From contig NZ_CP024923.1 of NCBI RefSeq assembly GCF_002796605.1, forward strand, positions 3,293,501 through 3,357,500: a stretch of DNA of 64,000 bases. The letters are read 5' to 3'. This stretch comes from Sphingomonas psychrotolerans (GTDB taxonomy: Bacteria > Pseudomonadota > Alphaproteobacteria > Sphingomonadales > Sphingomonadaceae). Of this stretch, positions 1-64,000 are shown in pieces. Each line of letters begins with the position of its first letter. Position 1 is the stretch's first letter. Made by a program: the position numbers and the translations under genes. The notes beneath the pieces were generated by a model that was not told where the DNA came from, did no database searches, and saw only the letters and a list, made by a program, of their open reading frames with translations.

Positions 1-119
1 CCGCCGTCGCCGACCAGGATTTTCTCGGAGATGCGCAGCCGGCTGACGCGCAACCCCAGCCAGAAGTTGAGGAGCGCGGAAGCGCCGGCAGTGACGAGCG
101 CGACGGGCAAGAAAAACAT
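1..119 (-). CDS. MAPEG family membrane protein (N-terminal fragment)
   Basis: Only the first 39 codons lie in the window; the gene runs off the left edge. The protein starts with a hydrophobic membrane helix followed by a basic stretch and ends at the edge with the motif VGDGG, which is the usual N-terminal pattern of MAPEG proteins (membrane-associated proteins in eicosanoid and glutathione metabolism). The ATG is preceded by AGGGGG about seven bases upstream, which supports this start. It is divergent from rpmF. The family is clear from these residues, but the substrate cannot be inferred. Confidence 0.7.
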   Translation of the reverse strand, partial: MFFLPVALVTAGASALLNFWLGLRVSRLRISEKILVGDG

Positions 120-159
120 GGATGACCCCCTAATGGAACCGCCGACACGTGCCACGCCC

Positions 160-187
160 TTGCAAGTCGGGCAAGAATCGGTATACG
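160..187 (+). promoter_or_regulatory. Candidate sigma70-type promoter for rpmF
   Basis: TTGCAA (160-165) and TATACG (182-187) are separated by 16 bases in the 190-base gap between the divergent MAPEG gene and rpmF. A second weaker pair, TTGCCC (248-253) and TATCGC (271-276), has 17-base spacing. Assignment is by pattern only. Confidence 0.35.
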
Positions 188-311
188 CGCGGCCTCGCTT
201 CGTGACCTGCCCTGTTGGTCCGGCGGGCGGCCGGCTCCAACCGTCGCTTGCCCGGACACCGACGTGGGCGTATCGCGACCTGATTCACGTGTTTCTTCGT
301 AAAGGTGCCTG

Positions 312-491
312 ATGGCCGTTCCCAAGAGAAAGACCTCGCCGTCACGGCGTGGCATGCGCCGGTCGCACGATTCGCTCACCGTCGCAGCGTTCCAGGAATG
401 CTCGAACTGCGGCGAATTGAAGCGTCCGCACAATCTGTGCGCGGCGTGCGGCCATTATAATGGCCGCGAGATCGTCTCCGCCGAGGGCTGA
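312..491 (+). CDS. rpmF: 50S ribosomal protein L32
   Basis: A 59-residue protein beginning [20 protein letters not shown], the hallmark N-terminus of bL32. It carries four cysteines in two pairs (C30/C33 and C43/C46), so this is the zinc-binding form. It is too short to stand out among longer frames but is unambiguous. AAAGGTG lies upstream of the ATG. It is followed 29 bases later by plsX, the conserved rpmF-plsX-fabH order of many bacteria that links ribosomal and phospholipid synthesis. Confidence 0.97.
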
Positions 492-520
492 GCCACGCAC
501 GCCACCGAAAACCTGCCGGC

Positions 521-1552
521 ATGACCACTTCCATGCGAATCGCCGTCGACGCCATGGGCGGTGACGAGGGGATCGCGGTCATGCTTGCCGGGGTGGCGCG
601 TGCGCGCCGTCGCTTCGAGGGGATGGAATTCATCCTCGTCGGCGACGAGGCGCAGATCCGCGAGGGTCTGAACAGTCATCCCAATCTCACTGCCGCGTCG
701 GAGATCGTCCACGCGGCGGGCGTCGTCACGTCCCACGAAAAGCCGAGCGCCGCGATCCGCCGCGCCAAGACCACGTCGATGGGAATCGCCATCGACATGG
801 TGAAGAAGGGCCGCGCCGGCGCCGCGGTCTCCTCAGGCAATACCGGTGCGTTGATGGCGATGGCCAAGCTGTCGCTGCGTACCATGCCCGGCATCGATCG
901 CCCCGCGCTCGCCGCCTTGATGCCGACTCTGGGCGAGAATGATACGGTCATGCTCGATCTCGGCGCCAACACCGAAGTCGATGCGCAAAATCTCATCCAG
1001 TTCGCGGTGATGGGCGCCGCTTATGCGCGAATCGCGCTCGACCTCGAAAATCCCCGAGTCGCGCTGCTCAATATCGGCACCGAGGAGATGAAGGGGACCG
1101 ACAAGATCCGCGACGCGGCCGCCGAATTGCGCGCCGCGACGCATCTTCGACTCGACTTCAAGGGGTTCATCGAAGGCAATAAGCTGTCGCGCGGCGAAGT
1201 CGACGTGATCGTCTGCGACGGCTTTTCGGGCAATATCGCATTGAAGACGATCGAAGGCACCGCACGCTTCGTGGCGGATTTGCTCAAGCGCGCTTTCTCC
1301 AGTTCGACTCGCTCGAAGATCGGCTTTCTGATCTCGCGGCCGGCGACAGAATTGCTGCGCACCCATCTCGATCCCAACAATCACAATGGCGCTATCTTCC
1401 TCGGGCTCAACGGCATCGTCGTTAAGAGCCATGGCAGCGCGAACGAAGTGGGCGTAGATACCGCCATCGGCTTCGCAGCGAAAATGCTGCGCGACGACCT
1501 CAATCGGCGAATCGCCGAGGATCTCGGGAATTTCGAGGCAAAGGCTGCGTGA
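521..1552 (+). CDS. plsX: Phosphate acyltransferase PlsX
   Basis: PlsX makes acyl-phosphate from acyl-ACP, the first step of the PlsX/PlsY route to phosphatidic acid, at the inner face of the membrane. The 343-residue product has the family signature IAVDAMGGD near the N-terminus, the glycine-rich [11 protein letters not shown] segment, and [11 protein letters not shown] in the C-terminal half. Length is normal. A second ATG at 533 gives [10 protein letters not shown] and could be the real start, because neither has a strong Shine-Dalgarno. The last bases overlap fabH as GTGA, so the two genes are translationally coupled. Confidence 0.96.
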
Positions 1553-2520
1553 CACTCCGTTCGGTGATTATCGGTACCGGCTCGTTCCTGCCGAAGAGAC
1601 GTGTTTCCAATGCGGAACTGGCGGAGCGTGTCGACACCACCGACGAATGGATCGTCGAGCGCACCGGAATCCGGTTCCGCCACATCGCCGGCGATGACGA
1701 GACGACGAGCACGCTGGCGACCGCCGCGGCGCGCTCCGCGATCGAATCGGCGGGGATCGAAGCGACCAGCATCGACTTGATCGTGCTCGCCACCGCCACC
1801 CCGGATCAGACCTTCCCGGCCAGCGCGACTCGCGTCCAGACCGCACTCGGCATCAACGATTGCGTCGCGTTCGACGTCGCCGCGGTGTGCTCGGGCTTCC
1901 TCTATGCGGTGCAGGTCGCCGATTCGATGATCCGCGCGGGCGCCCACAAGCGCGCATTGGTGATCGGCGCCGAGACCTTCAGCCGCATCCTCGACTGGGA
2001 AGACCGCGCGACCTGCGTGTTGTTCGGCGACGGTGCCGGTGCGATCGTCCTCGAGGGGCAGGAAAGCGCGGAGCAGGGCGGCCGCGGCATCCTTGCGACG
2101 CGACTGCACGCCGACGGCCGCTATAACGACTTGCTCTACGTCGATGGCGGCCCTTCCAGCACAGGTACCGTCGGCAAGCTTCGGATGAAGGGTCGCGAAG
2201 TGTTCCGCCACGCCGTGGTCAATCTGGCGGCAGTGATGTCGGAATCGCTCGCAGCCGCAGGCCTGTCGTCGGACGAGGTGGACTGGGTGGTCCCGCATCA
2301 GGCCAATGCCCGCATCCTCGACGCCACCGCCCGCAAATTGGGCCTCGCGCCCGGGAAGGTGGTGGTGACGGTCGACCAGCACGCCAACACCTCCGCCGCC
2401 TCGGTACCGCTTGCGCTCGACACTGCGGTCCGCGACGGCCGAATCAAGCAAGGCGATCTCATCGTCCTCGAAGCGATGGGCGGCGGATTTACATGGGGTG
2501 CAGCGGTCGTACGTTTCTGA
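1549..2520 (+). CDS. fabH: 3-oxoacyl-ACP synthase III (FabH)
   Basis: FabH condenses acetyl-CoA with malonyl-ACP to start fatty acid synthesis. The 323-residue protein has the complete Cys-His-Asn triad: C114 in [11 protein letters not shown]250 in VPHQANARI and N280 in HANTSAAS. The start is a GTG overlapping the plsX TGA (GTGA). With rpmF and plsX it forms one lipid-synthesis operon. The gene ends 113 bases before ihfA, where a new regulatory region begins. Confidence 0.97.
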
Positions 2521-2547
2521 TATGTGTCAGATTGAGTATCGACTCGT

Positions 2548-2560
2548 TTCCGTAACGGAA
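2548..2560. promoter_or_regulatory. Perfect inverted repeat upstream of ihfA
   Basis: TTCCGT-A-ACGGAA is a perfect 6-1-6 palindrome in the fabH-ihfA gap, 73 bases before the ihfA ATG. The one-base centre makes a hairpin unlikely, so it looks more like an operator for a dimeric regulator. The binding protein is unknown. Confidence 0.4.
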
Positions 2561-2633
2561 TGTTGTGTTTGCGACGTGAAGACAATCTGATACCATCAAA
2601 TCTGAACATGGATTAATTGGGGGACTTGCCGAC

Positions 2634-2933
2634 ATGCCGGTTGCGGGCACGCTGACCAGGGCAGATTTGGCCGAATCGCTACATCGCGAAGTCGGTCTGT
2701 CGCGCGCCGATGCTGCCCGCCTCGTCGAGCAGATCCTGACGCATATGTGCGAGGCCCTTTCGAAGGGTGAGAACGTCAAGATCTCGGGCTTCGGCAGCTT
2801 CATCCTGCGCGACAAGGGCGAACGCGTCGGCCGCAATCCCAAGACCGGAGTCGAAGTGCCGATCGCACCCCGCCGGGTGCTCACCTTCAGAGCCAGCCAG
2901 ATGATGCGCGACCGCATCGTGGCAGGCAGCTGA
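2634..2933 (+). CDS. ihfA: Integration host factor subunit alpha
   Basis: A 99-residue HU/IHF-fold DNA-bending protein. The C-terminal half shows [20 protein letters not shown] followed by [20 protein letters not shown], with the DNA-intercalating proline in the beta-arm (the NPKTG segment), as in IHF-alpha. GGGGGA sits about ten bases before the ATG. IHF bends DNA at promoters and origins; a near-match IHF site is present in the predicted oriC of this same window. It is followed by a MerR gene, an order conserved in alphaproteobacteria. Confidence 0.95.
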
Positions 2934-2941
2934 GAGACGGG

Positions 2942-3280
2942 ATGCCGACCGCGGAGAAGGCGCCCGGCGCCCTCCGCACCATAGGCGAACTTGCGCAGGA
3001 AATCGGCCGTCCCCAGCATATATTGCGATATTGGGAGACGCGGTTCCCGCAATTGCGGCCGCTGACCCGCGCCGGCAACCGCCGCTATTACCGCCCCGAC
3101 GACGTCGCACTGGTGCGCCGCATCCATCACCTGCTCACCGACGAAGGCTATACGATCCGCGGCGTGCAGAAGCTGCTGGCCGAGGAGAAAGCAAGCAAGT
3201 CTGCTCCCAGGAGCAGCGCCGAGGCGTTTCGTGCCGTCCGCAACGCGCTGGTCAAGGCACTCGAGGAAGACGGCGGCTAG
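2942..3280 (+). CDS. MerR family transcriptional regulator
   Basis: A short 112-residue MerR protein. Residues about 13-80 form the winged-helix domain: TIGELAQEIGRPQHILRYWE, then NRRYYRPDDVALVRRIHHLL. The C-terminus is only a short basic helix with no cysteine cluster, so it is not a metal sensor of the MerR/CueR type. It follows ihfA by eight bases and is probably cotranscribed. Its stop overlaps the sixA stop by 2 bases in convergent orientation, so no separate terminator fits between them. Target genes are unknown. Confidence 0.88.
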   Translation: MPTAEKAPGALRTIGELAQEIGRPQHILRYWETRFPQLRPLTRAGNRRYYRPDDVALVRRIHHLLTDEGYTIRGVQKLLAEEKASKSAPRSSAEAFRAVRNALVKALEEDGG

Positions 3281-3816
3281 GGCGTATCGGGACCGAGGCC
3301 GGGATCGAGATCGCGTGGACGCACGAAGCGGGTGAGCATTGCGGCCCCCGCCCGGACATCGTCCCAATGATCCGCCGCGAAGGTCATCTCGGCGAGCGTC
3401 GCGGTGGGGAACTTCACTTCCACTTCGTCGCGCAAGGCACCGCCATCGTCGGGCACCAGCAGCAACACCAGTTCCTCGAGCCCCGGATTGTGTCCGGCGA
3501 GCAACACGTGCCCGGCGCCGGCGGGCAGAGCATGCACCACGTCGAGAAGCGTCGCGGCCGAGGCGAGATAGATCCGCTGATCCCAGGCGGGGGCGAGATC
3601 GCTGCCATAACCGTGGCTCACCTGATCGAGCGTCTCGACCACGCGCACCGCCGGCGAGGCGACGACATGATCGAAGGCGAGCCCCAGCGACTTCATATGG
3701 CGCCCGACCATCGCCGCGGCGCGCTGGCCCTTGGGATTGAGCGGCCGATCGAAATCGCGCGCGACGGGATCGTCCCAGCCCGATTTGGCGTGGCGCAGCA
3801 GCGTGAGCGTCTTCAT
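3277..3816 (-). CDS. Histidine phosphatase family protein (SixA-like)
   Basis: The 179-residue protein starts MKTLTLLRHAKSGW, containing the RHA/G phosphohistidine motif of the phosphoglycerate-mutase-like superfamily, and has a second catalytic histidine in LLAGHNPGLEEL. Size and motifs fit SixA, which removes phosphate from phosphohistidine in HPt domains or Npr. It lies 14 bases downstream of the helicase gene and is probably cotranscribed. A role in the PTS-Ntr system would fit the ptsN gene further along, but that is inference. Confidence 0.85.
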   Translation of the reverse strand: MKTLTLLRHAKSGWDDPVARDFDRPLNPKGQRAAAMVGRHMKSLGLAFDHVVASPAVRVVETLDQVSHGYGSDLAPAWDQRIYLASAATLLDVVHALPAGAGHVLLAGHNPGLEELVLLLVPDDGGALRDEVEVKFPTATLAEMTFAADHWDDVRAGAAMLTRFVRPRDLDPGLGPDTP

Positions 3817-3830
3817 GCGTCCCCGAACTC

Positions 3831-6536
3831 TCAGGCGGTAGCGGGGGCTCCATGCCGCAACCGCGCGTCCAAGGAAAGCCGAACCCGCACCACCGCCTCG
3901 TCGAGCGTCACGCGCGCGACCGGCGTGCCCGGAGGAAAAGCGTCGAGCAGACGCGAGGGACTGGCGGCTGAGAGCAATATGAAGGTGCCGCGATCGTCGG
4001 CGCGGCGAATCAACCGGCCGAACGCCTGCGCCAGCCGCGCGCGGACGATGCGATCGTCATAAGCCGTGCCGCCGCCGGCAAGCCGCCGCGCCGCGTGGAG
4101 CACGCTTGGCTTGGGCCAGGGGACACCCTCCATCACCACCAGCCGCAGCGAATGGCCGGGGACGTCGACGCCGTCCCTGAGGGCATCGGTGCCGAGCAGC
4201 GACGTGCGCGGATCGTCGCGAAATATGTCGACGAGCGTGCCCGTGTCGATCGGATCGACATGCTGGGCGAGCAACGGGAGCCCCTCGCGCGCCAGCCGGT
4301 CGGCGATTCGCGCGTGGACCGCGCGCAGCCGGCGAATCGCAGTGAACAGCCCGAGCGTGCCGCCGTCCGCGGCGACGACCAGCCGGGCATAGGCATTGGC
4401 GAGCGCCGGCAGATCGCCACGTTTGACGTCGGTGACGATCAGCACTTCGGCCTGCCCCGGATAGTCGAACGGGCTGATCGCCTCGAAGCGCTGCGCCGGA
4501 CGCAGCAGATGCGACGCGCCCGACCGCGCCTCAGCGACATTCCAGTCGCCGCCGGCACGCAGCGTCGCCGAGGTGATCACTGCGCCGTGCGCCGGCTCGA
4601 GCACCGTTTTGGCGAAGGGCTTCGAGGGATCGAGCCAGTGGCGGTGGAGCCCGACATCATATTCGCGCCCCTCGACGCGATCGACCGCCAGCCAATCGAC
4701 ATATTCGGGATCCGCCGGCCCGCCGATCCGGGCGATCAGCGCGAGCCACGCACCGACGGTCTCGGCGCGCCAGCCGAGCGAGGCGATCGCGCCTTCGATC
4801 CGCGCGCGCGCCGGGCCGTCCATCCAGTCCGGCGCGTCGGCGAGCACCGCCTCGAGCCGGCGGCCGAGCTTCACCAAAGGGCGGACGAGCGCATCGAGCG
4901 CGGCGCCCGCCGGCCCCGCCGCCTCGACCAATGCGCCGTCGGGCTCGGCGAGCTCGGTCTCGAGGCCGTAGCCGGCATCGCCCGATCCGTTGACGTCGCG
5001 CGCATAGACCAGCCCGCGCACCGTGGCGAGCAACGCTTCGACCGGGCCGAAGGGCTCCCCCTCATTCAGCCGCTGAAGCCAGCCGTCGCTGGGCAGCGCG
5101 CGAGCGGCATCGACTGCCTCGCCGATCGCCAGGCCGCCTTCCTCGTCATAGCTCGCGACGTCGGAGAGGCGCGCCGCCAATCCGCGCCGCCGCCCGCGCG
5201 ACCCCGATTCGGGACCGGTGATCCAGCGGCGGATCTCGATCGCCTCCTGCCCGGTGAGCGCCGCCGAGAACATCGCATCGGCGGCATCGAACAAATGATG
5301 TCCCTCGTCGAACACATAGCGCGTCGGCCGGGTCGCCGACTCGCGGCCGCGCGCGGCATTGACCATCACCAATGCGTGGTTCGCGATGACGATGTCGGCC
5401 TCGGCACTCGCCCGCGCGGCGCGCTCGATGAAGCATTTCCGGTAATGCGGGCAGCCAGCATAGATGCATTCGCCGCGCCGATCAGTCAGCGCTGTCGAGC
5501 CGTTGCGGCGGAACAAGGTGGGCAGCCAACCGGGCAAGTCGCCACCGATCATGTCGCCATCGGCGCTGTACGCCGCCCAGCGCGCCACCAATTGCGCGAG
5601 GATCGCCGCGCGGCCGGCGAACCCGCCCTGCAGCGCATCCTCGAGATTGAGCAGGCAGAGATAATTCTCACGCCCCTTGCGCGTGACGATCCGCCGCTTG
5701 CGGGTCTCGGGATCGGCGAACAGCCGTTCGCCTTCGTGCGCGAGCTGGCGTTGCAGCGCCTTGGTGAAGGTCGATACCCAGACCGGCCCCTCGGCGCGTT
5801 CGGCCCAGAGCGACGCTGGGGCGAGATAACCCAGCGTCTTGCCGATCCCGGTACCCGCCTCGGCGAGCACCAGATTGGGCGAATCGCGCACCGCACGCGG
5901 CGCGAAGGCAGCCGCGGCGGCGACGGCATAATCGCGCTGCCCCAGCCGCTGCTCGGCACCGCTGCCGGTGAGCCGCGCGAGCCGTTCGGCGATGTCGGCG
6001 TCGGGCAGGGTGACAGTGCGCGGCGTCGGCCGGGGCGGGCGTTCTTCCCATTCGGGCAGCTTCGAGAATGGCCAGCGCTCGGCCTGCGCCGGCTTGGCCA
6101 CCGCCGCGCTCAGTGCCGGTGCCCAAGGCCAGCGCAACCGGAACAGCGACTGGAGCGAATTCCACGCACCTTCGCGCTCCGCCCATTGCCCGGCAGGCAC
6201 CGCGAGCAAAGCCGCGGCGGCGTCGCGCAGGAAAGCGGCGACATCCCTATCGTTCGCCGGCATGTCGATCCCCGCCGCCCGGGCGAGGCCTTTGGGCGTC
6301 GGCACCATGAAGCGCGCGGGATGGAGAAAGGCGAACAATTCCAGCAGATCGAGCCCGTTGAGCTCGGGATGACCGAGCCGTTGCCCCACCAGCGGCGCAT
6401 TGAGCAGGAGAATCGGCGTATCGGCAGCGAACCGGATCGCCTCGCCCCGGCTGACCGCGCGGGTTTCCTCCGCGGTGGCGATCCAGATGCCGCCATGGCT
6501 GGCATGGAGCGCGGGATAGGGCAGAGGCGGCGTCAT
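3831..6536 (-). CDS. ATP-dependent DNA helicase, DinG/XPD-like
   Basis: A superfamily 2 helicase of about 901 residues. It has Walker A GTGIGKT (about residue 230), a DEGH box (about 410) and four cysteines at about 294, 357, 362 and 368 in the positions that hold the 4Fe-4S cluster of XPD/DinG helicases. C-terminal helicase motifs include LLGTDALRDGVDVPG and QAFGRLIRR. It should unwind 5'-to-3', for example at R-loops or damaged forks. An ATG at 6623 overlaps the upstream stop (ATGA) and would add 29 residues unlike the family, so 6536 is chosen. An unusual nested inverted repeat with GANTC sites lies just upstream. Confidence 0.88.
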   Translation of the reverse strand: MTPPLPYPALHASHGGIWIATAEETRAVSRGEAIRFAADTPILLLNAPLVGQRLGHPELNGLDLLELFAFLHPARFMVPTPKGLARAAGIDMPANDRDVAAFLRDAAAALLAVPAGQWAEREGAWNSLQSLFRLRWPWAPALSAAVAKPAQAERWPFSKLPEWEERPPRPTPRTVTLPDADIAERLARLTGSGAEQRLGQRDYAVAAAAAFAPRAVRDSPNLVLAEAGTGIGKTLGYLAPASLWAERAEGPVWVSTFTKALQRQLAHEGERLFADPETRKRRIVTRKGRENYLCLLNLEDALQGGFAGRAAILAQLVARWAAYSADGDMIGGDLPGWLPTLFRRNGSTALTDRRGECIYAGCPHYRKCFIERAARASAEADIVIANHALVMVNAARGRESATRPTRYVFDEGHHLFDAADAMFSAALTGQEAIEIRRWITGPESGSRGRRRGLAARLSDVASYDEEGGLAIGEAVDAARALPSDGWLQRLNEGEPFGPVEALLATVRGLVYARDVNGSGDAGYGLETELAEPDGALVEAAGPAGAALDALVRPLVKLGRRLEAVLADAPDWMDGPARARIEGAIASLGWRAETVGAWLALIARIGGPADPEYVDWLAVDRVEGREYDVGLHRHWLDPSKPFAKTVLEPAHGAVITSATLRAGGDWNVAEARSGASHLLRPAQRFEAISPFDYPGQAEVLIVTDVKRGDLPALANAYARLVVAADGGTLGLFTAIRRLRAVHARIADRLAREGLPLLAQHVDPIDTGTLVDIFRDDPRTSLLGTDALRDGVDVPGHSLRLVVMEGVPWPKPSVLHAARRLAGGGTAYDDRIVRARLAQAFGRLIRRADDRGTFILLSAASPSRLLDAFPPGTPVARVTLDEAVVRVRLSLDARLRHGAPATA

Positions 6537-6597
6537 CGGCGGATCAGCCTGTACGCTTTTCGTTCCGCATCGCCAGCCGAATTCGCGAGTCAAGCAC

Positions 6598-6637
6598 GGC
6601 AAAGTTGCGGACTCGTGAGTCATTCGTCAACTTTGCC
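6598..6637. repeat. Nested inverted repeat at the helicase 5' end
   Basis: Outer arms GGCAAAGTTG (6598-6607) and CAACTTTGCC (6628-6637) are perfect 10-base complements. The 20-base loop holds a second palindrome, GACTC-GT-GAGTC (6610-6621). The structure spans the stop codon of the upstream HTH gene. No T-run follows on either strand, so it is not a canonical terminator. Confidence 0.6.
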
Positions 6638-7066
6638 CGTCGGCACGACGCGCCGCGGCGGCACCGTGAACGCGGCGCGCACCGCGGCCAGCGCGATACG
6701 GGTTTCGAAGCTGTGGATCGTCCCGACGAACTTGCCGCGATAGAAACGCGGCCGTGTCGAGCCGTGCGTCACCTGATCGATCACGAAAGCGAGCGCGCGC
6801 TCGCGGGCTTCGTCCTCGACCATGTACCAGGCGAGCGCGAAGCTTTCGGCACGCGGACGGCGGCGCAGATTATAGGCGGAAGCCGCGCTCATCCCCACCG
6901 AGCGCGCCGCCTGCGCGACCACCCCGGTTTCCGCAAGCGCGGCGATGAAGCCGCGCTGGCGCTCGGGCGTCCAGCCGTCGTGGCGATGGCGGGTGAGCGG
7001 CACGGGGGTGAAATCGGGGAGTTCGTCCTCGGCGCCGGGCGTATCGGGAGGTGGCGACTCGCGCAT
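6620..7066 (-). CDS. Small HTH-containing hypothetical protein
   Basis: A 148-residue protein. Residues about 25-75 read WTPERQRGFIAALAETGVVA followed by QAARSVGMSAASAYNLRRRP, a homeodomain-like helix-turn-helix of the kind seen in conserved hypothetical proteins of sphingomonads. The rest is mixed and basic, without membrane segments. The ATG at 7066 gives a product starting MRESPPPDTP; upstream in-frame codons do not look like protein. It sits between ohrR and the helicase gene and probably shares a transcript with the helicase. Function is unknown; DNA binding is inferred from the HTH only. Confidence 0.7.
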   Translation of the reverse strand: MRESPPPDTPGAEDELPDFTPVPLTRHRHDGWTPERQRGFIAALAETGVVAQAARSVGMSAASAYNLRRRPRAESFALAWYMVEDEARERALAFVIDQVTHGSTRPRFYRGKFVGTIHSFETRIALAAVRAAFTVPPRRVVPTGKVDE

Positions 7067-7145
7067 CGACGAGCCTATCCCAGACGAAATCCTACATTGA
7101 AAGCGAGGAATTTCGGTTCCGGGCCCCTGTGGACCGGGTATCGAT

Positions 7146-7589
7146 TCATTCCCGTGGCGTCCGGAGCGCGTGCCAGAGCGCCTGGACCTGGTGGTTGAGC
7201 GCTCCAAGCTGCTCGCCGCTCATCCCCGCGCGCTCGAGCAGCGCTTCGGCGAGGCAGCCGGATTGTTCGCGCATCGCCGAGCCGCGTTCGGTGAGTCCCA
7301 CCCGGACCTGACGCTCATCGTCCGGATTGCGTTCGCGCGTGACGAAGCCCGCCGCTTCCAACCGCTTCACCAGTGGCGTCACCGTGCTTGATTCGAGCGC
7401 GAGCCGTTCGGCGATCGCGCCGACGGTTCGGCCGTCCTGCTCCCACAACGCATGAAGCACCAGATATTGCGGATAGGTGATGCCGAGCTGGTCGAGCATC
7501 GGCTTATAGGCACGATTGATCGCCATGCTCGTCGCGTAGAGCGAGAAGCAGAGCTGGTCGTCGAGCGGAAGGGCGGCGGGCACGGACAT
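7146..7589 (-). CDS. ohrR: MarR family peroxide sensor OhrR
   Basis: A 147-residue winged-helix repressor with the OhrR N-terminus LDDQLCFSLYATSMAINRAY, where C14 is the reactive cysteine, and a second cysteine at C112, so it is a 2-Cys type like Xanthomonas OhrR. Organic hydroperoxides oxidise C14 and release the repressor from DNA. It is divergent from ohr with operators between. AAGGAG lies almost against the ATG at 7589, but seven bases before a GTG at 7583, so translation may begin two codons later at that GTG. Confidence 0.92.
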   Translation of the reverse strand: MSVPAALPLDDQLCFSLYATSMAINRAYKPMLDQLGITYPQYLVLHALWEQDGRTVGAIAERLALESSTVTPLVKRLEAAGFVTRERNPDDERQVRVGLTERGSAMREQSGCLAEALLERAGMSGEQLGALNHQVQALWHALRTPRE

Positions 7590-7622
7590 TCTCCTTCGAT
7601 CGGAGCCGATATCAGAGAAATA

Positions 7623-7699
7623 TATATCGCGATACAGAATGTGCTGGACAAGGGCGATTCGCACGCATAATAGACATGTATCGCGATAATGATTATCGC
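7623..7699. promoter_or_regulatory. Face-to-face ohrR and ohr promoters with OhrR operators
   Basis: ohr promoter: TGGACA (7645-7650), 17 bases, TAATAG (7668-7673). ohrR promoter on the minus strand: TTGTCC (7652-7647), 17 bases, GATATA (7628-7623). The two -35 boxes overlap. The palindrome TATCGCGATA occurs twice, at 7625-7634 over the ohrR -10 and at 7679-7688 at the ohr start site. A further palindrome GCGATAAT-G-ATTATCGC covers 7683-7699. This is the expected layout for OhrR to repress both genes. Confidence 0.75.
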
Positions 7700-7720
7700 A
7701 GGCACAAAAGGAGTCCGACG

Positions 7721-8146
7721 ATGTCCGTAGACGTGAAGTACCGCACCCGCGCCACCTCCACCGGCGGCCGCGACGGCGAGGCCCGTTCCGAGGACGGCCG
7801 TTTCGTCGCCAGGCTTTCGACGCCGAAGGAACTGGGCGGCGCAGGCGGCGACGGCACCAATCCCGAGCAGCTGTTCGCGGCGGGCTATTCGGCCTGCTTC
7901 ATCGGCGCGCTCAAGGTCGCCGGGCAACAGCTCAAGCTCAAGGTGCCCGTCGAGACGACGGTGACCGCTACCGTCGGCATCGGCCCCCGTGCGGCGGGCG
8001 GGTTCGGCATCACTGCCGATCTCGAAGTCAGCCTGCCCGGAGTCGATCGCGACGATGCCGAGAAGCTGGTCGCGGCGGCGCACCAGATCTGCCCCTATTC
8101 GAACGCGACGCGGGGCAATGTCGATGTCGGGCTGAGCATCGCCTGA
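7721..8146 (+). CDS. ohr: Organic hydroperoxide resistance protein Ohr
   Basis: A 141-residue OsmC/Ohr-fold thiol peroxidase. The catalytic cysteines are C59 in [12 protein letters not shown] and C124 in [13 protein letters not shown], and the Ohr arginine-loop region near [10 protein letters not shown] is present. It reduces organic and fatty acid hydroperoxides using lipoylated partners. AAGGAG lies eight bases before the ATG at 7721; upstream in-frame codons fall in the operator. The divergent ohrR and the palindromes between them show its regulation directly. Confidence 0.96.
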
Positions 8147-8231
8147 CGACATACCTGCCGTGGTGCGCTCCAGCGGCTCGACGAGGCGCTGGGGTGGCAC
8201 CGGCCGCTGCGCTTCGCTAGACGCGGCCGGT

Positions 8232-9809
8232 ATGACCGACAAGCAGACGCTCCGCGCAGCCGCGCTCGAATCCAAGGCCTGGCCCTATGAAGAGGCCCGG
8301 AAACTACTCAAGCGCTATCCCGACGGTGCGCCGGCAAAAGGGCATGTGCTGTTCGAGACCGGCTATGGCCCGTCGGGGCTGCCGCATATCGGCACCTTCA
8401 ACGAAGTGCTGCGCACGACGATGGTGCGTCGCGCGTTTGAGGCGCTGAGCGACATTCCGACGCGGCTGATCGCGTTCAGCGACGATATGGACGGGCTTCG
8501 GAAAGTCCCCGACAACGTCCCCAACAAGGAGATGCTGACCGCGCATCTCGGCAAGCCGCTGACGCGCATCCCCGATCCTTTCGGCACGCATGAGAGCTTC
8601 GCCGCGCACAACAACGCGTTGCTCCGCGAATTCCTCGATCGCTTCGGCTTCGAGTACGAGTTCGTCTCGTCGACCGATTATTATGCCGGCGGCATTTTCG
8701 ACGACGCGCTGAAGAACGTACTGCGCCACTATCAGGGCATCATGGACGTGATGCTGCCGACGCTGCGCAAAGAGCGCCAGGCGACTTATTCGCCGGTGCT
8801 GCCGGTCAGCCCGAAGTCCGGCGTGGTGCTGCAGGTGCCGATCGAAGTGCTCGACGCCGAGACGGGCATGATCGCGTTCGAGGATGAGGGTGAGCGCATC
8901 GAGCAATCGATCCTCGGCGGCCGGGCCAAGCTCCAGTGGAAAGTCGATTGGGCGATGCGCTGGGTCGCTTTGGGCGTCGATTACGAGATGGCGGGCAAGG
9001 ATCTGATCGACTCGGTGATCCAGTCGTCGAAGATCGCGCGGGTGCTCGGCGGCAGGCCGCCCGAGGGCTTCAATTACGAGATGTTCCTCGACGAGAAGGG
9101 CGAGAAGATCTCGAAGTCGAAGGGTAATGGGCTCAGCCTCGACCAATGGCTGACCTATGGCCCCGACGAGAGTCTCGCTTTCTACATCTATCGCGAGCCG
9201 AAAAAGGCCAAGGCGCTGCATCTCGGGCTGATTCCGCGCGCGGTGGACGATTATTGGCAGTTCCGCGCCAATTACGCCGAGCAGCCGATCGCGCAGAAGC
9301 TCGGCAATCCGGTCCACCATATCCACAATGGCCCACCGCCCGGCGAGACTTTGCCCGTGACTTTCGGGCTGCTGCTCAACCTCGTCGGGGTGATGGGCGA
9401 GGCGAGCAAGGAGCAGGTCTGGGGCTATCTCGCCAATTACGTTCCCGACGCGACACCGGAGACCTATCCCGCGCTCGACTCGCTGATCGGCTATGCGCTG
9501 GCTTATGCGCGCGATTTCGTGACGCCGACGCTGAACAAGCGCGCGCCCGAGGGAGTCGAGGTCGACGCGCTGAAACGGCTCGATGCCGAGCTGGCGGCGC
9601 TGCCTGCCGATGCTCCGGCCGAGGACATCCAGAATGTCGTCTACGAGATCGGCAAGACCGGCGGGTTCGAGAATCTACGCGACTGGTTCAAGGCGCTCTA
9701 CGAAACCTTGCTCGGCTCGGAGCAGGGGCCGCGGATGGGCAGCTTCATTGCGCTGTACGGGATCGCTAACAGCCGCAAGCTGATTTCCGAGGCGCTCGCA
9801 AGGGCATGA
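8232..9809 (+). CDS. lysK: Lysine--tRNA ligase, class I
   Basis: A 525-residue class I LysRS, the archaeal-type enzyme typical of alphaproteobacteria. The HIGH-like motif is in [14 protein letters not shown] near residue 50, and the KMSKS-like motif is KISKSKGNG about residue 300. The ATG at 8232 gives [12 protein letters not shown]; in-frame codons before it do not resemble the family. The stop overlaps the nhaA start (ATGA), so the antiporter is translationally coupled to a tRNA synthetase, an odd functional pairing. Confidence 0.95.
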
Positions 9810-11020
9810 TCCACCGCGTCCGCTCGGCGACTCGCGACTTCCTGCACAGCGAGGCAGCGGGCGGAATCGTGCTGATGGCAGCGGCGGCGTGCGCGATGCT
9901 GGTCGCCAATCTGCCCGGCTGGTCGGTCGCTTATTTCCACGCGCTGCATGTCGAGACCGGCCCGGTGATCAGCCCGAAATTCGGGCCGATGACAGTGCAT
10001 CTGTGGATCAACGACGCTGCGATGGCTTTGTTCTTCCTGCTCGTCGGGCTCGAGATCAAGCGCGAGTTCGTGGCGGGGCGGCTGGCGAGCTGGGAGCGGC
10101 GGCGGCTACCGGTGCTCGCCGCGGCGGCGGGGATGGCGGCACCTGCTTTGCTCTATCTGCTGGTTGCGGGGAGCCAGCCGCGGCTCGTCCAGGGCTGGGC
10201 GATCCCCGCGGCGACCGACATCGCCTTTGCGATCGGCGTGCTCGCGATCCTCGGCAAGCGCGCGCCGACCTCGCTCAAGCTGTTCCTCACCACCGTCGCG
10301 ATCGTCGACGATCTCGGCGCGGTGGCGATCATCGCCTTGTTCTACACCGCCGGGCTCGACCTCGTCGCGCTGGCCTTTGCGGCGGCGGTGTTGCTGACGA
10401 TGGTCCTGCTCAATCGGCGCGGGGTGCGGCGGCTCTCGCCCTATCTGTTGCTCGCGATGTTGCTGTGGGTCTTCGTGTTCCGTTCGGGCGTGCACGCCAC
10501 GGTCGCCGGCGTTGCGGCGGCGCTGACCATCCCGATCGGCGCGCGCGATGGCGAATCGCCGCTCCACCGGCTCGAGCATGCGCTCCACCCCTGGTCGGCG
10601 TTCCTCGTCGTCCCGCTATTCGGCTTCGCCAATGCCGGCGTCTCGCTCGCGGGCGTGACACCTGCGGTGCTGCTCGCGCCGCTACCACTCGGCATCGCGC
10701 TGGGATTGTTCGTCGGCAAGCAGTTGGGCATCTTCGGCAGTGTCTGGATCGCGCACCGCACCGGGTTCGCGCCGAAGCCGGGCTGGTCGAGCTGGCCGCA
10801 AATTTATGGCGTGTCGCTGCTCGCCGGGATCGGCTTCACGATGAGCCTGTTCATCGGCGGGTTGGCTTTTGCAGGCGACGCCGCGCTCACCGACGAGGTC
10901 AAGATCGGGGTGCTCGGCGGATCCTTGCTGTCGGCGGTTGCCGGCTATCTGGTGCTGCGATTCGCGCCGCCGCGGCGCATGCTGGCGCTCAGGCTGATCG
11001 TAAGACGGCGGGGGTCCTGA
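9806..11020 (+). CDS. nhaA: Na+/H+ antiporter NhaA
   Basis: A 404-residue polytopic inner-membrane protein. It shows the NhaA signatures [18 protein letters not shown] and [20 protein letters not shown], the latter with the adjacent aspartates that carry Na+ and H+, and the C-terminal segment [15 protein letters not shown]. It exports Na+ in exchange for protons for salt and alkaline pH tolerance. It overlaps lysK by four bases. The 3' end overlaps the end of the convergent decayed MFS gene by 32 bases. Confidence 0.95.
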
Positions 11021-11671
11021 GCGCGCGGCGTTCGGCCAGCATCGCGACGCACCAGACCACGAACCCGCCCAACGCGAGACCGGCGGCGACATAGCCAGTC
11101 GAGGTCCAGCCCCAGCCGGCGGCGATCGCCAGCCCGCCGAGCCAGGTCCCGAGCGCATTGGCAGTGTCGAACGCCGAATGGTTGAGCGACGCCGCCAGCC
11201 CCTGCGCGTCGCCGACGACGTCCATCAGCCGCGTCTGGAGGATCGCGCCGAGCGCCCCGGCAAAGCCGATCGCGAACACTGCGAGGCAGAGCGACCGGAA
11301 ATGCGCGGCGATCCCGAAGTAGGCCCCGTGGGGCAGCCCGCTCAGAAAGCGGAAGACCAGCATCCAGTCATAGGTCAGCGCAAGCGCGCTCAGCCCGTTG
11401 AACAGTCCGAAGCTGGCCATCAGCACGATCAGCAGCGTCCGCCGCGCCATCCTGGCGCCCAGCACCGCGAGCAAAGGCGCGCCGACCACCACGCCGAGCG
11501 CATAAGCGCTGATCACATGCCCCGCGGCCGGCTCGTCGATCCTCAGCCCCCGCGCGAAATAGGGAACGAGGCTCATCGTCGCGAATTCGGTGGTACCGAT
11601 CGCGAACCCGCCCATCGCCAGCGCGAAATGGACGAGCGCGGCGGGGTGAGTGCGAGGAGCGGGGCGTGCAT
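10989..11671 (-). pseudogene. MFS efflux transporter with internal deletion (decayed)
   Basis: The longest frame (10989-11615, 208 residues) reads as an AraJ/arabinose-type MFS transporter: GGFAIGTTEFATMSLVPYFA at the N-terminus and LAASLNHSAFDTANALGTWL near the C-terminus. Intact members are about 390 residues with 12 helices. Here the sequence jumps from PHGAYFGIAA directly to HFRSLCLAVFAIGFAGALGA, losing roughly 180 residues. Upstream, an ATG at 11671 starts MHAPLLALTP in another frame, which looks like the original N-terminus shifted by an indel in a C-rich run. It is unlikely to transport. Confidence 0.75.
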
Positions 11672-11744
11672 CGGCCCCAAGTGGTCATGCTGCGGACGCG
11701 TCAACCAACCGGCGCTGCACATATGAATGCAGCGCGCGGGGAAG

Positions 11745-12263
11745 CTATTGGGTCAGTTCAACGTCGGCGAACGTCACCTCGCCAGTGGAGCAGGCAATCT
11801 TCGCAGTCGAGGGCGCGACCGGAATATCGGCTTCCGCGGTCTTCTTGCCCAGCGTGGCCGTCACCTTGCCGTCGGCGACGGTCAGCGAGAAGGGAACGGT
11901 CACGCCGATTCCCAGATCGCCAAGCGAATAGGTTTGCTCTTTGCCGCTACGCAGAACCCGTAATCGGGCAAGTAGCAAATTCCTCTGGGATCTCGCGGAG
12001 CCGATGACGTCCAATCGTGCCGTCCAGCTCCCATCCGCAGCAGCGAAATTGGCCCCACCGAACGTGGCGTACTTCACATGCATGGACATACTGGACACTG
12101 AGATGTCGCCTGCGATGCGGCCCCGCGCAGCGACCTTCCCGAGCGTCACGGCTTCGGAGCGTCCAGCCCCGGCGCGGCAACGAAAGTCCTTCGCCTGGGC
12201 TTGCGCGGTACCGTTGATCGCCACGATGGCGAGTCCGCAAATCACTAGCAACGTTCCGCGCAT
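11745..12263 (-). CDS. Secreted hypothetical protein
   Basis: A 172-residue protein with a clear Sec signal peptide (MRGTLLVICGLAIVAINGTAQAQA in two halves, cleavage near AQA-QA). The mature part contains two cysteines, one early (FRCRAG) and one late (KIACSTGEV), that could form a disulfide, and alternating polar and hydrophobic residues suggesting a beta-rich fold. No family recognised. It stands alone between the decayed MFS gene and the PhyH gene, all three on the minus strand. Probably periplasmic. Confidence 0.7.
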   Translation of the reverse strand: MRGTLLVICGLAIVAINGTAQAQAKDFRCRAGAGRSEAVTLGKVAARGRIAGDISVSSMSMHVKYATFGGANFAAADGSWTARLDVIGSARSQRNLLLARLRVLRSGKEQTYSLGDLGIGVTVPFSLTVADGKVTATLGKKTAEADIPVAPSTAKIACSTGEVTFADVELTQ

Positions 12264-12307
12264 CCTGTGCTCCTGTCCGTAGGCGAACGAGCATAGGGAC
12301 TAATGGA

Positions 12308-12977
12308 TCAGATCCCAAGCCACTCCAGCTCGAACGGCAGCCGATCGGCCGAGAAATCTACCTGCAATACACGCCGGTGCCCGCCCCGAGCCGCCGCCGC
12401 GGAGGCATGAAGAATCGGCGTCGCATAGATCCAGACATCCCCCCGGTCGGCGAGACAAATCGCGGTGCCGCAGCGCGCGACGATTTCGGCCAGTGCCGGG
12501 TCTGCGACCCTGCCGAAGCGGTGCGATCCCGGCGCGACGAGCAACGGCGCATTGTCGTGGGGAACCGGATCGAGATGAATACGGATCGTCACCATTCGCT
12601 CGATCAGCGAAAAGGGCGGCTCGACATGCTGCATTCCCGCCTTGATCGACCAAGGCCCGTAGCCGGGCACGTCGGCGCGCGCCCTGACCGCGATGGTACG
12701 ATCCTGATGCCAACCGAGCGACCAATTGGTTGCCGAGCTCTTGTCGAACAGAATTGCGCGCACGGGCCGCGCACGGTGACCGAGCCGCTCGGCCGCGCCC
12801 GCGCCGAGCAGAGGCAGGGCGAGAAGCTTGGTGAGGCCGGTGTACGCCATGCAGCCGCACACCGGCCTGATCCTGCGGCGCGGCCGCGGCGAGCGCCTCG
12901 AGTGCGGACAGAAAAGGGGCGGCCGCGCCGTGCAGGCGGGCCGCCCCATGTGCTTTGAAGTCGAGCCGCAAGCTCAA
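12308..12977 (-). pseudogene. Phytanoyl-CoA dioxygenase family gene with frameshift
   Basis: The frame 12308-12949 encodes the conserved core of a PhyH-type Fe(II)/2-oxoglutarate dioxygenase: WHQDRTIAV (metal His and Asp), LLVAPGSHRFG, and GDVWIYATPILHAS (second His) near the C-terminus. The N-terminal family sequence is in a different frame, from TTG 12977: [20 protein letters not shown], then [20 protein letters not shown]. The two join only if one base is gained or lost near 12845, and the 670-base span is not a multiple of three. Either a real frameshift or a sequencing error. It begins at the end of etfA. Confidence 0.65.
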
Positions 12978-13903
12978 AGCTTTTCGGTGAGCTCCGGGAC
13001 GATCTTGAACAGGTCGCCGACGAGGCCGATGTCCGCGACCTGGAAGATCGGGGCGTCCTCGTCCTTGTTGATCGCGATGATCGTCTTCGAATCCTTCATA
13101 CCCGCCAGATGCTGGATCGCGCCCGAGATGCCGATTGCGATATAGACTTCAGGGGCGACGATCTTGCCGGTCTGGCCGACCTGATAGTCGTTGGGCACAT
13201 AGCCCGCGTCGACCGCTGCGCGCGAGGCGCCGACCGCGGCGCCGAGCTTGTCGGCGAGCGGCTCGATGAGCGCATGGAAGTTCTCGCTGTTCTGCAGCGC
13301 GCGGCCGCCCGAGACGATCACCTTGGCGGCGGTCAGCTCAGGGCGAGTCGATTCGGCGATCTCGGCGCCGGCGAAAGTCGAGAGACCCGCATCGCCGCTG
13401 CCGCCTACTGCCTCGACGGTGCCGCTGCCGCCGCTGGTCGCGGCCTTTTCGAACGCCGTGCCGCGCACGGTGATCACCAGCTTCTTGTCGCTGGTCTGCA
13501 CCGTGGCGATCGCATTGCCGGCATAGATCGGCCGCGTGAAGGTGTCCGGGCTCTCGACCGAGAGGATGTCGGAAATCTGCATCACGTCGAGCAAGGCGGC
13601 GACGCGCGGCGCGATGTTCTTGCCCGTGGTGGTCGACGGGAAGAGGATTGCGTCATGGCTCTCCATCAGGGTGACGATCAGCGGCGCGACATTCTCGGCG
13701 AGCGCGTGTTCGAACGCGGCATCGTCGGCGAGATGGACCTTGCCGACGCCGGCGATCTTCGCGGCTTCGTCCGCCACGCCCGCGGCACCCGAACCGGCGA
13801 CGAGGAGATGGACTTCACCGAGCTTCGACGCGGCGGTGACCGTGGCGAGCGTCGCGTCCTTGACGTGCTTGTTGTCGTGTTCGACCCAGACCAACGTCTT
13901 CAT
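12974..13903 (-). CDS. etfA: Electron transfer flavoprotein subunit alpha
   Basis: A 309-residue FixB/EtfA protein. The C-terminal FAD-binding region is evident: [20 protein letters not shown], the [20 protein letters not shown] segment and [20 protein letters not shown]. With EtfB it takes electrons from acyl-CoA and other dehydrogenases and passes them to ETF-ubiquinone oxidoreductase. Its ATG overlaps the etfB stop (ATGA). Confidence 0.97.
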
Positions 13904-14652
13904 TTCGCGACTCCCAGACCCTTGAGGCGCTCGACCAGTTCGTCGACGCTGCCGACCTTGACGCCCGCCTGGCGCTTGCCGGGCTCGACCACCCGAAGCG
14001 TCTTGAGCCGCGGCGTCGCGTCGACGCCGTAATCGGCGACGGTCTTCTTCGCGATCGGCTTGGACTTGGCCTTCATGATGTTGGGCAAGGTGGCGTAACG
14101 CGGCTCGTTGAGGCGGAGATCGGTAGTGACGATCGCCGGCAGCTTGAGATCCACGGTCTCGAGCCCGCCATCGACTTCGCGGGTGACCTTGACCCGATCG
14201 CCTTCGACTTCGACCTTCGAGGCGAAAGTGCCCTGCGCCCAGCCGAGCAAGGCGGCGAGCATCTGGCCGGTCTGGTTCGAATCGTCGTCGATCGCCTGCT
14301 TGCCGAGGATGATCAGCCCGGGCTGCTCCTCTTGCGCCACCTTGGCGAGCAGCTTGGCGACTGCCAGCGGCTCGATCTCGTCGTCGGTCTGGATCAGGAT
14401 GCCGCGGTCGGCGCCCATCGCGCGCGCAGTGAGCAAAACATCGGTCTCGGCCTTGGGCACGCCGATCGTGACGACGACCACTTCGGTGGCGACGCCCTTC
14501 TCCTTCAGACGCACCGCCTCTTCGATGGCGATCTCGTCGAACGGGTTCATGCTCATCTTGACGTTGGCGAGGTCGACCCCCGTCCCATCCGCCTTCACGC
14601 GGGGCTTCACATTATAGTCAAGCACCCGCTTGACCGGCACCAGCACCTTCAT
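13900..14652 (-). CDS. etfB: Electron transfer flavoprotein subunit beta
   Basis: A 250-residue FixA/EtfB protein beginning [20 protein letters not shown], with the EtfB signature region ([15 protein letters not shown], then [20 protein letters not shown]). GGAGAGGA precedes the ATG at 14652; a start five codons earlier is possible but would lose that ribosome site. It is first in the etfBA operon. The upstream region holds GAATCGATTC (14705-14714), two abutting GANTC methylation sites about 55 bases from the start. Confidence 0.97.
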
Positions 14653-14849
14653 CGGAATCCTCTCCATCGCTGGAAGATCGGCAATGCCAATCGCTAATGC
14701 CCGAGAATCGATTCAAGTCCAGCCCCAAAGCGCCTTCAGCATACCCGATCATCGAAAAAGCTGCTCGAACGCCTTGTTAGGGAGGCGGCATCAGTTCACC
14801 GCAAATTCAGCAGGGAAGCTGCAGCTTCGTGCAGGAAGGGAGAGAGAAT

Positions 14850-15308
14850 ATGGGGAAATCTAGTTTGTCGTTCTCGATGATGCTGGCGGTGACCATAGCG
14901 GCGGCACCCGCATTCGCACAGGATGTACCGGCGGCGGCCAGGGAGAAGGCCAAGCCAAAGGCTGGTACGATTTCGGGGATGCCCGGTGCCGCGTCAGCCA
15001 GTTATGCGCGCTGCGCGCCCGGCAATCCTATCGGCGGGATCATCGTAAAGGGCGGGTCCAACCTGAAGACGGCCGAAACCGATGGGAATTGCCCGCCTAC
15101 CGGTGGCGCGGAAGCTGCGGAGGGCAAGGGACGAACCTATACCGGTGGCCGCCGCAACGAGGACGCGCCACCGGCAGCCGTCGAAGCTGTGCCGGCGACA
15201 CCGGCGTCGAGCGGCGACATGCCCTCGCGCCTGTCGATGACGCCGACCACGATCAAGGCGGTCGCGCCGGCGGCGACTGGTTCGCTCAAGAAAAAGGACC
15301 TCCAGTAA
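14850..15308 (+). CDS. Small secreted hypothetical protein
   Basis: A 152-residue protein with a signal peptide ([20 protein letters not shown] then AFAQ, cleavage after AFA). The mature part is low-complexity, rich in Ala, Pro, Gly and Lys, with two cysteines (YARCAPGN and DGNCPPTGG). GGGAGAGA precedes the ATG at 14850. No family recognised. It is divergent from etfB and convergent with sucC, from which it is separated by a strong hairpin. Probably periplasmic. Confidence 0.65.
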
Positions 15309-15314
15309 TCGACG

Positions 15315-15338
15315 AGCGGGCCGCCTGTGCGGCCCGCT
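15315..15338. terminator. Bidirectional hairpin between convergent genes
   Basis: AGCGGGCCGC and GCGGCCCGCT form a perfect 10-base stem with the four-base loop CTGT, between the stop of the secreted protein gene and the stop of sucC. There is no long T-run on either side, but placement and symmetry fit a shared terminator. Confidence 0.7.
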
Positions 15339-15350
15339 TGCCGATCAGGG

Positions 15351-16553
<1,203 letters not shown>

Positions 16554-16684
16554 TGGGCACGCCCTCGTGTTGCCGGCGGGATCGTTTGCGGAGGCCTTAA
16601 GCACGGCGCGCGGACGAATCCAAACCTTTTCCGAGTAATTGCGAATGCGACGCTATTGCAATAAATGCGCTGCAGTTGGTACGC

Positions 16685-16993
16685 TCAGCCCGCCAACCCC
16701 GTCGCGCAGAGCGCCGCAGAGCTGGAAGTCACTCCGAGAATCTCGGCGTCGCCGAGCGCGCGGACGCGATGAAGGAAGCGATCGACCGACTCGGCGCCCT
16801 GCGCGTTGGGTAGATCGGCGATTCGCATCAATTGCTTGAGCGACAACCGGTCGACCATCCGCTCGGCCATACAGGCCGACAGCGGCCTCGGCAGACCCGC
16901 GCGGATGAGGCCGGAGCGCAACCGCGCCTCGGGGACCGCGCAGCCGACGAGCAGCAATGCGGCGAGCGGGAAAAGAGCGATGGTCCCGGTCAT
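16685..16993 (-). CDS. Small putative lipoprotein
   Basis: A 102-residue protein with a short hydrophobic start and the lipobox LLVGC (Cys at residue 18). The mature part contains GLPRPLSACMAERMVDRLSL followed by KQLMRIADLP and a helical C-terminus ending with SSSAALCATGLAG. The pattern resembles conserved hypothetical lipoproteins of sphingomonads, but no named family is claimed. It is divergent from the DUF1579-like gene at 17016 and lies 131 bases upstream of sucC on the same strand. Confidence 0.65.
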   Translation of the reverse strand: MTGTIALFPLAALLLVGCAVPEARLRSGLIRAGLPRPLSACMAERMVDRLSLKQLMRIADLPNAQGAESVDRFLHRVRALGDAEILGVTSSSAALCATGLAG

Positions 16994-17015
16994 TGCGCCC
17001 GGCTATCGGGCGCGG

Positions 17016-17501
17016 ATGTTCCTCGCAACCATGCTCGCCATCCTCCCTGTTCCCGTCGATCCGGCGCATGCCGCGCTCGACCGCCTCACTGGCTGCTGGG
17101 ATGCTCCCGGCGAGGTGATGGGAAAGCAGGTCCGGACGCGGGTCCGCGGCGCGTGGCGACTCGATGGCCGCTACCTGCTGATCGAGATGCACGGGCTCGA
17201 TCCGGCCGATCCCTACGACGCGGCGATCGTCATCGGGGATCACGACCAGACCAGGCTCAGCGGCTGGTGGATGGACAGCTTCGGCGCGGGCTACAGCGCT
17301 GCGGGGCAGGGTGAGATCAAGCAGGGCACGATCGCAATCGATTATACCTATCCCGAGTCAGTCTATGCCAATCGCATGGCGGCCGACGGCAAAGGCTGGC
17401 GCTGGACGATCATCGAACGCAAGCGCGACGGCACCGAAAAGCCGTTCGCCTCCTATCGGCTGACCCCGGTCGCATGCGGCGATACGAAGTTCGCTTTCTG
17501 A
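17016..17501 (+). CDS. Secreted DUF1579-like protein
   Basis: A 161-residue protein with a short signal peptide ending in PAHA. The mature part (LDRLTGCWDAPGEVMGKQVR, then WRLDGRYLLIEM and RLSGWWMDSFG) has the tryptophan and beta-strand spacing of DUF1579/nitrobindin-like small beta-barrels that measure a residual substrate fold, here without a recognised ligand. The start at 17016 keeps the signal peptide; earlier in-frame codons run through the divergent lipoprotein gene. The assignment is by general pattern only. Confidence 0.6.
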   Translation: MFLATMLAILPVPVDPAHAALDRLTGCWDAPGEVMGKQVRTRVRGAWRLDGRYLLIEMHGLDPADPYDAAIVIGDHDQTRLSGWWMDSFGAGYSAAGQGEIKQGTIAIDYTYPESVYANRMAADGKGWRWTIIERKRDGTEKPFASYRLTPVACGDTKFAF

Positions 17502-17541
17502 CGGGCATGACGCGCGGCCCCCGCCACCCTATCTATCAGCG

Positions 17542-18042
17542 ATGAACCTCTGGCCCGGCATCCTGCTGTTCGTCGGCACCATCGTGGCGATGGAGGGCTT
17601 TGCCTATGCCGCGCATCGCTGGGTGATGCACGGTCCCGGCTGGTTCCTTCACAAAAGCCATCACATCCCGCGCGCAGGGGCGTTCGAGCTCAACGATCTG
17701 TATGCGGTGATCTTCGCGATTCCGTCGATCGTGCTGTTGCTCGGCGGCGTGCAGCTCGGCTGGTGGCCCGGCTTCGCCTGGATCGGCGCGGGGATCGCGG
17801 CGTATGGCGCGATCTATTTCGGCTTTCATGACGTCATCGTCCATAAAAGGCTCGCGCATCGCTACATACCGCGCGGGGCCTACATGAAGCGCATCGTCCA
17901 GGCCCACCGGCTCCACCACGCGGTCGAATCGAAGCACGGCACGGTGAGCTTCGGCTTCCTGTGGGCGCCGCGCGCCGAACTGCTCAAGCGCCAGCTCAAG
18001 GCCCGCGGCGGACGGATTCGGGCAGGTGCCGAGCCGGATTGA
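17542..18042 (+). CDS. crtZ: Beta-carotene hydroxylase CrtZ
   Basis: A 166-residue membrane di-iron hydroxylase. All histidine clusters are present: [20 protein letters not shown] and HRLHH, set between hydrophobic helices. It hydroxylates the rings of beta-carotene to zeaxanthin, the route to the yellow nostoxanthin-type pigments of sphingomonads. No other carotenoid gene is next to it here. The start gives [20 protein letters not shown], the first membrane helix. Confidence 0.95.
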
Positions 18043-18062
18043 CGCGCGGGACCCTCGCCCAC

Positions 18063-18509
18063 ATGCTCCCGCCCATGGAACAGCTCAACCTGTCCGAGTC
18101 TGAATGGCGCAAGCGCCTCACCCCCGAACAATATCATGTGCTGCGCGAAGCCGGCACCGAACGCGCCTTTTCCGGGCTCTACAACGACAACAAGGCCGAC
18201 GGCCTCTACCGCTGTGCCGCCTGCCAGCTCGAGCTGTTCGACAGCGCCGACAAATATGATTCGGGATCCGGCTGGCCGAGCTTCACCCGGCCGATTTCGC
18301 CCGACCGGGTTGTCGAGCATGTCGACAACAGCCACGGCATGCGCCGCGTCGAGGCACGCTGCGCGCGCTGCGACGGCCATCTCGGCCATGTCTTTCCTGA
18401 TGGCCCGCTACCGACCGGGCTGCGCTATTGCATGAACTCGGTGAGCCTCGACTTTCGTTCACGGACCGGCAACCCAAATGGCGCTAGCGGCGAACCGTCC
18501 GGCGCGTGA
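18063..18509 (+). CDS. msrB: Peptide-methionine (R)-S-oxide reductase MsrB
   Basis: About 148 residues. The two zinc CxxC pairs are [11 protein letters not shown] and [17 protein letters not shown], and the catalytic cysteine is in [13 protein letters not shown]. The segment [15 protein letters not shown] is an MsrB signature. It repairs R-methionine sulfoxide in oxidised proteins. The ATG at 18075 ([11 protein letters not shown]) is an alternative start and matches the usual N-terminus; GGGA lies upstream of 18063. It follows crtZ on the same strand by 20 bases. Confidence 0.94.
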
Positions 18510-18550
18510 TTCTTGTGAGCCGCCGGTTTAGGGCTTAACCACCGCTTCCG

Positions 18551-20683
18551 ATGGCTTCCAGAAAACCGCAAACACCCGCCCGCAAATCCTGGTGGCGCAC
18601 CGGCTCGGCCTGGAAGCGGATCGCATTATGGACCCTGATCGCCGGCGTCGGCGTCGGGCTGATTGCCATGGTGGCGCTGCTGACCGCCGTCTATTCGACG
18701 CGTTCGTCGCTCCCGAGCTATGACGAGCTCAAATCCTCGCCCAACGGCCAGATGGTCCGCGTCCACGCCGCCGACAGCACCGTTCTGGTCTCGCTCGGGC
18801 CGAGTTACGGCGAGTGGATCAAATACGACCAGATTCCGCAGGTGATGAAGGACGCGATCATCGCCGTCGAGGATCGCCGGTTCGAGAGCCATTGGGGGGT
18901 TGATCCGCTGGGGCTCGCGCGCGCGGTGCGCACCGGCATCGCCAATCGCGGGACCGGACGCCGCCTGCAAGGCGCCTCGACGATCACCCAGCAGGTCGCG
19001 CGCACAATCTTCCTGTCGAACAAATATGATTTCGGACGGAAGATGCGCGAGGCGGTGCTCGCACTGGCGATGGAGCGCAAATTCTCCAAGGATCAGATCC
19101 TCGAACTCTATCTCAACAAGGTCTATTTCGGTGGCGGCGCGTACGGAATCGACGCCGCGTCCCGGAAGTTCTTCGGGCATCCGGCGAGCAGTCTAAGCCT
19201 CGCCGAAGCCGCAGTGATCGCCGGCCTCGTCAAGGCGCCGTCGCATTATTCGCCGACCGCTGACGCCGAGGCTGCGGTGAGCCGCGCCAGCGTCGTGCTC
19301 GGCGTGATGGCCGAGACCGGAAAGATCAGCCAGGCGACCGCCGCGGCGACCGATCCGCGCACGGTCAAGCTCGCCCCTGAGCCGCGCCAGAACAGCGTGC
19401 GCTATTTCACCGACTGGGCACTCCCCCAGCTCGAGACGCTGATCGACGAGACCGAGGCGCCGCTCGAAGTGTGGACGACGCTTGATCTGGGCATGCAGCG
19501 CGCCGCCGACGAAGCGATCCGCAAGAACGCACCCGGCGATGCACAGGGCGCGCTCGTCAGCCTCGATCGCGACGGCGCTGTGCGGGCGATGGTCGGCGGT
19601 AAGGACTATGTCGCCTCGATCTACAATCGCGCCACGCAGGCCGTCCGCCAACCGGGATCCGCGTTCAAGCTGTTCGTCTATCTCTCCGCGCTCGAGGCCG
19701 GGCACAAGGTCGACGATATCGTCGTCGACGAGCCGGTGACGATCAACGGCTGGAGCCCCCGCAACAATTCGGGGCGCAATTCTGGCCAGATCACGATCCG
19801 CACCGCCTTCACCTATTCGATCAACACGATCGCGGCGAAGCTGGGCCAGGAAGTCGGCTTCGGCACCGTCGCCGACATGGCGCGGCGCTTCGGCATCACC
19901 ACGCCGATCAACACCCAGCCGGCGATGGTGCTCGGCACTTCGAACGTCCGGCTGATCGACATGACCCGCGCCTTCGCCTCGGTGGGGCAGAAGGGCGTCG
20001 CGGTCACGCCTTACGGCATTACCCGCGTCACTGCGAACGGCAACGTGATCTACCAGCACGAAGTAGATACCAGCCATGTGCTGGTCGCCCCCTATGTCGC
20101 GGCGCAGATGACCGACCTGCTCCAGACCGCCGTCGCCACCGGCACCGGGCGCGCGGCGCAGATCGGCCGGCCGGTCGCCGGCAAGACCGGCACCACCAGT
20201 TCGAACAAGGACGGCTGGTTTATCGGCTTTTCGAGCGGACTGACCACCGGGGTATGGATGGGTCGCGACGACGCCAAGGTCGTCCCGGGGCTGCAGGGCG
20301 GCACCGCACCGGCGCGCGCTTTTGCGGCCTTCATGACCAAGGCGGTGGCTAAACGCCCGGTCGAGCAGTTCGAGACGCAGGTCACCCTGCCCGAATGGCA
20401 GCTCGAGCCCGAGGACAATGCCTATTATACCGCGCCCGATAACGGGATGTTCGTCGACGCCGATGGCAATCCGCTGTCTGAGGAGCGGCAGCCGCGCAGC
20501 GACGATAGCGAGGAAGGTGCGCAGGGGGACGAGCAGCTCGATCAGGACTGGATCGATCGGATGACGGGCAATCGCCCGCCGGCGCCGCAGCCCGATCCCG
20601 GCCGCGCCCCGCCGCCCCGCGACGCCGCCCGCCAGCCGCCGCAGGATCGCGCGCCTCCGCGGGAAAATCCGGAGGGGTTTTAA
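18551..20683 (+). CDS. Bifunctional penicillin-binding protein (transglycosylase/transpeptidase)
   Basis: A 710-residue class A PBP of the PBP1a family. One membrane helix (about residues 22-48) is followed by the GT51 glycosyltransferase domain with EDRRFESHWGVD (E107) and GASTITQQVAR, then the transpeptidase with S370-x-x-K373 (PGSAFK), SIN at 423-425 and KTGTT at 545. The last 90 residues are acidic then proline- and arginine-rich and probably disordered. It polymerises and cross-links peptidoglycan in the periplasm. It is monocistronic by spacing and convergent with the YgjP-like gene. Confidence 0.95.
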   Translation: MASRKPQTPARKSWWRTGSAWKRIALWTLIAGVGVGLIAMVALLTAVYSTRSSLPSYDELKSSPNGQMVRVHAADSTVLVSLGPSYGEWIKYDQIPQVMKDAIIAVEDRRFESHWGVDPLGLARAVRTGIANRGTGRRLQGASTITQQVARTIFLSNKYDFGRKMREAVLALAMERKFSKDQILELYLNKVYFGGGAYGIDAASRKFFGHPASSLSLAEAAVIAGLVKAPSHYSPTADAEAAVSRASVVLGVMAETGKISQATAAATDPRTVKLAPEPRQNSVRYFTDWALPQLETLIDETEAPLEVWTTLDLGMQRAADEAIRKNAPGDAQGALVSLDRDGAVRAMVGGKDYVASIYNRATQAVRQPGSAFKLFVYLSALEAGHKVDDIVVDEPVTINGWSPRNNSGRNSGQITIRTAFTYSINTIAAKLGQEVGFGTVADMARRFGITTPINTQPAMVLGTSNVRLIDMTRAFASVGQKGVAVTPYGITRVTANGNVIYQHEVDTSHVLVAPYVAAQMTDLLQTAVATGTGRAAQIGRPVAGKTGTTSSNKDGWFIGFSSGLTTGVWMGRDDAKVVPGLQGGTAPARAFAAFMTKAVAKRPVEQFETQVTLPEWQLEPEDNAYYTAPDNGMFVDADGNPLSEERQPRSDDSEEGAQGDEQLDQDWIDRMTGNRPPAPQPDPGRAPPPRDAARQPPQDRAPPRENPEGF

Positions 20684-20689
20684 CGGCGT

Positions 20690-21379
20690 TCAGGCCGTTG
20701 GCGCCTCGTTCCCACGTCCCACCCAGTGCAGCGCTGCGCCGTTGCGCCGCAGCCAATGCCGCGCCGGTGTCGGATCGGCTTCGAACAGCGTCTGGACCAG
20801 CCGGTGGAAGACCGGCGAATGGTTCATGTGGATGCGGTGGGCCACTTCATGCGCCACCGTCGCGCGGCGCACGAAATCCGGCGCGAGGATCAGCCGCCAG
20901 CTATAGCGGATCGCCCCCGAGGATGCGCAGCTCCCCCAGCGGCCACGCGGATCGCCGATCGACACGCGAGTCACGCTCACCCCGGCCCGCTCGGCATATT
21001 CGGCAGTCTCTGCGCTGAGCACACGCAGCGCTTCGGCACGCAGCCAGCGCTCGATGCGGCGTTCGAGCCCTTCGCGCGGACCGCCGCAGATCAGTCTTTC
21101 GCCCTCCCGCCGCGGCACGCGCGGGGCTGTCGGCACATAATCGATTTCTATGTCGCACCCGCCAAAGGGAAAACGCGCGCCGGGAGCCAGAGGCAGACTG
21201 CCCGGGAGCCGGGCCTGCTGCGTCGCGATCCATCCGCGCTGCTCCTCGGCCCAGGCCAATCCCTTCTTGATCGACGCGCGCGGCGGCAACGTCAGCCGCA
21301 CCTTGCCGTCGCGGGGATCGACGGCGAGGCGCATCCGGCGGGCGCGGGCGTGGCGGACGATTTCGATCGCCCCCGTCAC
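20690..21379 (-). CDS. YgjP-like metal-dependent hydrolase (M48/DUF45 type)
   Basis: A 229-residue protein with the zincin motif HEVAHRIHMNHSPVFH (HExxH plus a downstream His) and the family segment GDPRGRWGSCASSGAIRYSW, as in YgjP/SprT-like predicted metallopeptidases. The N-terminal part (RHARARRMRLAVDPRDGKVR) is the usual YgjP beta-strand region. The start is a GTG that overlaps the stop of the YcgN-like gene (GTGA), so it is the last gene of a three-gene operon with the SCO protein. The substrate is unknown. Confidence 0.88.
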   Translation of the reverse strand: MTGAIEIVRHARARRMRLAVDPRDGKVRLTLPPRASIKKGLAWAEEQRGWIATQQARLPGSLPLAPGARFPFGGCDIEIDYVPTAPRVPRREGERLICGGPREGLERRIERWLRAEALRVLSAETAEYAERAGVSVTRVSIGDPRGRWGSCASSGAIRYSWRLILAPDFVRRATVAHEVAHRIHMNHSPVFHRLVQTLFEADPTPARHWLRRNGAALHWVGRGNEAPTA

Positions 21380-21810
21380 AGCTCCCGGTCCACCAGATGA
21401 TGCTCGAAATCGCCGGCATCGTCCTCGGATATCGTCCAGCCGCGAGTCGACTGACCGGCAGTGTGCACCGACTCGGGATCGCCGCTCACCAGATAGTGCC
21501 AGTCGGGAAGCTGCTCGCCCGCGGCGCGCAACCGATAGGCGCAGGTCGAGGGGAGCCATTCGATCCCCGCGACATTGTTCGTGTTGAGCCGGACGCATTC
21601 GCTGACATAGGCATGGCGGTGGCGATAATCGCTGCACCGCCCCATCCGCCGATCGAGCAGCCGGCAGGCGACGTTGGTCGCGTGCAGTTCGCCGGTGTCT
21701 TCGTCCTCGAGCTTGTGCACGCAGCATTTGCCGCAACCGTCGCACAACGCCTCCCATTGGGCGCGATCGAGCTTGTCGAGCGGGGTATCTTCCCAGAAGC
21801 GGCCGCTCAT
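21376..21810 (-). CDS. YcgN family cysteine cluster protein
   Basis: A 144-residue protein with cysteines at 23, 26, 29 and 30 (ALCDGCGKCCVHKLED), 49, 59, 72 and 90, the cysteine cluster of the YcgN/UPF0260 family, probably a metal or Fe-S site. The N-terminus MSGRFWEDTPLDKLDRAQWE is typical. It overlaps both neighbours by four bases (SCO upstream, YgjP-like downstream), so the three are translationally coupled. Biochemical function is not established for the family. Confidence 0.9.
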   Translation of the reverse strand: MSGRFWEDTPLDKLDRAQWEALCDGCGKCCVHKLEDEDTGELHATNVACRLLDRRMGRCSDYRHRHAYVSECVRLNTNNVAGIEWLPSTCAYRLRAAGEQLPDWHYLVSGDPESVHTAGQSTRGWTISEDDAGDFEHHLVDREL

Positions 21811-22409
21811 CTTGCCCAATGCTGCACTTGCTCGGCGATCGCCGCGCCGTCCTTGTCGATCGGCAGCGAAGCGATCGGCTCGCCATTGGGTCCCATCAGG
21901 AAGGCGACCGCGAGATGATCGACCATGTAGCCGCCGCCGGGGCCGGCCGGCTGCTTCTTGAAATAGACCGCATAGCTTTTGGCGGCCGCCGCGATCGCCT
22001 GCGGGCTGCCGGTGAGGCCGACGATGCGCGGGTGGAAATTGGCCACGAATTGCTTGACGACCGCGGGCGTATCGCGCTCCGGATCGACGGTGATGAAGAT
22101 CGGCACGACCTTCTGCGCGACGCGCGGCGCCTGCTCGTCGAGCAGTTTCATCGCCTGGCCGATCTTGGCCATGTCGGTCGGGCAGACGTCGGGGCAATAG
22201 GTGTAGCCGAAATAGACGATGCGGTAGCGGCCGGCGAAATCGCTGTCGCGCACCGCCTTGCCGTCTTGATCGACGAGCGCGAACGGACCGCCGATCCGCG
22301 CACCGGCGAGCGGGGGCGCCTCGGCCTTGCCGGCACCGCAACCGGCGAGCGGAGCAGCGGCGAGCAGCGCGAGGGCTGGAAACATCCTGTACATGGTGCA
22401 CGCAGCCAT
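21807..22409 (-). CDS. SCO family lipoprotein (cytochrome oxidase copper chaperone)
   Basis: About 200 residues. A signal ending in the lipobox LAGC anchors it in the inner membrane facing the periplasm. The thioredoxin fold carries the copper motif YTYCPDVCPTD (CxxxC) and a late histidine in GGYMVDHLAV, the third copper ligand of SCO1/SenC. It delivers copper to the CuA site of cytochrome c oxidase. Alternative ATGs at 22394 and 22385 give a shorter signal peptide. It is first in the operon with the YcgN- and YgjP-like genes and divergent from the ankyrin gene. Confidence 0.92.
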   Translation of the reverse strand: MAACTMYRMFPALALLAAAPLAGCGAGKAEAPPLAGARIGGPFALVDQDGKAVRDSDFAGRYRIVYFGYTYCPDVCPTDMAKIGQAMKLLDEQAPRVAQKVVPIFITVDPERDTPAVVKQFVANFHPRIVGLTGSPQAIAAAAKSYAVYFKKQPAGPGGGYMVDHLAVAFLMGPNGEPIASLPIDKDGAAIAEQVQHWAR

Positions 22410-22464
22410 GATCTGTTAGGCGGGCGCTTGCAAGAACGGGGTTCAGCCAGGGGTCAGCCGTATC

Positions 22465-23073
22465 ATGGGTTTTCGTGTGTTCCGCGTAGCCGCCGTCGCC
22501 GCATTGGCGATCAGCGCCATGCCCGCCGCAGCGCAGCAGTTTTCGGACGGTTATGAATTCCTCAAGGCGATCCGGGATTCCGACGGCGCCAAGGTCAACA
22601 AATTCCTGCTCGATCGTTCGCTGCGCATCGTCAACACCAAGGAGCGCAGCAGCGGCGAGGGCGCGCTGCACATCGTCGCCAAGCGCTCGGACGCCCTCTA
22701 TCTGCGGGTGCTGCTTCAGGCCGACGACGTCAATCCGAACCTGCAGGACGCACGCGGCAACACCGCATTGATCTTCGCCATCGCGCAGAATTGGAGCGAG
22801 GGCGTCGGCATCCTGATCAAATATCGCGCCAACGTGAACCTCGCCAACACCGCGGGCGAGACGCCGCTGATCCGCGCCGTGCAGATGCACAATGTCGAGA
22901 TCGTCCGCCAGTTGCTCGACGCCAGGGCCGATCCCGATCGCGCCGATTTCGGCAGCGGCAAATCCGCGCGCGATTATGCCCGCGAGAACACGCGCTACCC
23001 GGCAATCGCAAAGCTGCTCGCCGCCGCGCCGAAGCCCGGCCAGAAAGCCGGGGCGCCGGGTCCGACGCGCTGA
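22465..23073 (+). CDS. Secreted ankyrin-repeat protein
   Basis: A 202-residue protein with a signal peptide (cleavage near PAAAQQ). About four ankyrin repeats follow, seen as GEGALHIVAKRSDALYLRVL, DARGNTALIFAIAQNWSEGV and TAGETPLIRAVQMHNVEIVR. The C-terminus is Ala/Pro/Gly-rich. Location is probably periplasmic. In bacteria, secreted ankyrin proteins can partner with catalases or act as scaffolds, but nothing here shows a partner. It is divergent from the SCO operon with only 55 bases between starts. Confidence 0.85.
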   Translation: MGFRVFRVAAVAALAISAMPAAAQQFSDGYEFLKAIRDSDGAKVNKFLLDRSLRIVNTKERSSGEGALHIVAKRSDALYLRVLLQADDVNPNLQDARGNTALIFAIAQNWSEGVGILIKYRANVNLANTAGETPLIRAVQMHNVEIVRQLLDARADPDRADFGSGKSARDYARENTRYPAIAKLLAAAPKPGQKAGAPGPTR

Positions 23074-23077
23074 CCGG

Positions 23078-23560
23078 TCAGAAGACCTGCTCAGCCTCCG
23101 GGTCGAGCAGGTGGGTGACGCGCCGCGCCGCGCGGCGGGCGAAGGCGAGGGTACATTTCTTCCGCGTCGCGCTGGCGAGCGGCACCGTCGCCGCTTCGCG
23201 CACCACCGCCGCATCGTAGCGATCGGCGACGATCAGACCCGCGCGCGCAGGCAGGAAACCCTCCTGTTCGAACGGCCTCAGGTCGAACCCCTGCGGCACC
23301 GCCCAGAAGAAGCGATCGCAATGCGCGAGATAGTCGGTCCATTTGGCGTCGCCGAGCAGATCGGCGCGCGACACCTTGATCTCGACGATCACGATGTTGC
23401 CGCGCGAATCGAGCGCCATCAGATCGGCACGCCGGCCGCCGTCTAGCGGCACTTCGGCAATCGTCGCGATATCGTGACGGAGCAGCATCCGCGTCACGCC
23501 GCGGGCGACGTCGCTCGCCACCAAGGGCGCGTCGGATGACAAAACAGCCGGGGAGGTCAT
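23078..23560 (-). CDS. mmcB: MmcB family DNA repair protein
   Basis: A 160-residue PD-(D/E)xK nuclease-like protein with RRADLMALDSRGNIVIVEIK, the active-site strand pair of the family. In Caulobacter mmcB is a DNA-damage-induced gene. An SOS-type GAAC-N7-GAAC box lies at 23573-23587, just upstream, supporting LexA control. The ATG at 23560 sits in the loop of a 12-base hairpin that also looks like the sleB terminator. A TTG at 23542 or GTG at 23521 are alternative starts. A promoter TTCCCC-N17-TAACAG would place the transcript start within a few bases of the ATG. Confidence 0.88.
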   Translation of the reverse strand: MTSPAVLSSDAPLVASDVARGVTRMLLRHDIATIAEVPLDGGRRADLMALDSRGNIVIVEIKVSRADLLGDAKWTDYLAHCDRFFWAVPQGFDLRPFEQEGFLPARAGLIVADRYDAAVVREAATVPLASATRKKCTLAFARRAARRVTHLLDPEAEQVF

Positions 23561-23571
23561 CCCCGGCTGTT
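23543..23571 (-). terminator. Hairpin with T-run, containing the mmcB start codon
   Basis: AACAGCCGGGGA and TCCCCGGCTGTT form a perfect 12-base stem with a five-base loop. On the minus strand it is followed by TTTTG, so it has the form of an intrinsic terminator for sleB. The mmcB ATG (23560-23558) lies across the loop edge. Confidence 0.75.
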
Positions 23572-23572
23572 A

Positions 23573-23587
23573 GAACATTCAGCGAAC
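23573..23587. promoter_or_regulatory. SOS (LexA) box upstream of mmcB
   Basis: GAAC-ATTCAGC-GAAC matches the alphaproteobacterial LexA site GAAC-N7-GAAC (GTTC-N7-GTTC on the other strand) exactly. It lies 13 bases upstream of the mmcB ATG, within the predicted promoter spacer. Confidence 0.75.
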
Positions 23588-23609
23588 ACGGGGAAGCCCC
23601 GCATCGGCA

Positions 23610-24257
23610 TCAGCGATAGAAAACGTGATTGCCGACGGTGGCGACGCGCGGCCGGTTCCAGCTCGGCTTCACATAGCGTGCATGGAAATATAGCGCGTTC
23701 GCGGCAGGGCTGTCCCACAAATCCTTCTGCGCGACCTTGGCTACCGCGAGCGCCTTGCGCCACTGGGCATTGGCCGGCGGAGTCGGCAGCTTGCCGCCAC
23801 GGACGAACGAGAACTGGCCGCGCTGGGTGATCACCGAGCAGATCGACTTGGGAAAGCGGCCGGATTGCGTGCGATTGATGATTACGTCGGCGACGGCGAG
23901 CTGGCCCGCGAGCGGCTCGCTCTTCGCTTCGTAATAGACACCGACCGCGAGGCAGTTGAGTTCGCTATCGGCACCGGCGCCGCCCTCGTGCGCGGCAACC
24001 GCGGCGGAGAGAGAGGCGAAATCCTGATCTTCCTGGAGTGCGGCCTGCGGAAGCGGCTGCACGATCTCGCCGTCCTGCTTCAGGACCGGCTGCGCCACGA
24101 TCATGGGCGCGGGAACCACATGGTGTTCCTGGGTGTTGACTGCCTGAACCTGGGCCTCTTGGCTCACCAGACTGGCGTCGAGCGTGGCGGCATTCGCAAG
24201 TGCGCCAGCGCAAAAAGTCACAGCCGCGAAAGTCGCGGCGCGTGGCATGAACTTCAT
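23610..24257 (-). CDS. SleB-type cell wall hydrolase
   Basis: A 215-residue secreted protein. A signal peptide (cleavage near ANA-ATL) is followed by a variable linker and the Hydrolase_2/SleB domain: LNCLAVGVYYEAKSEPLAGQ with the catalytic glutamate in YYEA, VADVIINRTQSGRFP, and the C-terminal ANALYFHARYVKPSW. It should cleave the glycan strands of peptidoglycan. The ATG at 24257 is used; a TTG one codon upstream is less likely. It is followed by a hairpin that overlaps the next gene, mmcB. Confidence 0.93.
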   Translation of the reverse strand: MKFMPRAATFAAVTFCAGALANAATLDASLVSQEAQVQAVNTQEHHVVPAPMIVAQPVLKQDGEIVQPLPQAALQEDQDFASLSAAVAAHEGGAGADSELNCLAVGVYYEAKSEPLAGQLAVADVIINRTQSGRFPKSICSVITQRGQFSFVRGGKLPTPPANAQWRKALAVAKVAQKDLWDSPAANALYFHARYVKPSWNRPRVATVGNHVFYR

Positions 24258-24411
24258 CAAACTTCGATACTATGCGGTGGTGTGCAGCCAGCCCCGTCAT
24301 ATCCATGGGCTGCCGGACGTCCCCCCGACTGCGTAACCGCCCGGTTTCACACCCCGACCGACACAACGCTATTGAACGAATGCCGCCAATGGCCCGCGCG
24401 CACGTTCTGAG

Positions 24412-24750
24412 TCAACTAAGGTTCATCGTTTCAGCGGCGAAGCGTTCGGCGTCTGCGATATCCAGTTCGATCACCCACAAATCGCAGTCGAAACCGCGGC
24501 GGCGCTGCCAATAGTCGCTGACTGCCCCCTCATTCGCAATATCTTGTGGTCCCGAAGGGATCAGCGCGGGGACGCCCTGGGGGCCCAAGCCCCGTTCGAA
24601 GAAGCGCGGATTCGTGCCTTTGTGGTACGTCACCAACAAGATGCCCCCGGAGGTTTCATCGCCTTTTGCGAGGACCATCGCCGAGCCGCCCTGCTGATCC
24701 GCGCGGCGGACCAGTGCGCTCACCAGCATCGCGCTGGTCAGCCGTGCCAT
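24412..24750 (-). CDS. DUF1491 family protein
   Basis: A 112-residue protein, MARLTSAMLVSALVRRADQQ, with GGILLVTYHKGTNPRFFERG in the middle and DCDLWVIELDIADAERF near the end. This is the DUF1491 pattern found across alphaproteobacteria. There are no membrane segments. The ATG shares one base with the stop of the thioesterase gene (TGATG), so it is coupled to ptsN and the thioesterase. Function is unknown. Confidence 0.85.
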   Translation of the reverse strand: MARLTSAMLVSALVRRADQQGGSAMVLAKGDETSGGILLVTYHKGTNPRFFERGLGPQGVPALIPSGPQDIANEGAVSDYWQRRRGFDCDLWVIELDIADAERFAAETMNLS

Positions 24751-25211
24751 CAAGCCGCCCGATAGCCAGGGAGCGAGGCGAGCGGAATTCGCGAGCGCAT
24801 GAACGTACCCGTCCCGCGCGCTGCCTCCTCGCCGCTTGCATCGATCAGCCGCGCCTCGGCGACGAATACCCGGCGCTGGCCGCTCACCCAGCGCCCTTCT
24901 GCGATCACCGGACCCTCACCCAACGGTTTGGTGAACAGCAGATTGAACGCCGTGGTCAGCAGGAAGCGATCGGTGACGAGGCTGTTCGCGGCATAGAAAG
25001 CGGCGTCGTCGAGCATCTTGAAATAGCTGGTGCCATGCGCCGCGCCCGCTGCGTGGAAATAGCGCGAGTCGATCTGGAAACGGATCCGCGCGACTCCGCC
25101 CTCGGCGATTTCCAGCGTCGATTCGAACAGCCGATTGATCGGCGCCGCGGCATAGAGCGACTCGAGCGCACGGAAATGCGCCGCTGCGCCGCGGGGTTCA
25201 GGCGGCGTCAC
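24750..25211 (-). CDS. PaaI/YiiD-type hotdog-fold thioesterase
   Basis: A 153-residue protein of the hotdog superfamily: FHAAGAAHGTSYFKMLDDAA is the PaaI-like active region (H-G-S/T followed by an aspartate), and ARGTGTFMRSRIPL closes the fold. The GTG start at 25211 has GGAG four bases upstream and overlaps the end of ptsN by 14 bases. It probably hydrolyses a small acyl-CoA. It is the middle gene of ptsN-thioesterase-DUF1491. Confidence 0.82.
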   Translation of the reverse strand: MTPPEPRGAAAHFRALESLYAAAPINRLFESTLEIAEGGVARIRFQIDSRYFHAAGAAHGTSYFKMLDDAAFYAANSLVTDRFLLTTAFNLLFTKPLGEGPVIAEGRWVSGQRRVFVAEARLIDASGEEAARGTGTFMRSRIPLASLPGYRAA

Positions 25212-25665
25212 GCGTCTCCACGCCGGCGAGCAATGCGAACAGCGCATCGGGCGACCCTGCGCCGCGCAGCTTGGCCGCGAAATTGCGGTCGCGCAGTTTG
25301 CGCGACACGCAAGCGAGCGCCTTGAGATGTTCGGCCCCGGCGCCGACCGGCGAGAGCAGCATGAAGACGAGATCCACCGGCAGATCGTCGATCGCGGCGA
25401 AATCGACCGGGTGATCGAGCCGGACGAACACCCCTGCGACACGCTTCAGCCCTTCGAGCTTGCCGTGCGGAATCGCGATTCCGCTGCCAAAGCCGGTCGA
25501 GCCGAGCTTCTCACGTTCGGCCAGCCGCTCGGTCACCAATTTCGCGTCGACGCCATAAGCGCGCGCCGCGGCGGTGCCGAGCTGCTGGAACAGAGTCTTC
25601 TTGTTTGCCGCACCCAGGCCGGCGAGCACGGCCTCGGGCGTCAGCAAATCGCTGAGTTCGGTCAT
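25198..25665 (-). CDS. ptsN: PTS IIA-like nitrogen-regulatory protein PtsN
   Basis: A 155-residue EIIA-Ntr protein. The phosphoacceptor histidine is in GSGIAIPHGKLEGL. The N-terminus MTELSDLLTPEAVLAGLGAA is typical, and the segment DLVFMLLSPVGAGAEHLKAL is the conserved core. Through PtsP and NPr it relays phosphate and in many proteobacteria adjusts potassium and stress responses. It follows hpf, as in the common rpoN-hpf-ptsN order, though rpoN is absent here. A hairpin with a T-run lies between hpf and ptsN. Confidence 0.95.
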   Translation of the reverse strand: MTELSDLLTPEAVLAGLGAANKKTLFQQLGTAAARAYGVDAKLVTERLAEREKLGSTGFGSGIAIPHGKLEGLKRVAGVFVRLDHPVDFAAIDDLPVDLVFMLLSPVGAGAEHLKALACVSRKLRDRNFAAKLRGAGSPDALFALLAGVETRDAA

Positions 25666-25674
25666 CGCCTGTCC

Positions 25675-25699
25675 AAAAACAATCGCCCCCAAGGGCGAT
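25675..25699 (-). terminator. Intrinsic terminator between hpf and ptsN
   Basis: On the minus strand ATCGCCC-TTGG-GGGCGAT is followed by TGTTTTT. The 7-base stem and T-run fit a terminator or attenuator downstream of hpf, only ten bases before the ptsN ATG, so some readthrough is likely. Confidence 0.6.
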
Positions 25700-25705
25700 G
25701 CCCCC

Positions 25706-26293
25706 CTAGGCCTGTGCGCGGTTGGGCTCAACCCATCCGATCGTCCCGTCGCCGCGGCGATAGACCATGTTGTGCGCGCCCGTCGCAGTGTTGCGGAACA
25801 GCAGGGCATTGGTGTGGCGCAGATCGAGCATCATCACTGCGTCCGAAACCGTCGCCTCGGGCACGTCGACACGCGTTTCGGCGATGATCAGCGGCGCTTC
25901 GGCAGGCTCTTCCTCCTCGGCCGGCTCCTCGAACAAGGTATAGCCGGCATTGTCATAGGCACCGTTCTCGGCGAGCGCAGTGATCGCGCCGGTCTGCCGG
26001 TCCTTGAGCCGGCGGGTATAGCGGCGAAGCTGCTTGTCGATCCGGTCGGCCGCGCCATCGAACGCGCCATTGGCCTCCATCCCTTTATTGGCCGCCTTGA
26101 GCACGAGACCCTGCATCACGTGCATGACGATGTCGCAGGTAAAGCCATTGTCGTGCGGACCCTTGCCGAAGGTCACTTGCGAGGAGATCGCCCGCGAGAA
26201 ATATTTGTCAGCGACACCCTGGAGCCGTTCGGTGACCAGCGTCTTGAGCGCATCGCCCGTTTCGACCTGATGGCCAGAGACTCGGATATCCAT
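25706..26293 (-). CDS. hpf: Long-form ribosome hibernation promoting factor
   Basis: A 195-residue HPF (RaiA/YfiA family) with both domains. The N-terminal beta-alpha fold (MDIRVSGHQVETGDALKTLV) binds the decoding centre; an acidic linker (EEPAEEEEPAEAP) leads to the C-terminal dimerisation domain DAVMMLDLRHTNALLFRNTA, which pairs ribosomes into 100S particles. A strong GGAGG lies nine bases before the ATG. Usually induced on starvation. Confidence 0.95.
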   Translation of the reverse strand: MDIRVSGHQVETGDALKTLVTERLQGVADKYFSRAISSQVTFGKGPHDNGFTCDIVMHVMQGLVLKAANKGMEANGAFDGAADRIDKQLRRYTRRLKDRQTGAITALAENGAYDNAGYTLFEEPAEEEEPAEAPLIIAETRVDVPEATVSDAVMMLDLRHTNALLFRNTATGAHNMVYRRGDGTIGWVEPNRAQA

Positions 26294-26350
26294 GATGTTA
26301 CCTCCGCTTCAATATGAGGCCGCCCGTCTGCGCCGATGGCCGGATCCGGA

Positions 26351-27043
26351 TCAACCGGATGCGGCCAGGGCCCAGAGCGGGTCCTCCAATCCATGGACAA
26401 AGGCTGCGTGGCGCTCAAGTTCCACAGCCGATGCCGCAAAATGCCGCGCGGGCCGCACATGGATGCGCGTCGGCGCCTCCGCGGGGCTCTCGCGCATCAC
26501 CGGCGCGTCGACCGCGAGGCCGAGCGTGATCTGCCTGCCGCCGGTCAGTTCGACATAGACCTGCGCCAACAACTGCGCGTCGAGCAGCGCGCCGTGCAAT
26601 TGGCGTGCGCTGAGATCGATACCGTAGCGCACGCACAAAGCGTCGAGCGTGTGCTTGGCGCCCGGGTGCCTGACCCGCGCAATCGCCAGCGTATCGACCA
26701 TCCGGCTGGTGCAGATCGTCGGCCGGCCGCAGCGGCCGAGCTCGCCGTTCAAGAACGAGAAATCGAACCCGGCATTATGCGCAACCAAAGGGCAATCGCC
26801 GAGAAATTCGATCAGATCCTCGACGACGTCGTGGAACAACGGCTTGTCCGACAAGAAGCGTGCGCTCAGCCCGTGGACGCGCTCAGCCTCAGCCGGCATG
26901 TCGCGTTGCGGGTTGATATATTGGTGGAAATGCTTGCCGGTCGGCACCCGGTTGAGCATCTCGATACAGCCGATCTCGACCAGCCGGTCTCCGCCCGCGA
27001 AGCTGAGCCCCGTCGTTTCGGTATCGAACACGATTTCGCGCAT
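26351..27043 (-). CDS. dnaQ: DNA polymerase III subunit epsilon
   Basis: A 230-residue 3'-5' proofreading exonuclease. ExoI motif is [10 protein letters not shown] (D and E), ExoII is [13 protein letters not shown], and ExoIII is the late [14 protein letters not shown]. It is the last gene of the ppsR-maf-aroE-coaE-dnaQ operon that leads away from the origin in alphaproteobacteria. The start follows the coaE stop by six bases. The C-terminal tail after the nuclease domain is the polymerase-binding part. Confidence 0.96.
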
Positions 27044-27049
27044 ATCGCC

Positions 27050-27643
27050 TTATCGACCCACGGAGCCGGCGAGGCAAGTGAGGACCTTACGAACCTTTGC
27101 GCGAGTCTCCTCCAGCGGCCCGTCGGTGGAAATCACGAAATCGGCGCGGGCGCGCTTTTCCGGATCGGGGAGCTGACGTGCGAGGATCGCCTCGAATCGC
27201 TCGACGCTCATCCCCGGACGACCGAGCACGCGCGCGCGCTGAACCTCGGGCGGCGCCGAGACGACGAGGATCTTGTCGACCCTGGCCCAGCCGCCGGCCT
27301 CGAACAACAAAGGCACGTCGAGCACCACCACGGGCGCATTCGCGTGCGCCTGCAGGAACGCATCGCGTTCGCGGGCGACGGCGGGGTGAACCAAGGCCTC
27401 GAGCCGGGCGAACGCCTCCTCGTCGCCGAATACCGCCTCGCGCAGCGCAGTGCGGTCGACGCCCTGGTCACCGGTGGTGTCGGGAAACGCCGCCTCGATC
27501 GCTGCGACGAGCGCGCCGCCCGGACCCTGCAGCCGATGGACGGTCTCGTCGGCGTCGAATACCGGAACGCCTTCCTCGGCGAACATCTCGGCGACAGTCG
27601 ATTTGCCCATGCCGATCGACCCGGTGAGGCCGACGGTAATCAT
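27050..27643 (-). CDS. coaE: Dephospho-CoA kinase
   Basis: A 197-residue P-loop kinase with GLTGSIGMGKST at residues 5-16 and the acceptor-site region VFDADETVHRLQ. It phosphorylates dephospho-CoA in the last step of coenzyme A synthesis. The ATG at 27643 overlaps the aroE stop by four bases. A much longer open frame continues upstream but that is antisense-free background within aroE and does not look like coding sequence. Confidence 0.96.
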   Translation of the reverse strand: MITVGLTGSIGMGKSTVAEMFAEEGVPVFDADETVHRLQGPGGALVAAIEAAFPDTTGDQGVDRTALREAVFGDEEAFARLEALVHPAVARERDAFLQAHANAPVVVLDVPLLFEAGGWARVDKILVVSAPPEVQRARVLGRPGMSVERFEAILARQLPDPEKRARADFVISTDGPLEETRAKVRKVLTCLAGSVGR

Positions 27644-28449
27644 CGCGTCAGCAGCGCGCGTAATTCGTCGTCGCGGTCGCGGGGCGGTTCGGCCCCGAAG
27701 AACAGTTCGAACGCCAGCGCCGCCTGGGCGATCAGCATGTCGAGCCCATCGACCGTATCGAGTTCGCGGTCGCGCGCCTGCGCGAGCAAGGGCGTTTCGA
27801 GGGGAGTGTAGACGATGTCGTAAACGACGGCCTCCACGGGCAAGGGCGACAGGTCGAGATCGAGCGGCGGTTGTCCGACCATGCCGAGCGCACTGGCATT
27901 GACCAGCAGGTCGGCGGGGGGCAGCGGATTGCCCAGCGGCACCGCGTCGCCCTTGATCCCGAAGCTCGACAGCAAGGCGGCCGCCTTGAGAACATTGCGG
28001 TTGAGAATGGTGACGCGGCCGATTCCCACCCTCGAAAGCGCGAACAGGATCGCGCGGGCGCCGCCGCCGGCGCCGATCACCACAGCGTGCCGACCCTCGA
28101 GATCGAGTCCCGCGATCGGAGCATAGAAGCCACCGGCATCGGTATTGGTGCCGACCAGCACGCCATCCTCGGCGCGGACCACGGTGTTGATCGCGCCGAT
28201 CGAGCCGCGCACATCGCCGCGGTCCGCGACATGATCGAGCGCCGCCTGCTTGTGGGGGATCGTGATGTTGCACCCGCGCCAGGCTGAGTCGGCCCGGCGC
28301 GATTCGAAATAGCCCACCAATGCGTCAGGGGCGACGCGCATCGCGCGATATTCGGCGTCGATCCCCAGCGCCTTCAACCAAAAGCCGTGGATCAGCGGCG
28401 ATTTCGAATGCGCGATCGGATCACCGATGACTTCGGCATAGGCCGTCAT
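27640..28449 (-). CDS. aroE: Shikimate dehydrogenase
   Basis: A 269-residue NADP-dependent reductase of the shikimate pathway. The substrate site is GDPIAHSKSPLIHGFW and NITIPHKQAA (catalytic Lys), and the nucleotide fold has VVIGAGGGARAILFAL with NRN after the second strand, which favours NADP. The ATG at 28449 overlaps the maf stop (ATGA). Confidence 0.96.
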   Translation of the reverse strand: MTAYAEVIGDPIAHSKSPLIHGFWLKALGIDAEYRAMRVAPDALVGYFESRRADSAWRGCNITIPHKQAALDHVADRGDVRGSIGAINTVVRAEDGVLVGTNTDAGGFYAPIAGLDLEGRHAVVIGAGGGARAILFALSRVGIGRVTILNRNVLKAAALLSSFGIKGDAVPLGNPLPPADLLVNASALGMVGQPPLDLDLSPLPVEAVVYDIVYTPLETPLLAQARDRELDTVDGLDMLIAQAALAFELFFGAEPPRDRDDELRALLTR

Positions 28450-29042
28450 GACGTCAAAACTCCCCGCACGCGCAGATAATCGAGCAACGGCAGCATCGGC
28501 ATGCCGAGGATGGTGAAATGGCTTCCCTCGGTGCGGCTGAACAGCTGCACGCCCGGCCCTTCCATCCGATAGCAGCCGACACAGCCACCGATCGCCGGCC
28601 ATTCGCGATCCAGATAGTCGGCGATGAAATCCTCCGACAACCGCCGCACATGCATCCGGGCGCGATCGACATGCCGCCAGACTGCATGCCCGCCCTCGGC
28701 AATCACCGCGGCGCTGTAGAGATCGTGGTGCCGTCCCGACATCATCCGGAGATGCCCGGCGGCATCCTCGCGGCTCACCGGCTTGTCGAGCAAGGTGCCA
28801 TCATCAAGCGCCACCACCGAATCGCAGCCGAGCACCAGCGCCCCTGGCGCCAGCCGGGAGACCTTGAGCGCCTTCAATTCGGCGAGTGCGTCGGATAGAT
28901 CGCGTGCGGAAATGCCGCCCGCGACCAGCGATTCCTTCGCGGTCGCTTCGTCGACCTGTGCGGCCACAGCCTCATGAGCCACGCCTGCGGCATCGAGCAT
29001 TGCCCGCCGCGAGGCGCTTTGCGAAGCGAGAACCAGATTCAT
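28446..29042 (-). CDS. maf: Maf-like nucleoside triphosphate pyrophosphatase
   Basis: A 198-residue Maf/YceF protein: LVLASQSASRRAMLDAAGV at the N-terminus, then VLGCDSVVALDDGTLLDKPV and IGGCVGCYRMEGPGVQLFSR. It hydrolyses non-canonical or modified nucleotides (m7GTP for YceF-type members; which type this is cannot be told). It overlaps both ppsR and aroE by four bases. Confidence 0.93.
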   Translation of the reverse strand: MNLVLASQSASRRAMLDAAGVAHEAVAAQVDEATAKESLVAGGISARDLSDALAELKALKVSRLAPGALVLGCDSVVALDDGTLLDKPVSREDAAGHLRMMSGRHHDLYSAAVIAEGGHAVWRHVDRARMHVRRLSEDFIADYLDREWPAIGGCVGCYRMEGPGVQLFSRTEGSHFTILGMPMLPLLDYLRVRGVLTS

Positions 29043-29860
29043 GCGTCGCGCGCCTGCAGATTGCGCTCATTGCAGAGCTGGATGATCGCCGCGGCGGTCT
29101 CCTCGATCGATCGCCGCGTCACGTCGATCACCGGCCAGCCATTATCGGCGAACATACGGCGCGCAAAAGCGATCTCGCGCTGCACTGACTCCTGGTCGAC
29201 ATAGCTCGTTTCGGGGCTCTGATTGAGCGACAACAGCCGGTTTCGGCGGATCTGGACCAGCCGATCGGCGCTGGTGGTCAGTCCGACGACCAGCGGATGC
29301 TTGAGCTTGTAGAGTTCGGGCGGAGGTGGAGACTCGACCACGATCGGGATATTGGCGGTCTTGTAGCCGCGATTGGCCAGATAGATCGACGTCGGCGTCT
29401 TCGACGAACGCGACACGCCCGCAAGAACGATATCGCATTCCTCCCAATCGTCGGCGCCGATGCCGTCATCATGCGCGATCGTGAACTGGATCGCTTCGAC
29501 ACGCGCGAAATAGGCGGCATCGAGGGTGTGTTGCCGACCCGGGCGCGCCTTGGCTTCCTGACCGAGCAGGCCCGACAAGGCATGGCTGACCGGATCGAGC
29601 GGCGCGATCGCCGGCAACCCCATCGCCCGGCAGCGGCTCTCCAGGGTGCGACGGACATCGGCGTTGACCAGAGTGAAGATCACCAGTCCGGGATTCTGTG
29701 CGATCTCCTGCAGGATCCGCTCGAGATGCGCCTCGCTGCGCACCATCGGCCAGAAATGCCGCAGCGTCTCGACATCGTCGAACTGGGCGAGCGCCGCCTT
29801 GGCGATATTTTCCAGCGTCTCGCCGGTGGAATCGGAAAGGAGGTGGAGATGGAGGCGCAT
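29039..29860 (-). CDS. ppsR: Pyruvate, phosphate dikinase regulatory protein
   Basis: A 273-residue DUF299 kinase/pyrophosphorylase. It starts MRLHLHLLSDSTGETLENIA and has the P-loop-like DIVLAGVSRSSKTPTSIYLA, both family signatures. It phosphorylates and dephosphorylates PpdK or PEP synthase. This is the RP001-type gene that borders the origin in Caulobacter and Rickettsia. The ATG at 29860 is preferred because the longer upstream frame runs through the origin region and is not conserved-looking. Confidence 0.94.
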   Translation of the reverse strand: MRLHLHLLSDSTGETLENIAKAALAQFDDVETLRHFWPMVRSEAHLERILQEIAQNPGLVIFTLVNADVRRTLESRCRAMGLPAIAPLDPVSHALSGLLGQEAKARPGRQHTLDAAYFARVEAIQFTIAHDDGIGADDWEECDIVLAGVSRSSKTPTSIYLANRGYKTANIPIVVESPPPPELYKLKHPLVVGLTTSADRLVQIRRNRLLSLNQSPETSYVDQESVQREIAFARRMFADNGWPVIDVTRRSIEETAAAIIQLCNERNLQARDA

Positions 29861-30163
29861 CAGCCCGTGCGTGAATCTGTGGAGAACATGCCGGACAGCC
29901 GCTAGCGCAACCACGCGCGGCGGCCAAGCGCGGCGAAACCGGGGAATCGCCGCAGCTTCATCCACAACCCCGTCCCCAGGCTCCCTGGCCGGCCCACAGG
30001 CTGTGGAAAGCGGGGAGTGCGAGTCCGAATCCGGGGCGCGCCGCGGGGCGGACAGAGTCAATCTGTTGGCAATTTCCGGGCAAGTGCCTAAGCCCCGGCT
30101 TCCACGCCCCTACTATCTCCAACAACCCTTAGATTCTTATCTTATAGTATTAGGATAGAGGCC
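29861..30163. other. Predicted chromosomal origin of replication (oriC)
   Basis: The region lies between ppsR and hemE, the position of Cori in Caulobacter. DnaA-box-like 9-mers are TTCTCCACA (29886-29878, minus), TCATCCACA (29958-29966, plus; one mismatch each to TTATCCACA) and the weaker CTTTCCACA (30010-30002, minus). A near-match IHF site AGTCAATCTGTTG is at 30056-30068. An AT-rich stretch (30131-30157) next to hemE is a candidate unwinding element. Six GANTC sites lie within 264 bases. No TTAA-N7-TTAA CtrA site is seen. Genes on both sides point away from the region. Confidence 0.8.
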
Positions 30164-31201
30164 CTGAACTCCCCGTCCCCCAAGCCTCTGCTCGCGACTC
30201 TGAAGGGCGAGAAGCAGCCAATCCCACCGATCTGGCTGATGCGTCAGGCCGGACGGTATCTCCCCGAATATCGGGCGCTTCGTGAAGAGAAAGGCGGCTT
30301 TCTCGCGCTGGCGATGGACAGCGATGCCGCGGCCGAGATCACACTTCAGCCGATCCATCGCTTCGGCATGGACGGCGCGATCCTGTTCTCCGACATTCTG
30401 GTGGTGCCGATGGCGCTGGGGCAGGATCTGTGGTTCGAAACCGGCGAAGGTCCGCGGCTGGCGCCTACCGTCCAGGCACGCGACGTGCTGGAGGGCCTTC
30501 AGGCGACGCCTGAGGTGCTCGAGCCGGTCTTTGGCACCATCCGCAGGGTCGCGGCGCAATTGCCCCCCCAGACCAGCTTCCTCGGCTTTGCCGGCAGTCC
30601 GTGGACCGTTGCGACCTATATGATCGCCGGACAGGGCAGTCGCGAGCAAGCCGAAGCGCGCCGCCTCGCTTATCGCGATCCCGCACTGATGCAGACGCTG
30701 GTCGATCGCATCGCCGATTGCACGATCGATTATCTGCTCGGTCAGATTGCGGCCGGGGTTGAGGCGGTGCAGTTGTTCGACAGCTGGTCGGGGAGCCTTT
30801 CCCCTGCGCAGTTCGAGCAATGGGTAATCGCGCCCACCGCGCGGATCGTGGCGGCGCTCCACCAGCGGGCGCCCCATGTCCCGGTGATCGGATTCCCCAA
30901 GGGCGCCGGCGGAAAGCTCCCCGCTTATGCCCGTGAGACGGGAGTCGATGCGATCGGGGTCGACGAGACGGTCGACCCGGACTGGGCCCATGCCTCCTTG
31001 CCCGGGGACCTGCCGGTGCAAGGCAATCTCGACCCGCTCGCGTTGATCGCGGGAGGCACGACGCTCGATACGGCTATCGACCGTATTCTCGCCGCTTTTG
31101 CCGAGCGCCCCCATGTGTTCAATCTCGGCCACGGGATTTTGCCCGACACACCGATCGCGCATGTCGAGCAATTGCTGACGCGGGTACGGAGGGGACGATG
31201 A
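30164..31201 (+). CDS. hemE: Uroporphyrinogen decarboxylase (probable CTG start)
   Basis: HemE removes four carboxyl groups from uroporphyrinogen III in heme synthesis. The active-site segment is PIWLMRQAGRYLPEYRALRE, with later SDILVVPMALGQ and FNLGHGILPDTPIAHV. The first ATG (30239) would cut the protein inside this conserved segment. In frame upstream lie 25 more codons reading NSPSPKPLLATLKGEKQP, as in other HemE proteins, with no ATG, GTG or TTG. A CTG at 30164, eight bases after AGGA, is the likely start and gives 345 residues, the normal size. The stop overlaps hemJ (ATGA). Confidence 0.93.
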   Translation: MNSPSPKPLLATLKGEKQPIPPIWLMRQAGRYLPEYRALREEKGGFLALAMDSDAAAEITLQPIHRFGMDGAILFSDILVVPMALGQDLWFETGEGPRLAPTVQARDVLEGLQATPEVLEPVFGTIRRVAAQLPPQTSFLGFAGSPWTVATYMIAGQGSREQAEARRLAYRDPALMQTLVDRIADCTIDYLLGQIAAGVEAVQLFDSWSGSLSPAQFEQWVIAPTARIVAALHQRAPHVPVIGFPKGAGGKLPAYARETGVDAIGVDETVDPDWAHASLPGDLPVQGNLDPLALIAGGTTLDTAIDRILAAFAERPHVFNLGHGILPDTPIAHVEQLLTRVRRGR

Positions 31202-31650
31202 CGGGCTGGCTGGGCAGTGCCTATCTATGGGTGAAGGCGTTCCACATTGTTTTCGTGATCTTCTGGATGGCCGGACTGTTTCTGCTGCCGCGCTATCTGG
31301 TCCATCACCAGGAGGCGCTTGGCACGCCCGAGGCAGCGGCGTGGGAGAAGCGCGAGACGCTGCTCCGCCGGATGATCCTCGAGCCGTCGATAGGAATCGT
31401 CTGGCTGCTGGGCCTCGCACTCGCGCTCAATATCGGGCTGCTCGACGGTCAGCCGGGGCTCGGCTGGCTCCACGCCAAATTGCTCTTCGTGCTGGCGCTG
31501 AGCGGCTATCACGGCTGGGCGATCGGCTATTCGAAGAAACTGGTGACGGGCGAGGGCGCGATCCCGTCGCGGAGGCTGCGCCTGCTGGGCGAGGTGCCGG
31601 CGCTGGCGGTGGTCTTCATTGTCGTGCTCGCAGTAGTCAAACCGTTCTAA
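31198..31650 (+). CDS. hemJ: Protoporphyrinogen oxidase HemJ
   Basis: A 150-residue membrane protein of the UPF0093/HemJ family with four predicted helices. The heme-ligand histidine lies in VKAFHIVFVIFWMAGLFLLP, followed by RYLVHH, and a conserved lysine in LHAKLLFVLALSGYHGW. It oxidises protoporphyrinogen IX in the membrane, replacing HemG/HemY in many alphaproteobacteria. Translational coupling to hemE (four-base overlap) places two heme steps in one operon. Confidence 0.93.
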   Translation: MTGWLGSAYLWVKAFHIVFVIFWMAGLFLLPRYLVHHQEALGTPEAAAWEKRETLLRRMILEPSIGIVWLLGLALALNIGLLDGQPGLGWLHAKLLFVLALSGYHGWAIGYSKKLVTGEGAIPSRRLRLLGEVPALAVVFIVVLAVVKPF

Positions 31651-31652
31651 TT

Positions 31653-31682
31653 TTGCGGCGTCTCCGCGCTTTCCGCAATTTT
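31653..31682 (+). terminator. Weak terminator-like hairpin after hemJ
   Basis: TTGCGG (31653-31658) and CCGCAA (31673-31678) can pair around a 14-base loop, followed by TTTT. The stem is short, so confidence is limited. Confidence 0.35.
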
Positions 31683-31709
31683 CCTGCGCGCGAATCGGTG
31701 CGATGCCCG

Positions 31710-31738
31710 TTGACTTGAGAGAGACCCACACCTAATTC
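31710..31738 (+). promoter_or_regulatory. Sigma70-type promoter for rho
   Basis: TTGACT (31710-31715) and TAATTC (31733-31738) have ideal 17-base spacing. The leader to the rho ATG would be about 105 bases, long enough for autoregulation by Rho, which is known in other bacteria. Confidence 0.6.
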
Positions 31739-31850
31739 GCAAATCAGGCCGGATGCTCATCGAGCGACGGTTCCTTCCTCCCAGCATCGCCCATCGTGCG
31801 CATCCGCCGACCGACGCTCCCCCAATAGCTTCCCAGCATTCGGACTCCCC

Positions 31851-33107
<1,257 letters not shown>

Positions 33108-33112
33108 TTCTG

Positions 33113-33220
33113 CGTCACCCCGGCCTTGTGCCGGGGTCCACCGCGCAGCTTGCCGAAGAGCAGGCGCCTCCCGTCCGTCGCATGCGGCACGTGGATCCCG
33201 GCACTTCGGCCGTGATGACG
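33113..33220. repeat. REP-like palindromic element after rho
   Basis: ACCCCGGC-CTTGT-GCCGGGGT (33117-33137) is a perfect 8-base stem. A second, inverted, diverged copy lies near 33190-33220 (GATCCCGGC ... CCGTGATGACG), and the outer CGTCA and TGACG arms can pair. The same design occurs at 40964-41035. The first stem may also act as the rho terminator, although no T-run follows. Confidence 0.6.
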
Positions 33221-33262
33221 TGTTTTGGTTGCCTGTTCGCCAACCGCCGCTAGGAGGTGCCC

Positions 33263-33985
33263 ATGCTTGATCTGATCTTCAGCGCCGCGGTGTCCGGCAT
33301 CGGCTCCCCCGCGGAAATCTGGCACCATATCATTGCCGATTTCTCGAACCTCGGCGATCCGGCGCGGCTCGCCGCATTCGGATCGGTGCTGATGATCGAT
33401 CTGGTGCTGGCCGGCGACAATGCGATCGTCGTCGGCGCGCTGGCTGCCGGCCTCCCTGCCGAACAGCGCAAGAAGGTCATCCTGATCGGCATCGGCGCGG
33501 CGCTTGTCCTGCGCATCGCGTTCGCATTGGTCGTCAGCTGGCTGATGGGCATCGTCGGATTGATCTTCGCGGGCGGACTGTTGCTGCTCTGGGTGAGCTG
33601 GAAATTCTGGCGTGAGATTCGCCATGCCGGCGAGAGCCACGGCTCGGATGAAATCCACGGCGACGAGCATTCGGGTGTCCGCTCGGCGAGGAGCTTCGCG
33701 GGTGCCGCTTGGGCAGTCGCCATCGCCGACGTGTCGATGAGCCTCGACAATGTCCTCGCGGTCGCCGGCGCGGCGCGCGAGCATCCCGGCATCCTTGTCG
33801 TCGGGCTGTTGCTCTCGGTCGCGCTGATGGGTCTCGCCGCCAACTTTATTGCCAAATTGATCGATCGCTATCGCTGGATCGCCTATTTCGGCCTCGCGGT
33901 GATCGTCTTCGTAGCGGGCAAGATGATCTACGAAGGCTGGGTGGGCAATCACCAGACGCCGGGGATCATCAGCTTCTTCGCCTGA
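33263..33985 (+). CDS. TerC family integral membrane protein
   Basis: A 240-residue protein with about seven membrane helices. Signatures are MIDLVLAGDNAIVVGALAAG and AVAIADVSMSLDNVLAVAGA, the paired acidic motifs of TerC/YjbE/MntX-type metal exporters. A His/Glu/Asp-rich cytoplasmic loop (HGSDEIHGDEHSG) lies between them. AGGAGG stands five bases before the ATG at 33263; a GTG two codons earlier overlaps that ribosome site and is rejected. It may export Mn2+ or load exoenzymes; the exact role is not established. Confidence 0.9.
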   Translation: MLDLIFSAAVSGIGSPAEIWHHIIADFSNLGDPARLAAFGSVLMIDLVLAGDNAIVVGALAAGLPAEQRKKVILIGIGAALVLRIAFALVVSWLMGIVGLIFAGGLLLLWVSWKFWREIRHAGESHGSDEIHGDEHSGVRSARSFAGAAWAVAIADVSMSLDNVLAVAGAAREHPGILVVGLLLSVALMGLAANFIAKLIDRYRWIAYFGLAVIVFVAGKMIYEGWVGNHQTPGIISFFA

Positions 33986-34042
33986 GGCCGCGGCGCCGCA
34001 AACCAGGTGTCGCCCCCCTCCTGCCGGGGTGACTGAGGTCAG

Positions 34043-34735
34043 CTAGCCGATATGCTCGGCGAAGAACGCCGCGGTCCGCTCGTCCGCCAGCTGCGCCGCC
34101 GCTTCCGACCGCCGCTTGCCCATCTCCGCTGCGAAGCCGTGATCCTCACCGGGATAGTCGAACAGCGTCACCTTGGGGTGATCGTCGAGGCCCGCATGCA
34201 TTTTGGCTTGCACGTCCGGCGTGACGAAATGGTCGGCGCCGGCGATGTGGAGCAGCACCGGGTTGGCGATCGCATGCTTCTCGCCGAGCAGATTGTCGAT
34301 TCCGACGCCATAATAGCCGACCGTCGCGTCCGAATCGGTCCGCGTCGCGCACATGAAGGCGAGCCGGCCGCCGAGACAATAGCCGACTACTCCGACCTTG
34401 CCCCCGCCCGCACGCTTGCGCGCCGCTTTGATCGTCGCCTCGAGATCTTCGATGCCCTTATTCTGGTCGAACTGGTTCATCCAGCGCAAGGCCTGTTGCA
34501 TTTGCTCGGGCACGTCGGGATCGAGCTCGATTCCCGGCTGCAGCCGCCAAAACAGGTCGGGCGCGAAGGCGAGATAGCCCTGCGCCGCCCAATCGTCGCA
34601 TTTCTTGCGGATCCCCGGATTCAGGCCGAAAATCTCCTGGATCACCACGATCGTGCCGCGGGAGACGCCCTCGGGTTTGGCGACATAAGCATCGAAGCTG
34701 CCGCTGTGGTCGCTCGCATCGATGAGCACCGTCAT
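34043..34735 (-). CDS. Dienelactone hydrolase family protein
   Basis: A 230-residue alpha/beta hydrolase. The catalytic cysteine is in VVGYCLGGRLAFM, the acidic residue in the ADHFVTPD region and the histidine in PGEDHGFA; QEIFGLNPGI forms the oxyanion side. These are the DLH triad positions. The physiological ester or lactone is unknown. It overlaps the upstream ogt gene by four bases (ATGA), so the two are cotranscribed. Confidence 0.9.
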   Translation of the reverse strand: MTVLIDASDHSGSFDAYVAKPEGVSRGTIVVIQEIFGLNPGIRKKCDDWAAQGYLAFAPDLFWRLQPGIELDPDVPEQMQQALRWMNQFDQNKGIEDLEATIKAARKRAGGGKVGVVGYCLGGRLAFMCATRTDSDATVGYYGVGIDNLLGEKHAIANPVLLHIAGADHFVTPDVQAKMHAGLDDHPKVTLFDYPGEDHGFAAEMGKRRSEAAAQLADERTAAFFAEHIG

Positions 34736-35211
34736 AACAGGGTTCCTCTCACATGCCGGCGCTCATGCTCGAGCAGCCAGGATTTGGTCTTGGGTCCGTC
34801 GCCTGCCGAATAGGCGCCGAGCGTACCGCCACTGCCGAGCACCCGGTGGCAGGGGACGACGATCGGAAAGGGGTTGCGCGCGCAGAGCTGGCCGATCGCG
34901 CGCGGGCTTGATCCCAGCGTCCGGGCGAGTGCGCCATAGCTCAGCATCTCGCCATAGCCGACTGCGATCAGCCCCGCGCGCAGCGCCTCGCCGCGCGGGG
35001 TGCCTGCCGGGGTTAGCGGCAGGTCGAAGGTTTCGCGCTGCTTGGCGAACCATTGCTCGAGCTGCTCCGCGGCAGCGCGAACCGCGGCGGCGGCGGCCTT
35101 GACGGGCGCACCGGCGTCGCCGATCCGGATCGCCGTCAGCACTTCGTCGTCACCCTCGAGCCGGATGGTGCCGATGGGCGTTGCGATCAGGGCGTGGTCG
35201 CGCGCATACAT
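34732..35211 (-). CDS. ogt: Methylated-DNA--protein-cysteine methyltransferase
   Basis: A 159-residue suicide alkyltransferase. The acceptor cysteine is in FPIVVPCHRVLGSGGTLGAY, and the upstream YGALARTLGSSPRAIGQLCA is the DNA-binding HTH. It repairs O6-methylguanine directly. There is no AdaA domain, so it is an Ogt-type enzyme. No SOS or Ada box is seen upstream. It is divergent from the DUF6489 gene. Confidence 0.94.
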   Translation of the reverse strand: MYARDHALIATPIGTIRLEGDDEVLTAIRIGDAGAPVKAAAAAVRAAAEQLEQWFAKQRETFDLPLTPAGTPRGEALRAGLIAVGYGEMLSYGALARTLGSSPRAIGQLCARNPFPIVVPCHRVLGSGGTLGAYSAGDGPKTKSWLLEHERRHVRGTLL

Positions 35212-35258
35212 AGCCCCAGACTAGCAGCCGCTCCGCGGCCGGCGCAACGGAGATGGGC

Positions 35259-35486
35259 ATGAAGATCAATGTCGAAGTCGATTGCACACCCGAAGAGGCG
35301 CGCCGCGCAATGGGGCTTCCAGACCTGTCGCCGGTGCACGATCGCTATGTCCAGATGATGGTGGAAGCCGTTGATAAACAAGGAACACCCGAGGGGATGG
35401 CGGATATGATCCGCAATTGGGGGCCGATGGGCGAAGGGGCGATGAGCTTCTGGCGGACGATGTTCGAGAGCGGCAACAAAAGCTGA
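35259..35486 (+). CDS. DUF6489 family protein
   Basis: A 75-residue protein starting MKINVEVDCTPEEARRAMGL, followed by PDLSPVHDRYVQMM and a C-terminus with aromatic and acidic residues (SFWRTMFES). This matches the DUF6489 small proteins of sphingomonads. GGAG is six bases from the ATG at 35259; an ATG at 35253 is too close to it. It ends one base before mnmE and probably shares its transcript. Function unknown. Confidence 0.85.
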   Translation: MKINVEVDCTPEEARRAMGLPDLSPVHDRYVQMMVEAVDKQGTPEGMADMIRNWGPMGEGAMSFWRTMFESGNKS

Positions 35487-35487
35487 G

Positions 35488-36774
35488 ATGGACACGATCT
35501 TCGCGGTGTCGAGCGGGGCACCGCCCGCCGCCATCGCCGTGCTGCGGCTGAGCGGTCCCCGTGCCTTCGATGCCGCCGAGCTGCTGGCAGGCACGCTGCC
35601 CGAGCCGCGCCGGGCGGGACTTCGGGCGCTGCACGACGCCACCGGGGAATTGCTCGACCGCGCGCTCGTCCTCACCTTTCCCGGCCCGCGCAGCGCGAGC
35701 GGAGAGGATCTTGTCGAGCTGCATCTTCACGGCGGCCGCGCAGTGGTGCGCGCGGTCGAAACCGCGCTCGGCGCGATCGACGGGCTGCGGCCGGCTGAGC
35801 CGGGCGAGTTCACGCGCCGGGCGCTGCTCAACGGCCGGCTCGATCTCAGCGAGGCCGAAGGGCTGGGCGATTTGCTGATGGCCGAGACCGAAGCGCAGCG
35901 CCGCGTGGCGGTGCGCGCCGCGGAGGGAGGCGTGCGTCGCGAAGTCGAGGGCTGGACAGAGCGGTTGTTGCAGCTCGCCGCGCAAGTCGAGGCGCAGCTT
36001 GATCATAGCGACGAGGACGACGTCGCGGGAGCAGCCGACTCGCTTGCCGGGATTCGGGCGGCGACAGCCGAACTTGCCAGAGACATTGGCTACGTCACCG
36101 CCCGGCCGCCGGTCGAGCGGCTCCGTGACGGGCTACGCGTGGTTCTCGCTGGCCCGCCCAATGCCGGCAAGTCTACCTTGCTCAACGCGATGGTCGGGCG
36201 CGAGGCGGCGATCGTCTCGGCGATCGCCGGCACGACGCGCGACCGGATCGAAGCGCCGGTGGTGCGCGAGGGTGTTGCCTGGCTGCTGATCGACACCGCC
36301 GGGCTGGCGGAACAGACCGCCGATCCAATCGAAGCGATCGGGATCGATCGCGCACGCGCCGCACTGGAGGAAGCCGATGTGCTATTGTGGCTCGGCGACG
36401 ATGCCCCGCCGCCGCATCCCGTGACTTTGTGGCTCCATGCTCGCGCCGATCTCCCCGGGCGTGCAGGACCAGCTGGGCGGGACCTGGCGGTCTCCGCTAC
36501 TACCGGTGCGGGACTTGGCGCGCTTTGGGCGAGGCTCGGCGCATTGGCGGTCGCGCTGTTGCCGCCGCTCGACCTGCTCGCCCTCAATCGCAGGCAGCGC
36601 GAACTAGCGCAAATCGCAAGGGAGGCTCTGGATTGTGCTGCACTGCAACAAGACCCGTTGTTGCTTGCCGAAGAACTTCGTGCCGCGCGCGGTGCGTTCG
36701 ACGCAATCACGGGAAGGGCAGATGTCGAGGCGATGCTAGACGCGCTCTTCGCCCGATTCTGCATCGGCAAATAG
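35488..36774 (+). CDS. mnmE: tRNA uridine-5-carboxymethylaminomethyl modification GTPase MnmE
   Basis: A 428-residue GTPase that, with MnmG, modifies U34 of tRNAs. G1 is GPPNAGKST, G2 is GTTRD, G3 is DTAGL, and the C-terminus is the invariant FCIGK formate-binding tail. The usual G4 NKxD is replaced by ARAD (in LHARADLPG), so guanine specificity may be weaker. It is followed by an intergenic parS-like site and mnmG. The order mnmE-mnmG-rsmG-parA-parB is classic near origins. Confidence 0.96.
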   Translation: MDTIFAVSSGAPPAAIAVLRLSGPRAFDAAELLAGTLPEPRRAGLRALHDATGELLDRALVLTFPGPRSASGEDLVELHLHGGRAVVRAVETALGAIDGLRPAEPGEFTRRALLNGRLDLSEAEGLGDLLMAETEAQRRVAVRAAEGGVRREVEGWTERLLQLAAQVEAQLDHSDEDDVAGAADSLAGIRAATAELARDIGYVTARPPVERLRDGLRVVLAGPPNAGKSTLLNAMVGREAAIVSAIAGTTRDRIEAPVVREGVAWLLIDTAGLAEQTADPIEAIGIDRARAALEEADVLLWLGDDAPPPHPVTLWLHARADLPGRAGPAGRDLAVSATTGAGLGALWARLGALAVALLPPLDLLALNRRQRELAQIAREALDCAALQQDPLLLAEELRAARGAFDAITGRADVEAMLDALFARFCIGK

Positions 36775-36776
36775 AC

Positions 36777-36792
36777 TGTTCCACGTGGAACG
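36777..36792. other. parS-like site 1
   Basis: TGTTCCACGTGGAACG is an almost perfect palindrome around CCACGTGG and matches the ParB-binding parS consensus TGTTTCACGTGAAACA in its core. It lies between mnmE and mnmG, 38 bases before the mnmG ATG. Confidence 0.8.
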
Positions 36793-36830
36793 CTTTTGAC
36801 GCGGCGCCCGCAACACAGTAGCGAGCCGGA

Positions 36831-38663
36831 ATGCAGTTCGATGTAATCGTCATCGGCGCGGGCCATGCCGGCACCGAGGCCGCGTCCGCGTCCGCGCGTC
36901 GCGGCGCGCGCACCGCGTTGCTCAGCTTCGATCTGACCAAGCTCGGAGCTATGTCGTGCAATCCGGCGATCGGCGGATTGGGCAAGGGGCATCTCGTCCG
37001 CGAAGTGGATGCGTTCGACGGCCTCATAGCGCGTGCGGCTGATGCCGCCGGCGTTCACTACCGAATGCTCAATCGCAGCAAGGGCACTGCGGTCCAGGGT
37101 CCGCGCGTCCAGGCGGATCGCATGCGCTATGCTGCAGCGATTCAGGCGATGCTGGGGACGCAGCCGGATCTGGCACTGGTCGAGGGTGAAGCCGACGCGC
37201 TCGAACTTGCCGGCGGGAAGATCACCGGGGTCCGGCTTTCCAATGGAACGTTGCTTGAAGCAAAGGCCGTGGTGCTCGCCACCGGGACTTTTCTCGGCGG
37301 CCGGATCTTCCGTGGCGAAGAACGTGAGACGGGTGGCCGCATCGGTGAAGCGGCGGCGACTCGTCTCGCAGAGCAATTGCGTGGGCTCGCTTTACCGATG
37401 GCCAGACTCAAGACCGGCACACCGCCGCGGCTTGATGGCCGGACGATCGATTGGTCGCGGATCGAGGGGCAGGCTTCGGACGAGGTGTTGTGGACGATGT
37501 CGCCGATGACGGCGTGCCGTGTGCTCCCGCAGCTCCATTGCGGGATTACGCGCACTACCAATGCGACTCACGATGCGATCCGCGCCGGCCTTGATCGATC
37601 GCCGCTGTTCACCGGAGCGATCGACGCGCAAGGGCCGCGGTACTGCCCGTCGATCGAGGACAAGATCCATCGCTTCGGTGATCGCGACGGCCATCAGATC
37701 TTCCTTGAGCCCGAGGGGCTCGACACCCACCTCATTTACCCCAACGGGATGTCGACATCGCTTCCCGTCGACATCCAGCGGGCGATGGTCACGTCGATTC
37801 CGGGGCTCGAGCGCGCGGTTATCGTGACTCCGGGCTATGCGGTGGAATATGACTATATCGATCCGCGCGCGCTCGACTCGCTGCTGGCGCTGCCGGACAT
37901 CCCCGGTCTCTATTTCGCCGGCCAGATCAATGGCACCACCGGCTATGAGGAAGCGGCAGGACAGGGGCTGGTCGCGGGCGCGAATGCGGCGGCTGGCGCC
38001 CGCGGATTGGAGCCCCTGATCCTCGATCGGGCTACCAGCTATCTGGGCGTCATGGTCGACGATCTGGTCCTGCAGGGCGTGACCGAGCCGTATCGAATGC
38101 TCACCGCGCGCGCCGAGTTCCGGTTGCGCCTGCGCGCCGACAACGCCGAAACTCGTCTCGGCGAGACGGCTGCGCAATTGGATCTTTTGCAACCCGAACG
38201 GATCGCCAGGCATGCGGCACGGACCGAAGCACGCGATCAGCTGGAGCAGCATTTCGCAGTGCCGCTGACTGCTTCAGCTGTGCACACCCGCGGTGCGCCA
38301 GTGGCGCTCGATGGCGCAAGGCGTTCGGCAAAGGAGTGGTTGCGCTTTCCGGGAGTCGAACTCGCGCATGTTTCGGAGCCGGTTGAAGCGGACCCACAGC
38401 TGCTCGCCGAGTTCGTCGAGGATGCGCGCTACGCGCCTTATCTGGAGCGGCAGGCCGCAGAGGTGGCGCAGCTCCGTGCGAACGATAATGTGCGTCTGGG
38501 CGCTGCGCTTGACTTCAACACGATCCCGGGCCTGTCAAATGAGATGGTCGAAAAATTGAACGCGGCCCGTCCCGAAACGCTCGGCGCCGCCTCGCGCCTC
38601 AGGGGGATCACCCCGGCCGCGCTGTCGGCGATCCTTCTTCATGCGCGCAAGTCTGCCGCATGA
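36831..38663 (+). CDS. mnmG: tRNA uridine-5-carboxymethylaminomethyl modification enzyme MnmG
   Basis: A 610-residue FAD protein (GidA). The dinucleotide fold is [20 protein letters not shown] (residues 5-25), with later [19 protein letters not shown] and [20 protein letters not shown] signatures. It partners MnmE to install cmnm5U or nm5U at the wobble position. Its last bases overlap rsmG (ATGA). Confidence 0.97.
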
Positions 38664-39286
38664 CGGAAGATGACGCGCGCACTTGGATCGACGATAGCTT
38701 CGGTGTTTCACGTGGAACGCTTCTGGCCCGCTACGCCGAACTGCTGATCGCCGAAGCGCCCCGTCAAAACCTGGTTGCCGCCTCTACGCTCGACGCCCTC
38801 TGGTCTCGGCATTTCGTCGATTCGGCCCAACTCATTCCGCTCGCAGCCGACGCCCCACGTGGAACGTGGCTTGATGTCGGCAGCGGTGCCGGGCTTCCCG
38901 GGATCGTCGTCGGGATCTTGCTCGACGACCGTCCGATAGTGCTGTGCGAACCGCGATCCCGGCGTGTCGCATTCCTCGAGCAGGTCATAGCGGCGCTGGA
39001 CCTCAAGTCGCGCATCACTGTGCAGCGATCGATGATCGAGAGCTACCATCCCCCCGAACCGGTTGCGGTGGTTTCGGCGCGTGCGGTAGCGGCCCTGCCG
39101 GCGTTGCTGCAATCCACAGCACATTGCACCGGTTTGTCCACAATCTGGGTGCTTCCAAAGGGGCAGAAGGCGCACTCGGAGGTAGTAGCCGCGCGCCGGA
39201 AATGGCAAGGTGTGTTCCACGTGGAACCAAGCATCACCCAGCCGGAATCCGGCATCGTGGTAGCCCGAGGGGTGCGACCCAAATGA
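38660..39286 (+). CDS. rsmG: 16S rRNA (guanine527-N7)-methyltransferase RsmG
   Basis: A 208-residue SAM-dependent methyltransferase (GidB) with [20 protein letters not shown] as motif I and [18 protein letters not shown] further on. It methylates G527 of 16S rRNA. Three parS-like palindromes lie inside its coding sequence (38704-38719, 38851-38866, 39213-39228); they encode the repeated peptides VSRGT, PRGT and FHVEP. The stop overlaps parA (ATGA). Confidence 0.96.
38704..38719. other. parS-like site 2 (inside rsmG)
   Basis: TGTTTCACGTGGAACG matches the parS consensus with the left arm perfect. It lies within the N-terminal codons of rsmG. Confidence 0.8.
38851..38866. other. parS-like site 3, degenerate (inside rsmG)
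   Basis: CGCCCCACGTGGAACG has the right arm and the CCACGTGG core, but a degenerate left arm, so binding may be weaker. Confidence 0.55.
39213..39228. other. parS-like site 4 (inside rsmG)
   Basis: TGTTCCACGTGGAACC keeps the TGTTCCACGTGGAAC core of site 1. It lies near the end of rsmG, 55 bases before the parA start. Confidence 0.8.
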
Positions 39287-40068
39287 TCTGCATAGCAATC
39301 GCCAATCAGAAGGGTGGGGTGGGGAAGACCACCACTGCAATCAATGTCGGCACCGCGCTCGCGGCGACCGGCATGCGTGTTCTGTTGCTCGACCTCGACC
39401 CCCAAGGAAATGCCTCGACCGGGCTAGGCATCGGCCGCGCCGAACGTGACCAGCATTCGACCTATGATTTGCTCGTCGGCAACGCCAGCGTTGACGAGGT
39501 GGCGATGCCTACCAAGGTGCCCCGGCTCGACATCGTGCCGGCGACGCAGGATCTATCGGGTGCCGAGATCGAACTGATTGAGTTCGAAGCCCGCACCCAT
39601 CGCCTCGACGCTGCGCTCGCGCGCCACGCGGCCGCGCGCTGGGACGTGGTATTGATCGATTGCCCGCCGTCGCTCGGGCTGCTCACGATCAATGCGATGG
39701 TCGCGGCGCATGCGCTGCTCGTCCCGCTCCAGTGCGAATTCTTCGCGCTCGAAGGACTGAGCCAGTTGCTCAGCACGATCGACCGCATCCGCAGCCGCTT
39801 CAATCCTGGCCTGTCGATCCTCGGCGTCGCGCTCACCATGTACGACCGCCGCAACCGCCTGACCGATCAGGTTGCCGACGATGTCCGCGCGGTGCTCGGC
39901 AAGGTCGTGTTCGATACGGTGATTCCGCGCAACGTCCGCCTCTCGGAAGCGCCCAGCCACGGGATGCCCGCGTTGATCTACGATTATCGCTGCGCCGGTT
40001 CGGAGGCCTATATCGCCCTCGCCCGCGAAGTGATCGAGCGCTTGCCCAAGCTCAGGAAAGCCGCATGA
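39283..40068 (+). CDS. parA: Chromosome partitioning ATPase ParA
   Basis: A 261-residue deviant Walker ATPase: AIANQKGGVGKTTTAINVGT with the signature lysine K10 and P-loop K15, Walker B-like LLLDLDPQGNASTG, and DVVLIDCPPSLGLLTINAM. It moves ParB-parS complexes apart after origin replication. The ATG at 39283 overlaps the rsmG stop; a longer open frame upstream lies inside rsmG and is not part of the protein. It overlaps parB. Confidence 0.97.
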   Translation: MICIAIANQKGGVGKTTTAINVGTALAATGMRVLLLDLDPQGNASTGLGIGRAERDQHSTYDLLVGNASVDEVAMPTKVPRLDIVPATQDLSGAEIELIEFEARTHRLDAALARHAAARWDVVLIDCPPSLGLLTINAMVAAHALLVPLQCEFFALEGLSQLLSTIDRIRSRFNPGLSILGVALTMYDRRNRLTDQVADDVRAVLGKVVFDTVIPRNVRLSEAPSHGMPALIYDYRCAGSEAYIALAREVIERLPKLRKAA

Positions 40069-40955
40069 CCGATCCTGGCCCCCGCAAACACGGCCTCGGC
40101 CGCGGCCTCAGCGCGTTGCTCGGGGACAACGTCGCCGAAACGCCGGTGTCGGGCGATTCCGAGCGCGGCGGCGGCCAAGGCGTGCGGATGCTCCCGGTCA
40201 GTGCGATGGCGCCGCATCCGGGCCAGCCACGCCGGCATTTCGACGAGGCGGCGCTCAACGATCTCGCCGAGTCGATTGCGTCGCGCGGACTCATCCAGCC
40301 GATCGTCGTGCGCCCACATGGCCATAGCTATCAGATCGTCGCCGGCGAACGCCGCTGGCGTGCGGCGCAGCGCGCCAGACTCCACGAAGTTCCTGTCCTC
40401 GTCCGCGAACTGACCGACGCCGAGACGATGGAAATCGCGCTGGTCGAGAATATCCAGCGTGAGGACCTCAATGCGATCGAAGAAGCCGAGGCCTATGCCA
40501 AGCTGATTGGCGAGTTCGGTCACACCCAGGAAGCGCTGGCCAAGCTCGTCCACAAATCACGCAGTCATGTCGCCAACCTATTGAGATTGCTAGATCTTCC
40601 GCAGCCGGTTCGTGAATTGGTGGTCACCGGTGCGATCGAGATGGGACATGCCCGCGCGCTGATCGGCGCCCCCGATGCCGAACGTCTGGCGCGCACCGTG
40701 GCCGAGAAGGGCCTGTCGGTTCGCGAGACCGAGAAGCTCGCGCGCGAAGCCAAGCCGGGAACGCAGCGCAACAAGAGCGGGGAGGGGGCAAGCCGTAACG
40801 CCGACATCGCGGCACTCGAGCGGCAGTTGGGCGACGTACTCGGCCTCCACGTCAAGATTGCGCATGGCCCCAAGGGCGGCGCGCTGACTCTCGGCTACTC
40901 GACGCTCGACCAGCTCGATATGGTCTGCCAGCGGCTGACCGGCGAGCGAATCTGA
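40065..40955 (+). CDS. parB: Chromosome partitioning protein ParB
   Basis: A 296-residue CTP-dependent DNA clamp. The N-terminal KHGLGRGLSALLGDN binds ParA, the NTPase part has QIVAGERRWRAAQRARLHEV (GERRxRA) and ENIQREDLNAIEEAEAY, and an HTH (TQEALAKLVHKSRSHVANLL) reads parS. The C-terminus is a dimerisation domain. The four parS-like sites a few kilobases upstream are its expected targets. Confidence 0.97.
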   Translation: MTDPGPRKHGLGRGLSALLGDNVAETPVSGDSERGGGQGVRMLPVSAMAPHPGQPRRHFDEAALNDLAESIASRGLIQPIVVRPHGHSYQIVAGERRWRAAQRARLHEVPVLVRELTDAETMEIALVENIQREDLNAIEEAEAYAKLIGEFGHTQEALAKLVHKSRSHVANLLRLLDLPQPVRELVVTGAIEMGHARALIGAPDAERLARTVAEKGLSVRETEKLAREAKPGTQRNKSGEGASRNADIAALERQLGDVLGLHVKIAHGPKGGALTLGYSTLDQLDMVCQRLTGERI

Positions 40956-40963
40956 CGGCAGAC

Positions 40964-41035
40964 CGTCATCCCGACGAAAGTCGGGATCTTCGTGCCGAAA
41001 AGACTGCCGAGATCCCGGCGTTCGCCGGTATGACG
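40964..41035. repeat. REP-like palindromic element between parB and holA
   Basis: Two hairpins, ATCCCGAC-GAAA-GTCGGGAT (40968-40987) and CCGGC-GTTC-GCCGG (41015-41028), are enclosed by pairing arms CGTCAT (40964-40969) and ATGACG (41030-41035). The pattern mirrors the element after rho. It sits between the convergent stops of parB and holA and may terminate both. Confidence 0.65.
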
Positions 41036-41040
41036 AAGGC

Positions 41041-42057
41041 TCAGCCCCGCGCCCGCGCCGCTGCTCTTGCGATCGCCGCGCACTCCGCGTCGGCCAATAC
41101 TTCGCCGGCGGTTCCCGAATGCATCAGCGCGCGCTCGGTCTCGCGCACCCGCTGGATCGCGCGCGCGATCTGGGCCGCATTCCAGCGACGCAGCGCGCGC
41201 CCGGTCGCGGCCTTTTCGCGGAAGAAGATGCGGTGCTTTTCGAGCACTTCGTCGACGCTTGCGCCCCGATCCATGTCGCTGCGCAGCTCGGCCAAGGTCA
41301 TCAGCCGACGCGACAGCTGGCGCATCAGCGGCACCGCGACGCCGTCGCCCAGTCCCGCAAGCTCGGCACCCACCTCTGCGACTCGCCCGTCGAGCACTGC
41401 ATCGATCGCGTGGAACAGCTCGGTATCGCCGAGATCGGCGCCGATCGCATCGAGCGCGTCGCCATCGGCATCGCGCGGCCGCTCCGGCGCAGCGTCGAGA
41501 TAGAGCGCGAGCTTCTCGATCTCGCGCGCGAGGATCGCCCGATCGCCGCCGGTCGCGCTCGCGAGCCGCTGAGGTACGTCGCCGGTCAGGCGCAGGCCGT
41601 GCTCGCGCGCTACGGTGGTCGCCAGTCGCGCCGCGTCGATCCCTTCGGGCACATAGCAGGCGAAGGCGAGGGCGGCGGGAGTGGCGATCGCCTGTTTGAC
41701 CAGCTTGCCGCTCGCCTTGAGGCCTGGCCCGATCGCGATCACCGGGCTGCCCGTGCGCTCGGCGGCGAGCAGCAGCCCGATTGCCTCGGCGGCACTCTCC
41801 TCGATGCCCGAGAGCCGGATATAACGCGCCCCGCCGAACAGCGAGAGCGACGCCGCTTCGTCGGCCAGCCGCCCGGGCTGCTCACGAAGCGCCTTCATGT
41901 CGAGATCGACGCGTTCGGCGTCGGGCCCCAGCGCGCGCGCCAGCCGCGCGGCGAGCTCGGCCGCGCCGGCTTCGTCGGGCCCGTGGAACAGATAGAGCCG
42001 GATCGCAGGATCGGGCTTGTCGACGGCGGCGCGGATCTGTCCCGCGCTGGACTTCAT
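41041..42057 (-). CDS. holA: DNA polymerase III subunit delta
   Basis: A 338-residue clamp-loader subunit. The N-terminus ([20 protein letters not shown] then LYLFHGPDEAGAAELAARLA) has the HolA pattern of a degenerate P-loop; DRAILAREIEKLALYLD is the conserved middle part. It opens the beta clamp with the other loader subunits. It overlaps lptE by four bases; the order leuS-lptE-holA is conserved in proteobacteria. Confidence 0.93.
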   Translation of the reverse strand: MKSSAGQIRAAVDKPDPAIRLYLFHGPDEAGAAELAARLARALGPDAERVDLDMKALREQPGRLADEAASLSLFGGARYIRLSGIEESAAEAIGLLLAAERTGSPVIAIGPGLKASGKLVKQAIATPAALAFACYVPEGIDAARLATTVAREHGLRLTGDVPQRLASATGGDRAILAREIEKLALYLDAAPERPRDADGDALDAIGADLGDTELFHAIDAVLDGRVAEVGAELAGLGDGVAVPLMRQLSRRLMTLAELRSDMDRGASVDEVLEKHRIFFREKAATGRALRRWNAAQIARAIQRVRETERALMHSGTAGEVLADAECAAIARAAARARG

Positions 42058-42587
42058 TGGCCGGTGCTGCCCGCAGGAACTGCGGCGGTGGGTGCGGACG
42101 CTGGACCCGATTGGGCATAGCGCGCCACTCGCGCGACGATCTGATCGGCGACGATCCCCGAGAGCCGCTCGAGCGCGGTCTTCTCGGCCGCGATCGTCGC
42201 ATATTCCGATCCGACCACGTCGATGCCGGCATCCGAACCGGCGGTCGCGTCGAGCACCACCGTGCCATTGGCGAGATCGACGAGCTGATAGCGCGCGCGT
42301 AGCGTCCGCCGCTCGCGCGCGACGCTGTCGTCGCGGCGCACGCCGAGCCCGACGGTCGAATCGTCTAGCTGAATCTCGAGCCGATAGCGCGGCGTCGTGT
42401 CGCCGCCGTGCAATCGGTCGCGCAGTGCGTTGGAGACGAGCCAGCCCGATTGGCCCTCGATCGGCGCGACCTGCACTGCGGCGAGCATGGTCTGCACCGA
42501 TCCGCCGGCACCGCCGCCGTAAAGCGGCCGTAGCCCGCAGCCAGACAGCACAAGCGCCGCCACGCAGAGGAGCGTCACGGCCCTCAT
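42054..42587 (-). CDS. lptE: LPS assembly lipoprotein LptE
   Basis: A 177-residue outer-membrane lipoprotein. The lipobox is VLSGC, followed at once by GLRPLYGG, the marker sequence of alphaproteobacterial LptE. The rest is a beta-rich domain. LptE plugs the LptD barrel that delivers LPS or glycosphingolipid-type lipids to the surface; sphingomonads usually lack LPS, so what it handles here is uncertain. It overlaps both leuS and holA by four bases. Confidence 0.93.
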
Positions 42588-45106
42588 GCGACGATGTTCA
42601 CCAGACGGTCGGGCACGACGATCACCTTTCTGGGCGGCTTCCCCTCGAGCGCACGAACGATCTTGTCGGCGGCGAGTGCCGCGGCTTCGACCCTATCCTT
42701 CGGCGCCCCCTTGGGCATTACCAGCGTATCGCGCAGCTTACCATTGACCTGCACCGCGATCGTGACTTCGTCGTCGACCAACAACGCCGGATCGACTTCG
42801 GGCCATGCCGCGTCGGCGATCAGCCCGTCCTGGCCCATCGCGGCCCAAGCCTCTTCGGCGATATGGGGCACCATCGGCGCGACGATCCGGATAATCGTGC
42901 GGATCGCGTTGGTCCGCGAGGCGGAGGGGGCGGCCTTCTCGACGGCGTTGACCAGCTCGTAGAGCCGCGCGACGGCCTTGTTGAAAGTCAGTGCCTCGAT
43001 GTCGCCGGCGACGCCAGCGATCGTGCGGTGGAGCTTGCGGTCGAGATCCTTGTCCTCGCCTTGCGCATCTTCGAGCCCGTCGAACAACCGCCACAGCCGC
43101 TGGACGAAGCGCCACGCGCCCTCGATGCCGTTATCGCTCCATTCGAGGTCGCGCTCGGGAGGCGAGTCCGAGAGCATGAACCAGCGCACTGCGTCGGCGC
43201 CGTACTGGTCGACGATCGGCTCGGGATCGACGGTGTTCTTCTTTGTCTTCGACATCTTCTCAACGCGGCCGATCGTCACTTGTCGACCGGTGCTGCGCTC
43301 AAATACGCCTTCGGGCCGACGTTCGATGTCATCCGTCGATACCCAAGTCGGACCATGTCCCTCCGAAACGGGAGGGAACGAGTAAGTCTCGTGCGTCACC
43401 ATCCCTTGGGTGAACAGCCCCGCGAACGGCTCGGCGACGTCGAGCTTGCCGATATGCTGGAGCGCGCGGGTAAAGAAGCGCGCATAGAGCAGATGCAGGA
43501 TCGCATGCTCAACTCCGCCGATATACTGGCCGACCGGCAGCCATTGCTCGGCCACCGCCTTGTCGAACGGCTTGTCGGCCGGTTGGCTGGCGAAGCGTAT
43601 GAAATACCACGAGGAATCGAAGAAGGTATCGAGCGTGTCGGTCTCGCGCCGCGCGGGTGCGTTGCATTTGGGACAGTTCACATGCTTCCACGTCGGGTGC
43701 CGGTCGAGCGGATTGCCGGGAATGTCGAAGCTGACATCCTCGGGCAGCACCACCGGCAACTGCTCGCGTGGCACGCCCACCGGTCCGCAGCTTTCGCAAT
43801 GGACGATCGGGATCGGGGTGCCCCAGTAACGCTGGCGGCTGACGCCCCAGTCGCGCAGCCGCCATACGGTCGTGCCGGTGCCCCAGCCGCCCTGCTCGGC
43901 GCGCTGGATCACCGCGCGTTTGGCGTCGGTCACGTCCATCCCGTCGAGAAAGTGCGAATTCACCAACGTGCCGGGGCCGCTATACGCTTCGGTGTCGTGG
44001 AATTCGGGCGCGGTCTTGTCGCCTTCGGAGACGACGCGGCGGATCGGCAGCGCGTATTTCGTCGCGAATTCGAAATCGCGTTGGTCGTGGGCCGGCACGC
44101 CGAAGACGGCGCCGGTGCCATAGTCCATCAGCACGAAGTTCGCGATATAGACCGGCAATTCCCAAGCCGGATCAAAGGGATGCGTAGCGTGCAGCCCGGT
44201 GTCGAAACCCAGCTTCTCCTGTGTCTCCAGCTCGGCCGCGGTGGTGCCGCCCTGCTTGCAGCGCTCGATGAACGCGGCGATTTCGGGGTCGCCTTCGCCT
44301 AACCTCCGGGCAATCGGATGGTCGGCCGCGATCGCGACGAAGCTCGATCCGAAGATCGTGTCCGGGCGCGTGGTGAACACTTCGATTTCGCCGCCGTCGG
44401 TCAGCTTGAAGCGAAACTGCAGCCCCTCGGACTTGCCGATCCAGTTCTCCTGCATCAGCTTGACCTTGTCGGGCCAATGCTCGAGCCCGCGCACACCCTC
44501 GAGCAGCTCGTCGGCGAACTGGGTGATCTTCAGGAACCACTGGCTGAGCTTCTTGCGCTCGACCAGCGCGCCCGAGCGCCAGCCGCGCCCGTCGATCACT
44601 TGCTCGTTGGCGAGCACGGTCATGTCGACCGGATCCCAATTGACGGCCGATTCCTTGCGATAGACCAGCCCGCTCTCGAAGAAATCGAGGAAAATGGCTT
44701 GCTCGTGCCCGTAATAATCGGGCTCGCAAGTCGCCAGTTCGCGGGTCCAGTCGAGCGCGAAGCCGAGGCGCTTCAATTGCGCCTTCATCGTCGCGATGTT
44801 CTGGCGGGTCCAGTTGCCGGGATGGACTTTCTTTTCCATCGCGGCATTTTCGGCGGGCATGCCGAAGGCGTCCCAGCCCATCGGGTGGAGCACTTCCATG
44901 CCCTGCATCCGGCGAAACCGTGCGAGCACGTCGCCCATCGTATAGTTGCGGACATGCCCCATATGGATGCGCCCCGAGGGATAGGGGAACATCTCGAGCA
45001 CGAAGCTCTTGGGCCTGGGGCTGTCGTCGCGCGCGGCGAAGGTGCGGCGCTCGTCCCAAACCTTCTGCCAGTGCGAATCGGACTTCAGCGCATTGAACCG
45101 CGACAC
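42584..45106 (-). CDS. leuS: Leucine--tRNA ligase
   Basis: An 840-residue class Ia synthetase. The HIGH motif is in [20 protein letters not shown] (residues 39-58), and the KMSKS-type motif is KMSKTKKN, with threonine in place of serine. The CP1 editing domain and a zinc-like cluster CESCGPVG / CPKCNAPA are present. The start is GTG at 45106 with GAAGGAA upstream. It heads the leuS-lptE-holA operon. Confidence 0.97.
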
Positions 45107-45228
45107 GTACGAAATTCCTTCAACTTTGCAGCTCGGGCACTAGGCAGCGCCGCACAGCCGATCAACCCCCGTCCCCATGTGGGGCCGGGGTCGGCGATCG
45201 GCGCGCTACAATCGAAAGAAGCGGTCGA

Positions 45229-45663
45229 TCAGTCGTTGACGATGGCGGCACGACGCAAGTCGCGAGCGCGGGTCAGGATGATGTCCTCGAGCTTCTGCAC
45301 CGTCGCGGCCTGCACGGGGGCTGCGACCCACTGGCCGGTGCGGTTGACTTCGCGCAGCGCCGCGACCCGCAGCGCATCGGCGCGCAGATCCTGGTCGAGC
45401 ACGGTCACGGTCACCTTCATCCGCTCGGCCGGCGTGTTCGGATTGACGTACCAGTCGGTGACGATGACGCCGCCGTTCGAATCGGTCTGGAGCAGCGGCA
45501 TGAAGCTCAGCGTGTCGAGAGTCGCGCGCCATAGATAGGAATTGACGCCGATCGTCGTCACTTTCGAAGCGGCGAGATCGGCCTCGGGGCGCTTGTTGCC
45601 GCCGCATGCGGTGATCGAAAGAGCGAGCGACCCCAGGATCGCGGTGCGCAACAGGCGGTTCAT
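45229..45663 (-). CDS. DUF3576 domain lipoprotein
   Basis: A 144-residue lipoprotein with signal and lipobox ITAC, then the DUF3576 body: GVNSYLWRATLDTLSFMPLL, VIVTDWYVNPNTPAERMKVT and DIILTRARDLR at the end. AGGA lies eight bases before the ATG at 45663. The family is linked to leuS in alphaproteobacteria and is likely part of envelope assembly, but its function is not established. Confidence 0.9.
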   Translation of the reverse strand: MNRLLRTAILGSLALSITACGGNKRPEADLAASKVTTIGVNSYLWRATLDTLSFMPLLQTDSNGGVIVTDWYVNPNTPAERMKVTVTVLDQDLRADALRVAALREVNRTGQWVAAPVQAATVQKLEDIILTRARDLRRAAIVND

Positions 45664-45889
45664 CGACACATTCCTAAGCCCGAAAGGAGAAAGCGAAAGC
45701 ATCTATAGGGGCTCGTGTGGCGGGAGCAAGGCGGCAGCGCCCGCGGACGTTCGTCGGGGAATCTCCCCCAAACGGGTCGATTCGCTGCCGAATCTGTGGG
45801 CATCGGGCAACACTGCCACGAAATTTCAGTCGCCTGTGGAACCTCGCTTCCGAATCATGGTACGTCCCTCTACATAAAAGGGGATGAAA

Positions 45890-46615
45890 ATGCTTCTGGC
45901 ACGGTGGACGACGATGATGGGACTGGGGGCGATTTGCGCCGCCGGTGCTCTCGTTGCGCCGGCGCTCCAGGCGCAGGAAAATGGCAGGGCCGAATCGGGC
46001 TATGCCAAGCGGCCCGCTACGGCGTCGCGCAGCGGCCTCGGCACCTTCACGCCAGCCGCCGCCGATCCCAAGCTCGCCGCGATTCTCGCGCGCAGCGGTC
46101 TGCCCGAGGCCGGCTTCCGCTTCACCCCGTCCGAATCGCGCCGCGGCGGCCGTGCCGTGACCGTTGCAGTCCGCGCGCGCTCGACCCGGACCGCAGCGAT
46201 CGCCAGCCGGAGCGACGTGATCGCCGCAACCCCGGTCAGCCTTGCGCCGATCGCGTATAATCTCGGCGTCTCGGTCGGCTGGAAGCGTTTCGCCGTCGCG
46301 GGCGACGTTACTCGCGTCGAACTCGTCACCCAGCCGGGCAGCACCGAACGCGCCAATGTCGGGGTCAGCTATTCGGGCAGCCGCGTCACTGGCCGCGTCC
46401 AGGCCGCCGCTGAGCGTCCGCTGGCCAACACGCCGGTGCTGATCGGCGACAAGCCGAGCTATTCGATCGACGTCGGCGGCAGCTATTCGCTGACCCGCAA
46501 CCTCGATGTGACTGCGGGCGTGCGCTATAAGAGCGAGCAGGACCGCCTCCCCAAGATGACCGACAATCGGCGCGACAGCCAAGCGGTCTATGTGGGCACT
46601 GCCTTCCGCTTCTGA
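45890..46615 (+). CDS. Putative outer-membrane beta-barrel protein
   Basis: About 241 residues. A signal peptide ends near LQAQENG. The mature part alternates polar and hydrophobic residues (NLGVSVGWKRFAVAGDVTRV, SYSLTRNLDVTAGVRYKSEQ) and ends AVYVGTAFRF with a terminal phenylalanine, the signal for outer-membrane insertion. The pattern resembles a conserved porin-like protein of sphingomonads. AAGGGG is best spaced for the ATG at 45890 (45884 also possible). What passes through it is unknown. Confidence 0.75.
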   Translation: MLLARWTTMMGLGAICAAGALVAPALQAQENGRAESGYAKRPATASRSGLGTFTPAAADPKLAAILARSGLPEAGFRFTPSESRRGGRAVTVAVRARSTRTAAIASRSDVIAATPVSLAPIAYNLGVSVGWKRFAVAGDVTRVELVTQPGSTERANVGVSYSGSRVTGRVQAAAERPLANTPVLIGDKPSYSIDVGGSYSLTRNLDVTAGVRYKSEQDRLPKMTDNRRDSQAVYVGTAFRF

Positions 46616-46654
46616 CGCCGAAGGCCTCGTCCCGGCGAACGCCGCGATCTCGGG

Positions 46655-46783
46655 CGGGGTTTGCCATGACTGGAAACCATTCTCCTGGAACCACGCATCG
46701 GCATGGCCCGCCGACCCGCGGAAATTCGGTTGGAGCACCGCGGAGCCGCACGCGGCGAAGAACTGGGCGGGCCTCCTCGAATA
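46655..46783 (-). pseudogene. Remnant of an S9 prolyl oligopeptidase-family gene
   Basis: One minus-strand frame reads RPAQFFAACGSAVLQPNFRG then SAGHADAWFQENGFQSWQT. This matches the segment just before the catalytic serine region of S9 acyl-aminoacyl peptidases (YFAARGYAVLQPNFRGSxG). Homology stops on both sides, so only about 43 codons survive from a protein normally over 600 residues long. It fills the gap between the beta-barrel gene and the DUF6916 gene. Confidence 0.6.
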
Positions 46784-46891
46784 TTAGTCGTTCGAGCGTA
46801 AAGCGAAACGATCCGCTTGGAAGGCCGGGCCTTGCGAGGCCGAGACCAGCCTGCCAAGATCTGCCTAAGTCGTTTCTCACAGGACTTTGCA

Positions 46892-46944
46892 TGCGCATCG
46901 CTGTCTTCGTGATTTCGTCGCCGCTGCCCCGCGTGCCCGGATGA
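46892..46944 (+). CDS. Possible 17-residue leader ORF coupled to DUF6916
   Basis: ATG with AGGA six bases upstream encodes MRIAVFVISSPLPRVPG and stops at a TGA that overlaps the next ATG (ATGA). Too short for homology. It may be a translational-coupling leader, or the DUF6916 protein may begin at an in-frame TTG at 46887 instead. Confidence 0.35.
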
Positions 46945-47219
46945 CGGCGCTGTGTTTGTCCGACTTTGCGGCGGGCACCATTTATGACGTGTCCGGCGGC
47001 GACGCCGCCTATCCGCTCACGCTCCACAAGGCGCAGGCGCTGTCCGATTCGGGGCGGGAGGGCGGATCGTTCCGGCTGGAGTTTCTCGGCCCCGGCGAAC
47101 CGGTTCTGCCGCAAGGAACCTATCGCTTCACCCGCGGTGGCGAGGACGGGCATGAGATCTTCATCGTTCCGGTTGCGCGCGAGGCCGACAATATCCGCTA
47201 TGAGGCGGTGTTCTACTAA
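46941..47219 (+). CDS. DUF6916 family protein
   Basis: A 92-residue protein: MTALCLSDFAAGTIYDVSGG at the start, SFRLEFLGPGEPVLPQGTYR in the middle and IRYEAVFY at the end, the DUF6916 pattern. In other genomes this family is found next to tail-collar (microcystin-dependent-protein) genes, as here. No membrane or signal sequence. It is convergent with the GNAT gene, their stops overlapping by two bases. Confidence 0.75.
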   Translation: MTALCLSDFAAGTIYDVSGGDAAYPLTLHKAQALSDSGREGGSFRLEFLGPGEPVLPQGTYRFTRGGEDGHEIFIVPVAREADNIRYEAVFY

Positions 47220-47719
47220 GCTGCCGGACGCCATTGCCAAAGGTCGTAGGCGCCCCGGTCCTCGTCGAGGACCTCGAAGCCGAGTCGCGTATAGAGCGTG
47301 CGCGCCGGGTTGTTCTTCTCGACATGAATCGTGACATTCTGGCCGCGCGGCCCGGCGTCGGCGAACAGATCGCGCAGCAATGCCGCGCCGACCCCCTGGC
47401 CTCGCGCCTCTGGCATCAGCGAGATGTCGACGATCCGGATCTCGGTCGGCATTTCGTACAGATATAGCCGTCCGATCGCGACACCATGGCGTTCGATGAT
47501 CATCGCCTCCATGCCACGATAATGCTGCTGGTAATGCGCGTGCTGCGCGGCATGCTGCTGAAGCAGGAACGCCTGTTTGGTCTCCGTGGGCCAAGGCACC
47601 AGCGCCAATTCCTCGGTGCGCGTCGAGGCATAAAGCGCGGCGGTGAAGGCGAGGTCGGCATCCGACATCGGCCGTAACCCGACGTCCAGCGTCGCGGCAC
47701 CGACAAGCGGCAAGGGCAC
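47216..47719 (-). CDS. GNAT family N-acetyltransferase
   Basis: A 167-residue acetyltransferase. The acetyl-CoA loop is SLMPEARGQGVGAALLRDLF (R/QxxGxG/A), with later VEKNNPARTLYTRLGFEV. The start is GTG. It is the last gene of a tight operon after three tail-collar genes (gap eight bases), suggesting it acetylates those proteins or a linked substrate. No other target is visible. Confidence 0.9.
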   Translation of the reverse strand: MPLPLVGAATLDVGLRPMSDADLAFTAALYASTRTEELALVPWPTETKQAFLLQQHAAQHAHYQQHYRGMEAMIIERHGVAIGRLYLYEMPTEIRIVDISLMPEARGQGVGAALLRDLFADAGPRGQNVTIHVEKNNPARTLYTRLGFEVLDEDRGAYDLWQWRPAA

Positions 47720-47727
47720 GACAGCTG

Positions 47728-48246
47728 CTAGCTCCGTGGCGGGAACACGCCCTGCAACGCGATGCAGAAATAGAGGGTCAGATAAGGCATCATGTTGTTG
47801 TGCGGCTGACCGCCACCGGCAGGAGCGAGCGCCTCGGGCGCCAGCGGCGTGAGGGTTGTGTTGGGCGAGTAGATGTTCAGCTTGGCCCGCGTCAGGGCGT
47901 TGTTGGTCGGTATGTTGTTTTCGGCCTCGTCCGACGACGACATGGTGAGCGCGTGCGCATGCGCTGGCATTTCAGATTCGAGCAGCGTCACGGTTTCCGA
48001 GCCACCGGTCTCGCCGAGATCGTGGAGCGACAGGCCGGGTCCCTGTCCCGGATGCATCGGCGCTCGGCCCTGCAGATCGGGAAGCGCGAAATTGCTCTTG
48101 CCGTTGCCGCCATAGGTGGTGCCCAGCAGCGAGAACAATGCGGTATTCTGCGACAAAGGCAGCAATTGCCCGTCGCACCACGCCCAGCCTCTGGGCGCGA
48201 AGTTGAAGGGGAAGACCCGGATTTCGGCGACGAACGGATCGGCCAC
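47728..48246 (-). CDS. Phage tail collar domain protein 1 (MdpB-like)
   Basis: A 172-residue protein. Residues 5-65 are the tail-collar domain: EIRVFPFNFAPRGWAWCDGQ, LLPLSQNTALFSLLGTTYGG and NFALPDLQGRAPMHPG. The C-terminal half has HAHALTMSSSDEAENNIPTN and ends with MMPYLTLYFCIALQGVFP. This is the microcystin-dependent-protein family. There is no signal peptide. GTG start with GAGGAG upstream. It is 11 bases after collar gene 2 and is followed by the GNAT gene. Confidence 0.88.
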   Translation of the reverse strand: MADPFVAEIRVFPFNFAPRGWAWCDGQLLPLSQNTALFSLLGTTYGGNGKSNFALPDLQGRAPMHPGQGPGLSLHDLGETGGSETVTLLESEMPAHAHALTMSSSDEAENNIPTNNALTRAKLNIYSPNTTLTPLAPEALAPAGGGQPHNNMMPYLTLYFCIALQGVFPPRS

Positions 48247-48257
48247 GGATCGGCTCC

Positions 48258-48761
48258 TCAGGTTGGGCTCGGGAAGATCCCGAACAGCGAGATGATGAAG
48301 TCGACGCAGAGATAGGGCTGCATGTTGGTGTGCGGCTGGTTGTTGCCGACCGGGGTTACCGAGAGTGCGTTCAGCGGATCGGTCGGCTGGGCGTTGATGA
48401 AGGCGTCGATCGAGCCGGACTTGCCGATCAGATTGTTGGTCGGCGTCGGCGAGGTCGCCACGTTGAGCGATGCGAGCAACGGGTGGCTATGCCCAGGGAT
48501 TTGCGGGACGGTCAGCGTGACCTGCTCGACACCTGCGGCCTCGGCAAGGATGAAGCCGTTTCCCTGATGCACCGGAAGCCTGCCGCGCAGGTCGGGTAGC
48601 GCAAAGGTTTCCTGACCGTCCCCGCCATAGGTGGTGCCGATCAGCTGAAAGAGCGTCTCATTCTCGGAGATCGGCAGGAGCTGCCCTTCGCAGAACATCC
48701 AGCCGGCGGGCGCGAAATTGCCCGCGAACATCCGGATTTCACCGACATAAGGTTGCGCCAT
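48258..48761 (-). CDS. Phage tail collar domain protein 2 (MdpB-like)
   Basis: A 167-residue paralogue: EIRMFAGNFAPAGWMFCEGQ, ETLFQLIGTTYGGDGQETFA, LPDLRGRLPVHQG, then the histidine-rich IPGHSHPLLA and the ending MQPYLCVDFIISLFGIFPSP. It is clearly diverged from its neighbours outside the collar core, so the three are old duplicates. AGGA precedes the ATG. Middle gene of the operon. Confidence 0.88.
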   Translation of the reverse strand: MAQPYVGEIRMFAGNFAPAGWMFCEGQLLPISENETLFQLIGTTYGGDGQETFALPDLRGRLPVHQGNGFILAEAAGVEQVTLTVPQIPGHSHPLLASLNVATSPTPTNNLIGKSGSIDAFINAQPTDPLNALSVTPVGNNQPHTNMQPYLCVDFIISLFGIFPSPT

Positions 48762-48773
48762 CGGTCGGGTTCC

Positions 48774-49280
48774 TCAGTTTGGCGAGGGGAAGATGCCCTG
48801 GAGCGCGATGCACCAGGACAGCGTCAGATACGGCTGCATGTTGTTATGCGCCTGGCTGCCGCCGACAGTGGCGACCGAAGCCGGCGCCGTCGCCGTAAGC
48901 GCCGCCGCACCGGTATAGAAATCGTTTGGAGCCGTTCCCGCAAGAAACATGGTGGCATTGGGAATATTGGTGGTCGCATTCGTCGACGTCGCCTGCAGCA
49001 CATGGGTGTGCTGGGGCAGTTCGGCGATCGAGAGCGTGTGCGCCTGCTCACCGCCCCGCTCGCCGAGCGTATGGCCGTTACCGACGTGCATCGGCGTCCG
49101 GGCACGCAGATCAGGAAGCGCGAAGTTTACCCGTCCGTCTCCGCCATAGGTGGTGCCCAGCAGCGAGAACAGCGCTTGATTCTGGTTGATCGGCAGCAAC
49201 TGACCGTTGCACAGCGCCCAGCCTTTCGGCGCGAAGACAAAGGAAAAAAGCCTAAGCTCCGATAAAAACGGCTCAGCCAT
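48774..49280 (-). CDS. Phage tail collar domain protein 3 (MdpB-like)
   Basis: A 168-residue paralogue: ELRLFSFVFAPKGWALCNGQ, LLPINQNQALFSLLGTTYGG, NFALPDLRARTPMHVG, LPQHTHVLQATSTNAT and MQPYLTLSWCIALQGIFPSP. It is first in the operon collar3-collar2-collar1-GNAT; GGGGGG is about ten bases before the ATG. No phage structural gene is near it. The proteins may assemble as a surface or secreted fibre, but export is unexplained. Confidence 0.88.
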   Translation of the reverse strand: MAEPFLSELRLFSFVFAPKGWALCNGQLLPINQNQALFSLLGTTYGGDGRVNFALPDLRARTPMHVGNGHTLGERGGEQAHTLSIAELPQHTHVLQATSTNATTNIPNATMFLAGTAPNDFYTGAAALTATAPASVATVGGSQAHNNMQPYLTLSWCIALQGIFPSPN

Positions 49281-49721
49281 GCCTGAATCCCCCCCGTTGA
49301 CCCACAGCTTACTACCGAAACGATCTTGGGCAAGTCTTATTCTTCATTGACTTCGGGGGCGCATATCACTGCGACGCAAGTCGATGTTCTTTCCCGGAAA
49401 GAGAGCTCGTCGCGAAGGTTATGAAGACCGGCCAGTTGTCGCGGTTACTGTGCCGCCTTGACGCTGATGGAAGTCGATCTTCCTGTTACGGGCTGGAGTC
49501 AGCACTTTCCGTAATCCGCGGGTGGCCGGTCCGCGCCGCCCCAAGCGGCGACCCGGCCGGCGAGGCGACCGCCGCCGCGAGGAAGCTGCCTGTAGTCATC
49601 CGCCGCATCGCCCTCTCCATTATCACTGCCGTTGCGTCTCCGGCCTCGACACGAACTGCAATGCTTGCGACCCCCGCGCCTCGCTGCCACATTCGCTCCA
49701 TCCATATCCGCGGGAGTTTCC
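49281..49721. other. Intergenic region without a convincing gene
   Basis: The 441 bases between the divergent tail-collar operon and the M28 peptidase should hold both promoters. Short frames on each strand have no recognisable protein and poor starts. No repeat or clear -35/-10 pair stands out. Candidate -35 TTGCCC for the minus strand lies near 49333. Confidence 0.5.
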
Positions 49722-51350
49722 ATGCGCATCCTGTTCGCCACCGCCGTTCTGCTCACCAGCACCGCTGCCGTCGCGCAGACCGCGCCGCAGCTCTCGCTCG
49801 ACACGCTCAAGCAAGTCACCGAGCGGCTTTCGTCCGATGAATTCGAAGGCCGCGCGCCGGCGACCGCGGGCGAGGAGAAGACGCTCGCTTACCTGGTCGA
49901 GCGCCTCCAGAGGGCCGGGCTCAAGCCGGGCAACAAGGGCAGCTGGTTCCAGGAGGTGCCGCTGGTCGAAATCACGTCGCAGAACGTCGCGCCCCTTACC
50001 TTCACCGGAGGCAAGACGCCGGTCAGCCTCGAATACCGCAAGGATCTGGTGATCGCGACCTATCAGGTCACGCCGAAGGTTCAGGTCAAGGACAGCGACG
50101 TCGTGTTCGTTGGCTACGGCATCAACGCCCCCGAGCGCGACTGGAACGACTATGCCGGCATGGATGTGAAGGGGAAGACCGTGGTCATCCTCGTCAACGA
50201 TCCCGATTGGCAGACACAGGGGCTGCGGGGCGAATTCGGCGGCCGGGCGATGACCTATTATGGCCGCTGGACCTACAAATATGAGGAAGCCGCGCGGCAG
50301 GGCGCCGCGGCGGCGATCATCATCCACGACACCGAGCCCGCCGCTTATGGCTGGGGCGTGGTGCAATCGTCATGGACCGGACCCCAGCTCGAGCAGGACA
50401 CGCCGGGCGACCATATGGACCAGTCGAAGGCGATCGGCTGGATCCAGCAGGATGCCGCGAAGGCGCTCTTCGCCAGCGCGGGCAAGGACTATGTCGCCTT
50501 GATCGAAGCGGCGAAGCACAAGGGCTTCAAAGCCGTTCCGCTGGGCGTGAAGGCGAACGTGTCGTTCGACAACACGATCCGGCGTCAGGCATCGAAGAAC
50601 GTCATCGGCATCCTGCCCGGCAGCGAACGCCCGGACGAAGTGGTGCTCTATTCGGCGCATTGGGACCATCTCGGCCGCTGCGACGCTGTGAATGGCGACG
50701 ACATTTGCAACGGCGCGCTCGACAATGCGTCGGGCACCGCCGGGCTGGTCGCGCTTGCCGAAGCACATGTGAAGGCGGGGCCGGCGAAGCGTAGCCTCGT
50801 CTTCCTTGCAGTGACCGCCGAGGAATCGGGGCTGCTCGGCTCCAAATTCTATGCCGAGAACCCGGTATATCCGCTCGCGAGGACAGTGGGCGGGGTCAAC
50901 ATGGACGGCGTCAACAATGTCGGGCGCGCGAAGGATTTCGTGCTGGTCGGCGTCGGCAAGTCCGAGCTCGAGGATCTGGTGAAGCCTTTCGTGGCGGCGC
51001 AGGACCGGGTGATCGTCCCCGAGCCCACTCCCGAGCGCGGCTATTATTATCGCTCGGACCATTTCAGCATGGCCAAGCTCGGCGTGCCGATGCTCTATGG
51101 CGAAAGCGGCGAGGATCTCCGCGTCGGCGGCAAGGAAGCCGGCAAGAAGGCCTCGGACGACTATACCGCCAATCGCTATCACAAGCCGCAGGATCAATAT
51201 GATCCCAGCTGGAGTTGGGACGGCGCGATCGAGGATCTGAGCATCTTCTACGGGCTCGGCCGCCAGCTCGCCGAGGGCTCAAACTGGCCTAATTGGTATC
51301 CGACCGCCGAATTCCGCGCGACCCGAGACAAGAGCCGCGCGGGGAAGTAA
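49722..51350 (+). CDS. M28 family metallopeptidase
   Basis: A 542-residue secreted aminopeptidase. A signal peptide (MRILFATAVLLTSTAAVAQT) is followed by a region with a protease-associated insert and the M28 zinc core: VLYSAHWDHLG, NGALDNASGTAGLVALAEA and TAEESGLLGSKFY, with the last ligand in YRSDHFSMAKLGVP. GGGAG is seven bases before the ATG at 49722. It probably trims peptides in the periplasm. Confidence 0.93.
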   Translation: MRILFATAVLLTSTAAVAQTAPQLSLDTLKQVTERLSSDEFEGRAPATAGEEKTLAYLVERLQRAGLKPGNKGSWFQEVPLVEITSQNVAPLTFTGGKTPVSLEYRKDLVIATYQVTPKVQVKDSDVVFVGYGINAPERDWNDYAGMDVKGKTVVILVNDPDWQTQGLRGEFGGRAMTYYGRWTYKYEEAARQGAAAAIIIHDTEPAAYGWGVVQSSWTGPQLEQDTPGDHMDQSKAIGWIQQDAAKALFASAGKDYVALIEAAKHKGFKAVPLGVKANVSFDNTIRRQASKNVIGILPGSERPDEVVLYSAHWDHLGRCDAVNGDDICNGALDNASGTAGLVALAEAHVKAGPAKRSLVFLAVTAEESGLLGSKFYAENPVYPLARTVGGVNMDGVNNVGRAKDFVLVGVGKSELEDLVKPFVAAQDRVIVPEPTPERGYYYRSDHFSMAKLGVPMLYGESGEDLRVGGKEAGKKASDDYTANRYHKPQDQYDPSWSWDGAIEDLSIFYGLGRQLAEGSNWPNWYPTAEFRATRDKSRAGK

Positions 51351-51359
51351 TAGCGCGCC

Positions 51360-52334
51360 ATGATTCTACCTCCCCCTCCCGAATGGGCGCCGCACGATGC
51401 CGTGTGGATCGGTTTTCCGAGCCATCCCGAGCTGTGGCTCGAAGACCTCGATCCGGCGCGAGAAGAGGTCGCCGCCTTTGCCCGCGCGGTCCGCGCGGGA
51501 GGAAGCGGGGAGGAAGTGATCCTCGTCGCCGCCGACGAGGAAGCGGCGGCGGCGGCGCGCGAACATGCCGGCGATTCGGCGCGGGTGGTGATCGAGCCGT
51601 TCGGCGACATCTGGCTGCGCGACACCGGCCCGATCATCGACGGCGCCGGCCGCGCGCATGATTTCCGCTTCAACGGCTGGGGCGGGAAATACGACCTCGC
51701 GGGCGATACGGACGTCGGGGCGCGGCTCGCAAGGGCCAGGAAGCTCGTGGTCGAGGAGCATCAGTGGATCCTCGAGGGGGGCGCGATCGACGGCGACGGC
51801 ACCGGGCTGTGCGTCACCACCGAACAATGTCTGCTCAACCCCAATCGCAATCCGAACCTGACCAAGGCAGATGTCGCGGCGCTGCTCGAAGCCAGCCTCG
51901 GTTATCATCGAGTGCTGTGGCTCGGTGACGGGCTGCTCAACGACCATACCGATGGTCATGTCGACAATCTCGCGCGCTTCGTCGGCGAGAACCGGCTGCT
52001 GATCCCGGAGGCGACCGACAACGACCCCAATTGGCGAATCTATCAGGACGCCGCCCGGCGCGCCGAGGCCTTCGGAGTCGAATTGATCCGCTTCCCCTCG
52101 CCCGGCCGGGTGCTGAGCCCCGAGGAAGAGATCATCCCCGCGAGCTACATGAACTTCTACATCGGCAACGCCGCGGTGGTGGTGCCGGTATACGGCCAGG
52201 AGAATGACGACGCGGCGATCGCGGCGCTGGAGGCGCTTTTCCCCGGCCGGCAGGTTGTCGGCCAGCGCGCCGATCATATCTTGACCGGCGGCGGCAGCTT
52301 TCACTGCATCAGCCAGCAGCTTCCGCGGCTCTGA
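51360..52334 (+). CDS. aguA: Agmatine deiminase
   Basis: A 324-residue pentein-fold enzyme that turns agmatine into N-carbamoylputrescine. Active-site segments are EPFGDIWLRDTGPI, EGGAIDGDG, LNDHTDGHVDNLARF and the C-terminal GGGSFHCISQQLPR, whose cysteine is the nucleophile. It starts nine bases after the M28 stop and is followed after eight bases by aguB, completing the arginine decarboxylase route to putrescine. Confidence 0.96.
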   Translation: MILPPPPEWAPHDAVWIGFPSHPELWLEDLDPAREEVAAFARAVRAGGSGEEVILVAADEEAAAAAREHAGDSARVVIEPFGDIWLRDTGPIIDGAGRAHDFRFNGWGGKYDLAGDTDVGARLARARKLVVEEHQWILEGGAIDGDGTGLCVTTEQCLLNPNRNPNLTKADVAALLEASLGYHRVLWLGDGLLNDHTDGHVDNLARFVGENRLLIPEATDNDPNWRIYQDAARRAEAFGVELIRFPSPGRVLSPEEEIIPASYMNFYIGNAAVVVPVYGQENDDAAIAALEALFPGRQVVGQRADHILTGGGSFHCISQQLPRL

Positions 52335-52342
52335 GGAACCCA

Positions 52343-53191
52343 ATGACCGAGATTACCGTCGCGGCGCTCCAGCTCGCCTTCACCAACGACATCGATGCCA
52401 ACATCAAGGCAGTGTCCGAGCTCGTCCGCGAGGCGGCGGGCAAGGGCGCGCAGGTCGTGCTCCCGCCCGAATTGTTCGAGGGCGAGTATTTCTGCCGGGT
52501 CGAGGACGAGGCGCTGTTTTCCAACGCCAAACCGGTGAACGAGCACAAGGCGGTGCTGGCGATGCAGCATCTCGCCGCGGACCTCGGCATCCATATCCCG
52601 ACCAGCTTTTTCGAGGCCGATGGGCCGCATCATTATAACAGCCTCGCGATGATCGGCCCCGACGGGCGAGTCGAGGGCGTCTATCGCAAAAGCCACATTC
52701 CCGACGGACCGGGCTATGAAGAGAAATTCTATTTCCGCCCCGGCAACACCGGCTTTAAGGTGTGGAACGGACCCGGCGCCAGGATCGGCGTGGGGGTGTG
52801 CTGGGACCAATGGTATCCCGAAACCGCCCGCGCGATGATGCTGATGGGCGCCGAGGTTTTGTTCTACCCCACCGCGATCGGATCCGAACCGCACGACGAC
52901 AGCCTCGACACCGCGCGGCTATGGCGGCGCGCGATGGTCGGGCATGCGGTGTCGAACGTCGTCCCCGTGGTCGCCGCCAACCGCGTCGGCACCGAGCACG
53001 GCCAGACCTTTTACGGCACCAGCTTCATCACCGACGAGCGCGGCGATATCCTCGCCGAACTCGACCGCGAGGAAACCGGCGTGATCATCGCGAAGCTGGA
53101 CCTCGACCGGATCAAGCGCCACCGTGCGGCGTTCGGCTTCTTCCGCGATCGGCGGCCCGAGCTTTACGGACGGCTCGTCGAAGACATCTAA
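52343..53191 (+). CDS. aguB: N-carbamoylputrescine amidase
   Basis: A 282-residue carbon-nitrogen hydrolase of the nitrilase superfamily. The Glu-Lys-Cys triad is in PPELFEGEYFC, YRKSHIPDGPGYEEKFYF and GVGVCWDQWYPETAR. It hydrolyses N-carbamoylputrescine to putrescine, ammonia and CO2, the next step after AguA. Both genes adjoin, so the operon is a complete agmatine-to-putrescine pair. Confidence 0.96.
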   Translation: MTEITVAALQLAFTNDIDANIKAVSELVREAAGKGAQVVLPPELFEGEYFCRVEDEALFSNAKPVNEHKAVLAMQHLAADLGIHIPTSFFEADGPHHYNSLAMIGPDGRVEGVYRKSHIPDGPGYEEKFYFRPGNTGFKVWNGPGARIGVGVCWDQWYPETARAMMLMGAEVLFYPTAIGSEPHDDSLDTARLWRRAMVGHAVSNVVPVVAANRVGTEHGQTFYGTSFITDERGDILAELDREETGVIIAKLDLDRIKRHRAAFGFFRDRRPELYGRLVEDI

Positions 53192-53306
53192 AGTGACTCA
53201 CCTGGCCGATTCGCAGTCGATCTCGAACGAAAATTACGCGTTTGAATCTGACCGGCGTATCGCGGTCAGCATGGCGTATTCGCGCCCGCGCCGTTAAGGC
53301 CAGGGC

Positions 53307-53771
53307 GTGCCGACACCCGTCTATGCCATCGCTCTAGGCTCCAACCGCCGAGGACGCCACGGCAGCCCCGAGGCGGAGATCGAAGCGGCGCTCGCCGCGC
53401 TGGGTAAGGTGGTCGCTGTCTCGCCGGTACTGCGTACGGCGCCGCTCGGCCCTTCGAAGCGCCGCTTCGCCAATGCCGTCGCGCTGATCGAGAGCGACGA
53501 GGACCCTCCGGCGCTGCTCGGCAGGCTCAAGGCGATCGAACGCGGCTTCGGGCGGCGGCGCGGACGCAATTGGGGGGCGCGGGTGATCGATCTCGACATC
53601 GTCCTCTGGTCCGAAGGCATGTGGGGCGAGCGGAGGCTCACCGTGCCGCATACCCACTTCCGCGAACGCGGCTTCGTGCTGGAGCCGCTACTCGCGGTTG
53701 CGCCTGACTGGCGCGATCCCGTCACCGGGCTGCGGATACGGCAGATCGCCCACCGTCTCGCGCGGCGCTGA
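53307..53771 (+). CDS. folK: 2-amino-4-hydroxy-6-hydroxymethyldihydropteridine diphosphokinase
   Basis: A 154-residue HPPK of folate synthesis. ALGSNRRGRHGSPEAEIEAA is the N-terminal signature, GRRRGRNWGARVIDLDIVLW is the conserved core with the metal-binding aspartates, and VPHTHFRERGFVLEPLL follows. The start is GTG. A 115-base gap separates it from aguB, so it probably has its own promoter. The folate partners folB and folP are not adjacent. Confidence 0.93.
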   Translation: MPTPVYAIALGSNRRGRHGSPEAEIEAALAALGKVVAVSPVLRTAPLGPSKRRFANAVALIESDEDPPALLGRLKAIERGFGRRRGRNWGARVIDLDIVLWSEGMWGERRLTVPHTHFRERGFVLEPLLAVAPDWRDPVTGLRIRQIAHRLARR

Positions 53772-53819
53772 CCCCGCCTCGCTTTATCCCGCTGCCGAAC
53801 AGCGCCAAGGGTGCGGCCG

Positions 53820-54152
53820 ATGTCCATGCCCGACGATGCCCCACTGACCTTTGCCGCCGAACTCTGGCGCTGGACACCCCCGCCCCCGGCCAAGGCCAGC
53901 TGGCATTTCGTGACGGTCACCGGTGTGCCCGCCGACGCGATCCGCGCGCGCGCTTTTGAGCTGCGCGCGATGGGCGGCGGGCGCGGCTTCGGATCCGTCC
54001 GGGTCGAGGCGCGGGTCAATGGAGTGCCGTTCGCCACCTCCGTCTTCCCGCACAGCGAAAGCGACGGCTATCTGTTGCCGGTCAAGGCCGAAGTGCGGCG
54101 CGCCGCCGGTATCGCCGCGGGGGATCGGGTGCAGGTGGAGATCCGCGCCTGA
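53820..54152 (+). CDS. DUF1905 domain protein
   Basis: A 110-residue protein with the DUF1905 beta-barrel pattern: FAAELWRWTPPPPAKASWHF at the start, GGGRGFGSVRVEARVNGVPF in the middle and GIAAGDRVQVEIRA at the end. AAGGG lies eight bases before the ATG at 53820; GTG 53811 and ATG 53826 are alternatives. It follows folK on the same strand. Function is unknown. Confidence 0.85.
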   Translation: MSMPDDAPLTFAAELWRWTPPPPAKASWHFVTVTGVPADAIRARAFELRAMGGGRGFGSVRVEARVNGVPFATSVFPHSESDGYLLPVKAEVRRAAGIAAGDRVQVEIRA

Positions 54153-54168
54153 AGGCAGGCGGTTGCGG

Positions 54169-54702
54169 CTATGCGCGGCGCAACATCGTTTCAGCCAGTA
54201 ACAGCAGCAGCTTCACGTCGATGGCGAGCCCCTCGGCCCGCTTCTGTGCGACAAAGGCGGGGACCTCGGCCAGCGCGACGCGGTGGACGACGATATCCTC
54301 GCCCGCGACGCCGCCGCCTTCGCTCACCTTGGTCAAGCCCGTAGCGCGCACCAGCGTGAAGCCTTCGCTGACCATCCCGGGCGAGGAGTGGAAATAGCCC
54401 AGCGCCTCGACCGTCTCGCAGCGATAGCCGGTTTCCTCCTCGAGCTCGCGGCGGGCGGCATCGAGCGCGGTATCGCCGTCATGCTCGTCGCCGATCAACC
54501 CTGCCGGAAGCTCAAGGCAGCGCTGGCCCAGCGGCACGCGATGTTGCTCGACGAGCAGGACGTGATCCTCGTCGTCGATCGCCACGATCACCGCCGCCTG
54601 GATGTTGCGGGCGCGGGAGACGAACTCCCATTTGCCCTGCCGCCTTGCCACGATCCATTTGCCTTGCCAGACGGTTTCGACCGGCTCTTCCGGAGTGCTC
54701 AT
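54169..54702 (-). CDS. NUDIX hydrolase (ADP-ribose pyrophosphatase-like)
   Basis: A 177-residue Nudix enzyme. The Nudix box is the GLIGDEHDGD to ARRELEEETGY segment, and the N-terminal GKWEFVSRARNIQAAVIVAI plus LVEQHRVPLGQRCLELPAG fit the ADP-ribose or nucleoside-sugar subgroup. The ATG overlaps the stop of the TPM protein by four bases. It ends the five-gene LemA-TPM operon, an unusual partner for it. Confidence 0.88.
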   Translation of the reverse strand: MSTPEEPVETVWQGKWIVARRQGKWEFVSRARNIQAAVIVAIDDEDHVLLVEQHRVPLGQRCLELPAGLIGDEHDGDTALDAARRELEEETGYRCETVEALGYFHSSPGMVSEGFTLVRATGLTKVSEGGGVAGEDIVVHRVALAEVPAFVAQKRAEGLAIDVKLLLLLAETMLRRA

Positions 54703-55367
54703 AATTCGATCAGCCGGTCGGGAAGCTCGTTCGTGTCGCCTTCGCTGCGCGGAAAATGCTCGGCGAGCACCTTGCCGATCTGGGCGACCGCTTCGGCGAG
54801 ACCATCGCCCGGTCTGCCATCTTTCACCGCGGCGATCAGCGCCGCCATCGCCTCGCCCCACACTTCCGCGCTCACCTTCGAGTGGATCGATTCTTCGGCG
54901 ATGATCTCCGCGCGATGCTCGGCAAGCGAAAGGTAGAGGAGCACGCCGGTTGCCGCCTTGGTGCGCTTTTCGGCGGCGGTGCGGAACAGCGCCATCGCGC
55001 GGGCGTGCACCCGCCGCGTCCTCGTCGCGCCCGGGGTCAGCGCGATCCGCAGCGCATCGCGCGCGAGGAGGACGCGGACGACGAGGAAGGTGAGCGCCAT
55101 CAGGATCAGCGCGAAAGTGAGATACCAATGCGGCGGCGTTTCCGACCAGGCATCGACGAGCAGCGCGTGGAGCCATGCGACCGGCCCCGGCTGCCACGCG
55201 AGCAGCGCCAGCACGAACAGCATCGCGAGCACGGCCCAATGGAGCGCGACGTCGTGATAGGCGTCGGAACGGCCGGCGACGACCGTGACGATCTCGCCAT
55301 CGGTCGACTGTTCGGCCTGCGAGACCGCTGCGGTGACCCGCGCATGATCGGCTTTGGTCAATCGCAT
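54699..55367 (-). CDS. TPM domain membrane protein (C-terminal variant)
   Basis: A 222-residue protein. The N-terminal TPM-like part (ADHARVTAAVSQAEQSTDGE, IVTVVAGRSDAYHDVALHWA) leads into two membrane helices (LHWAVLAMLFVLALLAW and TFALILMALTFLVVRVLL) and a helical cytoplasmic end with KVSAEVWGEAMAALIAAVKD. Its ATG shares one base with the upstream TPM stop (TGATG). Fourth gene of the LemA operon. Confidence 0.82.
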   Translation of the reverse strand: MRLTKADHARVTAAVSQAEQSTDGEIVTVVAGRSDAYHDVALHWAVLAMLFVLALLAWQPGPVAWLHALLVDAWSETPPHWYLTFALILMALTFLVVRVLLARDALRIALTPGATRTRRVHARAMALFRTAAEKRTKAATGVLLYLSLAEHRAEIIAEESIHSKVSAEVWGEAMAALIAAVKDGRPGDGLAEAVAQIGKVLAEHFPRSEGDTNELPDRLIEL

Positions 55368-56245
55368 CACCAGCTCCCCGAGGCGCCACCGCCTCCGAAC
55401 GATCCACCGCCCCCGGAGAAGCCGCCTCCCCCACCGCCGTCGCCCCAGCCGCCGCCATCGCCGCCACCCCAGCCGGAGGAGCCGCCGCCGTGGCCGGCGT
55501 TGCGGCCGATCTCGTTGGCGATGCTCCACAGGATGATCGGCAGCGCACCGCCGTCATTGCTGCGATAGCTGCGTGCGCCCCACGGTCCCTTGCGGCGCCG
55601 GCCTCCGAACCCGCGCGCGAGCATCGGCAACAGCACGAAGAGGAAGATGATTCCCCAGAACAGCAAGCCGAAGGGGAAGCCGCCACCGCCGCCGGCGCGG
55701 CGCGGCTTGCTCTGCGCCTGCTTGTCGGCGGCCGCCTTGGCGCGCGCCTCCGCGGCTTCGAGCGGCAGCTTCATCTGCTCGGCAACTGCGTTGGCACCGG
55801 CGACGATGCCGCCGGCCATATCGCCGGCCTTGAAACGGGGAAGGATCGTTTCGTTGATGATGGTGCTCGACATCGCGTCGGTCATGATCGGTTCGAGCCC
55901 ATAGCCGACTTCGATCCGCACCTTGCGCTCTTTGGGCGCGACGATCAGCAGGATCCCGTTATTGGCGTCCTTTTGTCCGATTCCCCAGGCGCGTCCGAGC
56001 TGATAGCCGTAATCGGCGATGTCATAGCCCTGCAGATCGGGGATCGTGGCGACGACGAACTGGCGCGTGGTCGCCTTGTTGATATCCTCGGCGAGGCTGG
56101 TGACCTCGGCCTTCTGGACATCGGTTAGCAGATTGGCGGCGTCGACCACGGGTTCGCGCTCGCGCTTTGGGAAATTGGGCTGCGCCTGCACCGTGACGGG
56201 TATGGCGAGCAGCAACAAGGCAAGCAGATAACGCAGGATGTTCAT
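55367..56245 (-). CDS. TPM domain protein with glycine-rich C-terminus
   Basis: A 292-residue protein. A signal peptide (cleavage near VQAQ) is followed by a TPM phosphatase-like domain with VVDAANLLTDVQKAEVTSLA and YDIADYGYQLGRAWGIGQKD, then a hydrophobic helix (LLFWGIIFLFVLLPML) and a tail of repeated glycine runs with Trp and Ser. This is the common LemA-operon TPM layout (YgcG type), tied to membrane-associated stress or PSII repair in other lineages. It overlaps the upstream TPM gene (ATGA). Confidence 0.88.
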   Translation of the reverse strand: MNILRYLLALLLLAIPVTVQAQPNFPKREREPVVDAANLLTDVQKAEVTSLAEDINKATTRQFVVATIPDLQGYDIADYGYQLGRAWGIGQKDANNGILLIVAPKERKVRIEVGYGLEPIMTDAMSSTIINETILPRFKAGDMAGGIVAGANAVAEQMKLPLEAAEARAKAAADKQAQSKPRRAGGGGGFPFGLLFWGIIFLFVLLPMLARGFGGRRRKGPWGARSYRSNDGGALPIILWSIANEIGRNAGHGGGSSGWGGGDGGGWGDGGGGGGFSGGGGSFGGGGASGSW

Positions 56246-56736
56246 TCTGTGATCTCGCGAAGGATGGCGTTGCTGCCCGCGACGATGCCGTCGGCCATAT
56301 GCTGGTCGCGGAAGCGCGGCAGGATGGTATCGTCCATGATGATGCCTGCCTCTTGGTCGGTAAGCGCCTTCGTCAGGCCGTCGGCAACTTCGATCCGCGC
56401 CTTGTGCTCGTTCGGCGCGACGATCAGCAGAACGCTGTCGTCGCCACCCTTTCGCCCGATTCCCCACCAATTGCCGAGCGCCCGGCCATAGTCTTCGATC
56501 GATTTGCCGCCCAGACTATTCACCGTCACGACGACGAACTGATGTTTCGACTGCGCCTCGGCGTTCGCGATACGTGCCGCCAGTTGCGCCTCTATGGCGG
56601 GCGGGAGCAGATCGGCGGTATCCACGACACACCCCGCCAGCGCCGGGAAATCATAGCCGGCAGGAGGCGCCCTGGAGGGCGCGGCAGCGTTGCATGCTGC
56701 CAGCGCCCCGCAAAGCAGAAGCGCTATCGGAATCAG
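56242..56736 (-). CDS. TPM domain lipoprotein (probable CTG start)
   Basis: A 164-residue TPM protein if it starts at the CTG at 56736. That CTG overlaps the lemA stop (CTGA), exactly as the ATGA overlaps elsewhere in this operon, and gives a lipoprotein signal MIPIALLLCGALAACNAA. The next start, GTG 56625, would remove the signal and the first strand (VVDTADLLPPAIEAQLAARI). The domain continues with YGRALGNWWGIGRKGGDDSV and LPRFRDQHMADGIVAGSNAI. It is the second gene after lemA. Confidence 0.8.
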   Translation of the reverse strand: MIPIALLLCGALAACNAAAPSRAPPAGYDFPALAGCVVDTADLLPPAIEAQLAARIANAEAQSKHQFVVVTVNSLGGKSIEDYGRALGNWWGIGRKGGDDSVLLIVAPNEHKARIEVADGLTKALTDQEAGIIMDDTILPRFRDQHMADGIVAGSNAILREITE

Positions 56737-57317
56737 CTGCCGTTCCCGAAGTCGACCGTCGGCGCCTTGTCCGCCCCGGCCTGCGCCTGGAACGGGGTCA
56801 TCGGTTTCGAGCCGTAGAAGATCTTGGCGCCGACCGCGTCGGGGAAGGTGCGGATGCGGGTGTTATAGGCCTGCACTGCGGTGTTGTAGTCGCGGATCGA
56901 GATCGCGATGCGATTCTCGGTGCCTTCGAGCTGGTCCATCAGCGTCTTGAAATTGCCTTGGCTCTGCAGCTGCGGATAGGCTTCCTGCAGTCGCTGGAGC
57001 GACAGCGACAGGCCGTTCTGGGCCTGGTTGAACGCCGATACCTTGGCCGGATCGGTGAGGTCGTCTCCGCTCACTTGAATCTGGGTCGCCCGCGCGCGCG
57101 CGCTGACCACGTCGTTGAGGATCTTGCCCTCGGATCCGGCGGCGCCCTTCACCGTTGCGACGAGATTCGGAATCAGGTCGGCACGGCGCTGATAATTGGT
57201 CTGGACGTCGGCCCAGCGCGCCTTGGCGTTTTCCTCGGCGGTTGGCACGCTGTTGAGCCCGCAGGCTGAGAGCAGAACGGCGCCGGCTAGCGCGAATGCG
57301 GCACGAAACTTGATCAC
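56733..57317 (-). CDS. LemA family lipoprotein
   Basis: A 194-residue protein with a signal and lipobox LLSAC, then the LemA helical domain: ENAKARWADVQTNYQRRADL, IPNLVATVKGAAGSEGKILN and IRDYNTAVQAYNTRIRTFPD. The GTG start at 57317 has GGAGG nine bases upstream. It heads lemA-TPM-TPM-TPM-NUDIX. Members of this family are linked to envelope stress or phosphate signalling in other bacteria, but the molecular role is not established. Confidence 0.9.
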   Translation of the reverse strand: MIKFRAAFALAGAVLLSACGLNSVPTAEENAKARWADVQTNYQRRADLIPNLVATVKGAAGSEGKILNDVVSARARATQIQVSGDDLTDPAKVSAFNQAQNGLSLSLQRLQEAYPQLQSQGNFKTLMDQLEGTENRIAISIRDYNTAVQAYNTRIRTFPDAVGAKIFYGSKPMTPFQAQAGADKAPTVDFGNGS

Positions 57318-57434
57318 CTTGTTGATCCTCCGGATCTTGGTCGAGAAGTGTCTTATACGACGGCAACACTGGAGCCCGAAAGCGAAATCGGACATGGAAC
57401 GACGAGGAACGGTTGTGGAGGGAGGTTTGTGCCC

Positions 57435-57860
57435 ATGTGGAAGGAATTCCGGACGTTCATCGCGCGCGGCAACGTGCTCGATCTCGCGGTGGGCGTGATC
57501 ATCGGCGCCGCATTCGGCACGATCACCAAATCGCTGACCGACGATCTGATCATGCCAGTGATCGGCGCGCTCTTCGGGGGGCTCGATTTCTCGAGCTATT
57601 TCATCAAGCTGGGCGCGGTGCCTGCGGGCTATACCGGCTCGCTGAGCGATTATGCGGCGTTGAAGGCGGCGGGCGTGCCGTTGCTCGGATTCGGGCAGTT
57701 CGTCACGGTGGTGATCAATTTCCTGATCCTCGCTTTCCTGATCTTCCTGTTGGTGCGTTTCGCCAATCGAGTGTTGCGCCGCGAAGAAGAGGCGGCGGTC
57801 GATCCGGTGGAAGTCGAGTTGCTGCGCGAGATCCGCGACGAGCTGAAGAAGCGGCCATGA
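57435..57860 (+). CDS. mscL: Large-conductance mechanosensitive channel MscL
   Basis: A 141-residue channel subunit: MWKEFRTFIARGNVLDLAVG with the N-terminal amphipathic helix, then VIIGAAFGTITKSLTDDLIM (TM1) and the second helix INFLILAFLIFLLVRFANRV. It opens when membrane tension rises on hypo-osmotic shock. GGAGG lies nine bases before the ATG. The stop overlaps the DUF4272 gene (ATGA). It is divergent from lemA. Confidence 0.96.
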   Translation: MWKEFRTFIARGNVLDLAVGVIIGAAFGTITKSLTDDLIMPVIGALFGGLDFSSYFIKLGAVPAGYTGSLSDYAALKAAGVPLLGFGQFVTVVINFLILAFLIFLLVRFANRVLRREEEAAVDPVEVELLREIRDELKKRP

Positions 57861-58612
57861 GCTGGTTCCGCAAGTTGCTGGGCGGCACGCCCACACCCGC
57901 GCCCGCAGAACCTCCGAAGCGCCTCCAGCCACTGCTGAGCGTCCAGTTGCCGCCAAGCGAACCGGGCCAGCTCTATGGCGACCAAGTTGCGCGCAAGCAA
58001 TTCATGGAGGCGCTGCTCTCCAACGAAGGCGTACGAGTCAATCCCCACCTTCCGGCGATCGAAAGCGAGGCCGAGGTTACGCTGCGTACCCCCGAGGAAG
58101 TGGCCGGCCGGCTGCTTGCGCTGGCGATCGTCGCAGTCAAGGGAGAGGGCCTCGATCAGGAAACGGTCGATGCCATCGCCGAAGAGCGCGGCGTGCTGCC
58201 GTTGCTCTCCCCCAAAGAGCACGCGTTCATCGCAGAGAATCCGCCGAGCGAGCACGACCGCCTGCAGTTCAGTTGGCGTTATGAAGCGGCATGGGTGCTG
58301 TTCTGGGCCTTGGGATGGGACGAATCGCCGGTGCTCGGGCTGCCGCGCGCGATCTGCGACGTGCCGCGGCTGGCGGGGACGGTGCGCGATACGCCGGACC
58401 TGGCGGCTCGCGGCCTGCGCTCGGCGAACGACATCCTCAACGAGGCCGATCTGATCTATCGCTGCCACTGGGCGGTACGGCAGGCATCGATCGACGGCGA
58501 AGTGCCCTCCGGCGGTCTGGAACCCGGCGTGACAATGGAACGGCATCACGCACTCAACTGGCTGATTCGCTACAACGATGCCGAATGGGACGAAGTCTCC
58601 ACCGACACGTGA
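57857..58612 (+). CDS. DUF4272 domain protein
   Basis: A 251-residue protein. The DUF4272 core is RLQFSWRYEAAWVLFWALGW, ESPVLGLPRAICDVPRL and LNEADLIYRCHWAVRQASID with EGVTMERHHALNWLIRY-type ending. The N-terminus is Pro-rich. It overlaps mscL by four bases, so it is cotranscribed with a mechanosensitive channel. Function is unknown. Confidence 0.88.
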   Translation: MSWFRKLLGGTPTPAPAEPPKRLQPLLSVQLPPSEPGQLYGDQVARKQFMEALLSNEGVRVNPHLPAIESEAEVTLRTPEEVAGRLLALAIVAVKGEGLDQETVDAIAEERGVLPLLSPKEHAFIAENPPSEHDRLQFSWRYEAAWVLFWALGWDESPVLGLPRAICDVPRLAGTVRDTPDLAARGLRSANDILNEADLIYRCHWAVRQASIDGEVPSGGLEPGVTMERHHALNWLIRYNDAEWDEVSTDT

Positions 58613-58615
58613 ACG

Positions 58616-59047
58616 TCAGGCCGCGGCAAGTTCCTCGGCGACGGCATCGGCGAGGCTGGTACCGTCGAGGATGCGCGCGGTCTCGTCGCGGACGCGCGCC
58701 ATTGCTTGGCGGATCGCGCAGGTCGCTTCGTCCCTGCAATCGTTGCACGACCGATAAGCGGTGCGGCTGACGCAGGGGACCAAAGCGAGCGGACCTTCGA
58801 TCACGCGGATGATCTCGCCGAGCGAGATCAGATGCGGCGGGCGGGCGAGGCGATAGCCGCCCATCTTGCCGCGGGTCGACAGCAGGAAGCCCGCCTCGCG
58901 CAGATCGGCGAGGATGAGTTCGAGGAATTTGCGCGGTACATTGGCTTCGGCGGCGATGCGGTTCATCGGCACAGGTCCGGTCGCAGCTTGCTGCTGGGTG
59001 AGGAAAAGCATCGCGCGAAGCGCGTAGCGGGACCGCTGGGTCAACAT
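58616..59047 (-). CDS. Rrf2 family transcriptional regulator
   Basis: A 143-residue winged-helix protein. The HTH is VPMNRIAAEANVPRKFLELI with wing LLSTRGKMGGYRLARPPHLI. Cysteines at 92, 101, 104 and 110 (PCVSRTAYRSCNDCRDEATC) correspond to the IscR/NsrR cluster region, so it probably binds a 2Fe-2S or 4Fe-4S cluster. The spacing does not identify the subtype. No suf/isc or NO-detoxification gene is adjacent. It is convergent with the DUF4272 gene and divergent from ssrA. Confidence 0.9.
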   Translation of the reverse strand: MLTQRSRYALRAMLFLTQQQAATGPVPMNRIAAEANVPRKFLELILADLREAGFLLSTRGKMGGYRLARPPHLISLGEIIRVIEGPLALVPCVSRTAYRSCNDCRDEATCAIRQAMARVRDETARILDGTSLADAVAEELAAA

Positions 59048-59134
59048 TATGCACCCTCCATGCCAAGCCGAGGCTTCGGTGTGAACCCCCTAGAGGCTGC
59101 AACCTGACCTTTTCATTAAGCGAAGAGCACCCTA

Positions 59135-59410
59135 TATGGGTCTTGCCGGGTTCGCCCGGCTATGGGGATAAACGACGGCGTGCAATAGGCGCAGCGGACC
59201 CGGGGGCAGTACCCGGCGGCTCCACCATAAGTGGTGGTGTATCTGGACACCGTTTCTGACGGGGCCGAACCAGGATCGACGTGTGTTGAAAAGCGCCGAC
59301 TATCTCTCAGCGTGGGCCACTGTGACGGTCTGAAACACAAGTGCCAACGATAACGAAGCACTCGCTATTGCGGCGTAACCCCACGGCTTAACGGCCTAAG
59401 GTTATTCTAA
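59135..59410 (+). ncRNA. ssrA: Permuted two-piece tmRNA
   Basis: The 3' half (acceptor piece) comes first: a UUCG hairpin GCCGGG-TTCG-CCCGGC at 59145-59160, then a T-arm-like sequence ending GGCGGCTCCACCA at about 59226. After a short spacer the 5' half begins GGGGCCG at 59261, which pairs with CGGCTCC to form the acceptor stem. The tag is read from 59343: ANDNEALAIAA followed by TAA (59376-59378). This circular permutation is the alphaproteobacterial tmRNA form. Outer ends are approximate. Confidence 0.9.
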
Positions 59411-59426
59411 AATGCGCGGTTGGACC

Positions 59427-59482
59427 GCACCGGGCAACAGAAGCGGATTCCAGCGGTACGGGGGGCACCGGGCAACAGAAGC
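59427..59482. repeat. 18-base direct repeat pair downstream of ssrA
   Basis: GCACCGGGCAACAGAAGC occurs at 59427-59444 and again, identical, at 59465-59482 (period 38). It begins just after the tmRNA end. The 590 bases from 59411 to 59988 contain this repeat, one possible small ORF (59651-59824) and a terminator at the end; no larger gene is convincing. Confidence 0.7.
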
Positions 59483-59650
59483 TCCCCACTTTCGCTTTGG
59501 ATGATCGATTGCGGCACGCCGCGCGCGCCCTGCTGCTCGCGTCAAGCGAAGACCGGGCGGCAGTCAGGGATCGCCGCCCGGCCAAGACCCCGGAAAGCAG
59601 AGCCCTCGGAACCTCATTCACTGATATACGCGAGGGTGGACAACGGAATG

Positions 59651-59824
59651 CTAGCGATGGCTTCCGGGAAACTGCCGTACGGGTTTGCCGCACTCGCGCG
59701 TGCCGGCACGCGGCCGCGGCGCCGCGGGCTTCGGGCGATAGTCGGGATCGCCGCCACTCGGCAGCCTGTCCGGAAGCATCGCATCGCGAGCAAGCAGGCG
59801 CGCAAAGCGCTTCAGCGAACACAT
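59651..59824 (-). CDS. Possible small basic protein
   Basis: A 57-codon frame starting MCSLKRFARLLARDAMLPDR and ending CGKPVRQFPGSHR, Arg/Pro-rich, with GGTGGG just upstream of the ATG. Protein-like composition and a sensible start are the only support. It lies between the tmRNA repeat and the beta-barrel gene. No family recognised. Confidence 0.3.
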   Translation of the reverse strand: MCSLKRFARLLARDAMLPDRLPSGGDPDYRPKPAAPRPRAGTRECGKPVRQFPGSHR

Positions 59825-59935
59825 AATCCCACCCGTTTTTTGCGACCTTTCGGGGCACAGCGCGCTCGCCCCGACGGCGTTCCGCCATATTCGCGGTTAA
59901 CGCGGCGAATGGTGACGGCCGAGGGGTTGGATAGA

Positions 59936-59962
59936 AAAAGGGGCCCGGTTTCCCGGACCCCC
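59936..59962 (-). terminator. Intrinsic terminator after the beta-barrel gene
   Basis: On the minus strand a GGGG...CCCC stem with CGG-GAAA-CCG at its top is followed by TTTTT. It lies 26 bases after the stop at 59989. The core is nearly identical to the pnp terminator at 60677-60705. Confidence 0.75.
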
Positions 59963-59988
59963 TCGCAGCTCGATCCGGCACGATCCGC

Positions 59989-60540
59989 TCAGAAGCGGAT
60001 ACCGACGCCACCCGCGACCTGGCGGCGCTGGAGATTGATGTCGTAGAACTTGCCGTAATCGGCATAGCTGCCCTCGACGAAGCCGTAGAATTTGCCGAGC
60101 CCGAACTCGAAGCCGAGGCTGCCCTGAATGCCGCTCTTGCTTTCAGAGACGCTCGCGCCGCCGCTGCTCGCCTCGAACTCGATGCTGGCATAGCCGGCTT
60201 TGGCATAGATCAGGCCGCGCTGGCCGACGATGACGCCGATGCGGCCGCCAACGCTCAGATTGCCCTTCTCGCCAAGGCAATCTCCGCCGTCGCAGAGCTC
60301 CACGCTGGAGAATTCGTAGTTCGCATAGGGTCCGACGACGACCTTGTTCGCCTTGAAATCGAATCCGATCTCGCCGCCATAGGATAGGGCGCTGCCAATC
60401 TTGTAGACGTCATTGTCCTCGCTGACGGTCGGCGTTTCGTAGCCGATGCGCGCCTCGATGCGGGCACCGTCGAAATCCTGCGCCGCAGCCACGCCGGGCA
60501 CGCATGCGATCGCAGCAGCAATCCCCCAAATCTTCTTCAT
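59989..60540 (-). CDS. Outer-membrane beta-barrel protein
   Basis: A 183-residue protein with a signal peptide (MKKIWGIAAAIACVPGVAAA) and an eight-stranded barrel pattern: ARIEARIGYETPTVSEDN, GGEIGFDFKANKVVVGPYAN, LIYAKAGYASIEFEASSG and the ending RRQVAGGVGIRF, with a C-terminal Phe. A loop has a cysteine pair (LCDGGDCLG). It is the OmpA/attachment-type small barrel. GGGGGG lies upstream of the ATG at 60540. Role unknown. Confidence 0.85.
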   Translation of the reverse strand: MKKIWGIAAAIACVPGVAAAQDFDGARIEARIGYETPTVSEDNDVYKIGSALSYGGEIGFDFKANKVVVGPYANYEFSSVELCDGGDCLGEKGNLSVGGRIGVIVGQRGLIYAKAGYASIEFEASSGGASVSESKSGIQGSLGFEFGLGKFYGFVEGSYADYGKFYDINLQRRQVAGGVGIRF

Positions 60541-60676
60541 CCCGTCCCCCCAATATTGAATTGAATGCCCGTGAAACTGGCATCCTCGCCGTCCAGAGGA
60601 CGCGAAGCCCGCCACAACGGCGCGACGCCCCTAATAAAGGACGTGGCTACGGTCCACTGATTTCGGTAGCGGAACG

Positions 60677-60705
60677 AAAAAGGGGCCCGGTTTCCCGAGC
60701 CCCTT
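60677..60705 (-). terminator. Intrinsic terminator after pnp
   Basis: On the minus strand GGGGC-T-CGG-GAAA-CCG-GGCCCC is followed by TTTTTC, 24 bases after the pnp stop. It shares CGGGAAACCGGGCCCCTTTT with the terminator at 59936-59962. Confidence 0.8.
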
Positions 60706-60728
60706 CTTAGTCTGGCTTTGAACCCGAC

Positions 60729-63128
60729 TTAGTCGTCACTGCCGCCGGTGAGAAACGCCGGCAGGCCGATATCGTCGCCGCCCTTGTCACTACCATTTTC
60801 GCCGCCTTCGCGCGGCGGACGCGGACCGCGATCGCCGCGGCCTTCGCCGCGCGGACCACGATCGCCGCCGCCTTCGCGACGCGGACCACGGTCACGATCG
60901 CCGCCACGGCCACCGCCGCCGCCGCCGCGCTGACGGTCACCGCGATCACCGCGATCGCCGCCACCGCTGCGTGGGCCACGATCGCCACCTTCGCGGGGTT
61001 CGCGCGCCGGACGGGTGTCTTCGAGCTCGGCACCGGTCTCCTGATCGACGACGCGCATCGACAGGCGAACCTTGCCGCGCGGATCGATCTCGAGGACCTT
61101 GACCTTGACTTCCTGGCCTTCGCTGAGGACGTCCGAGACCTTCTCGACGCGCTCGTTGCGGATCTCGGAGACGTGGACGAGGCCGTCCTTGCCGCCCATG
61201 AAGTTCACGAACGCACCGAAATCGACGAGGTTGACGACCTTGCCGTCATAGACCTTGCCGACCTCGGCCTCTTCGACGAGACCCTTGATCCACTTGATCG
61301 CGGCTTCGATCTGCGCGGGATCCGAGGACGAGACCTTGATCACGCCTTCGTCGTCGATGTCGACCTTGGCGCCGGTGGTGGCGACGATCTCGCGGATCAC
61401 CTTGCCGCCGGTGCCGATGACTTCACGGATCTTCGACTTGTCGATGGTGAAGGTCTCGATACGCGGTGCGTGCGCCGACAGCTCCTCACGGGTGTGATCG
61501 AGCGCCTTGGCCATTTCGGCCAGGATGTGGATGCGGCCTTCCTTGGCCTGATCCAGCGCGACCTTCATGATCTCTTCGGTGATGCCGGCGATCTTGATGT
61601 CCATCTGCATCGTGGTGATGCCTTCGGAGGTACCCGCAACCTTGAAATCCATGTCGCCGAGGTGATCCTCGTCGCCGAGGATGTCGCTGAGAACCGCGAA
61701 TTCCTTGCCCTCGAGGATGAGGCCCATCGCGATGCCCGAGACCGGACGCCTGATCGGCACGCCGGCGTCCATCAGCGAAAGCGAACCGCCGCAGACCGAC
61801 GCCATCGACGACGAGCCGTTCGACTCGGTGATGTCGCTGGTCAGGCGGATCGTATAGGGGAACTCTTCCTTGGTGGGCAGCACGCCGTGCAGCGCGCGCC
61901 ATGCCAGCTTGCCATGGCCGACTTCGCGACGGCCCGGCGCGCCGAAGCGACCGACTTCGCCGACCGAGTAAGGCGGGAAGTTATAGTGCAGCATGAAGTG
62001 CTGGTAGCTGAGGCCGCCGAGACCATCGATCATCTGCTCGCTGTCACGCGTACCGAGCGTGCAGGTCGCGATCGTCTGGGTCTCGCCGCGGGTGAACAAA
62101 GCCGAGCCGTGCGCGCGCGGGAGGAAATGGACTTCCGCGACGATCGGACGGACCGTCTTCGTGTCGCGGCCGTCGATGCGGCGGCCTTCCTTGAGGATCG
62201 CGGTGCGGACGATGTCGGCCTCGAGCTTCTTCACCAGCTTGAGGCTGGCGAGATAGGCCTGCGGATCGCTGTCCTTGAGGTCGGTCAGGCCGTCGCGGGC
62301 CTTGGTGCGCGCCTCGTTGATCGCGGTCTGGCGGGCCTGCTTGTCGGTCAGCTTGTAGGCGGCCTCGAGGTCCTTGCCGATCAGCTTCTTGAGCTTGGCC
62401 TTCACTTCGACCTTGTCGTCCTGGACCTTGAGTTCCCAAGGCTCCTTGGCGGCCTGCTCGGCCAGCTTGATGATCGCGTCGATCACCTTCTGGCTCTCGC
62501 GATGCGCGAACATCACGGCGCCGAGCATGATCTCTTCCGAAAGCTCCTTGGCTTCGGATTCGACCATCATCACGGCGTCGTGCGTCGCCGCGACGACGAG
62601 GTCGAGCAGCCCGGCATCGACTTGCTCGTCGGTCGGGTTGAGGATGTAATCGGTGCCGTCATAGCCGACGCGCGCCGCGCCGATCGGGCCCATGAAGGGC
62701 ACGCCCGACAGCGTCATCGCAGCCGAAGCGGCGACCATCGCGAGGATGTCCGGCTCGTTCTCGCCGTCATAGGATAGCACCTGCGCGATGCAGTTGATTT
62801 CGTTGTAGAACCCTTCCGGGAAGAGCGGGCGGAGCGGGCGATCGATGAGGCGGGAGATCAAGGTCTCCTTCTCGGTGGCGCCGCGCTCACGCTTGAAGAA
62901 GCCGCCCGGGATACGACCCGCGGCAGAGAACTTCTCCTGATAGTGAACGGTCAGCGGGAAGAAGTCCTGGCCTTCCTTGACGTGCTTGGCCGCGGTCACT
63001 GCGCACAGCACCACGGTCTCGCCGAGCGTCGCGATCACCGCGCCGTCGGCCTGACGGGCAACCTTGCCCGTTTCGAGAGTCAGCGTCTTGCCGCCCCACT
63101 CGATCGATACAGTCTTCTTGTCGAACAT
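60729..63128 (-). CDS. pnp: Polyribonucleotide nucleotidyltransferase
   Basis: A 799-residue PNPase. Two RNase PH-like domains are followed by a KH domain ([20 protein letters not shown]) and an S1 domain ([20 protein letters not shown]). The catalytic RPH core segment [20 protein letters not shown] is present. The C-terminal 90 residues are a run of Gly/Arg/Asp repeats (RGG-like), longer than usual. It degrades RNA phosphorolytically and associates with the degradosome. GAAGGAA precedes the ATG. rpsO lies upstream, the classic rpsO-pnp order. Confidence 0.97.
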
Positions 63129-63256
63129 TGGATTTCCTTCACTCCCGCTGCCAGATGCGGCGGGGGCCTATGTCCGGGCTATCCCGGCCCGGGCGGTTCG
63201 GGATGGTCTTCATCCCTGCCGGAGCCGCAGGCCGGATCGCCCGTGGCTCGAATGTC

Positions 63257-63282
63257 AAAAGGGCGCCGCAAGGGCGCCCTTT
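63257..63282 (-). terminator. Terminator between rpsO and pnp
   Basis: AAAGGGCGCC (63258-63267) and GGCGCCCTTT (63273-63282) form a perfect 10-base stem with a five-base loop; on the minus strand it is followed by TTTT. It lies just after the rpsO stop and before pnp, as in other bacteria. Confidence 0.8.
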
Positions 63283-63286
63283 CTTG

Positions 63287-63556
63287 TTACTTGCGAAGGC
63301 CGAGCTTCGCGATGATGCCGGTGTAGCGGGCCTCGTCCTTCTTCTTCAGATAGTCGAGGAGGCTGCGGCGCTTGTTGACCATCAGCAGCAGACCGCGGCG
63401 CGAGTGATTGTCCTTCGCGTGGGTCTTGAAGTGCTCGGTCAGGTTGGTGATCCGCTCGGTGAGGATCGCAACCTGGACTTCGGGGCTGCCGGTGTCGCCG
63501 CTCTCGCGGCCATGTTCCTTGACGAGCGCGTCCTTGCGCTCCTGCGTGATCGACAT
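63287..63556 (-). CDS. rpsO: 30S ribosomal protein S15
   Basis: An 89-residue uS15: [24 protein letters not shown] start with the signature [21 protein letters not shown], then [20 protein letters not shown] and [20 protein letters not shown]. The length is exact. AGGAAAGAG precedes the ATG. It lies between truB and pnp, the standard order. Confidence 0.97.
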
Positions 63557-63580
63557 ATGTCTCTTTCCTACGACATCGCA

Positions 63581-64000
63581 TTACAGATTGAAGCCGCGGA
63601 CGACCCGGACGAATCCGGCCTGTGCCTCCACCAGCGCGACCGGCACATCGTCCAGTGTCGCGAAGTATTGGCCATCATCGGCGGCGGTCCCTTCCAGAAC
63701 CTGCCCCCTGCGGAGCAGCCCTGCCTGGTCGGGAGTGAGAGATAGAGCCGGGATGTCGTCCAGCCCCGCCCTCAACGGCAGGAGTAACTGTTCAAGGGTG
63801 CGGGCCTTAGCGGCATCGGTCAAAATGTCCAGCGAAATTGCAGAATCGAGGCTGAACGGGCCGGCCCTGGTGCGGCGGAGCATGGTGACATGGCCAACGG
63901 TGCCTAGCGCGAGCGCGATGTCGCGGGCGAGGCTGCGGATATAGGTACCCTTTGAGACATGGGCGGTGAGGGTGACCTCTTCCACACCGTCGCCCGGATG
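63581..64000 (-). CDS. truB: tRNA pseudouridine55 synthase TruB (C-terminal part)
   Basis: The last 139 codons of truB; the 5' end is beyond the window edge. VSKGTYIRSLARDIALALGT and VGHVTMLRRTRAGPFSLDSA are the conserved TruB segments before the PUA-like tail. The catalytic aspartate lies outside. It forms pseudouridine 55 in the T-loop of tRNAs. The order truB-rpsO-pnp is conserved. Confidence 0.95.
   Translation of the reverse strand, partial: HPGDGVEEVTLTAHVSKGTYIRSLARDIALALGTVGHVTMLRRTRAGPFSLDSAISLDILTDAAKARTLEQLLLPLRAGLDDIPALSLTPDQAGLLRRGQVLEGTAADDGQYFATLDDVPVALVEAQAGFVRVVRGFNL

Follow-up and report, generated by a model that had tools for sequence, protein, structure and literature searches.

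Where does replication of the Sphingomonas psychrotolerans chromosome begin? A reading of the sequence alone had placed the origin between ppsR and hemE. We examined this prediction within a window of 64,000 nucleotides (the whole stretch of DNA analysed, bases 3,293,501-3,357,500 of a 4,882,990-base contig that opens with dnaA); positions below are window coordinates unless given in Mb. With high confidence we predict that the gap at 29861-30163 is the chromosomal oriC. The prediction is supported because strand polarity changes near the gap, a profile of the gap matches the genome in one place, DnaA-box slots are shared with 78 relatives, an unstable element lies beside hemE and parS-type sites cluster nearby. 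The available part of a published description of origins in this family (PMC4741004) points the same way. Coordinates are collected in Table 1.

Table 1. Features of the ppsR-hemE gap and its surroundings, in window coordinates.
Feature	Position	Strand	Basis
oriC candidate (whole ppsR-hemE gap)	29861..30163		profile R1 E 2.7e-53 (by construction); polarity fits
ppsR-type gene (PRK05339 type), left boundary	29039..29860	-	NCBIfam NF003742 E 1e-98, over cut-off
hemE, right boundary, probable CTG start	30164..31201	+	TIGR01464 E 4.4e-117, match from residue 9
Putative DnaA box, slot 1, TTCTCCACA	29878..29886	-	one mismatch; slot filled (at most one mismatch) in 75/78 relatives
Conserved block CGCTAGCGCAACC	29900..29912		GCTAGCG in 59/78 relatives' gaps; alignment conservation
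Putative DnaA box, slot 3, TCATCCACA	29958..29966	+	one mismatch; slot filled in 37/78 relatives
Putative DnaA box, slot 5, CTTTCCACA, weaker here	30002..30010	-	two mismatches; slot filled in 48/78 relatives
Six GANTC sites	29873..30136		starts 29873, 29944, 30021, 30027, 30055, 30132
GANTC (GAATC), conserved slot	30027..30031		GANTC in 49/51 representatives
Conserved block GTCAATCTGTTGGCA	30057..30071	+	IHF-like core TCAA-N4-TTG; TTGGCA read as -35-like; GTCAANCTGTKGG in 67/78 relatives
Conserved block TAAGCCCC	30089..30096	+	17 nt after TTGGCA, read as -10-like region
AT-rich duplex-unwinding element (putative)	30129..30158		least stable 30-mer in the 64-kb window
parS-type palindrome GTTCCACGTGGAAC	36778..36791		pattern match
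parS-type site GTTTCACGTGGAAC	38705..38718		pattern match
parS-type palindrome GTTCCACGTGGAAC	39214..39227		pattern match

The gap is flanked by hemE and a ppsR-type gene, identified with profiles TIGR01464 and NF003742; the latter we take to correspond to COG1806. The two genes diverge, as the sequence-only reading had described them, with ppsR on the minus and hemE on the plus strand. To the right of the gap lie, among others, mnmE, mnmG and rsmG (named by profile match) and a rho-like gene, parA and parB (named by eye from the open reading frames). In-frame ATG, GTG and TTG codons are all absent from hemE before its conserved start (30164-30239). Translation from the first ATG, at 30239, would remove residues that match the hemE family, and the gene therefore likely starts at the CTG at 30164.

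Chromosome polarity was assessed in 59 stretches which, together with the window, cover 23% of the contig (1.13 Mb). An apparently low G+C content in one sampled stretch (L015) proved to be an artefact of missing bases. In a two-arm GC-skew fit the origin came out at 3.35 Mb, near the gap at 3.323 Mb, and the terminus at 1.06 Mb; the bootstrap median for the origin was 3.32 Mb, with a wide 95% range of 2.7-4.3 Mb. The local flip is blunt, with a mean skew of -0.0003 to the left (3.15-3.32 Mb) and +0.013 to the right, and the cumulative minimum falls inside the window at 33-35 kb, approximately 4 kb right of the gap. In many bacteria the word GGGNAGGG is oriented towards the terminus. With the origin set at the gap, 156 of 192 sites of this word had the expected orientation; the best fit (159/192) put the origin at 3.27-3.28 Mb, 44-54 kb to the left. 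The 73 sites of GGGCAGGGT in the whole genome were consistent with this on the large scale, being mostly forward at 0-1.06 Mb (21/24), reverse at 1.2-3.15 Mb (21/28) and forward to the right of the gap (10/15); between 3.23 Mb and the gap (3.23-3.32 Mb) five of six were forward, which counts against the exact place of the gap. Of the 437 places of GGGCAGGG, the first 100 listed were all on one strand, and this listing was not used to judge purity. GC skew had been proposed as a check on the original prediction, and in this sample the polarity does flip near the gap, within a wide error. Just three places in the genome match the parS pattern GTTYCACGTGRAAC, and all are 6.6-9.1 kb from the gap, at 36778, 38705 and 39214.

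Two DnaA-box-like 9-mers with one mismatch each and one weaker site had been reported in the gap, and we recovered all three, at 29878, 29958 and 30002; none is perfect, and the gap 29861-30163 holds no perfect box. Boxes with at most one mismatch numbered 36 in 748,790 sampled chromosome bases (0.014 per 300 nt). Pairs within 300 nt of each other occurred just twice, once in the gap. For comparison, relatives were picked by ppsR similarity as the best 80 of at least 558. Of these, 72 are titled Sphingomonas and the nearest shares 97% protein identity; two loci (L068 and L112) gave no hemE and were dropped, leaving 78 gaps. One record (L100) is titled Arthrobacter sp. TPD3018 and carries a Sphingomonas-type ppsR-hemE gap; it is probably mislabelled or mixed. 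Across 79 gaps (the 78 and the present one), each containing one to six boxes with at most one mismatch, we counted 221 such boxes in 25,479 b; the flanks of the relatives had 29 in 294,593 b, a density about 90 times lower. On the alignment there are five main slots, at 29878 (minus strand, filled in 75 of 78 relatives), 29940-29941 (minus, 21), 29958 (plus, 37), 29989 (plus, 22) and 30002 (minus, 48), and the last is a perfect TTATCCACA in 20 of the 78. Judged by this alignment, the three putative boxes belong to an array that the relatives have in common, and many of those relatives have stronger sites than this strain.

The AT-rich stretch next to hemE was also borne out. The nearest-neighbour energy of 30129-30158 was -29.6, compared with -33.2 for the next 30-mer of the 64-kb window, and we consider this segment a putative unwinding element. 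Among the relatives AT-rich letters tend to persist at this place, and column conservation is low. The block CGCTAGCGCAACC is among the best-conserved parts of the gap in relatives; GCTAGCG is not rare in the genome, with six occurrences in the window and 36 in 700 kb sampled.

A sequence profile (R1) was built from 45 gaps, the present one included. Within its own genome it matched the gap only, and the next best place had an E-value of 0.7. When 60 genomes of the order were searched, some of which may belong to the profile's own building set, it was found in 7/7 of the same genus (own included), in 8/9 of other genera of the family and in 1/44 outside the family. One same-genus genome (G033) has a second, weaker match (L140, C6:305536-305660, E 1.4e-5) approximately 93 kb from its main one.

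Could the gap instead be a conserved divergent promoter region, with the true origin elsewhere within some 100 kb? Skew and polarity resolve no finer than that distance, and the flanking genes do diverge. The published origin regions of the family (PMC4741004) and of Caulobacter (PMC1914354), in the parts available, argue against this alternative. With the DnaA slots shared by 78 relatives, the unstable element, the parS cluster and the single profile match also against it, we consider it very improbable. An origin beside dnaA, where many bacteria have their oriC and where contig 1 of this assembly opens, is barely credible: GC skew is positive to the left as well as to the right of dnaA (stretches L041 and L042), dnaA sits at no flip, agreement of GGGNAGGG drops to only 124/192, and no box pair within 300 nt occurs in the 40 kb covering both contig ends. 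In the Sphingomonadales, dnaA is moreover not conserved close to ori, according to the accessible portion of PMC8116508.

If the gap is the oriC, initiation would run as follows. DnaA would bind up to five box slots in the left and middle gap, three of them recognisable here, and open the AT-rich element beside hemE. Two forks would then leave the gap for a terminus near 1.06-1.1 Mb, and ParB, bound at the three parS sites, would draw the new origins apart. The sequence-only reading had invoked Caulobacter. In the available text of PMC1914354, Cori lies between hemE and a COG1806 gene, and it resembles the present gap in these flanks, in its DnaA boxes and in its AT-rich region. Closer to home, a hemE-side oriC of the Sphingomonadaceae with conserved putative DnaA boxes and unwinding element is already in print (PMC4741004, available part). 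The predicted oriC of Sphingopyxis granuli TFA described there is like ours in its place beside hemE, its conserved putative DnaA boxes, its duplex-unwinding element and its conserved gene order. The predicted origin, itself very likely, is thus ordinary in kind and place for a Sphingomonas-type genome.

One departure from Caulobacter concerns CtrA. Cori carries five TTAA-N7-TTAA CtrA sites (PMC1914354, available part), whereas the present gap and its 78 relatives have none. Neither the perfect form nor its single-mismatch and TTWW-N7-TTWW forms occur on either strand of the gap; in the 78 relatives, perfect or single-mismatch sites were found in none, the loose TTWW-N7-TTWW in six and TTAACCAT in none. 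The absence of TTAA-N7-TTAA had been noted before, and this part stood. The accompanying claim, that cell-cycle control would differ, is not shown by absence alone, because perfect sites are rare across the class: they occurred in 2 of 27 gaps from other families (loci of 28 other genomes were sampled and L170, without an adjoining hemE, was excluded). In Sphingomonas melonis ctrA is dispensable for growth, and CtrA is mentioned as influencing replication in that species, in the part of PMC8116508 that could be consulted.

The other departure is the density of GANTC. The gap contains six sites in 303 nt vs. an expected 0.65 (sampled chromosome) or 0.93 (window), and the other 1.07 Mb of sampled chromosome contained only one stretch with as many. 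That stretch (L008, 3180-3340) consists of short GAGTCAA-type repeats. The 78 relatives had 4.8 sites per 303 nt in the gap and 0.80 in the flank. In 50 representatives we counted 240 GANTC vs. 69 after dinucleotide shuffling (z = 22.6); the runner-up among 16 palindromes reached 7.5. AGNCT was the motif also raised at z = 7.5, which probably results from facing DnaA boxes. Other families of the class showed a mild rise of GANTC (27 gaps, 80 vs. 59, z = 2.9). Among the representatives, sites are clustered next to DnaA slots 1 and 3, across the IHF-like block and within the unwinding element. The site at 30027 is conserved in place: it lay 35-37 nt before CTGTTGG in 48/48 anchored representatives (three of 51 rows had no anchor and were dropped), and its N was A or C in all 48 (48/49 by a looser count). 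Many of the other GANTC positions shift between lineages.

The genome encodes both a candidate methylase for these sites and GcrA, a transcription regulator. The CcrM-type protein has 375 aa and a RAMA domain over cut-off, and its best NCBIfam match was NF050803 with 615 bits, under the model cut-off of 830. Methylation of GANTC is documented for Sphingomonas sp. AAP5 (PMC8067484, in the text available), and an extended GcrA motif of the form YGAKTCK has been given (PMC7987155, likewise in part). YGAKTCK occurred in 31/51 gaps and YGAKTCG in 23/51, and both are absent from the present gap; GAKTCG, in 45/51 gaps and also here, is suggestive only. GANTC motifs are already known at the Caulobacter origin (PMC3973325, accessible part). 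The Sphingopyxis granuli TFA description, unlike ours, has no mention of GANTC or promoter-like blocks in its available part (PMC4741004), and among the papers listed from the open literature no title or abstract opening gave an earlier report of GANTC enrichment in Sphingomonas origins. What these sequences add to the known picture is a dense, conserved GANTC cluster in a predicted origin free of CtrA sites.

A further conserved element bears on how this cluster is to be read. The sequence-only reading had named an IHF site, and a near-match, AGTCAATCTGTTG, does exist at 30056-30068; the 64 kb contain seven IHF matches with at most one mismatch, two of them inside the gap. The perfect consensus WATCAANNNNTTR was found in 0/78 relatives and WATCAN5WTR in 1/78; the IHF-like core TCAA-N4-TTR was present in 67/78, and the IHF site of the present gap is a near-match only. 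IHF at the gap is therefore not firmly supported by the sequences, and the block may rather be part of a hemE promoter. The 79 rows were divided by extra DNA before hemE, defined as a distance of more than 430 nt between ppsR and the WLMRQ motif of hemE. All six rows with extra DNA lacked at least one of the two blocks (four lacked both, two the second only), and both were complete in 70 of the other 73. TGTTGG was absent in 6/79 rows, all six also without TAAnnCC; L043, L117 and L069 keep TGTTGG without TAAnnCC, so joint loss is not clean, and in L069, L100 and L121 a block is missing without extra DNA. Fisher's test of extra DNA vs. block loss gave p = 3e-7 (79 rows) and p = 5e-6 (51 rows), values that are overstated since some rows are close kin, for a link that was post hoc, i.e. 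seen first and tested after. Within the extra DNA, two of the six rows contain an inverted repeat of 22-28 nt; these are the near relatives L043 (2571-2677, 28 nt) and L044 (2552-2677, 22 nt), and the repeats lie between the unwinding element and hemE. Because the blocks are incomplete in all six extra-DNA rows, a promoter fits at least as well as an IHF site. The two blocks may constitute a hemE promoter that degenerates after separation from its gene.

We weighed the hypothesis that in Sphingomonas CcrM methylation, in place of CtrA, gates the origin. After firing, the GANTC cluster would leave the origin hemimethylated; hemimethylated GANTC next to the DnaA boxes and within the unwinding element, together with a fixed GANTC read by GcrA at a promoter in the origin, would delay re-firing until CcrM remethylates. 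The arrangement of six GANTC sites, enriched across representatives in a genome with a CcrM-type gene, is like that of E. coli oriC with its Dam/SeqA sequestration, where many adenine-methylation sites lie among the DnaA sites, and unlike it in using GANTC and CcrM rather than GATC and Dam (PMC10073500, available part). We nevertheless consider such gating unlikely.

An equal or better rival is that the GANTC cluster and the TTGGCA/TAAGCCCC blocks act in transcription alone, as a CcrM/GcrA-type promoter of hemE (and ppsR) inside the origin, with no role for methylation in initiation. To this we assign an even chance. It would account for the fixed spacing of one GANTC before CTGTTGG and for the preference for A or C at its N, a strand preference beyond what CcrM alone would give, and it is consistent with the incomplete block pair in every row with extra DNA. 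In Caulobacter, moreover, the DNA content profile of a delta-ccrM mutant is wild-type-like and CcrM was concluded to be dispensable for initiation control, and intergenic DNA generally over-represents GANTC (PMC3973325, in the part available). The same text recalls, on the other side, that over-expression of CcrM gives extra chromosomes. Promoter function alone also leaves aside the many GANTC at varying places, by the DnaA slots and in the AT-rich element, beyond the promoter-like block; a strict sigma-70 scan of the gap returned no promoter, and YGAKTCK, present in most of the representatives' gaps, is missing from this one.

If the contig is circular, the predicted origin locates the start of replication 1.56 Mb from dnaA, the gene at which this assembly begins. 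It also provides a clean case for comparison, since this alphaproteobacterial origin lacks CtrA sites and has dense, conserved CcrM sites. The old question of whether CcrM acts on initiation can here be asked without masking by CtrA at the origin.
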